Source: Candidatus Yanofskyibacteriota bacterium
GTDB taxonomy: Bacteria > Patescibacteriota > Minisyncoccia > 2-02-FULL-40-12 > IGHO2-01-FULL-4-A
Length of the DNA stretch: 41,979 nt
NCBI GenBank assembly: GCA_016185545.1
Contig: JACPNJ010000004.1
Span: 1 to 41,979 of the forward strand
Reading direction: 5' to 3'
The translations under genes were made by a program, and so were the position numbers. Below the pieces are notes generated by a model that ran no database searches, was not told where the DNA came from, and was given only the letters and a program-made list of their open reading frames with translations. Below, one piece after another: positions 1-41,979 of the stretch (its first letter is position 1; each line of letters starts with the position of its first letter).

Positions 1-34
1 ATAAATTCAAAGAGCGAGAATTTCCCGCCAAAGC

Positions 35-98
35 CAGTGAATTTTTCAATAATTTTAAATTGAAAAATTCACTGAATTGAGTTATACTTAACTCAATT
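35..98. repeat. Two adjacent hairpins at the window's left end
   Basis: A perfect 16-bp inverted repeat (35-50 with 59-74) is followed directly by a 10-bp one (75-84 with 89-98, loop TACT). Both are AT-rich. The rest of 1-296 has no convincing gene; the six-frame ORFs there run through the tRNA. A further nested hairpin (GTCCC/GGGAC inside CGCTC/GAGCG) lies near 185-222. These could be terminators of a gene to the left or members of the palindromic repeats seen throughout the window. Confidence 0.7.
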
Positions 99-296
99 AA
101 AAACTTGAAATTGTTAATGCTCTCAGCTTCGCTTTCATGGCGTCTATCCCGTAGCTCGCCGGAGGCGATGGTTCGGGACCCGCCCGCTCCATTCCGAGTC
201 CCGCGAAGTGGGACGAGGAGCGAATTCCGTTCGAGCTATTTCAAGAATACACCGCCAGTTATTCCAAATACCGCAATTTTGTGGTATTTTTATTGC

Positions 297-382
297 GGAA
301 GGGTGCTCCGAATGGCTAAGGAACCGGTCTTGAAAACCGGCGGGCCGCAAGGCCCTTGTGGGTTCGAGTCCCACCCCTTCCG
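297..382 (+). tRNA. tRNA-Ser (anticodon UGA)
   Basis: The class II cloverleaf can be folded by hand. The acceptor is GGAAGGG (297-303) with CCCTTCC (375-381). The anticodon stem is CCGGT/ACCGG with loop CTTGAAA, giving anticodon TGA at 331-333. There is a long variable arm (GGGCC..GGCCC), and the T arm is GTGGG-TTCGAGT-CCCAC. The discriminator base is G382. The next bases are CCT rather than CCA, so the terminal A would be added by CCA-adding enzyme. The upstream bases ACCGCAAT can pair with ATTGCGG, which overlaps the tRNA 5' end, so an alternative fold of the precursor is possible. Confidence 0.95.
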
Positions 383-389
383 CCTTCGC

Positions 390-460
390 CTCGCCGAAGA
401 TTTATCGAAGGCGGGTTTCGTTAAATCTTCGTCGGGCTACGGCGAGACATAGTCCGCCTT
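390..460. repeat. Nested palindrome after tRNA-Ser
   Basis: CGAAGATTTA (395-404) pairs with TAAATCTTCG (422-431), and CTCGCC (390-395) with GGCGAG (441-446). AAGGCGG (408-414) and CCGCCTT (454-460) form another complementary pair. There is no T-run, so this is not a plain terminator. It resembles the other nested palindromes of the window. Confidence 0.6.
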
Positions 461-485
461 TGCTAGGCAAGTACCACCAACAAAA

Positions 486-1061
486 TTGGCCCACATAATT
501 GATCTTAAAAATAGGCAGACAGAATTAAAACCGGACAATAGTCTGGATTTAAATTTGAAATCGGATCACTCTCAACTAGAAACTAGAAACCAGAAACTAG
601 AAACTAGAATTATTTCTTGGTCCGGTCAATTACATTATTATTCAAATGTAAGAGTCACAGTTTTGGCGGCAACAGTACTTTTTGCCATTGCCGCGTTAGT
701 ACAGATTTTCCAAAAAAATATTATAACCACCATTTTTTTCGCTATGCTGGGAACGGTTTTACTGCTTAACGCCAAAAATAAACAGGAGTTAGGCGAGTTT
801 GAAATAAATCCAGCAGGTATAAAGACAAACAATAATCTGCTACGTTACAAAGAGCTGAAATCATTTTGGATAGAATATGACCCGGTTCTGGACATAAAAG
901 AGTTAAGTTTGCAAACTAAGAAATGGTATCTGCCTTATGTCAAAATTCCAATAACCGGACAAAATCCTGTACAAATTCGTCTTGCCTTGCTAGAGTTTTT
1001 ACCGGAAATTGAACATAAGGATACACTGGTTGAAATATTGGCAAGAAAATTAGGGATATAG
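486..1061 (+). CDS. Two-TM membrane protein of unknown function
   Basis: This 191-aa protein has a polar N-terminus (~45 aa), two closely spaced hydrophobic segments (about residues 60-78 and 82-97) and a soluble C-terminal domain ending in a charged helix (LARKLG). The pattern, a short membrane hairpin followed by a small beta-rich PH-like domain, is one I associate with uncharacterised CPR membrane proteins; no function can be assigned. The listed start is TTG at 486 with no clear Shine-Dalgarno, so the N-terminus is uncertain. Residues 33-42 are encoded by a degenerate tandem repeat (AACTAGAAACTAGAAACC, 574-610), so part of the N-terminal tail is repeat-derived. The stop codon TAG lies inside the left arm of the palindromic element that follows. 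Confidence 0.7.
   Translation: MAHIIDLKNRQTELKPDNSLDLNLKSDHSQLETRNQKLETRIISWSGQLHYYSNVRVTVLAATVLFAIAALVQIFQKNIITTIFFAMLGTVLLLNAKNKQELGEFEINPAGIKTNNNLLRYKELKSFWIEYDPVLDIKELSLQTKKWYLPYVKIPITGQNPVQIRLALLEFLPEIEHKDTLVEILARKLGI
574..610. repeat. Degenerate tandem repeat (AACTAGAA-type) in coding DNA
   Basis: About four imperfect units of (A)AACTAGA/AACCAGA run in frame through the N-terminus of the membrane protein, encoding an LETRNQKLETR-like stretch. Same style as the other short tandem repeats in the window. Confidence 0.8.
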
Positions 1062-1223
1062 AATCTGGCGGCAACGCCTTCTATCACCACTTGCTCACCC
1101 AGCGAGTTCGCCGCATTCCGTCAAAAGCGTGGATTTTGCTTGCAGTGTTTTACTATTATACTGCTCGCAAACCGTGCAATCCACTCTTTTGACGGTGCTA
1201 TAAGGCATTGCCGCCAGATTCTA
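1059..1223 (-). repeat. Nested palindromic element, family R, copy 1
   Basis: The outer arms TAGAATCTGGCGGCAA (1059-1074) and TTGCCGCCAGATTCTA (1208-1223) are perfectly complementary over 16 bp. Inside lies a core shared, in inverse orientation, with copies 2 and 3: CCGTCAAAAG-GTGGATT and AATCCAC-CTTTTGACGG arms around a loop holding GCGAGCAGTATAATAG. The outer arms are unrelated in sequence to those of copies 2 and 3 but pair just as well. The element begins at the stop codon of the upstream gene and fills the gap to tRNA-Arg. No ORF is present. Confidence 0.9.
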
Positions 1224-1246
1224 AAAATTGTAAATTACACTGAAAA

Positions 1247-1318
1247 GCTCCCATAGTTCAATGGATAGAACGTGGCCTTGCGGAGGCTAAAATCGGGGTT
1301 CGAATCCTCGTGGGAGCA
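1247..1318 (+). tRNA. tRNA-Arg (anticodon GCG)
   Basis: The acceptor is GCTCCCA/TGGGAGC with discriminator A1318. The D stem is GTTC/GAAC. The anticodon stem is TGGCC/GGCTA (one G-T pair) with loop TTGCGGA, giving anticodon GCG at 1280-1282, which reads CGC/CGU. The T arm is CGGGG-TTCGAAT-CCTCG. CCA is not encoded. Most bacteria read CGN with an ACG anticodon edited to ICG by TadA, so a genomically encoded G34 is notable. The last 18 bases of the gene are repeated 167 bp downstream. Confidence 0.93.
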
Positions 1319-1486
1319 CTGAATGAAATGAAGTGATCACACAGCAACTCGTCTGCGCGAGTTGCGTGAGGATGAGAACGGCGAAGTGATGTTTGGCGAG
1401 CACTCGACAAGCCAAACCACGAGCAGGTGGCTAGCCCGAACCGATGGAAGTCGGCGAGAGGCAAAGCCGAATCCTCGTGGGAGCAC
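1301..1486 (+). repeat. Duplicated tRNA-Arg 3' end flanking a small insert
   Basis: CGAATCCTCGTGGGAGCAC (19 bp) occurs at 1301-1319, as the 3' part of tRNA-Arg, and again at 1468-1486. The 148 bp between contain palindromes (GCAACTC/GAGTTGC; GTTTGGC/GCCAAAC) and no gene. This is the layout left by integration at a tRNA 3' end, or by a tandem duplication that later decayed. The second copy cannot fold as a full tRNA. Confidence 0.75.
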
Positions 1487-1493
1487 CACTAAG

Positions 1494-1536
1494 AAAAGCC
1501 CCGCCCCAGTTTTACTAAAACTGGGGCGGGGCTTTT
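1494..1536 (+). terminator. Strong hairpin terminator before recG
   Basis: A 21-bp perfect inverted repeat, AAAAGCCCCGCCCCAGTTTTA (1494-1514) with its complement (1516-1536), is GC-rich in the middle with A-tract/T-tract ends. It is a good bidirectional rho-independent terminator for tRNA-Arg transcription. Confidence 0.85.
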
Positions 1537-1551
1537 CAATTAAGACGGGCG

Positions 1552-3852
1552 GTGTTAATAATTATGTTAATGATTAATCTAACTACCCCAATTGAAAAAC
1601 TTGCCCGTGTCGGACCAAGATTTTCAACGCGGTTGAAAAAACTGGGGATTAAAACCGTTCGCGATTTGCTTTGGCATTTTCCCGCGCGTTACGAAGATTA
1701 CAGCAAGCTATCGTTAATATCTGATGTTAATAGCGTGGGTCAAATGGTGAGTATTGCCGGTAAAATAGCAGATATAGAGTTAACCCGATCGTGGCGGCGG
1801 CACATGACAATAATCAACGCAACAATTAAAGACAAAAGCGGCTTAATTCACGCAGTTTGGTTTAATCAACCCTACATAACCGACGCCCTCAAAGTTGGAA
1901 CATTTGTCAGCTTATCCGGCAAAACTTCGCTAGACAAAAATGGGCTATACCTATCTTCACCTTCTTATGAAAAAATTGACTCATCAACCCATAACCTAAA
2001 ACCTATAACCTATAACCTAGTTCATACTGGCCGTCTAGTGCCTATCTATCCCGAAACCGAAGGCCTCACTTCTAAATATATGCGTTTCCTAATTAAGCCC
2101 CTGCTTGCTCAAATTTCCGCCCAAGGCGGATCCGCTTCTGGCGGAAAATCCATATCTGATCCTCTGCCGCTAGAATTGCTCACAAAATATAATTTTCCCG
2201 CGCTTGCTTACGCGCTTCAGGCAATACACTTCCCTGAAAATCTTAAACAAGCCGCTGCGGCAAAACAAAGATTCGCTTTTGAGGAAATCTTGCTTTTCCA
2301 ATTGCGGGTTTTACGCGACCACAGGCAATTGCAGTCGCTGAAAGCCCCGCAAATCAAATTCAATAAGGAACTCGTCGCAAGTTTTGTTAAAAAATTGCCT
2401 TTTGAATTGACTAACGACCAGCGAATCGCGGCTTATGAGATTCTACAGGATTTAGAAAGACCTTTTCCAATGAACCGCCTGCTTAACGGTGACGTCGGCT
2501 CCGGTAAAACAGTTGTAGCGCTCATTGCCGCGTATCAAACAATAAACGCCGGCTTGCAGGCGGTATTTATGGCGCCGACGGAAATATTGGCTCGCCAGCA
2601 TTTCCAAACCATAACGGAAATGCTGGCGAGCCAATCACCAATTAAAATCGGCCTGCTCATCGGGGGTGAAGCAAAACAATGGCCTAATGATGAAACTGAG
2701 ACCGAAAAAATACCAAAAAAATTAATGTATAAAAAAATTGCCGCCGGCGAAATAAATTTACTGATTGGCACGCACGCGGTTATACAGAAAGATGTAATAT
2801 TTAAAAATCTTGGATTAGTCGTTATTGATGAACAACATAGATTTGGCGTGGAACAGCGAATGAAACTGGTTAAAAATTCAAACCTATCACCTATCACCTA
2901 TCACCTATCACCTCACCTCTTGAGCATGACAGCCACCCCCATACCACGCACCCTTGCTCTTACGATTTATGGTGACTTAGATATCTCTTTGATAAAAGAA
3001 AAACCAAAGGGCAGGCAACAAATTATTACAAAAATCATACCGCGCAATAAAAGAGATGGCGCTCATAAATTTATAGAACAGCAAATCAAAAACGGACGCC
3101 AAGTTTTCGTTATATGTCCACGAATTGAAATGTCTAAGACGGATGGATTTGCACGAGCCAAACCAATCTCACAGGCAAAGTTAGTTTGGGCTGAAGTCAA
3201 AGCCGTTACCGAAGAATACGAAAAACTGTCAAAAAATGTTTTTCCGCAATATCGTGTAGCTATGCTTCATGGCCGACTTAAATCCAAAGTAAAAGATGAG
3301 ATTATGAAAAAATTCAAAGATGGACACTATGACATCTTAGTCTCCACTTCTGTCGTGGAAGTTGGCGTGGATATACACAATGCCACAATTATGATGATCG
3401 AATCGGCCGAGAGATTCGGCTTGGCCCAGTTGCATCAGTTTCGCGGACGAGTAGGCAGAGGGCCGCATCAATCGTATTGCTTTTTATTTACAAGTCCCGT
3501 TAGAAACCACCCTGCCGAAGGCACGGCTACGACCGCCTCGGGACGCCCTACTTCTAACGGAACAAGCTCATCTGACACACCGGTGGGCCGCCATTTGCGC
3601 GCGCTTGAACTAACTGACGACGGTTTCCAACTCGCTGAAATGGATTTAAAAATACGCGGTCCCGGAGAATTCACTGGCACTCAGCAATCAGGCATTCCCG
3701 ATATTGCCATGGCCTCCCTTTCTGATCTGGATCTAATAAAAAAAGCCAGGTTGGAAGCCCGGCTGTTGCTGAAAGATGATCCTGCACTAAAACACTATCC
3801 TTTGCTTGCCATCCGGCTGGCTGAAATACAAAGATTAGTACATTTTGAGTAA
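1552..3852 (+). CDS. recG: ATP-dependent DNA helicase RecG
   Basis: RecG is a superfamily 2 helicase that regresses stalled forks and processes branched DNA. The N-terminal wedge/OB region is followed by motif I GDVGSGKT (about 313-320), Ia APTEILARQH, II DEQHRFG (about 425), III SMTATPIPRT, and the C-terminal motifs VGVDIHNA and QFRGRVGRG. Its length (766 aa) is about 60-90 aa above typical. The extra length includes repeat-derived stretches: NLKPITYNL (1986-2020), ISAQGGSASGGK (a palindrome near 2110-2148), NLSPITYHLSPHL (2881-2921) and a Ser/Thr-rich loop near residues 660-680. The listed start is GTG 1552; ATG 1564 or 1570 with GGCGG upstream is equally likely. The 3' end overlaps a convergent gene by 18 bp. 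Confidence 0.96.
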   Translation: MLIIMLMINLTTPIEKLARVGPRFSTRLKKLGIKTVRDLLWHFPARYEDYSKLSLISDVNSVGQMVSIAGKIADIELTRSWRRHMTIINATIKDKSGLIHAVWFNQPYITDALKVGTFVSLSGKTSLDKNGLYLSSPSYEKIDSSTHNLKPITYNLVHTGRLVPIYPETEGLTSKYMRFLIKPLLAQISAQGGSASGGKSISDPLPLELLTKYNFPALAYALQAIHFPENLKQAAAAKQRFAFEEILLFQLRVLRDHRQLQSLKAPQIKFNKELVASFVKKLPFELTNDQRIAAYEILQDLERPFPMNRLLNGDVGSGKTVVALIAAYQTINAGLQAVFMAPTEILARQHFQTITEMLASQSPIKIGLLIGGEAKQWPNDETETEKIPKKLMYKKIAAGEINLLIGTHAVIQKDVIFKNLGLVVIDEQHRFGVEQRMKLVKNSNLSPITYHLSPHLLSMTATPIPRTLALTIYGDLDISLIKEKPKGRQQIITKIIPRNKRDGAHKFIEQQIKNGRQVFVICPRIEMSKTDGFARAKPISQAKLVWAEVKAVTEEYEKLSKNVFPQYRVAMLHGRLKSKVKDEIMKKFKDGHYDILVSTSVVEVGVDIHNATIMMIESAERFGLAQLHQFRGRVGRGPHQSYCFLFTSPVRNHPAEGTATTASGRPTSNGTSSSDTPVGRHLRALELTDDGFQLAEMDLKIRGPGEFTGTQQSGIPDIAMASLSDLDLIKKARLEARLLLKDDPALKHYPLLAIRLAEIQRLVHFE
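2586..2635. repeat. 20-bp perfect inverted repeat inside recG motif Ia
   Basis: ATTGGCTCGCCAGCATTTCC (2586-2605) is exactly complementary to 2616-2635, with a 10-base loop. It encodes LARQHFQTITEMLASQ, which fits the RecG family without an obvious insertion, so a conserved coding segment has the form of a long hairpin. Confidence 0.9.
2881..2921. repeat. CCTATCA tandem repeat in recG
   Basis: Five units of CACCTAT(C)-type sequence run in frame between motif II and the SMTATP motif, encoding a short NLSPITYHLSPHL-like loop. A related run (AACCTATAACCTATAACC) is at 1986-2020 in the same gene. Confidence 0.85.
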
Positions 3853-4113
3853 TTCTTCTGCTTTTTCTCCGCTACCCTTACATGCCAGGCATGTTTTTGA
3901 TCCGCCATCCGGATCGCCGGATGTACTAACATTTCCATCACCATCACATGAACAACATAGGTAGTGTTTTAATCCTTTTTTTATTTTCCCCCACATCCGA
4001 ATTTCGCTTTGGTCTTCTTTTACCCTTCTCTCCAACTCCGCGATTCTTTGCTCGGCAAAATCATTTATTTGTTTTACCGAACCGGAACCCAAATGATTGA
4101 AAGCCTCTGCCAT
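3835..4113 (-). CDS. Small protein with DnaJ-type cysteine motifs
   Basis: The protein is 92 aa from the chosen ATG at 4113, preceded by AGGAGG (4120-4125) at 6 nt; the ORF track's start 18 nt upstream lacks this and is rejected. The N-terminal half is a charged helix (FAEQRIAELERRVKEDQ). The C-terminal half carries CCSCDGDG and CLACKGSG, the CxxCxGxG repeat seen in DnaJ zinc domains, here as one pair that could bind one Zn. Its role is unknown; it may be a small redox or Zn-binding adaptor. It converges on recG and overlaps its end. Confidence 0.75.
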   Translation of the reverse strand: MAEAFNHLGSGSVKQINDFAEQRIAELERRVKEDQSEIRMWGKIKKGLKHYLCCSCDGDGNVSTSGDPDGGSKTCLACKGSGEKAEELLKMY

Positions 4114-4161
4114 TTCTCTCCTCCTTGTCAAGTTACTGCTCGTTATCCATATCCATGATTA

Positions 4162-5766
4162 TCATAATTCTTTATTGAATTCAAGCAAGCGAGTTTTCGG
4201 AGTTACCCAAAATCCCATATATTTTCCGAGCATCAATCTGGTTTGGGCTTCAAGGCCGGGCAGAGAACCAAGAAAAATAGTGGTCGCTGGAAATAAAATC
4301 CATTGGAGTATCATCCAAACATGCTTGAACTTGCCGTATCGCAGAGGTCGGGGCGGCAAGATAAAAATCGTAAGAATCGCCGATGTTATAAGACCCAGCA
4401 TTGCGAAGGTCATAATCAGCCGAGTTAAAAACGGCAAATTAAATGAAAGGACTGTTTTATTAAATTCGTTGCCGCCCACTATGACAGGCAACCAGCCAAG
4501 TAAAAATATCATAATCGCGTTGGTGGCCCAGGACCAGAATCGTTCAAGCATCGTGAATGTCAGATAAATTTTTTTGCCAAAACCGATTGCTTTGTTTTTG
4601 TAAAATCCGAAAAGAAAATACGGCACATTTTCCGCCCCATAACCCCAACGGCGTTGTTGTTTATAAACATTGACCATCGTTTGCCAGAATGTCGGAGCAA
4701 CATTGGCATCCATGGAAACAGGATAATAAAGCGGCACAACCTGATAACGGCCGTCATAGCGCAAAAAGCACTGCCAAAAAATCCGCGAATCCTCGCTAAC
4801 CATATTGTTTTGCCAAAAATCAACATCAATCAAAGCCGTCAACGGCATAGAATGGCTGGAAAAAGTCGTGTCGCTTTCCATGCGCTCCTGTTTTATCGTA
4901 TGCCAAAATGTTGAAGAAAATGCCACCACCCGCGCGAACGATGGCGCTTCCCAAATGTTATTAGTATAAAACGGTACCGGCTGATATGACGAATGCAACG
5001 GATCGTATGAAATAAGAAAAGTATAAGTCAAGCGACCGAAATATTCGGGAAAAACAACTGTATCAATGTCCAGAGCCGAAACCAAAACACGGTCATAACT
5101 AATGCCCAGGGCATCTATAATTTCACGTTTTGCGAATCTGCCCGCCCAAGCAATGTTCGAACCCTTGCCAGCCAGCTCTCCCGGTATTGACACCGGGTGC
5201 TCAACAATCATCAATTTTAAAAATTGATTTTGATATTTTGAAATTATTTCTTCCGCCATGCGCAAGTTAAAATCTTTGCCCGCCCGTTCTTCCTGCGATA
5301 TAACAACAATTATCCTATTTTTAGGATAATTCGCATTTAACAGACCGTCTAAACTCGCACCGACCACTTCCGCCCCTTCTTTATAGGTCGGCAGAATTAT
5401 CAAATGGTAAATATCCTGCCAGGATTTAGTAGCTGGTAGCTGGTAGCTGGTGGCTGGTAGCTGGTGCAAAGCCTCTAGCCAGTTAATTTTCATATTCAGA
5501 CGCATTTGTTTGAAAGCAACCCTCAAATGGAGCGCCAAATAAACCGTTTTGACAAGCCAATAAACATCAAAAATTATAATAAAAACCGCTATGGCAACCG
5601 GCTGAATAAACGATAAAATAACGACGGTTATCAAAGTGGACCAAGCGAGAAATCCGGGTAAAATCTCAAAAAACCGGTATATTAACCGGTCTTTTTTGTC
5701 AGCCAAATCAACGGCTTTACCTAATTTCAGGTAACTGTTACCCACTCCGTTAGAGTAGCAAATCAA
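4162..5766 (-). CDS. Membrane glycosyltransferase, family 2
   Basis: This 534-aa protein has the GT2 (GT-A fold) layout. Two hydrophobic segments lie near residues 38-80, then the catalytic domain with LIILPTYKEG (nucleotide-binding strand), SALDIDTVV (DxD-like metal site), VSEDSRIFWQ (ED motif) and QQRRWGYG (Q/RxxRW motif). Two or three TM helices follow at the C-terminus. Such enzymes polymerise or transfer sugars at the inner membrane, as cellulose- or hyaluronan-synthase-like proteins do; the sugar is not predictable. A CTGGTAG tandem repeat (5428-5466) is translated as LHQLPATSYQLPAT between the membrane anchor and the catalytic domain. The TTG start is uncertain because no clear RBS is present; GTG seven codons later is an alternative. 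Confidence 0.88.
   Translation of the reverse strand: MICYSNGVGNSYLKLGKAVDLADKKDRLIYRFFEILPGFLAWSTLITVVILSFIQPVAIAVFIIIFDVYWLVKTVYLALHLRVAFKQMRLNMKINWLEALHQLPATSYQLPATKSWQDIYHLIILPTYKEGAEVVGASLDGLLNANYPKNRIIVVISQEERAGKDFNLRMAEEIISKYQNQFLKLMIVEHPVSIPGELAGKGSNIAWAGRFAKREIIDALGISYDRVLVSALDIDTVVFPEYFGRLTYTFLISYDPLHSSYQPVPFYTNNIWEAPSFARVVAFSSTFWHTIKQERMESDTTFSSHSMPLTALIDVDFWQNNMVSEDSRIFWQCFLRYDGRYQVVPLYYPVSMDANVAPTFWQTMVNVYKQQRRWGYGAENVPYFLFGFYKNKAIGFGKKIYLTFTMLERFWSWATNAIMIFLLGWLPVIVGGNEFNKTVLSFNLPFLTRLIMTFAMLGLITSAILTIFILPPRPLRYGKFKHVWMILQWILFPATTIFLGSLPGLEAQTRLMLGKYMGFWVTPKTRLLEFNKEL
5428..5466. repeat. CTGGTAG tandem repeat in the glycosyltransferase gene
   Basis: Five imperfect units of GTAGCTG lie in frame at the boundary between membrane anchor and catalytic domain. 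Same class as the other degenerate 7-9-mer repeats. Confidence 0.85.
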
Positions 5767-5789
5767 AGAGATGATTTCAAAATCAATTT

Positions 5790-6803
5790 CTATAAAGAAA
5801 ACACAAAACGATAAAGACCATTTTCCATGTCTATCAAGCCAGACTTCGCTTCAATGTCGATTTGAGCCAGTGAGGCAAATAGCCGCCGAAGCTCATCAAG
5901 GTCATACTTTCGGCATTGCTCATAAGTTTTTTTAACGATAAAAGGATTGAGTCCGGTTTTTTTCACGATCCCAATATAAGGCACGGCATTTTTTATAAGA
6001 CTTTTTATCCGTAGCAAATTACGGAATTGGTAAGTAACCATAGAAAAAATATAATAGGGGTCTTCTCCCGCCATAAGATTACCATGAAGTAAAATCGCAG
6101 CTTTTAACTGGTTTCTGCCGGCTACGGCGTCAACAACATGGAAAATATTTAAATCCTCTTTTGGATTGACCAGCAAATCAACATCGTCTGCCATTATTTT
6201 ATCCGGCATTTGTTTGGGTCTTTCCAAACTGGTGCTGGACGAGCCACATTCTCCGCCGTTACGAGGAGCGCCCCTGTAGTTTGCTAACTTGATAATTTCT
6301 TGGCTTAACCGCCATGTATCCGAACCGGTAAAAGAAATAAGTTTTTTTATTGCTGCAGGATCGGCTTCGACACCCATTAATTTGAATTCTTTTACCGTCC
6401 AATTCTCAAGCTGTTTTCCCTCCAGTAATTCCAAACATCTGCTTACATTTGGTTGGGCCATAAGCAAAGCGAGGAGCTCTTTGTTTTGATTTGCTAGTTG
6501 TATGTCATCAGTATTTTCCGCAAAAACCAATATCCTTTGCTTATCATTTATCAAATCCCATGTTTTTATGAGTCCTGAAACTTTATCAGCTTCACTGAAA
6601 GAATTTTTCAGCACAATCAGCCGTTTTTCATCGAAAAAAGATACGGTCTTAACGGCATTCTCAAGTTTAGCGAATTCACCAGCTTCGCTCAGATTCAATA
6701 TTGAGAAAGCTAATCCCGAGTATTTTTTTTTATACTCCTCAACAATCTTTTCCAAATTTTGTTTCAGCCGATAACTGTCCCGGCCGTATAAAAAGACAAT
6801 CAC
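5790..6803 (-). CDS. holA: DNA polymerase III delta subunit
   Basis: HolA is the clamp-loader subunit that opens the beta clamp. The 337-aa protein has the typical N-terminus (MIVFLYGRDSYRLKQNL), the strand FFDEKRLIVLKN, domain II with SDTWRLSQEIIKLANY, and domain III with YQFRNLLRIKSL. As usual for delta, no intact Walker A is expected. An insertion of about 25 residues (APRNGGECGSSSTSLERP, near residue 195) has no counterpart I know in the family and overlaps low-complexity DNA. The C-terminus is complete. It lies 23 bp upstream of the glycosyltransferase on the same strand. Confidence 0.92.
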   Translation of the reverse strand: MIVFLYGRDSYRLKQNLEKIVEEYKKKYSGLAFSILNLSEAGEFAKLENAVKTVSFFDEKRLIVLKNSFSEADKVSGLIKTWDLINDKQRILVFAENTDDIQLANQNKELLALLMAQPNVSRCLELLEGKQLENWTVKEFKLMGVEADPAAIKKLISFTGSDTWRLSQEIIKLANYRGAPRNGGECGSSSTSLERPKQMPDKIMADDVDLLVNPKEDLNIFHVVDAVAGRNQLKAAILLHGNLMAGEDPYYIFSMVTYQFRNLLRIKSLIKNAVPYIGIVKKTGLNPFIVKKTYEQCRKYDLDELRRLFASLAQIDIEAKSGLIDMENGLYRFVFSL

Positions 6804-6805
6804 GC

Positions 6806-6877
6806 AGGTGTCAGGTGTCAGGTGTCAGGTGTCAGGTTTAATTTTCTGTAACCTAAAACCTGTAACCTGAAACCTAA
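6806..6877. repeat. Two short tandem-repeat tracts upstream of holA
   Basis: Four to five perfect GGTGTCA units (6806-6838) are followed by CCTAAAACCTGTAACCTGAAACCT (6850-6877). They fill the 70-bp gap between holA and the DUF3048 gene, so the holA ribosome-binding region is partly made of repeat. The units are complementary in style (AGGT versus ACCT). Confidence 0.9.
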
Positions 6878-7869
6878 TTAGTTACGATTTCCACCCACAC
6901 ACTCCCTGCTACGAATGGTATTTCCTTGTGGTTTTGATCGTAGAAAAACAGTTTTGCACGGTCATTTTTTTTCTCCCAAGTTCCCGTAATCACTGCGCCA
7001 TTTTTATAAACTAACAGTCCGCCGCTTCCCACCGTTTTAACTCTTATATAATCCTTGTTTATCGGCGACCAGGTTGTTTTCATTATGACAATATTCTTGG
7101 CTTCAACTTGTTTGCCGGTATTTTTATCAATTTCTGGTTTGCTGGCTCGCGAGCGAAAATATGAGTTAGTTTCTTTTTTATATTCCCAGACAACCCTAAA
7201 TTCTTTGTTGAAAATCGGCCCCGGTTCAATCTCGCCCTTACTGCCATCTTCCTCATGCATATAAGAAACTTCGGAACTACTCAATTTATAACCCAATTTT
7301 GAAGAGATTTCACCGAGCAGATTAAAATTAGTAAAAGCATTGTGGGGCATCGGTATGGATTTCTCACGGTAATAAATCGTGCCGTCGTATTTAAGGCCGT
7401 CAATATTATCAATGATACCGGCATTAAGTTCATCTAAAACCTCTTTTTCGCCTCCGAAATGAGCGTAAATCGCATTGAACCCCAGGGCCAGCGGAACAAA
7501 ATCAAGCCGCGATGAACGCACTGAACCAAGTTTTTTTGGCCGGTTACACTGATAAACCGCCATCATTCGCGTGAAGCCGTTAGCAACCACTGGCATTTCA
7601 AAAACCATATCCGCCTCCCCCACTCCCGACAACGGCCTCGCCTCTTTATCCGATGAGAGCATCACCGCAAACGGCCGCGCGTTATAATTCTCACATTCAA
7701 TTCCGGCAACCGTACTTGGGTTTAATTTTTTATCGGATATTGAAGTACTATTAAGTATGTCAATTTTCTTGTTATCAATCTTCGCCAACCCAAAACCCAG
7801 CAAAACTATTGCCACCACTGCCCCAATCCATATATAAAGTTTTTTTCGTGATATCGCCTCAAGCGTCAT
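6874..7869 (-). CDS. DUF3048 (YerB-like) membrane-anchored protein
   Basis: This 331-aa protein has one N-terminal TM segment (YIWIGAVVAIVLLGFGLA) and an extracytoplasmic domain with the DUF3048 signature order: RPFAVMLSSD, GVGEADMVFE, RMMAVYQ, LGSVRSSRLDF, AHFGGEKEVL, PHNAFTN. The family is known from Bacillus YerB and is widespread in CPR; its biochemical role is unknown. The start overlaps the stop of the upstream Fic gene by 4 bp (ATGA), so the two are translationally coupled. The stop lies next to the repeat tract upstream of holA. Confidence 0.92.
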   Translation of the reverse strand: MTLEAISRKKLYIWIGAVVAIVLLGFGLAKIDNKKIDILNSTSISDKKLNPSTVAGIECENYNARPFAVMLSSDKEARPLSGVGEADMVFEMPVVANGFTRMMAVYQCNRPKKLGSVRSSRLDFVPLALGFNAIYAHFGGEKEVLDELNAGIIDNIDGLKYDGTIYYREKSIPMPHNAFTNFNLLGEISSKLGYKLSSSEVSYMHEEDGSKGEIEPGPIFNKEFRVVWEYKKETNSYFRSRASKPEIDKNTGKQVEAKNIVIMKTTWSPINKDYIRVKTVGSGGLLVYKNGAVITGTWEKKNDRAKLFFYDQNHKEIPFVAGSVWVEIVTN

Positions 7870-8450
7870 TTTAATAAGTTGGAGATTATCTTTATCATTA
7901 TGTCCTTGTCGCCCGGATCGCTTACGGCGATCAACAAGGCCAAAGCGACTAACGCATTATCGTTGATTTTCTTTTCACCCGTATTTTTATAGAGATAACT
8001 GTTCCTATCCAAAAAGTAGACAAACAAGAATGAAGCAATTCGCTTGTTGCCATCAACAAAAGGATGGTCTTTGATGATAAAATATAAAAGATGGGCCGCT
8101 TTTTCTTCTATGCTCGGATATAATGCTTTGCCGGCGAATGTCTGGCGGATAGTTCCCAACACGGCCCTGAATTTCTCTCCATACTCTTGTCCGAAAAGAT
8201 CGCCGGCTTCCTTCTTGGCCAACAATTCCTCTTTCAACTTCACGATAATTTCAAAAGCGGTTTTGTGATCTAAAATAAATTTTCCCCTGCCCCTTTTCGC
8301 TAAAACCAGTTTATTTTTATCATATTGTTCAAGCAGGGTAAGGGTCTTGGCATAGTTAGCAAGTAAATCCAAAACCTCCCGCTCTTGGCCGGTCATTTGA
8401 GGTTTTATAAATAATAATTTTCCCTTTTTTGATTTCATTTTGAGCCACAC
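7866..8450 (-). CDS. Fic/Doc family protein
   Basis: This 194-aa protein has the Fic core HPFVDGNKRIASFLF near residues 128-142, close to HPFxxGNxR. The GNK form resembles Doc-like kinases more than canonical AMPylating Fic (GNGR). An N-terminal helical region (EREVLDLLANYAKTL) precedes it, as in the Fic domain linked to RhuM-type proteins. The likely activity is transfer of AMP or phosphate to a protein target; no antitoxin gene is adjacent. ATG at codon 1 or codon 5 (MKSKKGK) are both possible. It is coupled by a 4-bp overlap to the DUF3048 gene, an odd partner for a toxin-like enzyme. Confidence 0.85.
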   Translation of the reverse strand: MWLKMKSKKGKLLFIKPQMTGQEREVLDLLANYAKTLTLLEQYDKNKLVLAKRGRGKFILDHKTAFEIIVKLKEELLAKKEAGDLFGQEYGEKFRAVLGTIRQTFAGKALYPSIEEKAAHLLYFIIKDHPFVDGNKRIASFLFVYFLDRNSYLYKNTGEKKINDNALVALALLIAVSDPGDKDIMIKIISNLLK

Positions 8451-8487
8451 CTTAAATCTATCAGAAATCCTCGAAGTTGATAAGAAT

Positions 8488-8519
8488 TTGACAGAATTCT
8501 AATGTTTTGGTAGTATAAC
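8488..8519 (+). promoter_or_regulatory. Putative promoter of the 8575 orphan gene
   Basis: TTGACA (8488-8493) is followed by TAGTAT at a 17-nt spacing, or TATAAC (8514-8519) at 20 nt. It lies 45-80 nt upstream of a good RBS. Confidence 0.6.
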
Positions 8520-8574
8520 AGTGTTCCGCTTTGGTTCTTTTAGAATTATTTAGAATTATTAGGAGGAAATGTCT

Positions 8575-9054
8575 ATGACCAAACTTTTTGGAACGGGGGA
8601 TTTGAGAGAACAATTTCCTTATCAATTACGAGGAATTCCGGGGTTAGTTTTGGAACCCCTGGTGCATCTTATTTTTAACAAATGGCTAATATCTTTATCT
8701 GAATCTAAATTTGACGACCCAAATACAACGGGGGATGTGACAGATTTTGAAGAAAGAGTTGAGGGATTTATATGTGTTGTGCTGGGTAAAATAGTCAGGG
8801 TGGAATACCAAAAGGATTGTTTTTTAAACCATGGCGATCATAAATATCAATCGTTTATATATCAAATTAATTTTGATGGTAAGGTTCAAGGATTAAATAT
8901 ACTTATCAAAAATTTGAAAGGCTTTATTAAGCAAACAGGGTTAGAGAATTTAAGGAAACAAGCGGGTAGACAGTTGATTACCGATTGCACTTGCGAACGC
9001 CATCAGGAAGTTTATAATTTTTATTCCGTGTCATCCAATTTACCCTGCGCATGA
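8575..9054 (+). CDS. Orphan protein of unknown function
   Basis: This is a 159-aa soluble protein, not recognised. AGGAGG (8561-8566) sits 8 nt before ATG 8575, so this start is preferred over ATG 8569 (2 nt). The sequence is mixed alpha/beta, with DFEERVEGFICVVLGKIV in the middle and an invariant-looking CTCERHQE near the C-terminus, a possible metal- or redox-binding cluster (CxCxxH). It is a single-gene transcription unit with its own promoter and terminator, and it runs opposite to both neighbours, which is typical of accessory genes. Confidence 0.7.
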   Translation: MTKLFGTGDLREQFPYQLRGIPGLVLEPLVHLIFNKWLISLSESKFDDPNTTGDVTDFEERVEGFICVVLGKIVRVEYQKDCFLNHGDHKYQSFIYQINFDGKVQGLNILIKNLKGFIKQTGLENLRKQAGRQLITDCTCERHQEVYNFYSVSSNLPCA

Positions 9055-9065
9055 AGTCAACGACG

Positions 9066-9087
9066 CCGAGCAATCCGCTCGGTTTTT
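9066..9087 (+). terminator. Rho-independent terminator
   Basis: CCGAGC (9066-9071), loop AATCC, GCTCGG (9077-9082), then TTTTT. It lies 11 bp after the orphan gene's stop. Confidence 0.88.
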
Positions 9088-9108
9088 AATTTTAATTCAG
9101 TGAGTTCT

Positions 9109-9295
9109 GTCAAAAATTATTTAAAGCGAGGCCATTATGCCTCCTAGCACCGTCAAAAGAGTGGATTGCATGGTTTGCGAGCAGTATAATAGTAAAACAC
9201 TGCGAGCAAAATCCACGCTTTTGACGGAACGTAGAATTCTCGCTGGGAATTCAAGTGGTGATAGGAGGCATAATGGCGAGCGGATAATTTTTGAC
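9109..9295 (+). repeat. Nested palindromic element, family R, copy 2
   Basis: The outer arms are GTCAAAAATTAT (9109-9120) and ATAATTTTTGAC (9284-9295), perfect over 12 bp. The next layer is CCATTATGCCTCCTA..CACC with its complement, and the core arms are CCGTCAAAAGAGTGGATT / AATCCACGCTTTTGACGG. A side hairpin, GAATTC-TCGCTG-GGAATTC, keeps its stem in copy 3 with different bases (GCAACC..GGTTGC). No ORF is present. It occupies the whole space between the terminator and mutM. Confidence 0.92.
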
Positions 9296-9303
9296 GTAGC
9301 AAG

Positions 9304-10245
9304 CTATTTCTGATGAACCGGGCAGAAATGCGCTGATCGGCTGTTTATCACGATACGTTTGATTATGCCGCCATCGTGTTTCTGGCATTTCTCGCCGGTC
9401 AACTGATAGGCCTTCTGCATATTCTGGTAATTGCCGAATTTGCCTTCAAGCGTGCGATAATCCTGTTGGCTGTCGCCTTTGGCGCCAATCGCTTTTTTCA
9501 AAACAAATTTTATGTATTTATAAATCGTGGCCAACTCTTTATCTGTCAGCTTCTCAACACGACGTAGGGGTGCGACTCCGGCGTACCAAAGTATCTCATC
9601 AGAGTAAATATTGCCGATGCCGGCAATCACAAACGGATCCATAAGAACCTTTTTGATTACTCCCCTCTTATGCCGCATTAATTCCTTAAATTTTGCTAAT
9701 GTAAATTTTGGATCAAGCGGTTCTGGCCCAAGTTTGCCGATTTCGTTTATATTTTCAATTTTATCGGTATCTCCAAGGAATATCTTGCCAAACCGCCTAA
9801 CATCAGACAGACCGAGCATATAACCATTGCTTAAGAAAATTATAAAACGAATAAACCTATTATATGGATCATCCTGCAATGGTCCCGAAATTGTGCTAAC
9901 CCATTTTTGATCTCCAGTTTCTAGTTTAGTTTTGAATTTTGAGTTATAGTTTTGAGATTTTAGATTTGAGATTTGAGATTGTTTTATCCACTTTCCATAC
10001 AATAAGTGCCCGGATATTTTCTGATGAATTATCAAGGTCTTGCCGCCAGACAAATCAATCATAATATATTTTGCCCGCCGGCGAGCGCGTAGAATTTTGC
10101 GGCCTTTTATTTCGTGCACAAAGTCGGTCAACTTGTGTGTTTTGATGGTCTTCGCCCAGTCAGTCCAGGCACCCACAATTTTAAGGCCAACCGCTTTTTT
10201 ATTGAGACCTCTGACTATAGTTTCTACTTCCGGAAGTTCTGGCAT
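9304..10245 (-). CDS. mutM: Formamidopyrimidine-DNA glycosylase (Fpg/MutM)
   Basis: The enzyme excises oxidised purines and cuts the abasic site by beta/delta-elimination. The N-terminus MPELPEVETI supplies the catalytic proline and glutamate. KISGHLL holds the conserved Lys, and DVRRFGKIFL and GIGNIYSDEILW (helix-two-turn-helix) follow. The C-terminal zinc finger reads CQKH..CPVH instead of the usual CxxC..CxxC, so two ligands appear to be His. An AT-rich repeat tract (about 9905-9985) adds QSQISNLKSQNYNSKFK to the N-domain, explaining the length of 313 versus about 270-280 aa. It is last in the nfo-tsaE-polA-HELGH-mutM run. Confidence 0.95.
   Translation of the reverse strand: MPELPEVETIVRGLNKKAVGLKIVGAWTDWAKTIKTHKLTDFVHEIKGRKILRARRRAKYIMIDLSGGKTLIIHQKISGHLLYGKWIKQSQISNLKSQNYNSKFKTKLETGDQKWVSTISGPLQDDPYNRFIRFIIFLSNGYMLGLSDVRRFGKIFLGDTDKIENINEIGKLGPEPLDPKFTLAKFKELMRHKRGVIKKVLMDPFVIAGIGNIYSDEILWYAGVAPLRRVEKLTDKELATIYKYIKFVLKKAIGAKGDSQQDYRTLEGKFGNYQNMQKAYQLTGEKCQKHDGGIIKRIVINSRSAHFCPVHQK
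9905..9985. repeat. Degenerate TTTGAGAT/TAGTTTTGA repeat in mutM
   Basis: Units such as TTTCTAGTTTAGTTTTGA and GATTTGAGATTTGAGATTG are in frame and encode a hydrophilic loop. Same class as the other short tandem repeats. Confidence 0.75.
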
Positions 10246-10309
10246 GTTAGTATTTTAGGCCAAATTTAGAGGTTTGTCCAAAAATAAAACGGCTTTTTGA
10301 GCCGCGATT

Positions 10310-10822
10310 TTATCCATTGAGTGCTATAATTCTCGCCGAGTCGAGTGCCCCTCCTGCTTTTATCAGGCAATCTCTTATTAATTTTTTATTACCTTGCCCC
10401 AGAATGTTTATAGTAAATTCATCTACCGCTAATTCATTCGTTGTTTTTAAATTGATATGGCCCAATTCATGGGCTACAGCCACCTCAAGACATCCTGATT
10501 TTATAACTGAGGGGGAGAAAATAATAATGTGTTCGTATTTGGGTTCGCCATTTACCAAAATAGCGATAAAACTTACGGCATTTATTTCATTGAATTTTTC
10601 GGGAAACAGGTCATTGCCAAAATAGACAAAAAACCTTACATCCTTGCTTTTAACCAAAGGATGATCCAATAATTTTTTACAGGTCGCATGGGCAATTTTA
10701 TCTAAATATCGCAAATCAACAATGCGCGGACCCAATCGTGATGAAAGTAATACGACGCCCAAACCCAATAACAGAAAAATCAATAGACAAATACCAGCAT
10801 ATAGAAGATATTTTTTATTCAC
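10310..10822 (-). CDS. Membrane-anchored HExxH zincin-like protein
   Basis: The protein is 170 aa from GTG 10822, preceded by AGGAGG (10827-10832); the ORF track's longer start runs into polA and is rejected. One N-terminal TM segment (YLLYAGICLLIFLLLGLGVVLL) is followed by an extracytoplasmic domain with VAVAHELGHINL, the HExxH zinc-protease motif, then ELAVDEFTINIL, where the downstream D/E could be the third ligand, as in gluzincin-like folds. The likely role is an envelope metallopeptidase; the substrate is unknown. It starts 27 bp after polA on the same strand. Confidence 0.78.
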   Translation of the reverse strand: MNKKYLLYAGICLLIFLLLGLGVVLLSSRLGPRIVDLRYLDKIAHATCKKLLDHPLVKSKDVRFFVYFGNDLFPEKFNEINAVSFIAILVNGEPKYEHIIIFSPSVIKSGCLEVAVAHELGHINLKTTNELAVDEFTINILGQGNKKLIRDCLIKAGGALDSARIIALNG

Positions 10823-10848
10823 CTTTCCTCCTGTCTGTAAAAGAGCTT

Positions 10849-13395
10849 CTAAAAAACCAACGGCTTCATCTCCTGCCAATTCTGCCCATATTTTACATCT
10901 ACTATTAGGGGTACGTCAAGATGATGAACTGATTCCATAATTTGTTGTAATTTAGGAGCAATTCTTTTCACTAGATCGGTTTTAATTTCAAAAACCAGCT
11001 CATCGTGGACTTGAAGCAATAATCGCGCCTGATTGTCTTTTAAGTTCTCGTGGATATGTTTAAAAACACCGACCATCGCCAATTTCATCAAGTCAGCGGC
11101 GGTTCCCTGAATGGGGTGATTGATTGCCGCCCGCTCAGCCTGCGCCTGAAGCTGTGGCATGGTTGATTGAATATCCAAAAGCTGGCGGCGGCGGCCAAAT
11201 ATAGTTTCTACAAACCCGTTTTTATGCGCTCTTTCTTTTATTTCTTCCATGTATTTGGCCACACCGGAAAAATCAGCAAAATATTTGGTTATAAACTCAC
11301 GGGCACGCAAAGTGCTGACCCCGGCAGAACGTGCAAAACCTACCGGCCCCATACCATAAATAATGCCGAAATTCAGTGTTTTCGCTTGCCGGCGCATTTC
11401 TTTAGTCACACCTTCGGGTTCGACTTCAAAAATCTCCGCGGCAGTCGCAGTATGTATGTCTTCCCCACGGTGAAAAACTTCAATCATCTTTTCGTCTTTG
11501 GCAATATGGGCAACAATGCGAAGTTCAAGTTGGGAATAATCAAATGAAGCAAGCTGATATCCGTCTTCGGCTATAAATGCTTTGCGGAATTCTTGGCCAA
11601 TTTCTGTTTTAATCGGAATATTTTGTAAATTCGGATTTTCCGAAGACAAACGCCCGGTGCCGGTACCGGTTTGGTTATAAGTCGTATGCAATCGCCCGTC
11701 TTTCGGATCAATAAGACGCGGAAATGGTTCAATATAGGTCGTTTTGAGTTTTTGCAATTCGCGATATTGCAATATCAAATCAATAATCGGGTGCTCGTCT
11801 CTTATTTTTTCAAGTTCCGGTGCGGCGGTGGAAAACGCTCCCCTGCCAGTCTTGCGAACCCGGCCCTTGATGCCCAACTTTGCATAAAGTATCTCGCCGA
11901 GTTGCTGTGGAGAATTAATATTGAACTCCCCGCCGACAAGTTTATAAATTTTCGTTTCCAGTTTGACAAGCTCTTTGTTGGTAGATCTTAGTAATTCAGC
12001 AAGGGCATCAGTATTTATTTTGATGCCGTGAAGTTCCATTTCGGCCAGCACTGGTATTAACAGCATTTCAATATCTTCAAAAACTTTAAGCAGATTGGCA
12101 GATTTCATTTTATCCCAAAGTTGCTCTTTCAATTTCCGAAGATAAGCCGATTTTTGGGCCAACTCTTCGCTGGACATCTCATTAAATTCCACATAATAAA
12201 TTTCAGAAAAATCGTAATTTTTTTGGTCGGGGTTCAGCAGATAGGCGGCAATTTCGGTATCAAAAATTTTATTCTTGATATGCTCGCCGCGGCTTACGGC
12301 AAATCTAAATAATCCCTTCAAGCCATGACCAATAATTGTCGCCTGTGTATTGGCAAGTATTTTTTGGACTGTGGTTCCATTGTACGGCTCAACAATATAA
12401 ATATTATTTTTATCGGGGTCAAATTCAATTTTTGAAATCGCAGTTTTAGAGGTTGAACCTCTCACAAGAGGTTCAACCTCTTGGTAAAGATTTATTTCCG
12501 GCAATCTTTTTGATAAACTGGAAAATCCTAAATCACGAAAGGCAGTTTCAATTCGAGAAATATCGGCATTTTTGCGCCAAGATGATTTTTCCATGGTAAA
12601 ATCAATGTCTAAGTCAGTAACTATAATTGAAAGTTCCCTGGAAGAAAACGCTTTTTCTTTATTTCCAATAAGTTTTTCGGCAAGTTTTTCGCTGATACCG
12701 GCAGTTTTTAATTTGGTGGATTGCCGCTTATTTGCTTCTAGAAATTGATACAGTTGATCCAAATTGCCGAATTTCTTTATCAATTCCGCCGCCGTCTTCT
12801 CCCCCACCCCGGGCACACCGGGTATGTTATCAGAGGGATCACCCTTCAATCCCCGGTAATCATTTAGCTGTTCCGGTTTGAGGCCATAACGGGCAAATAC
12901 CGCGTCTTGGTCATAAACTACGGTATCACTGACGCCTTTGCGCAAGGTAAATACGGCCACCTTTTCACCGTCAACCAGTTGCAGTGCATCCAAATCGCCA
13001 GTGGCTATAATTATTTGGAGATCTTTTTGGCTTTTGGCTTTGGTAGCAAGGGTTCCTATTAAATCGTCTGCCTCGTAGCCCTCTTTTTCATATATCGGGA
13101 CACCAAAACCGGCTAGCACTTCTTTGACCAATGGGATTTGACTGTATAGTTCCTGCGGCGCTTTTTCACGATGAATTTTGTATTCGGCAAATTTTTCGTG
13201 GCGAAATGTCGGTCCCTTCAAATCAAAAGCAGCCGCGATATAATCCGGCTTCAGTTCCTTTATCGTTTTAATCAAAATGGAGGCAAAACCGAAAACAGCA
13301 TTGGTCACAACACCACTGGGTGAGGTCAAAGGCGGCAAGGCATGGAAGGCGCGGTGCACCAAAGCGTTACCGTCAATCAAAATTAATTTTTTCAC
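10849..13395 (-). CDS. polA: DNA polymerase I
   Basis: This 848-aa protein has the full three-domain architecture. The 5' nuclease domain has LILIDGNALVHRAF, GYEADDLIGTLA and PGVPGVGEKTA. A 3'-5' exonuclease-like domain follows (about 300-470) whose DxE and other acidic motifs are not visible (IGHGLKGLF, IFDTEIAAYLL), so proofreading is probably lost. The family A polymerase has DYSQLELRIVAHIA (motif A, near 617), KTLNFGIIYGMGP (motif B) and HDELVFE (motif C, near 795). Its role is gap filling in excision repair and primer removal. The start overlaps the tsaE stop by 4 bp. A 15-bp palindrome at 12448-12481 encodes EVEPLVRGSTS between the nuclease and exonuclease-like domains. Confidence 0.97.
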   Translation of the reverse strand: MKKLILIDGNALVHRAFHALPPLTSPSGVVTNAVFGFASILIKTIKELKPDYIAAAFDLKGPTFRHEKFAEYKIHREKAPQELYSQIPLVKEVLAGFGVPIYEKEGYEADDLIGTLATKAKSQKDLQIIIATGDLDALQLVDGEKVAVFTLRKGVSDTVVYDQDAVFARYGLKPEQLNDYRGLKGDPSDNIPGVPGVGEKTAAELIKKFGNLDQLYQFLEANKRQSTKLKTAGISEKLAEKLIGNKEKAFSSRELSIIVTDLDIDFTMEKSSWRKNADISRIETAFRDLGFSSLSKRLPEINLYQEVEPLVRGSTSKTAISKIEFDPDKNNIYIVEPYNGTTVQKILANTQATIIGHGLKGLFRFAVSRGEHIKNKIFDTEIAAYLLNPDQKNYDFSEIYYVEFNEMSSEELAQKSAYLRKLKEQLWDKMKSANLLKVFEDIEMLLIPVLAEMELHGIKINTDALAELLRSTNKELVKLETKIYKLVGGEFNINSPQQLGEILYAKLGIKGRVRKTGRGAFSTAAPELEKIRDEHPIIDLILQYRELQKLKTTYIEPFPRLIDPKDGRLHTTYNQTGTGTGRLSSENPNLQNIPIKTEIGQEFRKAFIAEDGYQLASFDYSQLELRIVAHIAKDEKMIEVFHRGEDIHTATAAEIFEVEPEGVTKEMRRQAKTLNFGIIYGMGPVGFARSAGVSTLRAREFITKYFADFSGVAKYMEEIKERAHKNGFVETIFGRRRQLLDIQSTMPQLQAQAERAAINHPIQGTAADLMKLAMVGVFKHIHENLKDNQARLLLQVHDELVFEIKTDLVKRIAPKLQQIMESVHHLDVPLIVDVKYGQNWQEMKPLVF
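12448..12481. repeat. 15-bp perfect palindrome inside polA
   Basis: AGAGGTTGAACCTCT (12448-12462) and AGAGGTTCAACCTCT (12467-12481) are complementary around loop CACA. It is in frame in an interdomain linker, and each arm is itself partly palindromic (AGAGGTT/AACCTCT). Confidence 0.9.
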
Positions 13396-13955
13396 TTCTT
13401 CGCTCCTCCGGAGCTTCGAAGTGCAAGCATTTCTTCTTTAGGCGAAGAAGTGCCCTTCCGAAGCTTTAGCGAAGGAGGGCCATATATATTATTAATCGTA
13501 ATTTTTCTCGTTTTTATGCCTATGTGGTCAATATGCACTTTAATATATTTACTAGGCAGTATCTTTTTCACTCGATCAGACCACTCAATTAAAACAATAT
13601 TTCTCGGGTCAGCCATAATTTCTTTTATGCCAAGCGGGATTAAGTCGTGGTAATTTTTTAATCTATACGCATCTATATGATATAAAAACCTGTAACCTGT
13701 AACCTGCTTGCCCCGTTGCGAAGCTACTCGGGGTAACCTGTAACCTTTTAACAAAACGAATGTCGGGCTGGTTATACGCGACTTGATACCAAACGCACCG
13801 GCAAAACCCTTAACAAAAGTCGTCTTGCCGGCGCCAAGTTCACCTTCAAGAGCAAAAGCTTGAGCGTGTTGTTGCAAACTATTTTTAATAACCTTTTTAG
13901 CTAGGTTACTTGCTATGTTTTTGGTTTGCCTAACTCCTTTAGATTGGAATTTCAT
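13392..13955 (-). CDS. tsaE: tRNA threonylcarbamoyladenosine biosynthesis protein TsaE
   Basis: TsaE is the ATPase partner of TsaB/TsaD in t6A37 modification. The 187-aa protein carries GELGAGKTTFVKGF (Walker A, near 38-51), SPTFVLLKGY, HIDAYRL and IVLIEW. Typical TsaE is about 150 aa. The excess lies in two repeat-derived parts: an internal RLPRVASQRGKQVTG, encoded by CCTGTAACCTG repeats with an embedded CCCCG..CGGGG hairpin (about 13686-13747), and a C-terminal tail (GPPSLKLRKGTSSPKEE) encoded by nested palindromic DNA at 13397-13480. The stop overlaps the polA start (ATGA), so the tail also alters the coupling region. Confidence 0.93.
   Translation of the reverse strand: MKFQSKGVRQTKNIASNLAKKVIKNSLQQHAQAFALEGELGAGKTTFVKGFAGAFGIKSRITSPTFVLLKGYRLPRVASQRGKQVTGYRFLYHIDAYRLKNYHDLIPLGIKEIMADPRNIVLIEWSDRVKKILPSKYIKVHIDHIGIKTRKITINNIYGPPSLKLRKGTSSPKEEMLALRSSGGAKK
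13686..13747. repeat. CCTGTAA repeat with embedded hairpin in tsaE
   Basis: AACCTGTAACCTGTAACCTG is interrupted by CCCCGTTGCGAAGCTACTCGGGG and then resumes as TAACCTGTAACCT. Here one repeat class appears inserted into the other, in frame within tsaE. Confidence 0.85.
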
Positions 13956-13992
13956 TTACTTAAAGATAGCCTCTTTTTCTTAATTTTTCAAA

Positions 13993-14913
13993 CTAAAACC
14001 CTCTGATTTCTTTGAGTATTTTTATATCCGCTTCTCTTTTGGAGTCATCAGTTTCTAAAAGCCAATCAATACTGCGAAATTCTGTGGCGTTAAGAATATT
14101 CGCCAAGCCGTTTTTGCCAATAAATCCATCGTTTATATGTTCATGGCGATCGCGTCTGCCACCCAAATCGACTTTGGAATCATTAACATGGGCCAGTTTT
14201 AGAAATTCCAATCCTATTTTTGTATTGAATTCTTCCAATACATTTTTAACTCCTTCCGCAGTTCTAAAATCATAGCCGGAAGCAAAAGCATGACAGGTAT
14301 CAAAACACACCCCGTAGTGAAAATTGGAATTGCTTGCAATCTTACCCGCACCTTCGGTGCGGGTTTTTCCAATTTCTACTACGGGGCAGGTTCCGCCTAT
14401 CAGTAACCCGAGTTGTCTTAAAATTTCCCCAATTTCATCAAAAGTATCTCCAATGATATTTCCTGTACCGGCGGCAATTTCAAGAAGAAGTTGGGTTGTA
14501 CCCTGATAGCCATCAAACGCTTGATTAATGGCGTCGGCAACCTTGGCAATGCCGTCTTCCAGTGTCTGACCCGTGTGAGAACCCAGATGAGTCATAACAT
14601 AACGCGCCCCAAGCAGACTCCCTCGTTCCAGTTCTTCTCTGACTACCTTGATGGAGCCGAGCCTAATCCGTGGCTCAAGCGAGGCAAAATTAATATAGTA
14701 AGGCGTATGTATATAAAAAGTTTCAAAATCACACTCCTTCATTTGCGATTTGAAATTAGCTATAATTGTTTGCGTAAGAATTGGCGCCGGTCCACCCTGC
14801 GGCGGCCGTGTGAAACATTGAAATGTTTCACAGCCTAAATCATTAGCACGCTTAGGTGCCATATGCACACCGCCGGATATGGAAACATGGGCTCCGATTC
14901 TTGGATTAGTCAT
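13993..14913 (-). CDS. nfo: Endonuclease IV (Nfo)
   Basis: Nfo is an AP endonuclease with a three-Zn TIM barrel. It starts with RIGAHVSISGG, then FYIHTPYYINFAS, MTHLGSHTG, LLLEIAAGTG (metal ligand Glu), GVCFDTCHAFASGYD, LAHVNDSKVDLGGRRDRHEHI and LLETDD, so the known metal ligands are all present. It is 306 aa, versus about 280 usual. The extra residues (CPVVEIGKTRTEGAGKIASN, about 185-205) are encoded by a nested palindrome at 14310-14386 inserted just before the FHYGVCFDTCHA motif. No clear Shine-Dalgarno precedes the ATG. It heads the minus-strand run that continues to tsaE and polA. Confidence 0.96.
   Translation of the reverse strand: MTNPRIGAHVSISGGVHMAPKRANDLGCETFQCFTRPPQGGPAPILTQTIIANFKSQMKECDFETFYIHTPYYINFASLEPRIRLGSIKVVREELERGSLLGARYVMTHLGSHTGQTLEDGIAKVADAINQAFDGYQGTTQLLLEIAAGTGNIIGDTFDEIGEILRQLGLLIGGTCPVVEIGKTRTEGAGKIASNSNFHYGVCFDTCHAFASGYDFRTAEGVKNVLEEFNTKIGLEFLKLAHVNDSKVDLGGRRDRHEHINDGFIGKNGLANILNATEFRSIDWLLETDDSKREADIKILKEIRGF
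14310..14386. repeat. GTAGTGAA/TTCTACTAC palindromic element inside nfo
   Basis: The outer arms CCCCGTAGTGAAAATTGGAA (14310-14329) and TTCCAATTTCTACTACGGGG (14367-14386) pair except at a GA/CT bulge. The inner hairpin is ACCCGCACC (14344-14352) with GGTGCGGGT (14356-14364). It is in frame. The same outer ends occur at 21984-22018 and 27573-27702. Confidence 0.92.
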
Positions 14914-14946
14914 AAGGTAAATGGTAGTATTTTGTTTACAAAAATA

Positions 14947-14964
14947 AAACCCCGGGTGGGGTTT
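14947..14964 (-). terminator. Terminator of the VWA gene
   Basis: Read on minus: AAACCCC-ACCC-GGGGTTT followed by TATTTTTG. The stem overlaps the VWA stop codon. Confidence 0.8.
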
Positions 14965-16018
14965 AATTGCTTAATATCACACGGTAACCGTTGCGATGCA
15001 AAAGTTTTGCCGGCATTCGCCGCCACCTGCCATCTTTATCTCTATCACCGATTTCAATTCTAATTTGAATCTCGTCGCCATTTTTATAATTCGGGTTTAA
15101 TTTGTAACTTAAATGGTATTGGTTTCGCAGGTCCGTCAATATTCGTCTGGCAATCTCGGGCAATTTGTCTTGTCTAGGCAAGTCAAAAAATCTGCCGCCG
15201 GTTAATCTCGAGGTTTCTTTGAGATTACGCTCAAATTCCTCACGAATCCCCGGATCAACTTTGGTCGAATCATGGCTAATCGTGCCAATCGTATAAATAG
15301 ACAAATTGGCCGCTTGAGCAAGGTAAGCCGAATTCTTTAGGCCAGAAAAGGGCATATTGTTTTGACCGTCAGAAACAACAATCAGAAAATTGGCAAAATT
15401 GCCGGGTTCATCCATAAATTTCCTGGATGCCGATTCTATACTGCCGAAAAGCGGACTGCCGCCTGCGGCTTTTTTGGTTTTTCTTATTATGGCTCTAACC
15501 AGAGCATTGATGTTGTCAGTCCAGTCCTGTTTCAGTGTGAACACACCCTTGGCTGGATTTTGATCTAGCGGTTCATAATAAAATTCGGACACAAAAAATT
15601 TGTCACCGCGATTTTTATCGCTTATTTCTCTGATTATCCATTTTACCAATTCTGACGCTACGTCAAGCTGATAAAGAAATTGTTCTGACGTTGAACCGCT
15701 GGTATCTATGGTAATACCCCCGCGCAGAGGCAGCTGCTCAGGCAGTTCCAGATTTATTTCTACCTCATGAAAGTTTTTCTCGCCGATTTTTTTTTCACTA
15801 ACTTTAAAATTTTGTTTCCCCAGACGAGGTAACGGCTCACCTTTTCTGCCCAATAACACAACTGATACATTAACTAAATTAACTTCGGTGCTGAATAAAG
15901 GCGCGCCGGGCGGAGAATTGGATATTTCCTGCGGCTCGGCAGACTGGACTAGCCCGGCGTACGGCTGCCCCAGGTAAAAAACAAGTCCAAATATTAAAAT
16001 ACCAATCAGATTTTTCAT
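14963..16018 (-). CDS. Secreted VWA-domain protein
   Basis: From ATG 16018 the protein is 351 aa. This start is preferred over the ORF track's 16123 because it opens a classic signal peptide (MKNLIGILIFGLVFYLGQPYAG) and because the longer start lies next to the terminator of the upstream gene. A beta-rich lead-in (VNLVNVSVVLLGRKGEPLPRLGKQNFKV) precedes a von Willebrand A domain with the MIDAS DTSGSTS and the later VVSDGQNN. The layout matches the VWFA-related family described in Acidobacteria (TIGR03436-like). It is probably a metal-dependent adhesion or scaffold protein outside the cell. It lies downstream of two other exported proteins. Confidence 0.87.
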   Translation of the reverse strand: MKNLIGILIFGLVFYLGQPYAGLVQSAEPQEISNSPPGAPLFSTEVNLVNVSVVLLGRKGEPLPRLGKQNFKVSEKKIGEKNFHEVEINLELPEQLPLRGGITIDTSGSTSEQFLYQLDVASELVKWIIREISDKNRGDKFFVSEFYYEPLDQNPAKGVFTLKQDWTDNINALVRAIIRKTKKAAGGSPLFGSIESASRKFMDEPGNFANFLIVVSDGQNNMPFSGLKNSAYLAQAANLSIYTIGTISHDSTKVDPGIREEFERNLKETSRLTGGRFFDLPRQDKLPEIARRILTDLRNQYHLSYKLNPNYKNGDEIQIRIEIGDRDKDGRWRRMPAKLLHRNGYRVILSN

Positions 16019-16087
16019 TTTCTTCGGCCTCTTTTTTTGTAAATGTGCCTTTAGTTCTCTATCTACCATATCTGATAAAAAAATAAA

Positions 16088-16106
16088 ATCCCGATATTGT
16101 CGGGAT
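16088..16106 (-). terminator. Hairpin terminator between secreted-protein genes
   Basis: Read on minus: ATCCCGA-CAATA-TCGGGAT followed by TTTATTTTTTT. It ends the 16657-16136 transcript and supports starting the VWA gene downstream, at 16018. Confidence 0.85.
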
Positions 16107-16135
16107 AAATTTACAATTCCCATTCAAGGACGGTA

Positions 16136-16657
16136 TTAGTGCGTACCGTTGATGTGATTTTTTTGGGTTATTCTTATCCGTGTTCCTATTGGAAGGTGGC
16201 TGATAACCGCAATATTATTCAGACCTTCATTTTCAATGTCATAGACCAGCATTGGCGACCTTTGTGTAAAAAAATTATAAACAGCCATTGCTATAGCGCT
16301 AAAGCCCGCGGCAACAAGCCCGACTAGACCGGCATCTTTCAATCTGGATCGCTGCAAACTCTTGGGCGGATTAACCACCCCCACACTAGCACCGACACCG
16401 CCGCCCATACCTCCTATAACTGCCGCGGTTCCGACGTTATCTGTCAATTCTTTTGGGTCTAAAACCGCCAAAGTTTTGATTTCAGTCAAGCTGAACTCGA
16501 TACCCTTTGACTTTTTTATCTCAACGGTAACGCTTTTGGACGGTTCAATCGCGAGAATCCGGCCATTGATAACGATTGGCACTTCAGTTGCCCAAAGACT
16601 GCTGGCCAAAAAATTGCAAATCAAAATTGTTGCTAATCGTGAAAATAATTTTTTCAT
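16136..16657 (-). CDS. Exported small protein with glycine-rich membrane stretch
   Basis: This 173-aa protein has a signal peptide (MKKLFSRLATILICNFLASSLWA) and a beta-rich mature part (VPIVINGRILAIEPSKSVTVEI). A glycine-rich run (AAVIGGMGGGVGASVGV) and a second hydrophobic stretch (GLVGLVAAGFSAIAMAVYNFF) follow, then a short polar tail (HLPIGTRIRITQKN). The Gly-rich helix resembles glycine-zipper outer-layer proteins, but the family is not recognised. AGGAGATG lies upstream of the ATG. The gene starts 15 bp after the lipoprotein gene's end, so the two are co-transcribed. Confidence 0.75.
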   Translation of the reverse strand: MKKLFSRLATILICNFLASSLWATEVPIVINGRILAIEPSKSVTVEIKKSKGIEFSLTEIKTLAVLDPKELTDNVGTAAVIGGMGGGVGASVGVVNPPKSLQRSRLKDAGLVGLVAAGFSAIAMAVYNFFTQRSPMLVYDIENEGLNNIAVISHLPIGTRIRITQKNHINGTH

Positions 16658-16672
16658 CCATCTCCTCCTTTT

Positions 16673-18370
16673 TTATTTTCCTCTCAGATTTGCCGGCAAT
16701 ACGATAAAATCCACCTCCTGAATAATTGCTTTTTCCCTAATTTCGTCGGTTATTGTTAATTTCAACTGATAATGACCCGGGGGCAATGTCTTGCGCAATG
16801 GCCAACCAAGCATAAAACTGGTCAGGCGCTGATAATCCTTGCTTACATCAATGTACTTATTGGCATTCTCTATTTTAAATTGATTATCACTCACCAACGG
16901 CGGCTGTTCGTCATTTTTACTTCTGTAGTAAAGAAATTCTAGTCTCACTAACAATTGCGGAATGTCTTTTTTAAAAAGGGTTCCCGCGCTTGATTCCTCA
17001 ACTTTGAAACCCACCCCGCGAAGAAGCAAGGCCATGACAGGGTTTTCATCATCGTAAAATACCAATTCGCTGTTATAGTCTTTCTTGAACCGCAGGAGTT
17101 CCTTTTGGACCCTGCTAAATTCTTCAGCTAATTGTTTTAACTCATCTTCAAACTTGTTAACCAGTACTTCTATCTCACCGCTTTCGTGACTCGTTTTAAT
17201 AAGTTTTAAAAAATTCTTTTTGTCGTTTTTTTTAGGCGATAAATTAACTTGCCATGACTCAATTTTAGCAAATGCTTTTTGAAGTTTTTCATTTAAAAGC
17301 AAATTATCCTTAATCTTTTCATGAATTTTATCAATGATTTCGTGTTGCGTCCTGCTTAGAGGATCAATCTTGGTGCTAAAAACCAAACTTACCAATTCCA
17401 GATCCGCCAATGCAGCGCTCCCCTTGGCATTTTCGGTCAAAGAGCCTAAGCCAAATTGGTCGGCAAATCTGAATCTGCCGGAAATTAATTGTTCTAAATA
17501 CATTTCCGGTGACCCAACCGGTGCATTTTTATAGGCAGCAAGAAACTTGAAGTTCCCGAAACCGCTTCCCTGACTTTCACACAACACAGAAAGCGCCTGG
17601 TCTCTTTGTTCCGGCGAAAGAATAGCTTGTAAAGTAAACCTTTCAATACCCGGATTTTCCTCTATTAAAACAAATTGATAAGTCCCCTCTTGTCCCTTAT
17701 TAAATTCCATTATCATTACCTTCGGCGGAAACTGAAGTGTAAAGTTATTCCCGTCAAAACATTTGTCACTAAGAAATTCGGTAGGATCAAAAATTGAAAA
17801 CCTAAAGCTAAACATCGGCCCGGTTTGGATATGAGTCGGGTCAATATGGCCTAGTTTTTCAAAAATAATATCCCGGTAATCCATAAATTCTTTGGGTTTC
17901 GGTTTGGTTTTTTCCCTGAATCTTGGGGCCTTTTTAATTTCTTCCTTTATTTTTTCAAACGAATCTTCAATGGCTTGCAGTAGGCCAAGTACCGGTTCAT
18001 AGTTCTCGGTCAGGTTGGCTTCAAGATAAAGCCGCTCCGCTTCGTTCAGCAGATTATTGGAGTTTTTCCAAATTTCATCAACTTGGCTTGTATCTACGCC
18101 CTTGGCTCTTTGGGTGGCAAGAGATTGTTCCGTCTTTTTGAGCTCGGTTCTGAAAGAGTTGATTTCTTTGAATATCTGGGCTTTTGTTTTTATTCTTTCT
18201 TTATTTTCTTTGGCAATTTCTTTTTCAGTTTTATCTGTGGGCGTTTCTGTGGTTTGGGTTGGCGGGCTGGGCGGAACAGGCGCAGGAGCGCGTGTCCTAA
18301 AAATACGGCACCCGGTCGTTCCGGAAACAATAAAAAAGCAAAGCAAAAAAGTAGTGGCCAGCTTAGTCAT
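16673..18370 (-). CDS. Putative lipoprotein with long coiled-coil head
   Basis: From ATG 18370 (GAGAGG 7 nt upstream) the protein is 565 aa. It opens with MTKLATTFLLCFFIVSGTTGC, a signal peptide ending in a Cys that could be a lipobox (GTTGC, not ideal). A proline/threonine-rich spacer follows, then a charged helical region (about residues 40-170) and a large unrecognised domain with another coiled coil near 390-450. The ORF track's start 25 codons upstream lacks both signal and RBS. It is first gene of the exported set, with the Gly-rich protein and then the VWA protein downstream. No enzyme motif was found. Confidence 0.75.
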   Translation of the reverse strand: MTKLATTFLLCFFIVSGTTGCRIFRTRAPAPVPPSPPTQTTETPTDKTEKEIAKENKERIKTKAQIFKEINSFRTELKKTEQSLATQRAKGVDTSQVDEIWKNSNNLLNEAERLYLEANLTENYEPVLGLLQAIEDSFEKIKEEIKKAPRFREKTKPKPKEFMDYRDIIFEKLGHIDPTHIQTGPMFSFRFSIFDPTEFLSDKCFDGNNFTLQFPPKVMIMEFNKGQEGTYQFVLIEENPGIERFTLQAILSPEQRDQALSVLCESQGSGFGNFKFLAAYKNAPVGSPEMYLEQLISGRFRFADQFGLGSLTENAKGSAALADLELVSLVFSTKIDPLSRTQHEIIDKIHEKIKDNLLLNEKLQKAFAKIESWQVNLSPKKNDKKNFLKLIKTSHESGEIEVLVNKFEDELKQLAEEFSRVQKELLRFKKDYNSELVFYDDENPVMALLLRGVGFKVEESSAGTLFKKDIPQLLVRLEFLYYRSKNDEQPPLVSDNQFKIENANKYIDVSKDYQRLTSFMLGWPLRKTLPPGHYQLKLTITDEIREKAIIQEVDFIVLPANLRGK

Positions 18371-18435
18371 TTTGCGCCTCTCGGTCCCCTCTTTATTGTT
18401 AAAGTTCTTTATTACAAGATTATTACTTTGCAGAA

Positions 18436-18487
18436 GCACCGTCAACCATCTTAATTTGGCCCTAGTGAATAATGCCCCCTATCACCA
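18436..18487. repeat. Possible remnant of family R element
   Basis: GCACCGTCAA (18436-18445) and ATAATGCCCCCTATCACCA (18470-18488) each match ends of the family R element but are only about 25 bp apart and partly mispaired. This could be a deletion remnant in the 125-bp gap between YraN and the lipoprotein gene. The evidence is weak. Confidence 0.35.
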
Positions 18488-18495
18488 AGGTCCGT

Positions 18496-18858
18496 CTAGA
18501 TATTTTTAAAATGTTTAATTTTTGCCTTCTTATTTTCCAAATCAAATGTAACCGATACAATATCTATCTGCCATTCACGCTCCATGTCGCCGAATTCTTG
18601 TTCAAGATAAAAAGCGGCTGTCCGCTTAATTTTTGCCATCTTTTTCCAATCCACCCTTATCTCAGGATTAAAGTCTCCGCCAAACTCTTGTTTATTGGCT
18701 TTGACCTCAACAAAAACTACCGCCTCGTCCTTACGGGCGATAATATCTATTTCTCCCCACGGTTTGCGGTAATTCTTATCCAGAATCTCATATCCCCCGC
18801 TCTCCAAATACCTCGCCGCAATATTTTCCGCCAAAAACCCGAGTTCTTGTGAATCCAT
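18496..18858 (-). CDS. yraN: YraN/UPF0102 family protein
   Basis: This 120-aa protein is close to the family's usual length, with the restriction-endonuclease-like fold signature: GFLAENIAARYLESGGYEIL, WGEIDIIARKDEAVVFVEVKA (the D..ExK-like centre), then a conserved basic helix (WKKMAKIKRTAAFYL). UPF0102 members are putative nucleases, in E. coli linked to YraN; their cellular role is not settled. The ATG directly follows the CGTACGGG end of a palindromic element (18859-18991), so that element supplies its 5' leader. Confidence 0.9.
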   Translation of the reverse strand: MDSQELGFLAENIAARYLESGGYEILDKNYRKPWGEIDIIARKDEAVVFVEVKANKQEFGGDFNPEIRVDWKKMAKIKRTAAFYLEQEFGDMEREWQIDIVSVTFDLENKKAKIKHFKNI

Positions 18859-18991
18859 CCCGTACGAGACAGGAAACGACTTTTTCTGAATAGGTCGTTT
18901 CCGTGACCAGCTATGTTTTTGCTAAATCCGACCGAGACGTTAGACCGTAAGTTTTGGTTGTTTTAAGTTAAATAATGCTGTCTCGTTCGGG
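18859..18991 (-). repeat. CCCGAACGAGA-armed palindromic element, copy 1
   Basis: On minus the arms are CCCGAACGAGACAG (18991-18978) and CTGTCTCGTACGGG (18872-18859), with an internal AACTTACGGT and an inner hairpin GGAAACGAC/GTCGTTTCC. Copy 2 at 22130-22239 has GAAAG/CTTTC where this has GACAG/CTGTC, a compensatory change. The element abuts the yraN start codon. Confidence 0.82.
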
Positions 18992-19066
18992 ATCCATTCC
19001 GCTAGTATTAAGAATTAAGAAGCAAGAATCAAGAGTGGTCACAAGCTATTGAACCATTGCGGGGGG

Positions 19067-19095
19067 TTGACATATAAATACTTGGAGTGTAATAT
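19067..19095 (+). promoter_or_regulatory. Sigma70-like promoter of the 19141 orphan gene
   Basis: TTGACA (19067-19072), 17-nt spacer, TAATAT (19090-19095). This is a close match to consensus, about 45 nt upstream of the ATG. Confidence 0.85.
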
Positions 19096-19140
19096 ATAAA
19101 TTGCAAGCGAGGGTTCATTAATAAAAAAAGGGGGCGATAA

Positions 19141-19656
19141 ATGCAAAACATGAGGCTCCGCAAAAAAGCGAAAGCTATGCTTACAGGCATGACGTATCGC
19201 GGGGTTGTCCCTGCAAAATACAAGAATGTTTTGACAAAAGATGATTTAGCAATTAACAGTGGGGCAAAATTCAACAAGTGTTTGCTTCAACTGTTAAAGG
19301 ATCTTGATGGTCTACTGGATGCTTGTGATTACTGGCGGGTAATTGCAGTAATGTCCAGTCAAAAAATTATGGACCTGTGTAGCCAAAAAATTTTTGAACT
19401 CAATCCGAACAATGATGAACTTTTTAAAATGCTGGGAGAAGCTAGTGGACAACCACTATATTTGAAAGTGAAAATGTTTAAGCTGTTCATTTCCAGAAAA
19501 CCAAATTTTCAGGAAATCAAAGATCATCTACGAAAATTAGGATTGGTTTACAATTCAAGAATGGCTATGGCCTGTAAGAAAATATTGAAAAAATATCTTA
19601 CAAATCAAGACTATAAAGATTTGCAAAAAGTTTTTTTGCTATCTACGTTTTTCTAA
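19141..19656 (+). CDS. Orphan helical protein
   Basis: This is a 171-aa basic, helix-rich protein with no recognised family. AAGGGGG lies 5-10 nt before the ATG. The N-terminus MQNMRLRKKAKAML is strongly basic. The middle has a Leu-rich helix (KCLLQLLKDLDGLLDACDYW), and the end is a helix-turn-helix-like run (KKYLTNQDYKDLQKVFLL). It is a single-gene unit between a strong promoter and a terminator, surrounded by palindromic elements. That and its lack of familiar motifs suggest a lineage-specific accessory gene. Nucleic-acid binding is possible from charge alone. Confidence 0.65.
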   Translation: MQNMRLRKKAKAMLTGMTYRGVVPAKYKNVLTKDDLAINSGAKFNKCLLQLLKDLDGLLDACDYWRVIAVMSSQKIMDLCSQKIFELNPNNDELFKMLGEASGQPLYLKVKMFKLFISRKPNFQEIKDHLRKLGLVYNSRMAMACKKILKKYLTNQDYKDLQKVFLLSTFF

Positions 19657-19681
19657 TTAGAAACATTTAGGATATTTTATT

Positions 19682-19706
19682 AGCCGAGTAAACTCGGCTT
19701 TTGTTT
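19682..19706 (+). terminator. Rho-independent terminator
   Basis: AGCCGAGT (19682-19689), loop AA, ACTCGGCT (19692-19699), then TTTGTTTT. Confidence 0.88.
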
Positions 19707-19787
19707 TGGCTAAAGTTGGTCTGAAGCGAGCCACAGTGCCTTTTGGGACTTCTGGAGTCGCTGTCCGTTAAGGATCAGGCGTAGCCC

Positions 19788-19976
19788 CTGTCATTTTTCG
19801 AACATTGTACCGAACGACTGAAGGTTCGCAGCGAAATCAGAATTGATTATTAAATTTGGGGTCGAGACCCCGAGCTGAATAGCCCGCGAGGGTGAGGGGG
19901 TACCCCAAATTTAATTATCAATTCTAGATTGAGCTAGAAACTGAAGAAGCGAGGGACACAGAGAGAAAAATGACAG
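19788..19976. repeat. Large nested palindrome
   Basis: The outer arms are CTGTCATTTTTC (19788-19799) and GAAAAATGACAG (19965-19976). The inner arms of 23 bp (19840-19862 with 19902-19924, one mismatch) enclose GTCGAGACCCCGAGC. Further hairpins (CGAAC/GGTTCG) sit between. The gap 19707-20021 holds no credible ORF. The segment ACATTGTACCGAAC..GAA resembles ACATTTGTACCGAGC in the element at 29640, suggesting a related family. Confidence 0.8.
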
Positions 19977-20021
19977 AGGCGAAGCGGATTTTTGATGGCA
20001 ACCGGTTATCCACCCAACCCC

Positions 20022-20050
20022 TTGACTTACCTATCCCCCACCGCTATCAT
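20022..20050 (+). promoter_or_regulatory. Promoter of the M23 peptidase gene
   Basis: TTGACT (20022-20027), 17-nt spacer, TATCAT (20045-20050). A hairpin GATTCTCG-TTCG-CGAGAATC (20058-20077) lies at the expected start of the transcript and is followed by a T-rich run, so it may act as an attenuator or mRNA 5' stabiliser. Confidence 0.75.
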
Positions 20051-20186
20051 TATTCTTGATTCTCGTTCGCGAGAATCGTTATTGTTTTTGGGCAAAATTG
20101 CTTGTTTTCAACTCTTTTTCTAGACTCTAGCTTCTAGACTCTAGTTTCTTAAGATTAAGACCTTCCTCCACAACATATTTTCTAAA

Positions 20187-21224
20187 TTGTCACATAAAAG
20201 CGACCGGGTCGGCTTTTTTGGAATTATGGCCTTGGCGTTTATTTTAATAATTTTTAAGGGCTCGTCTGAAAGCCAAAGGAGCATTTTTAGCAATTTCTTA
20301 ACCACTTACATTGACGAAACAGCAGCTGCGGTAGTAACCGCGCCAACACAAAACCAGCTTGCCGACATTAATAGTCTGTCTGCCTATGCTAGCAATGGAA
20401 AGGTACCATTGCCATCAACGCTTAATACAATTCAGGACAATTCTATTGTTTCACACGGAACGATTTTGACAGATATTTTTGACGAATTTACTGACAGGGG
20501 GTCTCAAATAGCAACTTATACGGTGCAAGAGGGCGATACCCTCTCTTTTATTGCTTCAGATTATGGCGTAAGCATAAGTACCATAATTTGGGCTAACAAT
20601 CTTCGGAATGCTGATGCCATTAGGCCAGGCATGGATCTGAAAATACCGCCAGTTACGGGCGTGCTGCACAAAGTTAAAAAAGGCGATACGGTTGCTTCAA
20701 TATCCAAGAAATATGGAGTCAAAGAAGAAGAAATTGTTAGTTTTAATAGCTTACCCCTAAGCGGTGATTTGCAAATAGATGATGAAATAATTGTACCTGG
20801 TGGCAAAATAAATACGCCAAGCGTTCCATTTCAACAAAGCACGGCCACAAGATTTGCCTATCTGCCAACTTTGAGCGGTTATTTTATGCAACCGGCAACA
20901 GGATATAACTGGGGCAGGATACATGGAAGAAACGGGGTAGATGTTGCTAATTCTTGCGGTACGCCAATTTATGCTTCAGCTGATGGCACGGTGGCGATAT
21001 CAGACGCATCTGGTTATAACGGCGGGTTCGGCAAGTACATTAAACTTGTACATACAAACGGTACTGAAACTCTTTACGCTCACGCCAGCAGTCTTTTGGC
21101 ATTTGTCGGGCAAAGCGTTGGTCGCGGCCAAAAAATAGCCCTAATGGGCTCGACCGGCCGCTCTACCGGCTGCCATGTGCACTTTGAAGTCCATGGAGCC
21201 AGAAATCCATTGGCAAAGTATTAA
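20187..21224 (+). CDS. LysM/M23 cell-wall peptidase
   Basis: This 345-aa exported protein has an N-terminal hydrophobic anchor (GIMALAFILIIFKG), a linker and two LysM domains (about 110-155, YTVQEGDTLSFIASDYGV; about 160-205, HKVKKGDTVASISKKYGV). The C-terminal LytM/M23 domain has GTPIYASADGTV and HVHFEVHG. LysM binds peptidoglycan and M23 cuts peptide cross-links. The first Zn-binding motif reads IHGRNGVDVA: the His is six residues before the Asp rather than four (HxxxD), a variant I believe occurs in CPR homologues. The TTG start at 20187 overlaps a terminator-like hairpin (GACCGGGTCGGCTTTTTT), so ATG 20226 is an alternative, though it shortens the anchor. Confidence 0.88.
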   Translation: MSHKSDRVGFFGIMALAFILIIFKGSSESQRSIFSNFLTTYIDETAAAVVTAPTQNQLADINSLSAYASNGKVPLPSTLNTIQDNSIVSHGTILTDIFDEFTDRGSQIATYTVQEGDTLSFIASDYGVSISTIIWANNLRNADAIRPGMDLKIPPVTGVLHKVKKGDTVASISKKYGVKEEEIVSFNSLPLSGDLQIDDEIIVPGGKINTPSVPFQQSTATRFAYLPTLSGYFMQPATGYNWGRIHGRNGVDVANSCGTPIYASADGTVAISDASGYNGGFGKYIKLVHTNGTETLYAHASSLLAFVGQSVGRGQKIALMGSTGRSTGCHVHFEVHGARNPLAKY

Positions 21225-21282
21225 GAGATGGTTTCAAAACCCTTATTCTGCTGCAATCTCTAAAAAACGGAGGTCTTTGATA

Positions 21283-21615
21283 ATGATTGAACAAAAAAGC
21301 GGCTATCAGGAAGAATATTTAGGAAAACCGGCTATATTTTCAATACCCTCGTTAAAACTTGAAGATGTGGAATATGAGATAAACAATTTTTTGATAGAAA
21401 ATTATGGCCATGCTTGGAGTCAAACTCCAAACATAAATGGTGTTTGGATGGGAAGGCCGGACGGTGAATATACAAAAATTGAAATATCTTTTGTCGGCAA
21501 GGAAAAGATTCCGGCACTTAAGAGATTCCTGGCTCAAATTGCAGAAAAAATAGGAGAAGAATGCATTTACCTGCTCACTGGTGCCGATTCTTGGTACATA
21601 TATCCACCAAAATAA
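21283..21615 (+). CDS. Small orphan protein
   Basis: The protein is 110 aa from ATG 21283, which follows GGAGG (21269-21273) at 9 nt; the ORF track's start lies inside the M23 gene and is rejected. The sequence is compact alpha/beta (LKLEDVEYEINNFLIENYGH; TKIEISFVGKEKIPALKRFLAQIAEKIGEECIYLL) ending in DSWYIYPPK, with no signal peptide. The fold pattern (helix, then strand-helix) hints at a small cytosolic regulator, but I do not recognise a family. It lies 58 bp after the peptidase, with a terminator after its stop, so it may be co-transcribed. Confidence 0.7.
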   Translation: MIEQKSGYQEEYLGKPAIFSIPSLKLEDVEYEINNFLIENYGHAWSQTPNINGVWMGRPDGEYTKIEISFVGKEKIPALKRFLAQIAEKIGEECIYLLTGADSWYIYPPK

Positions 21616-21616
21616 C

Positions 21617-21640
21617 AACCAGCTCTACGGCTGGTTTTTG
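21617..21640 (+). terminator. Terminator after the 21283 gene
   Basis: AACCAGC (21617-21623), loop TCTACG, GCTGGTT (21630-21636), TTTG. A second, stronger hairpin, ACCCCGCC-g-CTTGT/ACAAG-GGCGGGGT, follows at 21644-21672. Confidence 0.85.
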
Positions 21641-21697
21641 TTTACCCCGCCGCTTGTTTACAAGGGCGGGGTTTCCCATGAAATATCGCCCGCCCTG

Positions 21698-22083
21698 TCA
21701 AAAATTACAAACCTCGCTCCACCCCCTAATTTTTCTTCCTGTATCATGCCTTCATTACAAATTGCGGTCGCTGGCTAAATTGCTGGACACAGATTGGTTC
21801 CCCGTTTACCGCTTGAAAACTGCGTCACTTCGTTCCTTGTTTTACTGCGCGTTTTCCGACCAATCTTTGCGTTACCCAGCAATTCTTGCTCGTCGAAGGT
21901 TCCAATGTGTGGCAGGGACCCACGAAGTGGGACGCCACATAACATTGGAATCGCTGTTAACGCCAGCTCCCTTATTTGCTTTGCCCCGTAGTGAAGCCTT
22001 CGGCTTCTACTACTGGGGTATAATCGGCAGATAATGTCATAAAAATCAGGGGGTTGCGCTTGTGTTAGGTTTGTAATTTTTGA
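21698..22083. repeat. 386-bp nested palindromic element
   Basis: The outer arms TCAAAAATTACAAACCT (21698-21714) and AGGTTTGTAATTTTTGA (22067-22083) are perfect over 17 bp. The next layer is CCCCCTAATTTTT (21722-21734) with AAAAATCAGGGGG (22041-22053). Inside are AATTGCTGG/CCAGCAATT (21778-21786, 21876-21884), GATTGGT/ACCAATC, a long stem TTCCAATGT..ACATTGGAA (21900-21951) around CCCAC-GAA-GTGGG, and the GTAGTGAA/TTCTACTAC hairpin at 21984-22018. The six-frame ORFs here are shadows. It is a multi-branched structure with no coding potential. Confidence 0.85.
21984..22018. repeat. GTAGTGAA/TTCTACTAC hairpin, intergenic copy
   Basis: CCCCGTAGTGAAGCC-TTC-GGCTTCTACTACTGGGG. It has the same ends as the elements inside nfo (14310) and at 27573, including the extra unpaired T in TTCTACTAC. 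Confidence 0.88.
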
Positions 22084-22129
22084 TGAAGCTCGCTTTGCCT
22101 TTATTTTTCAAGGCTTTTCGTGCTATTGA

Positions 22130-22239
22130 CCCCGAACGAGAAAGTAACAACAGCATATAAGTCCAACTTACGGTATCACACTAGCTTTGTTAAATACCGC
22201 TTTTAGTTCATAAACCCGTTAGGGCTTTCTCGTACGGGG
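22130..22239 (+). repeat. CCCGAACGAGA-armed palindromic element, copy 2
   Basis: CCCCGAACGAGAAAG (22130-22144) pairs with CTTTCTCGTACGGGG (22225-22239), one mismatch. The interior has AACTTACGGT as in copy 1, plus GGTAT/ATACC. It ends one base before the TTGACA promoter of the next gene. Confidence 0.82.
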
Positions 22240-22268
22240 TTGACAAATAAAAAGATACAACATAAAAT
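22240..22268 (+). promoter_or_regulatory. Promoter of the 22333 gene
   Basis: TTGACA (22240-22245), 17-nt spacer, TAAAAT (22263-22268). The -35 box is joined to the right arm of the palindromic element. Confidence 0.85.
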
Positions 22269-22332
22269 ACTGAATAGCCTTAGGAAGGGGTTTCTTAAGG
22301 AGCCCGTTGTTTAACAAAAGAGGAGATTTTAT

Positions 22333-23070
22333 ATGGGAATCAAGATAGGTCTTTCATCAGAAAAACTATTTACCGTAGATGAGTTTTTTAACAAAGTTAA
22401 TACTCATTACCCAGGTGTTTCTTATTGTGATATCAACTTTAGTTTATCATGTTATGATAATTCTTGCGGTTGCGGATGTGGGGTCGGTGCTCCGCATGCG
22501 GATCTTATTATTGAAAGAGGCGCAAAAATAGGTGAAAATAATATAAACGTAAATGAACTTTTAGAACGGATAAAAAATAAGCACCCGAATCTTTCTTTGA
22601 ACGATGTTTTTATAAAAGTTCAGGCTTGGGGCATTGAAGATTTTGGAAATTTTGCTCATAATTTTAAATCAGATTTTTCTGGTTATGGTAATCGTGTATA
22701 TTGGCAAATCCACATTAAAAACCGGGAAGATGTAGAAAAAAAAGAAAAAGAGGACTGTGAATATATGCATCAGAAGCGAAAAAAAGAACTTGAATTTTTA
22801 TGCCAAAATTCTCCTAATGCACTAGTATTGAGGGACCCAGAAAAATCGCTTTCAGGTTATGAATCCCAATACAAATTGACAGATAATAATAAGGCGAAAA
22901 TTTGGACTGTCATAGCAGTATTGGGATTAGCCGTTGTGTTTCCTCTTGGCCTTGCTTCAGGGATGATTCTTTTACCAACTAGCCAATATGCGGGAGAAAT
23001 GGGCTTTGTCGGCGCTGTCATTGGATTTATGGTTTTCGCATTTGGCTGTATAAAAACTAACTCTTATTAG
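22333..23070 (+). CDS. Cys-rich protein with C-terminal membrane hairpin, unknown
   Basis: This 245-aa protein is preceded by AGAGGAG. The N-terminal soluble part has a cysteine cluster (SLSCYDNSCGCGCG, about 36-50), which could bind metal. A charged helix follows (EDVEKKEKEDCEYMHQKRKKELEFL), then two TM segments near the C-terminus (IWTVIAVLGLAVVFPLGLASGMILL and MGFVGAVIGFMVFAFGCI). The soluble domain is predicted cytosolic with the membrane hairpin at the end. No family is recognised. It has its own strong promoter and looks like a single-gene accessory unit. Confidence 0.7.
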   Translation: MGIKIGLSSEKLFTVDEFFNKVNTHYPGVSYCDINFSLSCYDNSCGCGCGVGAPHADLIIERGAKIGENNINVNELLERIKNKHPNLSLNDVFIKVQAWGIEDFGNFAHNFKSDFSGYGNRVYWQIHIKNREDVEKKEKEDCEYMHQKRKKELEFLCQNSPNALVLRDPEKSLSGYESQYKLTDNNKAKIWTVIAVLGLAVVFPLGLASGMILLPTSQYAGEMGFVGAVIGFMVFAFGCIKTNSY

Positions 23071-23111
23071 TCTTATTAGTAAGATTGATTATTGTGCGAA
23101 GAGCTACGAGC

Positions 23112-23143
23112 AGCATCGGTCTCCTTTGACTTGGTGCTTTTTT
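23112..23143 (+). terminator. Possible terminator of the 22333 gene
   Basis: AGCATCG pairs with TGGTGCT (two G-T pairs) around a CTCC-TTTGA loop, followed by TTTTTTT. The stem is moderate with a strong T-run. Confidence 0.6.
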
Positions 23144-23217
23144 TTGTAAAAAATAGCGAGTCCAACTATTGTTTCGTATGAAACATTGGTGGATGAATGA
23201 GCCGGTATTTATAAAGA

Positions 23218-23422
23218 TGCCCCATTAAAATTATCTGCAGGCGAGGCCATTATGCCTCATAGCACCGTCAAAAGAGTGGATTGCACGGTTTGCGAGCAGT
23301 ATAATAGTAAAAGTAAATCACTGCGAGCAAAATCCACGCTTTTGACGGAACACAGCAACCTCGCTGGGGTTGCTAGTGGTGATAGGAGGCATAATGGCGA
23401 GCGGATAATTTTTGATGGGGCA
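23218..23422 (+). repeat. Nested palindromic element, family R, copy 3
   Basis: The outermost arms are TGCCCCAT-AAAATTAT (23218-23234) and ATAATTTTTGATGGGGCA (23405-23422). The next layer is CCATTATGCCTC with GAGGCATAATGG, then core arms CCGTCAAAAGAGTGGATT / AATCCACGCTTTTGACGG. The core is nearly identical to copies 1 and 2 apart from a 5-base insertion (AGTAA) in the loop. The TGCCCCAT/ATGGGGCA part is specific to this copy. It ends just before comM's 3' end. Confidence 0.93.
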
Positions 23423-23426
23423 ATAA

Positions 23427-24989
23427 TTAAATACTGGCGAATGAGTCGTTTTCTGGGCGTATGCGGTAAGCGATAGCCTCGGCTACATGATTGGCCTGGA
23501 TTATTTCGCTTTCAGACAAATCGGCAATTGTACGAGCAATCTTCAGAATTTTGTGGTAACCGCGGCCGGAGAGATTATGTGACACAACCGCATTTTTCAC
23601 TAACTCCTCGGCTTCGGGCGATGTTTGGCAGAATTTTTTTATTTCTCTAGGGCCCATCTCACTATTTGTTTGCAACTTGGCTATGGCGAGTCGTCCTTGC
23701 TGTACTTTTCTTGCTTTTGCCACAATTTGACGCATTTCAGCGCTGGTTTGTCCGCTTTTCTCACTTGTCAGATTCGCATATGTTTCGCGTGGAATGTTAA
23801 TCTGAATATCAATACGGTCAAGCACCGGTCCAGACAACTTGCGCTGGTATTTATATATCTCGTTAGCCGAGCATACGCAGGCCTTGATTTCGTCGCCATA
23901 ATTGCCACAGGGACATGGATTCATAGCTGAAACAAGCATAAATCTGGCTGGAAATCTGACAGAACCGGAAGCGCGCGAGACAACGACATCACCGCCTTCC
24001 ATCGGTTGGCGTAAAGCTTCTATAACATTGCGGGGAAACTCCGGAAATTCATCAAGGAATAGCACGCCACGGTGGGCAAGCGATATCTCGCCAGGCTTAG
24101 GCCAAGCACCACCGCCAACAACCGCAACCGCAGAAGTAGTGTGGTGCGGATTACGGAACGGCCGCTGTGTCATGATAGGTTTGCCATTAATTAATCCGCA
24201 GATACTATAAATTTTTGTCACTTCAAGCGCTTCTTCACGATTCATTTCCGGTAATATTGTTGAAAGGGCTCTCGCGAGTAATGTTTTACCTGAACCCGGT
24301 GGTCCATGCATCAGCAAATTGTGACCACCGCTTGCAGCGATTAAAAGGGCACGCTTAGCGTTTTCTTGACCCTTCACGTGGGAGATGTCAAAATCGTTAT
24401 TATCATCGCCTAGCGAGCCATTTTTAGCCAAATAATCATAGTCTAGATGTTCGGCAGGGGAGATATGTAGTTTCCCATCAAGATAGCTAGTTAACTCAGC
24501 CAAACTTTCAATACCTATTACGTTAATTCCGTGAACTACCGCCGCTTCCAAAGTGTTTTCTTTGGGCAAAATTATTTCTTTGAAACCTTTGGCTTGAGCC
24601 ATAAGTACTACTGGCAAAACTCCATTTATTCTGCGTAATGAACCATCCAATGATAACTCACCAAGAAAAATTCTACCCTTGTGATTAAATTTGATTTGCT
24701 TGGTGGTAAGCAGATAACCAAGCGCGATAGGCAAATCATAAGCCGGTCCTTCTTTTTTTACATCAGCCGGCGCAAGATTAACGATAATACGCTGATTTTT
24801 CTTATTGGGCGCAATAAAACCGCTATTTTTAATAGCGGAACCGATACGGTCCTTGGATTCTTCAACCGATTTATCAGGAAGGCCGACGATATTGAGCGAA
24901 TGAAGGCCTGGCGTTGAATCAACCTCAACCTCGACAGGAAAGGCATCAAGCCCCAAAACGGCACCGGAAAAAACTTTTACAGAGGCCAC
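23427..24989 (-). CDS. comM: YifB/ComM-type Mg-chelatase-like AAA+ ATPase
   Basis: This 520-aa full-length protein has an N-terminal Lon-protease-like fold (SVKVFSGAVLGLDAFPVEVEVD, LNIVGLPDKSVEESKDRIGSAIKNSG). The AAA+ module follows, with HGPPGSGKTLLARAL (Walker A, near 230), FRNPHHTTSAVAVVGGG, GVLFLDEFPEF (Walker B) and a Cys-rich NPCPCGNYGD loop, and the C-terminal Mg-chelatase domain has SGRGYHKILKIARTIADL. ComM in transformable bacteria is a branch-migration helicase for natural transformation, which makes competence a plausible role here; type IV pilus-like proteins occur nearby. The minus-strand 5' end is preceded by a TAGTTGCTAGTTTC tandem repeat. Confidence 0.95.
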   Translation of the reverse strand: MASVKVFSGAVLGLDAFPVEVEVDSTPGLHSLNIVGLPDKSVEESKDRIGSAIKNSGFIAPNKKNQRIIVNLAPADVKKEGPAYDLPIALGYLLTTKQIKFNHKGRIFLGELSLDGSLRRINGVLPVVLMAQAKGFKEIILPKENTLEAAVVHGINVIGIESLAELTSYLDGKLHISPAEHLDYDYLAKNGSLGDDNNDFDISHVKGQENAKRALLIAASGGHNLLMHGPPGSGKTLLARALSTILPEMNREEALEVTKIYSICGLINGKPIMTQRPFRNPHHTTSAVAVVGGGAWPKPGEISLAHRGVLFLDEFPEFPRNVIEALRQPMEGGDVVVSRASGSVRFPARFMLVSAMNPCPCGNYGDEIKACVCSANEIYKYQRKLSGPVLDRIDIQINIPRETYANLTSEKSGQTSAEMRQIVAKARKVQQGRLAIAKLQTNSEMGPREIKKFCQTSPEAEELVKNAVVSHNLSGRGYHKILKIARTIADLSESEIIQANHVAEAIAYRIRPENDSFASI

Positions 24990-24997
24990 AAAATAGT

Positions 24998-25026
24998 TTC
25001 TAGTTGCTAGTTTCTAGTTGCTAGTT
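24998..25026. repeat. TAGTTTCTAGTTGC tandem repeat
   Basis: Two longer units (GTTTCTAGTTGCTA) sit immediately upstream of comM. Another short tract of CCTAAAA/AACACCTAAAACC type lies at 25120-25150, around the stop of the DksA-like gene. Confidence 0.8.
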
Positions 25027-25059
25027 AAAACTAACAATTACAGCCAGCAGTTTGAAATA

Positions 25060-25087
25060 AAATGATGCTTTTGGCATAGCATCATTT
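25060..25087 (-). terminator. Terminator of the DksA-like gene
   Basis: Read on minus: AAATGATGC, 10-nt loop, GCATCATTT, then TATTTC. Confidence 0.65.
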
Positions 25088-25145
25088 ACTTCTGCGCACA
25101 AGGGGTTTTGATTTCTTCTAAAACCTAAAAACTAACACCTAAAAC

Positions 25146-25520
25146 CTAAATCAGTATGGCTTTTTTGGCACAATCCACGCAAAATCTGGCTACTGGAATA
25201 ACTTTGAGACGCCTAATATCAATAGGGGATGAGCATTTTTCGCAAACACCATAAGTATTCTCGTCTATTTTCTTAATTGTTTCGTTGATTTCGCGCAAAC
25301 GCAACTCAAGGTTTTGCTCAACCGCTCTTTCTTGCTCCGAATCTGTTACGCTATGTGCTTTTTCGTCAGAAGTATCAGATTGATCGGCAGAATGAAAATG
25401 AGACTTGTAATCACCTTTTACAGTGGGATTTTCAGTAGTAAATTCCCCGAGCACCTTCTCAATATTCGTTTTCTCGGTTAGCAGATCTTTTTTTAATTTT
25501 TTTTGTTCATTTTTGTCCAT
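25146..25520 (-). CDS. DksA/TraR C4-type zinc finger protein
   Basis: From ATG 25520 (MDKNEQKKLKK) the protein is 124 aa; the track's longer ORF reads through palindromic DNA upstream and is rejected. The N-terminal coiled coil (KKDLLTEKTNIEKVL..EQNLELRLREINETIKKID) is followed by the C4 finger CEKCSSPIDIRRLKVIPVARFCVDC, as in the DksA/TraR family. DksA acts in the secondary channel of RNA polymerase with ppGpp. This short form lacks the full DksA N-terminus, and the DxxDxA tip is not evident, so it is safer called DksA/TraR-like. It is a single-gene unit. Confidence 0.9.
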   Translation of the reverse strand: MDKNEQKKLKKDLLTEKTNIEKVLGEFTTENPTVKGDYKSHFHSADQSDTSDEKAHSVTDSEQERAVEQNLELRLREINETIKKIDENTYGVCEKCSSPIDIRRLKVIPVARFCVDCAKKAILI

Positions 25521-25600
25521 GGTATTTATATAAGACGAGACTTGAAAAAGAATTGTAGCATGATTAAAAGAAAAATTGCAAATTATCATTATCTGGTAGA

Positions 25601-25771
25601 ACCTTCGCGTTTGCCCAAGTTCGAGGCGAACACGAGGAGCAAACCGAGACGTAGTATAACTACGCCAAGGGAGCACCGGAGTGCTCAACGAAGAAACTGG
25701 GCAAACCCTTGTGGCTTTGAACCGCGTTAAGCCCATAAGATTTTGGGCTTAGCGGTGAAAAGCGCGAAGGT
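25601..25771. repeat. Nested palindrome upstream of the DksA-like gene
   Basis: The outer arms are AACCTTCGCG (25601-25610) and CGCGAAGGTT (25762-25771). Inside, GTTTGCCCAAGTT pairs with AACTGGGCAAAC, with smaller hairpins GTAG/CTAC, GAGCAC/GTGCTC and TAAGCCCA/TGGGCTTA. On minus GGTTCAAAGCC looks like a tRNA T-loop, but no cloverleaf can be built. Confidence 0.75.
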
Positions 25772-25929
25772 TATACAAAAAAACGGGCACCGAGGCCCAA
25801 AACAAAAGTTGCTTAGGGGGCTGATGCCCGTAATGCCAGACATATCGGGTCTGACGTGAAAAACTGCCAATCGTTCCATAGCAACGGAACGTTCAGCAAA
25901 AATAAGAACTAATTTCATTTTAACAGTGT

Positions 25930-26118
25930 CCGCAATGATGTCAAAGAAAAACTGTGGATAACTAGACATCATTCGTATTGTTAATAAAAAACTATATAAT
26001 GCTTGGCTTTATTAAGCTAGATGATGACAATGGTGTCGGCAATGATGACATGTTATAAACAAATGATGTCGCACTATACGCGACATCATTGCCATCATCA
26101 TTGGTGATCACCGACACC
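25930..26118. repeat. ATGATGTC repeat cluster
   Basis: AATGATGTC or its complement GACATCATT occurs at least five times in 190 bp. AATGATGTCGC (about 26071) pairs with GCGACATCATT, and GGTGTCGG (about 26032) pairs with CCGACACC at 26110-26117. The cluster lies directly downstream of the Pro-rich membrane protein. Repeated octamers in both orientations could bind a protein dimer. No ORF is present. Confidence 0.7.
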
Positions 26119-27462
26119 CTATTTTATTTTGTCCACCATCTTATAAATATGTTCCCTCGAATTTACCACAATCAAATAGCTTTCACCGTTTTTTGCTTGA
26201 ATTACAGCATAATCAATAGTTGAATTCGGATCAGGAAAGTTCCTGTATCTTACGGCCACACCGTTATAAGTGTTATCCAAGAATCCGATTGATGCAGTTT
26301 TGGCTGAATCAAATTGGAAGAGATTTGCTATAGTTTGCGTCATCGCGCCTTCCCAATTTTGTGCAGCTACTATTACTTCATTGACCTTATTTGAACTTAG
26401 TAATTTTACAATAAAACCAAAGCTAAGTGTATTGTCTGATTTGTATGTTAATGTCAGCCAAAAATTACCATCGTCAATAAGCTGTTTAAGTTCATCTGGC
26501 ACCACAACAGATACGCCGCTGAAAAATTCTGCAAAACCGTAACGATTAGCTCCATCAACACTGGCAATTTTGTATATTCCCGGTTCTCTTAATGAAAAGA
26601 GGGGATCTTTTTTTACAGAGTCAATAAATCGAGTTGTAAAATCTGGACCAAATGTGATACCGACTGAATCCGAGACGGAAAATAGACTTTCAATTGAGAT
26701 TGGAGCAACTGTTGGAGTCCTAGTAAGTATTGCGCTTGGCGTCGGGCTAACTGATGCGTTTGGCAAGAAAGTAAAATAAGAAATAACATAAGCGGTAATT
26801 ATAAATCCTACAATTCCGACAATCACGTATATGGCTATTCTTTTGAATTTAGGATCACTTTTGAAACGATCAAAAATACCGCTAGCTGAAGGTATGCTAA
26901 TTGAAGGTTTAGATAAACCTAACTGTGGCGGTATTGGAGCAGCTGGTTTTTGTACTTGTCCCGTTCCTAAACCAGCCTGACGCAGGGGTGTGATTTCCGC
27001 GGTTAAAGGTTTGGCCCTCTCAAGTTTCCCGAGTTCAACATGAGAAATTGGCGGAGGAGGTGTAATTTTAGGAGAAACGGCTTGGGGTGTCATTTTGGCT
27101 TCTTTTTCCGATTCTTTTTCTATCTTAAAGCCCGCCGGAGTTTGACCTTTATTAAGAGAGGATAAATCATCCTGCATTGTCCTGATTGAGGATTTAAAAA
27201 TAGTCGATGGTTGGCCAGACGGTGAAACTGACGGTTTTGGTAGTATTCCACCGGCTGACGGGGGTGTTGCCGATGGCTTTTCTTCTCGGATCGGCAAATT
27301 GGGTGGAATCTTAATATCCGGAGTTAGTGGACTTGCTATGCCCTCCATAGCCCTTGATGGGGGAGGAGTCCCGATTGGTTTAGGCGGAGTTGTGATCGGT
27401 GGGATTTGAGAAGATGGAGAGATTGTCGACCCAGAAACCGGCGGTTTTATTTCATCAGCCAT
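26119..27462 (-). CDS. Pro-rich single-TM membrane protein
   Basis: This 447-aa protein has a Pro/Ser/Thr-rich cytosolic head of about 200 residues (PPVSGSTISPSSQIPPITT), including the segment SIRTMQDDLSSLNKGQTPAGF, then one TM helix (IAIYVIVGIVGFIITAYVISYF, about 208-230). The extracytoplasmic domain, about 200 aa, is mixed alpha/beta (DELKQLIDDGNFWLTLTYKSD; SYLIVVNSREHIYKMVDKIK). I have seen this architecture and the IRTMQDD motif in CPR genomes, but the function is unknown. It starts just after the TTTTAGG repeat tract and ends at the ATGATGTC cluster. Confidence 0.8.
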   Translation of the reverse strand: MADEIKPPVSGSTISPSSQIPPITTPPKPIGTPPPSRAMEGIASPLTPDIKIPPNLPIREEKPSATPPSAGGILPKPSVSPSGQPSTIFKSSIRTMQDDLSSLNKGQTPAGFKIEKESEKEAKMTPQAVSPKITPPPPISHVELGKLERAKPLTAEITPLRQAGLGTGQVQKPAAPIPPQLGLSKPSISIPSASGIFDRFKSDPKFKRIAIYVIVGIVGFIITAYVISYFTFLPNASVSPTPSAILTRTPTVAPISIESLFSVSDSVGITFGPDFTTRFIDSVKKDPLFSLREPGIYKIASVDGANRYGFAEFFSGVSVVVPDELKQLIDDGNFWLTLTYKSDNTLSFGFIVKLLSSNKVNEVIVAAQNWEGAMTQTIANLFQFDSAKTASIGFLDNTYNGVAVRYRNFPDPNSTIDYAVIQAKNGESYLIVVNSREHIYKMVDKIK

Positions 27463-27469
27463 TTGCGGA

Positions 27470-27545
27470 AGGTTTTAGGTTTTAGGTTTTAGGTTTTAAG
27501 AAAATTTATAAATCCAAAAACTAACACCTAGTAGCTAAGACCTGA
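27470..27545. repeat. GGTTTTA tandem repeat and relatives
   Basis: Four units of GGTTTTA (27470-27498) are followed by AAAACTAACACCTAGTAGCTAAGACC. It is close to a telomere-type heptamer and lies just upstream of the Pro-rich membrane protein gene. Confidence 0.9.
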
Positions 27546-27572
27546 TTTTTACACTAAATCAATTTTACCACA

Positions 27573-27702
27573 CCCGGTAGTGAAACTTCCAGCAATGTCT
27601 TGGGTTTTTGTGGAAAAGTAAAAATTAGAGCACGCCAGTTGTTTATGTTTATTTGGTTAATATTCGTGACATTAGGAAATAACTGGAAGTTCTACTACCG
27701 GG
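27573..27702. repeat. GTAGTGAA/TTCTACTAC element, 130-bp copy
   Basis: CCCGGTAGTGAAACTTCCAG (27573-27592) pairs with CTGGAAGTTCTACTACCGGG (27683-27702) with the same extra T as the other copies. An inner pair is AATGTC (27594-27599) with GACATT (about 27669). The outer GG/CC and the ACTTCCAG arm differ from the nfo copy but remain paired. Confidence 0.9.
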
Positions 27703-27749
27703 CACACCCCAATTAAATCTTATCTACAGCCCACCGCTTTTCATAAAAT

Positions 27750-27778
27750 TTGACAAATCTAGCACATTTTGTTAATCT
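27750..27778 (+). promoter_or_regulatory. Promoter of the small membrane protein gene
   Basis: TTGACA (27750-27755), 17-nt spacer, TAATCT (27773-27778). It lies 56 nt upstream of the RBS/ATG. Confidence 0.75.
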
Positions 27779-27833
27779 TGAGTTATCCCTAAAAAATCGG
27801 GGTTAGTACTTTTACAATATTGGAGGCATCATG

Positions 27834-28028
27834 ATGGTGGTCCAAAACCTACTATTATTACCAATTTATGTTAAAATTACTCTGTTTTTAACAAGTACTT
27901 TAACTGGAATCTTACTGGATTATAAATATTCGTATACCAGGCATTGGAAAGCAGTTGGTTTTTGGGGTTCTTGGATACCAGCTATTTGTCTTCTCAATAT
28001 CTTTTATTCTCTTCGTATGACGCAATAG
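27834..28028 (+). CDS. Small two-TM membrane protein
   Basis: The protein is 64 aa from ATG 27834, with GGAGG (27822-27826) 7 nt upstream; ATG 27831 is too close. It is two hydrophobic helices (LLLLPIYVKITLFLTSTLTGILL and AVGFWGSWIPAICLLNIFYSL) joined by a short polar loop with basic residues. Size and shape resemble small holin-like or TA-linked membrane peptides, but nothing specific is recognised. It has its own promoter, and a 30-bp palindrome follows. Confidence 0.6.
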   Translation: MVVQNLLLLPIYVKITLFLTSTLTGILLDYKYSYTRHWKAVGFWGSWIPAICLLNIFYSLRMTQ

Positions 28029-28095
28029 CCAGTTGCACTTTTTTCTCGCTTATCTCAAAATTACAAACTGGGAACCCCACTTCTCCAAAAACTTT

Positions 28096-28125
28096 ATCCC
28101 CACACCTATGCATAGGTGTGGGGAT
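28096..28125. terminator. 30-bp perfect palindrome, probable terminator
   Basis: ATCCCCACACCTATG followed directly by its exact complement CATAGGTGTGGGGAT. It lies 67 bp after the small membrane gene and could be a terminator (weak T-run) or a dimer-binding operator for the gene at 28163. Confidence 0.6.
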
Positions 28126-28162
28126 TTATCTACAACCTGTATTATTGACATTAATAACCGAA

Positions 28163-28420
28163 ATGAGAAAAGATGCGGAAAAAGATATTACCACTATAAC
28201 AAATAACTATGCAAATGATGCCGGGGCTCACAAAGCGGCAGTCAAATATGTGGGTCAAATTTTATCGGATGATCCGGGAGCAATAGTCAGATTTTCTGTA
28301 AAAAATAATGAGGATGGGCAGAGAGCGCGTTTGTCTCGTATATCTAATGGCTATGGCTTCAGCCATGTTTCCGGTGATTTTCATTTTGAAAAAGATCCTC
28401 TTTTCAAAGACCTTCTTTAA
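28163..28420 (+). CDS. Small orphan protein
   Basis: The protein is 85 aa from ATG 28163. The ORF track starts it 73 codons earlier, inside the previous gene and across the 30-bp palindrome, which is unlikely. The sequence is a charged helix (MRKDAEKDITTITNNYANDAGAHKAAVKYVGQIL) followed by a short beta part (GAIVRFSVKNNEDGQRARLSRIS). There is no clear Shine-Dalgarno; a TATTAT box about 20 nt upstream could allow a very short leader. A good terminator right after its stop supports it being real. Function unknown. Confidence 0.6.
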   Translation: MRKDAEKDITTITNNYANDAGAHKAAVKYVGQILSDDPGAIVRFSVKNNEDGQRARLSRISNGYGFSHVSGDFHFEKDPLFKDLL

Positions 28421-28434
28421 TCTAGTGCTAGTGC

Positions 28435-28459
28435 AACCGCCATTATCGGCGGTTTTTGA
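28435..28459 (+). terminator. Rho-independent terminator
   Basis: AACCGCC (28435-28441), loop ATTATC, GGCGGTT (28448-28454), TTTGATTT. Confidence 0.88.
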
Positions 28460-28506
28460 TTTAATCTAGCGCCCCATCATGTTTTATGCTCTAATTGTAG
28501 CTGCAG

Positions 28507-29622
28507 ATGAATACAAAGAAAAACAAAATAAGGGTTGGGGTTATATTTGGAGGAAAATCGGCTGAGCACGAGGTTTCCTTGCAATCGGCTAAGAACATCA
28601 TGGAAGCGATAGATAAAGATAAATATGAAGTCGTACCGATTGGAATTGATAAGGGCGGCAGATGGCTTCTCAATAACTCCACAAAATTTCTACTGAATGC
28701 TAATGATCCCAAACTAATTAAACTTAACAATGAAGCTAATGTTGTATTGGCATTATCACCGGGAGGACAAAATGGACAGCTACTAAGTTCTTCTGATGAA
28801 ATTCGAGCAAAACAAATAGATGTCGCTTTCCCGATTCTTCATGGAACTTTCGGCGAAGATGGCACTATGCAGGGCTTACTAAAATTACTAGATGTGCCAT
28901 TTGTTGGTGCAAGCGTATTGGGCTCTGCCGTGGGAATGGATAAAGATATCCAGAAACGATTACTTTTGGCTGCTGGCATCCCCATTGCCAATTTCTTGGT
29001 ATTTGAAAAGAATTCAAAAATAAATTTTAAAAATACTGTAAAACAATTGAGTTTGCCATTTTTTATAAAACCAGCCAACTCCGGTTCTTCCGTTGGAATA
29101 TCAAGAGTAGATAACCAAAAACAATTCAAAAATGCCGTAGCCGAAGCGTTTAAATATGACGGGAAGATTTTAATCGAGGAATCTATTAAGGGCAGGGAAT
29201 TAGAGTGTTCGGTACTTGGAAATGATAAGCCAATTGCTTCAATTCCTGGCGAGATTGTATTAAACAATCACGACTTCTATTCTTATGAAGCAAAATATAT
29301 TGACGAGAAAGGCGCGACACTTGCGATTCCAGCAAAATTGCCAAAAAACATAATTAAAAAAATTCAAACTATTGCTATCAAATCTTTTAAAACGCTTTGC
29401 CTTGAAGGTATGGCTCGAGTCGATTTCTTTTTAAGAAATGGTAATGAAGTAATTGTAAATGAATTAAATACAATACCGGGATTTACCAAAATTAGTATGT
29501 ACCCTAAACTTTGGGAGGCCAGTGGAATGTTTTATCCCGAACTGATAGACAGACTAATCACATTGGCATTAGAAAGGTTTTCTAAAGAAAAGAAACTAAA
29601 AACTTCAGTCGACTTGAGCTAA
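28507..29622 (+). CDS. ddl: D-alanine--D-alanine ligase
   Basis: Ddl makes the D-Ala-D-Ala dipeptide of peptidoglycan precursors. The 371-aa ATP-grasp protein has [17 protein letters not shown] at the N-terminus, [64 protein letters not shown] and [13 protein letters not shown], covering the ATP, Mg and D-Ala sites. The long form with a SIPGEI segment matches the family. The RBS is weak (a few G/A before ATG 28507). Its presence shows the cell makes or finishes its own peptidoglycan, consistent with the M23 peptidase and transglycosylase here. Confidence 0.96.
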
Positions 29623-29687
29623 AACGACACCCCCTGATTTAAAACATTTGTACCGAGCAATTGAAACTGCATAGCAGTTAAAGCGAG

Positions 29688-29945
29688 CCCCCGCCAATTT
29701 TTATCAATTGGCTTGAGCAGTAACCCCGAAGCAGAAGCGAAGCTTCGCTACGGGGCGCAGCAAATAAATGTTGATTTTTGAAGTTTTTCGCTGATAAAGA
29801 AAATTGGGACGGAGCGAAACTAAAACCCGTTTGTAATCAAACGGGTTTTAGTTGAGCGTAAGGGGTACGATTTTTTTATCTAGAAAAACGAGAAAATCAA
29901 TATATTATTTGTACTGCGAGGACACCTGATAAAAATTGGTGGGGG
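29688..29945. repeat. Nested palindromic element after ddl
   Basis: CCCCCGCCAATTTTTATCA (29688-29706) pairs with TGATAAAAATTGGTGGGGG (29927-29945), one mismatch. Inside are a CCCCG-AAGC..GCTTCGCTACGGGG hairpin (about 29725-29756) and a perfect 15-bp hairpin ACTAAAACCCGTTTG/CAAACGGGTTTTAGT (29819-29852), which may also serve as ddl's terminator. The gap 29623-29951 has no credible ORF. Confidence 0.8.
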
Positions 29946-29951
29946 CGAGCT

Positions 29952-32069
29952 TTATCTCATTGTGAGGTTAATCCTCCCCAACTCATCTATCTGTTTCACG
30001 CGCACATGGACGGTCTGGCCGATTTTAAGAACGTCAGAAGGCCGGCGGATATGTTCGCTGGAGATTTCCGAGACATGAACCATGCCTTCCTGGCCGGGCA
30101 TAAACTCAACAAAAGCCCCAAAATCCATAAGCCGAGTAACTTTACCATCAAATTCATCACCCGGTTTAGCTTCGTAGGTTATCGTTTCAATCCACTTAAT
30201 AGCTTTTTCCATACCTTCCGGACTGTCGGAAGTTATAAATACCGAACCATCCTGTTCAATATCAATCTCAACGCCTGTTTTTTCAATAATTTCGTTAATC
30301 ATCTTGCCCTGCGGACCAATAACAGTGCGGATTTTGTCCGGATCAATTTTTATAATCTTCACTCTCGGCGCAAACTGCGATAATTCTTTACGCGGTTCTG
30401 CTATGGCCTTAGACATATGTTCTAAAATTTCAAGCCGTGCTTTTCTGGCTTGAGCCAGAGCTTTTTCAAGTATCTCTTCGTCAATGCCGTCAATTTTTAC
30501 ATCCATTTGCATTGCGGTAACACCATCTTTTGTACCGGCCACTTTTAGGTCCATATCTCCATGATGGTCTTCCGGACCCTGTATGTCTGTCAAAATTTTA
30601 TACTTTTTCACTTGGCCATCCGAAGCCTCTGGCGAAGGAGACTCAAACATCAATCCCATGGCAATACCGGCGGCGGCAGTTTTTATCGGCACTCCACCAT
30701 CCATCAAGGCCAGCGATGAACCACAAACAGAAGCCATTGAGGAAGAACCGTTGGAGGATAAGATTTCGGAAACCACGCGAATCGTGTAGGGGAATTCATC
30801 TTTGCTTGGTATCAATGGCTCAAGCGCGCGTTCGGCAAGAGCGCCATGGCCGATTTCTCGACGACCGGCTCCGCCCATGCGCCCGGTTTCACCAACGCTG
30901 AACGGCGGAAAAAGATAGTGGTGCATAAAACGTTTTTTGGTAAGCTCTATCTCCATTGTCTCAACCCATTGCTCCATACCAGGCGCGGCTAAAGTCAAAA
31001 TGGTCAGTGCTTGAGTCGTGCCCCGATTAAACAGACCGACTCCGTGAGAGTGGGGGAGTATGCCGACTTCAGCGCTAATATCCCGAATTTCGTCAATTTT
31101 GCGGCCATCTGGGCGTTTCTCACCTTCAAGAATATTTTTGTGCACGATTCTGTCAATTTCTTCTTCAAAGATCAAACCGGCCTCTTTAAGCTTTTTGTTA
31201 AGTTCCGGGTGGTCGGTATATTGAGCAGTCACATATTCAGTTAATTCGTTTTGAATTCGGCGTAAACCCTCAATGTATTCTTGCTTGTGCGGGGTGTACA
31301 AAACTTTCTCAAGTTTTGGTTCCACAAAATCCCCAACCACCTTAGCCAGGGCTCCATCTCGTTTGGAAACCGCTAATTCTTGTTTTTTAGTAGCCAAATC
31401 ACCGGCAATTTTAATTTGCAGTTTGATCAAAGTACTAAGTTCCTTGTGAGCTTTGGCGGCCGCTTCAACAATTTCCTTTTCAGGGATAATATTGGCTCCC
31501 GCTTCAATCATGTTTATTTTCTTATCCGTGCCGGCTACTACTATGTCAAAATCGCTTTGCTGACGCTCCTGATATGTCGGATTAAAAACTAATTTTCCAT
31601 TTACTCTTCCGACTCGGCATGCCGACACCGGCCCGTCAAAAGGAATATCCGATATCATCAGCGCGAGCGAAGCGCCAAAAAGCGCCGGAATATCCGGGTC
31701 ATTCACGCCGTCAAAAGATAACATGGTGGCCACAACTTGAACTTCGTTCCTGATGTTGTGATCAAACCTCGGTCTTAAAGCGCGGTCAATCAGGCGCGCA
31801 GACAAAATGGCCTCGTCCGAAGGCCGGGTTTCGCGCTTTATCCATTTTGAACCCTTAATTTTACCGGCGGCGTAGTACTTTTCTTCGTAATCAACCGTCA
31901 GCGGAAAATAGTCCGCGTCTTTAGCATGCGCCGACATTGTGGCGGTAACCAGCACGGTCGTATCGCCGTATTGGACTCGGCAGGAGCCGTTGGCCTGTCC
32001 GGCCAGCCGGCCAAGCTCAACAAATAACGGCTTACCGGCAAATTCTTCCTTATAGGTTTTTATACCCAT
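29952..32069 (-). CDS. pnp: Polyribonucleotide nucleotidyltransferase (PNPase)
   Basis: PNPase is a phosphorolytic 3'-5' exoribonuclease. The 705-aa protein has two RNase PH domains (GSCRVQYGDTTVLVTATMS at the N-terminus; RPDGRKIDEIR..HGVGLFNRGTTQALT and FPPFSVGETGRMGGAGRREIGHGALAERAL in the second), with DHHGDMDLKVAGTKDGVTAMQMDVK near the active site. A KH domain (VIGPQGKMINEIIEKTG) and a C-terminal S1 domain (GDEFDGKVTRLMDFGAFVEF) complete the family architecture. The sequence is intact and the start is clear (MGIKTYKEEFAGKP). In many bacteria it directly follows rpsO; here the two are about 2.1 kb apart. Confidence 0.97.
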   Translation of the reverse strand: MGIKTYKEEFAGKPLFVELGRLAGQANGSCRVQYGDTTVLVTATMSAHAKDADYFPLTVDYEEKYYAAGKIKGSKWIKRETRPSDEAILSARLIDRALRPRFDHNIRNEVQVVATMLSFDGVNDPDIPALFGASLALMISDIPFDGPVSACRVGRVNGKLVFNPTYQERQQSDFDIVVAGTDKKINMIEAGANIIPEKEIVEAAAKAHKELSTLIKLQIKIAGDLATKKQELAVSKRDGALAKVVGDFVEPKLEKVLYTPHKQEYIEGLRRIQNELTEYVTAQYTDHPELNKKLKEAGLIFEEEIDRIVHKNILEGEKRPDGRKIDEIRDISAEVGILPHSHGVGLFNRGTTQALTILTLAAPGMEQWVETMEIELTKKRFMHHYLFPPFSVGETGRMGGAGRREIGHGALAERALEPLIPSKDEFPYTIRVVSEILSSNGSSSMASVCGSSLALMDGGVPIKTAAAGIAMGLMFESPSPEASDGQVKKYKILTDIQGPEDHHGDMDLKVAGTKDGVTAMQMDVKIDGIDEEILEKALAQARKARLEILEHMSKAIAEPRKELSQFAPRVKIIKIDPDKIRTVIGPQGKMINEIIEKTGVEIDIEQDGSVFITSDSPEGMEKAIKWIETITYEAKPGDEFDGKVTRLMDFGAFVEFMPGQEGMVHVSEISSEHIRRPSDVLKIGQTVHVRVKQIDELGRINLTMR

Positions 32070-32080
32070 TAACTAAAAAA

Positions 32081-32208
32081 CAAATAAAACGAGAAGCGAG
32101 TAACGAGATTCAGGCCAGCCCTTTTGACAAGTCAAAAGGGCTGGCCTGCGCCCCATCTTCTTTTGGTTTCTCGCCGCAGTTATTTATTTGTTAATTTTAA
32201 TACTCAAA
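32081..32208. repeat. Nested palindrome upstream of pnp
   Basis: The centre is an 18-bp perfect hairpin, CAGGCCAGCCCTTTTGAC with GTCAAAAGGGCTGGCCTG (about 32112-32149), two-base loop. The outer arms AACAAATAAA and TTTATTTGTT surround GAGAA/TTCTC and CGAG/CTCG matches. In the pnp leader it could act as an RNase III-type processing or autoregulation site, since PNPase often autoregulates through a leader hairpin, or as a terminator. Confidence 0.75.
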
Positions 32209-32224
32209 CATTAACACGATAAGT

Positions 32225-32376
32225 TTAATAAATCAAAAACTTCTTAGGGCTAAATCAATTTGTAAAACAAATTGATCGCCCAAAAGTTTCTTATCGGTAG
32301 ATAAGAAACTTTTTAGGGTCTTCGCCGAGGTCGGTAAAAACATCAACGGCTTCTTTGAGTTTGGCTAATAGCGGCT
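32225..32376 (-). pseudogene. Remnant 3' end of a second NYN gene, tail duplicated
   Basis: On minus, 32376-32291 reads AKLKEAVDVFTDLGEDPKKFLIYR-stop, matching the C-terminus of the intact NYN protein at 33511 (AKLKEAADRFTDLGEDPKKFLIY). About 40 bp further on (32249-32225) the tail PKKFLIY-stop occurs again, with small palindromes (AAATCAATTTG/CAAATTGAT; AGTTTCTTATC/GATAAGAAACT) between. No upstream part of the gene remains. Confidence 0.8.
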
Positions 32377-32390
32377 AAATTCTTTGAAAA

Positions 32391-32990
32391 CTATTTGGTG
32401 AATTTGAAGGTGGAAAGGATGTGACCATAAACCGGATCAGTATCGTGGGCTGGCTCAATTCCGGCATGGGCGTCAATTATGTAAACATTATAATTGTACA
32501 AAATATAGGTAACCGATATTCCCCGACCCGTATAGGCAGTCTGCCCGCCGATTGATCGTTTAGTATAATTAGCAAGATCAGAACTCGTGGCGCTACCTCC
32601 GTTTTGAATCCAATTCTCTATGGAATTATTTTTTACTCCGACATAAGTTCTTACGCCAAAAGTAACCGGCTGTTGCTCACTTGCATCCTTGGTATTTGCA
32701 GCAAATTGTACTAAATCTTGATTTTTGGTTTGAGAGTCTGGATATTTAATGGTTTCATTAAGCTCAAGTGTTAAATTAGTGCTTGGATATTCAAATTGAT
32801 AGCCAGCTCTCGGATTTGTATACGTCATCCAAGACGCTGTAGAATCCGCAGTTTTGGTAGGAGTAGGTGTCGGAATCTTTGTTTGAATAGCGACAGGATT
32901 TTTCACAAATACAAAATACCCTACCGCGCCAACTAATATTACAATTACAACGACCAAAATTATATTCGCAAAACCTTTTTGGTTTTTCAT
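32391..32990 (-). CDS. Prepilin-like exported protein
   Basis: This 199-aa protein starts MKNQKGFANIILVVVIVILVGAVGYFV: a short basic leader and KGF followed by one TM helix, the pattern of a type IV prepilin-like N-terminus common in CPR proteins. The Glu at +5 is missing, so it may simply be membrane-anchored. A PTPTPTK linker follows, then a beta-rich extracytoplasmic domain (YQFEYPSTNLTLELN; GRGISVTYILYNYNVYIIDAH). Its role is unknown. It lies between pnp and the toxin gene on the same strand. Confidence 0.75.
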   Translation of the reverse strand: MKNQKGFANIILVVVIVILVGAVGYFVFVKNPVAIQTKIPTPTPTKTADSTASWMTYTNPRAGYQFEYPSTNLTLELNETIKYPDSQTKNQDLVQFAANTKDASEQQPVTFGVRTYVGVKNNSIENWIQNGGSATSSDLANYTKRSIGGQTAYTGRGISVTYILYNYNVYIIDAHAGIEPAHDTDPVYGHILSTFKFTK

Positions 32991-33020
32991 GTTTTTAGGC
33001 GTTGAATCGCTGTGATTAAT

Positions 33021-33278
33021 TTAATAAGTCGTTGATGTCCTACGTTCTATCTTAAAAATGTGGACTATTTTTAACGACAAGTTTATTTCGTAAAAAATTC
33101 TGTATGCGCCGACTCTTTTTCGCCAAATATTGGTTTGGCCAGTTATATTTCGGATATCACCCGTGTATGGATTTAGATTCATTTCATCAATGGCCCCTTT
33201 TATGTAATAGCGGTCGGTTCGATTAATTTTCTTTAATCCTTTCGCTACGGACGGATCAATTATTACTTTCCAAGCCAT
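33021..33278 (-). CDS. RelE/ParE-family toxin
   Basis: This 85-aa protein has the family's order: WKVIIDPSVAKGLKKIN, a helical pair, GDIRNITGQTNIWRKRVGAYRIFYEIN (basic core with RxGxYRxxY) and VHIFKIERRTSTTY. RelE-type toxins cut mRNA on the ribosome. Length is normal and the catalytic basic residues are present. It overlaps the antitoxin gene by 23 bp, and the toxin is second. Confidence 0.92.
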   Translation of the reverse strand: MAWKVIIDPSVAKGLKKINRTDRYYIKGAIDEMNLNPYTGDIRNITGQTNIWRKRVGAYRIFYEINLSLKIVHIFKIERRTSTTY

Positions 33279-33486
33279 GTTTTACTTCCTCCCAAGTTAA
33301 ATACTTTCCTTTTGCGAAATTACTTCTTGCTCTAGCCAGAGCTTGCTTTTGTGATTTGGTTAGTTTGAGAGTTTTAGCCATTTTTGTCTGTTTGTGCCAC
33401 TCTAAAAACTCCTCGTAAATATCGCGGGGCACGGCTACTAATTCTTTGGTTTTGCCTATGTTTTGGGGAATAATAACTGTGGTCAT
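33256..33486 (-). CDS. Antitoxin partner of the RelE-type toxin
   Basis: This is a 76-aa protein. The N-terminal part (TTVIIPQNIGKTKELVAVPRDIYEEFLEWH) resembles an AbrB/Phd-like beta-strand start; the C-terminal part is a charged helix (SQKQALARARSNFAKGKYLTWEEVKHGL) of the kind that wraps RelE. It probably neutralises the toxin and represses the operon. It is first in the pair and overlaps the toxin start, as usual for type II modules. Confidence 0.85.
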   Translation of the reverse strand: MTTVIIPQNIGKTKELVAVPRDIYEEFLEWHKQTKMAKTLKLTKSQKQALARARSNFAKGKYLTWEEVKHGLESNN

Positions 33487-33510
33487 AGCATTAACTGTAA
33501 CAGGGTAGGT

Positions 33511-34047
33511 TTAATAAATCAAAAATTTTTTGGGGTCTTCGCCAAGATCGGTAAATCTATCCGCGGCTTCTTTGAGCTTAGCCGAAGTACTGCGACCAAA
33601 AGAAATGACCTCAACCTTGAGACCTTGTGAAATACGCAAATATTCAACTAACGGCACGAAATCGCCATCACCAGTAACTAGGACTGCCACGTCAATCTTA
33701 TCCGACAATATCACAGCGTCCATTGCCATACCGACATCCCAATCGGCCTTTTTCATTCCACCGGGAAAAATCTGCAAATCTTTATCCTTAATTTCATAAC
33801 CACCCTTTTCAAGCGCCTCAACAAACGCCTTTTCTTCACCACTTTCGGTCCGGATTACATAAATAAAGGCGCGTATAAGGCGCCGATTGCCCACAGCCAT
33901 TTCAAGAACTTTTTTAAAATTAAGCTTGGCTTTGTAAAGATTCCTCGCCGAGTGGTACATATTCTGCGCGTCAACAAAAACACCAACCCTTTGGTGTTCC
34001 GAAGTTACATCGCGCGCCCTGGTTAATTTATGTTTGCGTTCAGTCAC
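33511..34047 (-). CDS. NYN-domain (LabA/DUF88) protein
   Basis: This 178-aa protein has the PIN-like NYN fold: RVGVFVDAQNMYHSARNLY (first Asp), then KKADWDVGMAMDAV and LVTGDGDFVPLVEYLR with further acidic residues, and VEVISFGRSTSAKLKEAA. NYN proteins are putative RNases. The GTG start is supported by the family's usual N-terminus. The C-terminal segment (TDLGEDPKKFLIY) is duplicated as a remnant at 32225-32376, so this gene once had a neighbour copy or has been copied. Confidence 0.9.
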   Translation of the reverse strand: MTERKHKLTRARDVTSEHQRVGVFVDAQNMYHSARNLYKAKLNFKKVLEMAVGNRRLIRAFIYVIRTESGEEKAFVEALEKGGYEIKDKDLQIFPGGMKKADWDVGMAMDAVILSDKIDVAVLVTGDGDFVPLVEYLRISQGLKVEVISFGRSTSAKLKEAADRFTDLGEDPKKFLIY

Positions 34048-34056
34048 CTATTGGCA

Positions 34057-34158
34057 AATTCAAATTTTAAATTTTAAATGAAATCTAAAATTCAAAAATC
34101 AAAACTGTTTTAAAATTTGGATTTTGAATTTCAATTAAAATTTATAATTTGAGTTTTG
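34057..34158. repeat. AT-rich degenerate repeat between rpsO and NYN gene
   Basis: Units of AAATTTTAAATT, AAATCTAAAATTCAAAA and TTTGAGTTTTGAG recur over 100 bp. It is of the same kind as the tract inside mutM. Confidence 0.7.
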
Positions 34159-34161
34159 AGT

Positions 34162-34428
34162 TTATTTTTTAAGTCCTAGTTCTTTTATAATCTTCGCGTG
34201 CCTTGTGGGGCTTTCTTTTTTGAGATAATCCAAAAGACGTTTGCGTTTAGCAACCATTTTTAGAAGGCCGGTGCGAGAACTATTATCCTTCTGGTGTTTC
34301 TTGAGATGCTTGCTCAAAACCTCAATTTCTTCAGTAAATAAAGCAATTTGCACCTCGGCAGAACCGGTATCGCCTTCGTGTTTGGCATGCTGTCCGACTA
34401 TTTTCTGTTTTGTTTTAGTATTTAACAC
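34162..34428 (-). CDS. rpsO: 30S ribosomal protein S15
   Basis: S15 is a primary 16S rRNA-binding protein. From GTG 34428 it is 88 aa, the usual length, with VLNTKTKQKIV, HEGDTGSAEVQIALFTEEI, LKKHQKDNSSRTGLLKMVAKRKRLLDYL and IIKELGLKK. The ORF track starts six codons earlier at an ATG, which would give an unusual N-terminus. TATACT lies only 6 nt before the GTG, so transcription may start at or next to the codon and the mRNA may be leaderless. In many bacteria rpsO is followed by pnp; here a NYN gene, a toxin pair and a prepilin-like gene separate them. Confidence 0.95.
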   Translation of the reverse strand: MLNTKTKQKIVGQHAKHEGDTGSAEVQIALFTEEIEVLSKHLKKHQKDNSSRTGLLKMVAKRKRLLDYLKKESPTRHAKIIKELGLKK

Positions 34429-34434
34429 TTTTTC

Positions 34435-34440
34435 AGTATA
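34435..34440 (-). promoter_or_regulatory. -10 box close to the rpsO start
   Basis: TATACT on minus, six bases before the GTG start. No clear -35 box; its position overlaps the T-run of the upstream gene's terminator. Confidence 0.5.
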
Positions 34441-34455
34441 ACACATCTTTGAAAA

Positions 34456-34478
34456 ACAAAAAAGCCCTATCCGGGCTT
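34456..34478 (-). terminator. Terminator of the zinc-ribbon gene
   Basis: Read on minus: AAGCCC-GGATA-GGGCTT then TTTTGTTTTT. It overlaps the 3' end of the gene. Confidence 0.82.
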
Positions 34479-34661
34479 GGGAATAAATTGATATTTAATG
34501 CCGCAATTATGGCAATGAAAACCCTTGCTCACGTTTTTGTATTGATTTTTTGAGCCAGGACCGTATATCAACGACCCAGTCGTCGAATCAAATTCTCTTT
34601 CTATCAATTCGGCGATGACTCCTCCGCAAACTACGCATTTACCATCTGTCAGCTTTTCCAT
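34467..34661 (-). CDS. Small zinc-ribbon protein
   Basis: The protein is 64 aa from ATG 34661, which follows GGGGGA at 5 nt; the listed start eight codons upstream lacks an RBS. Two CxxC knuckles (CVVCGGV and CHNCGIKY) spaced by about 35 residues would bind one Zn. The linker EREFDSTTGSLIYGPGSKNQYKNVSKGF looks beta-rich. It may be a nucleic-acid- or protein-binding zinc ribbon; the specific family is not recognised. It is adjacent to rpsO on the same strand but separately terminated. Confidence 0.75.
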   Translation of the reverse strand: MEKLTDGKCVVCGGVIAELIEREFDSTTGSLIYGPGSKNQYKNVSKGFHCHNCGIKYQFIPKPG

Positions 34662-34742
34662 ATTTTCCCCCACACAAAAATACAAAGAACTACTGGCAAA
34701 CTAGCACAAATCCCACACCTTTACAAATATATTCCTGTTATG

Positions 34743-35300
34743 TCATTTTTCATTAACTAAATAATCAACTTTCTCAAGAAACATAATTGTCTCGTTTGTT
34801 TTACTTAATTTGCGTAGGGCTTGCCGCCAATCTTTGCCAGGTTTTTTAAGCGCCTGTATAACCCTGCCAATGCCGCAGTTATGGGCGGCGTACAAATAGA
34901 AATTCAGGTTTTCGTCGTCCAAAATACCAATCCCGAGTGTTCTTATCAGCTCGTTAAGATTATAATCATAGAGTAAAATTGCCGCTTTGATTGATTCTAT
35001 GTGATTGGCCGCGCCAACCTTGAATTCCGGCAATTGAGCGGCGGGGTATGTTTTTTTAACTATATCCCAGGTTCCGATTCCGCGTCCTCTTTTGGGTTTA
35101 TTATTAGTAAACTGCGTCAACCCGACCGCTCCGGCATAATTGTAAGATGGGAAAGCTTCTTCACCATTGCCGGTAAGGATAACTTTAACCCTATCAAACG
35201 GATTATATTGAAGAATGCCGGATTTATAAGCGTAAAATTCGCGGGTCTGTAAGTTCAACGAGAACAAGGTTGTATGGAAAACTGAAAGGTGGAATTTCAC
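34743..35300 (-). CDS. Lytic transglycosylase (SLT) domain, C-terminal part of a split gene
   Basis: This 185-aa ORF holds an SLT/GH23-like fold: NGEEAFPSYNYAGAVGLTQF (candidate catalytic Glu followed by the GAxGLxQ motif) and YLYAAHNCGIGRVIQAL (the YNxGxG-like motif). The enzyme would cleave peptidoglycan glycan strands. Its start lies 77 bp inside the preceding ORF, and the first ~20 codons (KFHLSVFHTTLF) have no family meaning. The true domain probably begins EFYAYKSGILQ and continues from the upstream ORF in another frame (see finding). No signal peptide of its own. Confidence 0.75.
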   Translation of the reverse strand: MKFHLSVFHTTLFSLNLQTREFYAYKSGILQYNPFDRVKVILTGNGEEAFPSYNYAGAVGLTQFTNNKPKRGRGIGTWDIVKKTYPAAQLPEFKVGAANHIESIKAAILLYDYNLNELIRTLGIGILDDENLNFYLYAAHNCGIGRVIQALKKPGKDWRQALRKLSKTNETIMFLEKVDYLVNEK

Positions 35301-35952
35301 TTATTTTTCTGTCTAATATGACAAAAGATTCAACACCCAAAGTATTCAGCTGTTTGAATGCCTCCAAAACGTCATTTAAAAGATGCCAGCCGCCCAGTTG
35401 TACCAATTCATCTCGGTGCAAACTGGTTGAATAAGGAACGTATATTGATTCAATCGGTTTCTTATTTATCAAATCTACCCATTTATTGCCAATAACCACC
35501 CAATACGGTTTGCTGACAACGTGGAAAGCAGAGTTTCTGCCATTCCAGGTTAAGCCGTTAATCCTGGGCTCAATTTCAATTAAGAATTCTTTTTCCTGAT
35601 TCCAAAGCCTTTGGCCTTCTTTTTTAATCTTTATAATTTTAATTTCCCCGGTTTCCGTATTCATTAACGCAAGGCCGGTTTCTTTCCAGGCATAATCCGT
35701 GCGTTTAATGACAAGGGTTTTTGTTTTATTTTTGGACTCTTGGGACGGTAATTTCCTTATTTCTTTATAACTTATTATCTTGGCGCTGTGCCTCAACTCA
35801 ACATCGCGGAGCACCTGTTTTGCCTCATTGATTTTGTCTAGCCAATCATATTTCGATTCAGCAGCTTTAACATTCCCTGAACAATAATGGATAAAAAGCG
35901 AAAAAATCACCAAAGACGTGAATAGCAAAATCTGCGCGCGTAGTTTATTCAT
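35224..35952 (-). CDS. Exported N-terminal part of the split transglycosylase
   Basis: From ATG 35952 (two codons inside the listed ORF, with AGGA 8 nt upstream) the protein is 242 aa. It has a signal peptide (LRAQILLFTSLVIFSLFIHYC) and an unrecognised extracytoplasmic domain (LDKINEAKQVLRDVELRHS; KPYWVVIGNKWVDLINKKPIESIYVPYS). It ends NLVLVELTDPRILRL, and LTDPR followed by EFYAYKSG in the next frame would continue naturally into the SLT domain. As it stands this half would be exported without a catalytic domain. Confidence 0.75.
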   Translation of the reverse strand: MNKLRAQILLFTSLVIFSLFIHYCSGNVKAAESKYDWLDKINEAKQVLRDVELRHSAKIISYKEIRKLPSQESKNKTKTLVIKRTDYAWKETGLALMNTETGEIKIIKIKKEGQRLWNQEKEFLIEIEPRINGLTWNGRNSAFHVVSKPYWVVIGNKWVDLINKKPIESIYVPYSTSLHRDELVQLGGWHLLNDVLEAFKQLNTLGVESFVILDRKISEIPPFSFPYNLVLVELTDPRILRL

Positions 35953-36047
35953 AACCACAATCCTTAAGTTTTTAAAAAACTACTGGGAAAAATAATAACA
36001 ATTTGCATGATTTATATCAAACTTTATAATGTGCGACGCGGACGTGG

Positions 36048-36053
36048 TATAAT
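36048..36053 (+). promoter_or_regulatory. Possible -10 box for the recombinase
   Basis: TATAAT 38 bases before the xer ATG; a second TATAAT lies about 24 bases further upstream. No good -35 box is visible. Confidence 0.4.
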
Positions 36054-36090
36054 AAATTTGTGATCCCAAACGAGATAGCAAGGACTTAAG

Positions 36091-37008
36091 ATGACAATTA
36101 AAGACCTCAAAACTCAATTTCTTGAATATCTGGAAATAGAAAAAAACCGCTCGGCGAAGACGGTGGAAAATTACAACCACTACCTAGTGAGATTTATTAA
36201 TTTTGCCAAAATAGACAAGCCGGGGGATATAAGCGAAGAGCTGATACGCAAATATCGCCTGTATTTAAACCGGCTTAATGACGCAAATAGTAGGCCCCTT
36301 AAAAAAGTTACCCAAAATTATCACGTCATTGCCCTGCGTGCTTTTTTAAAATATCTGGCCAAGCGGGACATCAAGACTGTTTCAGCCGAAAAATTGGAGC
36401 TTGGCAAGCAGGAAGAGCGACAAGTTACATTTTTGGAGCCGCATGAATTGGAAAGGTTTCTGCGGGCACCAAACGGAACGGCTTTGTCTGATCTGCGCGA
36501 CCGGGCGATACTGGAAACGCTTTTTTCCACTGGCCTGCGCGTATCGGAACTCTGTTCACTCAATCGGAATGACATAGACATCAAAAGGGGAGAGTTCTCT
36601 GTGCGGGGTAAAGGAAGCAAAATTCGGGTTGTTTTTTTATCTGATGGCGCCAAGGTTTCGCTTGCAACTTATCTGGATAAACGTCCCGATGCTGATGAGT
36701 CATTGTTTATCAGGGTTCCACAAAACGAAAAACTGGAGAAATATGAAAAATTGCGACTCACGCCGCGCAGTATCCAGCGGATTATTAAAAAATATGCTGT
36801 CACCGCCGGTATTGTCGGTAAGTCGGTCAGCCCGCATTCGCTACGCCACTCTTTTGCCACCGACCTTCTGCGCAATGGCGCCGATATACGCTCTGTCCAA
36901 GCCATGCTTGGCCACTCCTCCGTCACCACCACTCAAATTTATACCCACGTAACCGATAAACAGTTACGCGAGGTGCATGAAAAATTTCATGATAAGGTTA
37001 GAAAGTAG
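36091..37008 (+). CDS. xerC: Tyrosine recombinase, XerC/XerD type
   Basis: This 305-aa enzyme has the SAM-like N-terminal domain (FLEYLEIEKNRSAKTVENYNHYL). The catalytic domain has GLRVSEL (Arg I, near 149), KGSKIR (Lys), SPHSLRHSFATDLL (HxxR, near 248-251), MLGHSSVTTTQIYTHV (His and nucleophile Tyr, near 284). All catalytic residues are visible. As the usual single Xer of CPR genomes, it would resolve chromosome dimers at dif; it could also act on other sites, and palindromic elements with short arms are abundant here, but no dif-like 28-mer was found. AAGGA lies about 8 nt before the ATG. Confidence 0.95.
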   Translation: MTIKDLKTQFLEYLEIEKNRSAKTVENYNHYLVRFINFAKIDKPGDISEELIRKYRLYLNRLNDANSRPLKKVTQNYHVIALRAFLKYLAKRDIKTVSAEKLELGKQEERQVTFLEPHELERFLRAPNGTALSDLRDRAILETLFSTGLRVSELCSLNRNDIDIKRGEFSVRGKGSKIRVVFLSDGAKVSLATYLDKRPDADESLFIRVPQNEKLEKYEKLRLTPRSIQRIIKKYAVTAGIVGKSVSPHSLRHSFATDLLRNGADIRSVQAMLGHSSVTTTQIYTHVTDKQLREVHEKFHDKVRK

Positions 37009-37012
37009 ATTC

Positions 37013-37035
37013 GCCGATAATTGTCGGCTGTTTTT
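37013..37035 (+). terminator. Terminator of the recombinase gene
   Basis: GCCGA (37013-37017), loop TAATTG, TCGGC (37024-37028), then TGTTTTTTT. Confidence 0.82.
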
Positions 37036-38286
37036 TTAAAAAAGATTTATAGGATTAACAGTTGGTTTTTCCAATGGTTTATACGCATCAAAGTCAAACG
37101 GCGGACCAACATTTATTCCTTGGCCACCGCCATCTGGTGTGGTCCAAAATATAACCTGCCTCGGCATGCCTCTCAACTTAAACTCATTGGCAAAGGCCTG
37201 CCCCAGGACTCGCCGCTTCTCTTCGTCTAAGAGGTAAAAAGTTTCAGAAACGCCAACTTGCTGATGTGCGCCATAAACGATTTGTATGTCGTCAAAAACC
37301 CTCTTGATTAGGTCGGCATAACTTCTGTTTGTCGGCGTGGGATAAAACGAAAAATCCAAGCGACCCGGAATGGGCAGGTTGTTTGCTCTCATAAACTCGG
37401 TTGACCTGAACATCCAGAAAAGAGACCTGTGGCCGTTTATGGCAGGATACTGCTTGTCCGCGAAGGAATCATCAAAGATTTCTCCCTCGGAAGAAGCGAT
37501 TATAAAATACACCGAGAGAGTAACATCGGCAGAGTTAGCTTGTGACACTAAATAGGGATAAATGTCCAATAAAAATCTTTCCTGATTCGGATTGGCTCCG
37601 ATCATTATTTCACCTTCAAGGTAAATGACTTTTACAACTTTTTTTCCGTCGGGTCTCCGGATGAAACCGGCTCTGTAAATGAGATTGGATACAGATTCTT
37701 TAGCACGGCTAGCAAACTCTTCCCAAGACATGTTGCACAAACCGTATGTTCCATTAGGATTATCCCTTTTATAATCAGCACACCCCAACCATCCAAAAGA
37801 AAATTCTAAATCTAAATAGTGGCCATCAGCGGCTTTAACACTCGCGACATCTGTTGCATACCTGATTACGTTATCCAATTCCTGGCCGGAGAGAGGAAAC
37901 GCGAGCCACCAAGCTTCCTCTTTTTCTACCGTATCTAGCATAGGATTCACAGGATCATCAACGGGAAATATAAACGTTTTAACAGTATTCGCTCCGGAAT
38001 CCGCCATTTCTTGCAGTTGTTCCAAAACTTTCATGCGCGTTTCTGTTTCGTGATAATAACGGATAAAATATCCCGGTTTGGTAACAAAATTAGAGGTAGT
38101 TGAATGATAGTTGGCACCCAATCCGTAAACCAACTCGGCGGCCGGTGGCATATCGAACGGTCTTTTATTGTTTAAAATTACTCCGAAAAGCGTTGGCATA
38201 GGGTTACGATAAAGTTGGGCAGATGCGGGAGTTGGATTAATCGCGGCAAAAAAAATAAACAAAGCTACTAACCGCTTTTTGTTCAT
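37036..38286 (-). CDS. Secreted protein with putative TIM-barrel hydrolase fold
   Basis: This 416-aa protein has a signal peptide (MNKKRLVALFIFFAAINPTPASA), then a sequence resembling glycoside hydrolase (beta/alpha)8 barrels: MADSGANTVKTFIFPVDDP early, VKVIYLEGEIMIGANPNQERF in the middle (candidate acid/base Glu) and GVSETFYLLDEEKRRVLG late (candidate nucleophile Glu), then RQVIFWTTPDGGGQG. The spacing between the two Glu-bearing strands fits a clan A-type barrel, but no family is certain. It would act on extracellular polysaccharide. AGGAGG lies 7 nt upstream of ATG. Confidence 0.7.
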   Translation of the reverse strand: MNKKRLVALFIFFAAINPTPASAQLYRNPMPTLFGVILNNKRPFDMPPAAELVYGLGANYHSTTSNFVTKPGYFIRYYHETETRMKVLEQLQEMADSGANTVKTFIFPVDDPVNPMLDTVEKEEAWWLAFPLSGQELDNVIRYATDVASVKAADGHYLDLEFSFGWLGCADYKRDNPNGTYGLCNMSWEEFASRAKESVSNLIYRAGFIRRPDGKKVVKVIYLEGEIMIGANPNQERFLLDIYPYLVSQANSADVTLSVYFIIASSEGEIFDDSFADKQYPAINGHRSLFWMFRSTEFMRANNLPIPGRLDFSFYPTPTNRSYADLIKRVFDDIQIVYGAHQQVGVSETFYLLDEEKRRVLGQAFANEFKLRGMPRQVIFWTTPDGGGQGINVGPPFDFDAYKPLEKPTVNPINLF

Positions 38287-38320
38287 GGCACGCCTCCTAA
38301 GTTTGTAAAGGTTCCAAAAA

Positions 38321-38339
38321 AGCTGTTTTTTAAACAGCT
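38321..38339 (-). promoter_or_regulatory. Terminator-like hairpin in the leader of the hydrolase gene
   Basis: On minus AGCTGTTT-AAA-AAACAGCT is followed by TTTTTTGG, 30 bp upstream of the RBS. The upstream gene already has its own terminator (38444-38459), so this may be an attenuator in the hydrolase leader. Confidence 0.5.
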
Positions 38340-38430
38340 CCTTCTTTAAATAGTAACGTTAAAATTACATTGTGTCAAATCACAAGAGTCCTGCTTCGCC
38401 AAGGTTTCGACGCGAGTTTTGCTACTTATT

Positions 38431-38459
38431 AAAAAATAAAAAAGCCGACATTTGTCGGC
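38431..38459 (-). terminator. Terminator of the OGFr-like gene
   Basis: Read on minus: GCCGAC-AAAT-GTCGGC then TTTTTTATTTTTT. Confidence 0.88.
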
Positions 38460-38464
38460 AAATT

Positions 38465-39001
38465 CTAGGCACTGGTATTAACATTGAGTGCATCTTTCCA
38501 ATAATTTAGAGTTTCTTGTCCAATTATTTTAGAGTTATCTTTATAAACCTCTTCTAGGGCAACGAGAAGTATTCTTGAATGTTTTTCGCTACCCAGCAAG
38601 ACAAGGGATTTTAGTATTCGAGTAATTCTCAGGAAGTTATGATTATTTCTCGTAAGCCAGTTACGAGATTTTTGTTGGAAGTCTTTCGACTTAACTATCT
38701 GATACGTGCCACTTTCCCACGTGGCCATGAAGCCATAGAAGTCTATTAATTTTGCTAACGAAAGAAGTAACTTTTGATTTACTTTCGTATTGTTTCTAAA
38801 TGTAGCAATATCAGCCTCACTTAACACAGGAGCAGAAGAGTTAAAGGCGCTCGTTTCTTTCAGCGGGAAAAGCCATTGTATGTAATCATGTACGTTTTCT
38901 ATTTGCTCGTCTTTCCAGGCCAAAATTTCATCAATCATTCGACCTCGATTATCCGGGCCTTGCCCCAGATAAAATTGCACTAGTTGTGAATTTGATTGCA
39001 T
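38465..39001 (-). CDS. OGFr-like domain protein
   Basis: The protein is 178 aa from ATG 39001, which follows GGAGG at 8 nt; the ORF track's start 66 codons upstream is rejected. The sequence QFYLGQGPDNRGRMIDEILAWKDEQIENVHDYIQWLFPLKE, then FRNNTKVNQKLLLSLAKLIDFYG, matches the opioid growth factor receptor conserved domain (OGFr, PF04664). That domain is known from animals but also from scattered bacteria and fungi, where its role is unknown. It is probably a helical cytosolic protein. The pattern IQWLFP is the recognisable core. It has its own promoter and terminator. Confidence 0.82.
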   Translation of the reverse strand: MQSNSQLVQFYLGQGPDNRGRMIDEILAWKDEQIENVHDYIQWLFPLKETSAFNSSAPVLSEADIATFRNNTKVNQKLLLSLAKLIDFYGFMATWESGTYQIVKSKDFQQKSRNWLTRNNHNFLRITRILKSLVLLGSEKHSRILLVALEEVYKDNSKIIGQETLNYWKDALNVNTSA

Positions 39002-39040
39002 AGAGTTTTCCTCCAACTTCTTATTGTTAAAGATAAAAGC

Positions 39041-39068
39041 AAAATAGCATTTATTGTTGCTATTGTCA
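39041..39068 (-). promoter_or_regulatory. Promoter of the OGFr-like gene
   Basis: On minus TTGACA (39068-39063), 16-nt spacer, TATTTT (39046-39041), 40 nt upstream of the ATG. Confidence 0.65.
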
Positions 39069-39187
39069 AATTTAGAATCGGCATAACCGGAAAACCCACA
39101 AAAACCATATTTAACAAGAATATTTAAATAATTATTGTTTTTTAGCCATTTTTTAGGAAAACCACCAGTTAATAACCTCTGCATATC

Positions 39188-39218
39188 AAAAACAACCAAG
39201 TCAGACTTGGTTGTTTTT
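39188..39218. terminator. Bidirectional hairpin terminator
   Basis: AAAAACAACCAAGT (39188-39201), loop CAG, ACTTGGTTGTTTTT (39205-39218). It has an A-tract on one side and a T-tract on the other. A further nested palindrome, AAACTCGG/CCGAGTTT inside GAGTC..GACTC, follows at 39240-39298. Confidence 0.8.
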
Positions 39219-39297
39219 GGATCTTAAATATAGTTAAGTGTCGAGTCTGACTCGACTACCTCGCTAAACTCGGCGAACCGAGTTTGACTCAGTAGCG

Positions 39298-39378
39298 TTG
39301 ATAGAGAACAATGGAAAACTATTTTGATTCAGATGTACAGATACTTATTGCAAAATCAATGTTTGATCAATTAGATAA
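39298..39378 (+). pseudogene. Short coding remnant, VDREQWKTIL tail copy 1
   Basis: Read on plus: VDREQWKTILIQMYRYLLQNQCLIN-stop. The first 30 bp (GTTGATAGAGAACAATGG...) recur exactly at 41292-41321, where the reading continues as GYIYEYFLKNNLFQPLDYL. Protein-like similarity beyond the identical DNA suggests diverged copies of a gene's 3' end. It overlaps the 3' end of the surface protein on the other strand. Confidence 0.5.
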
Positions 39379-41157
39379 AAGTGCGCGTAGGGTTCGGCGG
39401 GTTATTTCGCCAAAGTAACCGGATACCGGTTTAACGCCATATTTCGCCTGAAGTCTTTTAACCGCATCGCGGGTAATACGGCCAAAATATCCGGTAATCA
39501 AATCTGCCGAATAGCTGACCTCATTTACTAAAAGAGCCTGTAGTAGTTTTACGTCATTTCCGGTTGAACCGATGGCTAAATTTCTAGAAAAATTTGATTG
39601 AATTTTTGGTACCGTATTTAGGTTGCTAATCTGACTTGATCCCGGCTGGACTATTCCACCACTCCCGGTTTGCCATACTCCGTTAGTATAATACTGCCCC
39701 CCGTAAGCAGAATTAAATGGGGTCTGAATATATGTGGAATTTTCCGGGTATCCGTTTGAATAATAACGACCATTAAGAAGTTGGTTTGATGGCCAAGTGC
39801 GCCATTCACCATTCCGTCCGCAAACATCTACGCTGCAAACCGCTCCGCTTATAACTTTTCCTGTTGCGTTATCAACTTCATTCCATGAGGTTCCACTAAG
39901 ATTTTCTGGCATTAAACAAATTGGAAGTCCTGGCACTCGGTCATCACCGCCTACACAAGTAGATGTGGGTGAAATAGGAACAGGTGTAGGGGTTGGGGTA
40001 GGTGTTGCTCCAAAAGTAGTGGCATTCGCAGAAGCGCTCAATTCAGAATTCCAATAAGCCGCAACAGCAGTTACATTATAAATATAGTTAGTATTTGCTG
40101 TAAGATTTGTATCAGAATATGAATACATACTTGAATATGGGGATGCGCTTACATTAGCAATATAAGACCTGCCAACTTGTCCGCCATCAGGACGATAGTA
40201 TAGCCTGAATACATCGTATCTTTGTACTCCGGTTTCAATAGCATTACTAGAAGCAGACCAGCTAAGATCTATACGAGAAGAGGACTTGGCTGTGGCAGAA
40301 AGATTAGTAGGCGGATTAGGCCTTGAACCGGGTATTGGCGTGGGAGTCGGGGTAGGAGTAGCTGATGAAGAAGCAGTAACACTGGGAGTTGGCGAAGCAG
40401 TTAATGTCTGGGTCGGGGTTGGCGAGGCAGTTAGTGTCGGAGTTGGGGTTGGAGTGGAGGTAGAACTGGCCGGTTGAGCTGGGGTTGCCGGAGTCGCTGG
40501 TTGAGCTGATTGAGTAACAGAAGCTGGTGTTGGCGTTGGTGTGAACGACACGGAAGCCGGAGTCGGAGTGGCTGTCGGAGAAACCAAAGGTTGAGAGGGT
40601 GAGGCGGGAATAGCCGGTGTGGCTGGTATGGCAGGAATAGCTGGGGTGGCTCGATGATATTGTGACACTTCTTTGACTGACTTTAGTTCTTCACCTCTTT
40701 TGTACCATTTAAACTCTTTGCTGTTGATACAGAAAACTTTTTTAAAGAAGTCGGGGTCGTCGTTGATTGCTTCTTCTCCGGAAGTATTGACCCAGCGAAT
40801 CTTTCCTTCATCTTCATCTTCCGATTCAAAACCATAGACTTTGGGGTCGTTTTGTTCGCAGTTTCTAAAGAGTCCGACTGTTGGAAAAGAGTCCCTAATT
40901 TCAGGAGTAATCAGTTTAACATTGGTAAATCCGCCTAGATGGGCATAGAACTTAAATATCTCGGGATTAAGAAATAATCTCTTGAAGCCATGTTCATTGA
41001 TGATGTAAACATCTGGATCGTCAGAAAAGATAGCGCTAATAAGATCGCCTTCTTTGAGACCAAAGTCGGAGGGTTTAGAGGCATTGGTTACGGATATTCT
41101 AAAATGAAATATCGCAAGAGTAACTAAGATAGCAAACAAAAAATAGACCTTTTTCAT
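39367..41157 (-). CDS. Surface protein with Fn3 and peptidoglycan-binding domains
   Basis: This 596-aa exported protein has a signal peptide or anchor (MKKVYFLFAILVTLAIFHF) and an N-terminal domain of a type frequent in CPR surface proteins (SDDPDVYIINEHGFKRLFLNPEIF; DPKVYGFESEDEDEGKIRWV). A long Pro/Ala/Thr/Ser linker with TPTPTP repeats follows (about 170-275), then a fibronectin type III domain (PPTNLSATAKSSSRIDLSWSA, about 280-375), a short second linker, a Cys-containing region, and a C-terminal PG_binding_1 domain (GNDVKLLQALLVNE, about 525-596, with GYFG repeated). It is likely anchored to peptidoglycan and projects the N-terminal domain outward. Confidence 0.9.
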   Translation of the reverse strand: MKKVYFLFAILVTLAIFHFRISVTNASKPSDFGLKEGDLISAIFSDDPDVYIINEHGFKRLFLNPEIFKFYAHLGGFTNVKLITPEIRDSFPTVGLFRNCEQNDPKVYGFESEDEDEGKIRWVNTSGEEAINDDPDFFKKVFCINSKEFKWYKRGEELKSVKEVSQYHRATPAIPAIPATPAIPASPSQPLVSPTATPTPASVSFTPTPTPASVTQSAQPATPATPAQPASSTSTPTPTPTLTASPTPTQTLTASPTPSVTASSSATPTPTPTPIPGSRPNPPTNLSATAKSSSRIDLSWSASSNAIETGVQRYDVFRLYYRPDGGQVGRSYIANVSASPYSSMYSYSDTNLTANTNYIYNVTAVAAYWNSELSASANATTFGATPTPTPTPVPISPTSTCVGGDDRVPGLPICLMPENLSGTSWNEVDNATGKVISGAVCSVDVCGRNGEWRTWPSNQLLNGRYYSNGYPENSTYIQTPFNSAYGGQYYTNGVWQTGSGGIVQPGSSQISNLNTVPKIQSNFSRNLAIGSTGNDVKLLQALLVNEVSYSADLITGYFGRITRDAVKRLQAKYGVKPVSGYFGEITRRTLRALLSN

Positions 41158-41209
41158 ATGTATTATAATTATACCACACGGGGCTCAATGTTGTGGTGGA
41201 AAACTTTTT

Positions 41210-41401
41210 GTGGGATGGGATGGGAAAAAGCTAAGCATAGTATGGAAAAAGCCCTTCAACTTGGTCGCTGAAAGGGCTTTTTCTAACGGTGATGGAGTTG
41301 ATAGAGAACAATGGAAAACTATTTTGGGATATATCTATGAATACTTTTTGAAAAACAACCTATTCCAGCCGCTGGATTACCTGTGCATGATAAGTCATTG
41401 A
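41210..41401 (+). pseudogene. Short ORF with VDREQWKTIL tail, copy 2
   Basis: The 63-codon ORF's first half passes through a strong hairpin (AAAAAGCCCTTCA/TGAAAGGGCTTTTT, 41242-41283), so only DREQWKTILGYIYEYFLKNNLFQPLDYL after about 41292 looks like protein. It shares 30 identical bases with 39298-39327. It is probably the remaining 3' end of a gene; the upstream part is absent. Confidence 0.45.
41242..41283. terminator. Hairpin near the start of the surface protein gene
   Basis: GAAAAAGCCCTT pairs with AAGGGCTTTTTC with about 15 bases between and further pairing TCA/TGA. It has an A-tract and T-tract on either side, so it could terminate in both directions. The rest of 41158-41526 holds the remnant above, a small hairpin CCTCGCT-GCAA-AGCGAGG (41453-41470) and no intact gene. 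Confidence 0.75.
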
Positions 41402-41526
41402 CTCCTTATACACGATTTGCTATATTTAAAGTCTAAATGGCTTCGGCCCGACCTCGCTGCAAAGCGAGGGTAAAAAAGACATGATCAAGGCAACAAAGTC
41501 TTGATTTTCTGTTTTAACTGGCCAAA

Positions 41527-41856
41527 TTAAACCTTTCCAACCTCCCCAATTTTATGGGACAATCTGCGGGTATCAATTAATCTAATTTGAGATAAAATAG
41601 CGACACTTTCTTTATTATGTAATTTAAAATGGAAATAGTAGGGTGACTTTTTATTAGTTCTGGTAAGCGGAATGGCCCAGAAAATTTCATTATTAAATTT
41701 GCGAATAATCAAGATCGGTCTTAGAAAATCTTCTCCTTTTCCATCCTGTTCAAAGCCGACATTTAATCCCAAGTGGCAAAACCATATTTCTCGTTCATGG
41801 AAGAACGGTCTTTTTGCTAGCTCGTCAACCACGGATTTTTGGGTATTCCTAGTCAA
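41527..41856 (-). CDS. MazF/PemK-type toxin, C-terminally truncated
   Basis: This 109-aa protein matches the PemK/MazF endoribonuclease family as found in CPR: FFHEREIWFCHLGLNVGFEQDGKGEDFLRPILIIRKFNNEIFWAIPLT, then AILSQIRLIDTRRLSHKIG. The N-terminal Arg/Glu and the RPILII strand are conserved. The reading frame stops at TAA after KIGEVGKV, but the 13 codons that follow in the same frame (FGQLKQKIKTLLP, then TGA) look like the normal C-terminal helix, so the stop is probably a recent nonsense change. TTG start, 8 bp overlap with the partial gene upstream. Confidence 0.85.
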   Translation of the reverse strand: MTRNTQKSVVDELAKRPFFHEREIWFCHLGLNVGFEQDGKGEDFLRPILIIRKFNNEIFWAIPLTRTNKKSPYYFHFKLHNKESVAILSQIRLIDTRRLSHKIGEVGKV

Positions 41857-41979
41857 TTGGCGCAGTGATTAATGTTTTTGCTAAGTAATTATTGGGGTTT
41901 TGAAACATTTCCGGCGAGGAAAATCTAAGGCAGAATTCTCTCACATATTCCGGCATCTTCTCCGCGGTAACATGATGAT
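41849..41979 (-). CDS. Partial CDS running off the window edge
   Basis: The minus-strand frame is open from the edge to a TAG at 41851-41849: VTAEKMPEYVREFCLRFSSPEMFQNPNNYLAKTLITAPID. It is clearly protein-like and overlaps the MazF-type gene by 8 bp, so the two are probably co-transcribed. An upstream gene overlapping a toxin is often its antitoxin, but I do not recognise the family and the rest lies outside. Confidence 0.65.
   Translation of the reverse strand, partial: HHVTAEKMPEYVREFCLRFSSPEMFQNPNNYLAKTLITAPID

Follow-up and report, generated by a model that had tools for sequence, protein, structure and literature searches.

It is highly probable that the 77-nt palindrome lying in frame within nfo (positions 14310-14386, minus strand) is a MITE-like mobile element of a dispersed family, here called C, and that it is tolerated and translated in an endonuclease IV that is probably still active. 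The window (the whole stretch of DNA analysed, 41,979 nucleotides) is contig C8 of a genome of 853 kb in 8 contigs (G000); judged by nfo, the named organisms closest to it are Candidatus Yanofskybacteria MAGs. The original prediction had placed a palindrome at exactly these positions, and its arms, stems and fold agree. The outer arms are CCCCGTAGT...ACTACGGGG, an inner second stem is made by AAATTGGAA/TTCCAATTT, and there are two small hairpins besides. The folding energy of the element as single-stranded DNA is -25.9 kcal/mol; shuffled versions give -9.1 +/- 2.4 (z = -7.05; 0 of 200 shuffles as good). The reading frame runs open across it, again as predicted, in a minus-strand ORF of 306 aa (13993-14913); the element encodes the peptide PVVEIGKTRTEGAGKIASNSNFHY together with shared end codons, and the anticipated gain of about 25 residues is 25 when measured against G003, a species of the same genus. 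Tryptic digestion of the protein is predicted to give TEGAGK and IASNSNFHYGVCFDTCHAFASGYDFR.

Apart from the insert, the product has the features of an endonuclease IV. The ORF product matches AP_endonuc_2, and solved endonuclease IV structures match it on both flanks of the insert. It has the TIM barrel and the nine metal ligands of the class: alignment with the E. coli enzyme, whose ligands we take to be H69, H109, E145, D179, H182, H216, D229, H231 and E261, finds all nine present, so that the metal-ligand motifs are indeed untouched. Outside the insert the protein is about 74% identical to that of G003, the median ortholog pair of the two genomes being 76% identical. Modelling of the loop position, which had been proposed as a check on the original prediction, was done with AlphaFold2. 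Mean pLDDT is 89.5; residues 172-195, between a helix (157-166) and a strand (199-204), fall below 50, the rest is mostly above 90, and the model matches the E. coli enzyme (TM about 0.9) and that of Thermotoga. The insert is thus predicted to be a disordered helix-to-strand loop in an otherwise normal and confident fold. The ligands aligned with E. coli D179 and H182 come at the end of strand 199-204; with all ligands at the far strand ends, TIM-barrel geometry would put the loop on the barrel face opposite the active site.

The nfo gene was found in 34 of the 58 genomes searched, G000 counted among them. The additional 25 or so residues are absent from Nfo of G001, G003, G004, G005, G007 and more distant relatives, as well as from the Nfo proteins of known structure; in G001 and G003, ...VKKLNGF or ...VKNINGL is directly joined to GGVCFDTCHAF or SGVCFDTCHAF. 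This alignment with sister genomes, likewise proposed at the outset, therefore leaves the close relatives without the insert, and the Nfo proteins of other lineages yielded no homologous residues of conserved sequence that would mark a normal family loop. Among 11 homologs aligned with the G000 protein, a comparable extension occurs in G002 (L088) only. We consider the chance that the segment is a natural Nfo loop, palindromic by accident, to be close to negligible: loop length does vary by a few residues among relatives, but extensions of about 24-25 residues are confined to G000 and G002, where they are made by different palindromes, and palindromes of the same type recur elsewhere in the genome, intergenic copies included.

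The extension in G002 deserves separate comment. It is made by another palindrome, CCCGCCTAAATTTT...AACTTAGGCGGG, with TTTG on both flanks, which belongs to family B; in G000 this family is found in the gene for a methylpurine-DNA glycosylase. The G002 and G000 inserts, about 24-25 residues each, have no sequence likeness to one another. Moreover, the G002 gene (L088:3000-3836) carries a deletion near residues 54-75 with a change of frame and has lost one ligand, and may therefore represent either a pseudogene or an error of assembly. Descent of both inserts from one shared insertion was rejected, the palindromes being of different families and the G002 gene broken. This gene is evidence of repeated insertion at one loop only and poor evidence of tolerance. 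Recurrence in the same loop might be taken to mean that the extension was positively selected, giving Nfo a new property such as DNA or partner binding. We regard this as scarcely probable, since the insert is predicted to be disordered, the two inserts are unlike in sequence, and the frame-shifting deletion in G002 means that recurrence says little on benefit.

The nfo element is one of many. The palindromes with CCCG ends fall into three families. Family C has the form CCCCGTAGTAGAA...TTCACTACGGGG and occurs in nfo, in a gene for a DUF4012 protein and at the intergenic positions C1:82585 and C1:160853. Family B is CCCGCCTAA..., and family A has the ends TCTAACGGG, with arms YCCCGTTAGA...TCTAACGGGR. 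Exact family A arm pairs number 28 in the genome, whereas a simulated genome matched in dinucleotide content has 0; copies lie in secA, gyrA, recG, folD, dcd, rluA and others, some nested in one another. These host names are presumptive, assigned from the sequences and from knowledge of the families, with Pfam checks for recG, nfo, tsaE, polA, the glycosylase and DUF4012 only. With strict patterns, family A was detected in 53 and family C in 11 of 384 sampled genomes of the class, reversed control patterns giving 0 matches in the same set. Copies of family C were seen in G000, G002, G011, G037 and other Patescibacteria; arm patterns were needed to find them, a BLAST search with the nfo element returning one other copy only. 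Two further palindromes of this kind lie in the window: a 34-nt miniature at 21984-22017, within an ORF of 157 aa that is itself doubtful, the copy being probably intergenic, and a 130-nt family C-like element at 27573-27702, which is intergenic and has a longer interior. The copy in the DUF4012 gene is read in the same frame as that in nfo, giving a peptide P-x-V-E-I...F-H-Y-G-V; it lies in a linker too variable for dating by alignment.

Over the 19 stem pairs of 14 family C copies, 92.9% of cells are paired. Eight pairs show double changes, 0 of 500 shuffles being as good, and slid structures score far worse; the palindrome also has a conserved mismatch. This covariation argues that the hairpin persists as its sequence changes.

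Flanking sequences point to the way in which these elements move. In family C, 8 of 13 copies (two of the 13 being the same site in two species) have flanks that agree over exactly 4 bp, as compared with 3.2% of mismatched flanks, and no signal is seen at 5 bp or more. In family A, 18 of 30 copies have exact 4-bp duplications against 6.5% in the control, mostly at TNNA targets, if the complementary terminal base pair is taken as part of the element. Once this variable pair is so counted, neither family gives a duplication signal at widths of 5-6 bp; a 6-bp duplication for family A was rejected, as it resolves into 4 bp plus the terminal pair. On this evidence families A and C move by staggered-cut transposition, unlike REP/RAYT elements. 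The flanks of the nfo element itself, CCTG and TGTG in the gene sense, match at two of four bases only. By the family rule, CACA at 14306-14309 (TGTG in gene sense) is the probable retained target copy and CAGG at 14387-14390 (CCTG) the probable decayed one. The right copy is part of the conserved G-V-C-F-D codons, which makes it plausible that the target was TGTG and that the left copy, being free, has drifted. The net insert relative to G003 is 75 nt, against the 81 expected (77 + 4), so that one has to suppose either a later loss of two codons or an ancestral loop that was shorter.

Because its own duplication has decayed, we infer from the other copies that nfo was hit by the same mechanism. 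A non-autonomous family C palindrome would have jumped into the gene with a 4-bp target duplication, adding 81 nt or 27 codons, and would have landed in one of its stop-free frames. The landing site would be a TIM-barrel loop of the helix-to-strand side, able to take a floppy extension; the element would then be transcribed and translated as part of an enzyme that is probably still active. The presumed mover is a transposase recognising the hairpin ends. Between the long TIR pairs of G000 and G003 we found no transposase, only glycan-type genes (glycosyltransferase, methyltransferase), and a search between these pairs and at the Y1 genes (see below) gave no transposase with the elements' ends. 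In a glycan-type gene cluster of G000 (L014, C1:190194-195236), family A-like elements of 105-123 nt exactly fill several intergenic gaps, abutting the genes, and could supply promoters or leaders.

Besides tolerance at a surface loop, the original prediction had offered removal of the element from the RNA. Such removal, or skipping by the ribosome, would give a protein without the 25 residues. The RNA does form a strong hairpin on either strand, and its stem would bring the ends together. Against this stands the distribution of lengths. The sum of element and 4 nt can be divided by three for all copies within genes of G000 and G003, except one doubtful ORF and the copy in tgt, where there is an indel and the frame is still open; among intergenic copies, which are of any length, this holds for 6 of 17. 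For family A the commonest length, 71 + 4 = 75, already divides by three, and frame-keeping may be partly built in. A comparison of all flanks with the proteins of the other genome, meant to avoid counting intact ORFs only, showed no orthologous gene in G000 or G003 split out of frame. In-gene copies are free of stops in the frame used, the other frames of the same elements containing stops. Lastly, an Rfam scan of the window returned two tRNAs only and no known group I or II intron, ribozyme or other self-splicing RNA. Frames kept within genes and lengths left free between them argue for translation and against removal, which appears unlikely; together with skipping, we give it a very small probability. 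Of the two options, it is tolerance in a surface loop that is favoured, by the predicted disorder and the absence in close relatives as well as by frame-keeping and the Rfam result.

Similar inserts had been predicted in recG, tsaE and polA. That in recG is a family A element (3495-3562, plus strand) adding 24 residues in frame and flanked by a perfect CAAG/CAAG duplication. For tsaE the prediction was partly right: relative to G003 there is an insert, of nine residues, with a short CCCCG...CGGGG palindrome of 23 nt (13711-13733). An insert in polA is not supported: the product measures 848 aa in G000 and G003 alike, and no insert exceeds 2 residues. Among 488 reciprocal best hits between these two genomes there are 50 internal indels of 14-60 residues. 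Of these, 24 have a better fold than any window sampled from their gene, where about 1 would be expected (Mann-Whitney p = 3e-13). Large in-frame insertions in the genus thus come to a major extent from palindromic inserts. A near-identical family A insert occupies the same site in rluA of G000 (C6:88751-89746; two units, one nested) and of G003 (L190), genes about 75% identical, and is absent from G001 and from G002, though the latter is closer to G000; the pattern points to repeated insertion at preferred sites, loss or homogenisation.

Other insertions and repeats were noted in passing. The gyrA (C6:68402-72088) and gyrB (C7:2586-6032) genes of G000 contain in-frame inserts, of 391 and 432 aa respectively, that G003 lacks. 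The ends of these inserts are intein-like (start C, end HN-S), and a family A palindrome is present in gyrA besides. Short tandem repeats of the AACCTATAACCT type are dispersed in the window (1992-2022, 2880-2910, 6849-6879, 13679-13709, 25121-25151 and 27510-27538), partly in genes, where they encode peptides like KPITYNL and LSPITYH in RecG. A repeat of roughly 130-180 nt is present in three copies, one inverted, that are 84-98% alike (1076-1208, 9137-9302 and 23241-23423).

It is tempting to speculate, although we hold it to be less likely than otherwise, that one undescribed transposition system of Patescibacteria, which recognises the shape of the hairpin and its CCCG ends and otherwise little sequence, moves at least the three unlike families A, B and C with 4-bp duplications, repeatedly extends essential proteins in frame and reuses loops, as in nfo of G000 and G002 and rluA of G000 and G003. 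Between two species of one genus, many of the big in-frame insertions are palindromic inserts, in secA, gyrA, recG, folD and nfo among other genes. Sister species with empty sites, the target duplications, and the contrast of free and in-frame lengths make the gain of protein segments directly testable in reduced genomes. Such inserts will also mislead gene models and alignments in Patescibacteria.

Among known systems, REP/RAYT elements invite comparison, being palindromes inside replication and repair genes, with several families per genome (PMC3733652). Mobilisation of the nfo element by Y1 transposases would fit the presence of four RAYT-like Y1 genes in G000 (C1:261647-262318, C4:46287-46952, C5:49053-49715 and C5:94964-95635), the GTAG in the family C arm and the conserved mismatch. 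We nevertheless think it highly unlikely, and the Y1 enzymes were rejected as movers: their genes are flanked by palindromes of their own, of the ACTTAGAGGTTGAGCCTCTAAGT or TGCACGAC type, different from the elements described here, which were not found beside them. GTAG is internal to the family C arm rather than terminal, and is absent from family B. Finally, to our knowledge IS200/IS605-type transposition leaves no target-site duplication, in contrast to the 4-bp duplications of families A and C. REP units resembling the Y1-flank palindromes appear to encode short in-frame inserts, for example KEVEPL, in several genes.

In-frame protein-coding palindromes have so far been described mainly for Rickettsia, and for the candidate phyla radiation we found no report of them in the open-access literature searched. 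Rickettsia palindromic elements (RPE; Ogata 2000/2002; reviewed in PMC10969869, PMC3733652) are likewise palindromic, dispersed, of several families per genome, and inserted in frame in unrelated essential or housekeeping genes, to which they add tens of residues. The present elements share the in-frame position in protein genes; they differ in size (about 60-80 nt against about 150 nt), in their clear 4-bp duplications and in their hosts, Patescibacteria rather than Alphaproteobacteria. Their sequence also appears to differ: by inspection, the CGTC end tag of RPE-4 and RPE-6 is absent and the ends read CCCCGTAG... With bacterial MITEs (NEMIS, RUP, ERIC and others; PMC10969869, PMC3733652) they have in common terminal inverted repeats, here a 19-pair stem, a target-site duplication, here fixed at 4 bp (two of four bases in nfo itself), the lack of a transposase of their own, and sites both in and between genes. 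Unlike MITEs, they are very small, with an interior of variable hairpins and a stem kept by covariation, and no autonomous partner was found between long TIR pairs. They are thus best read as elements that work like RPE with a different sequence tag and that, by anatomy, are MITE-like.
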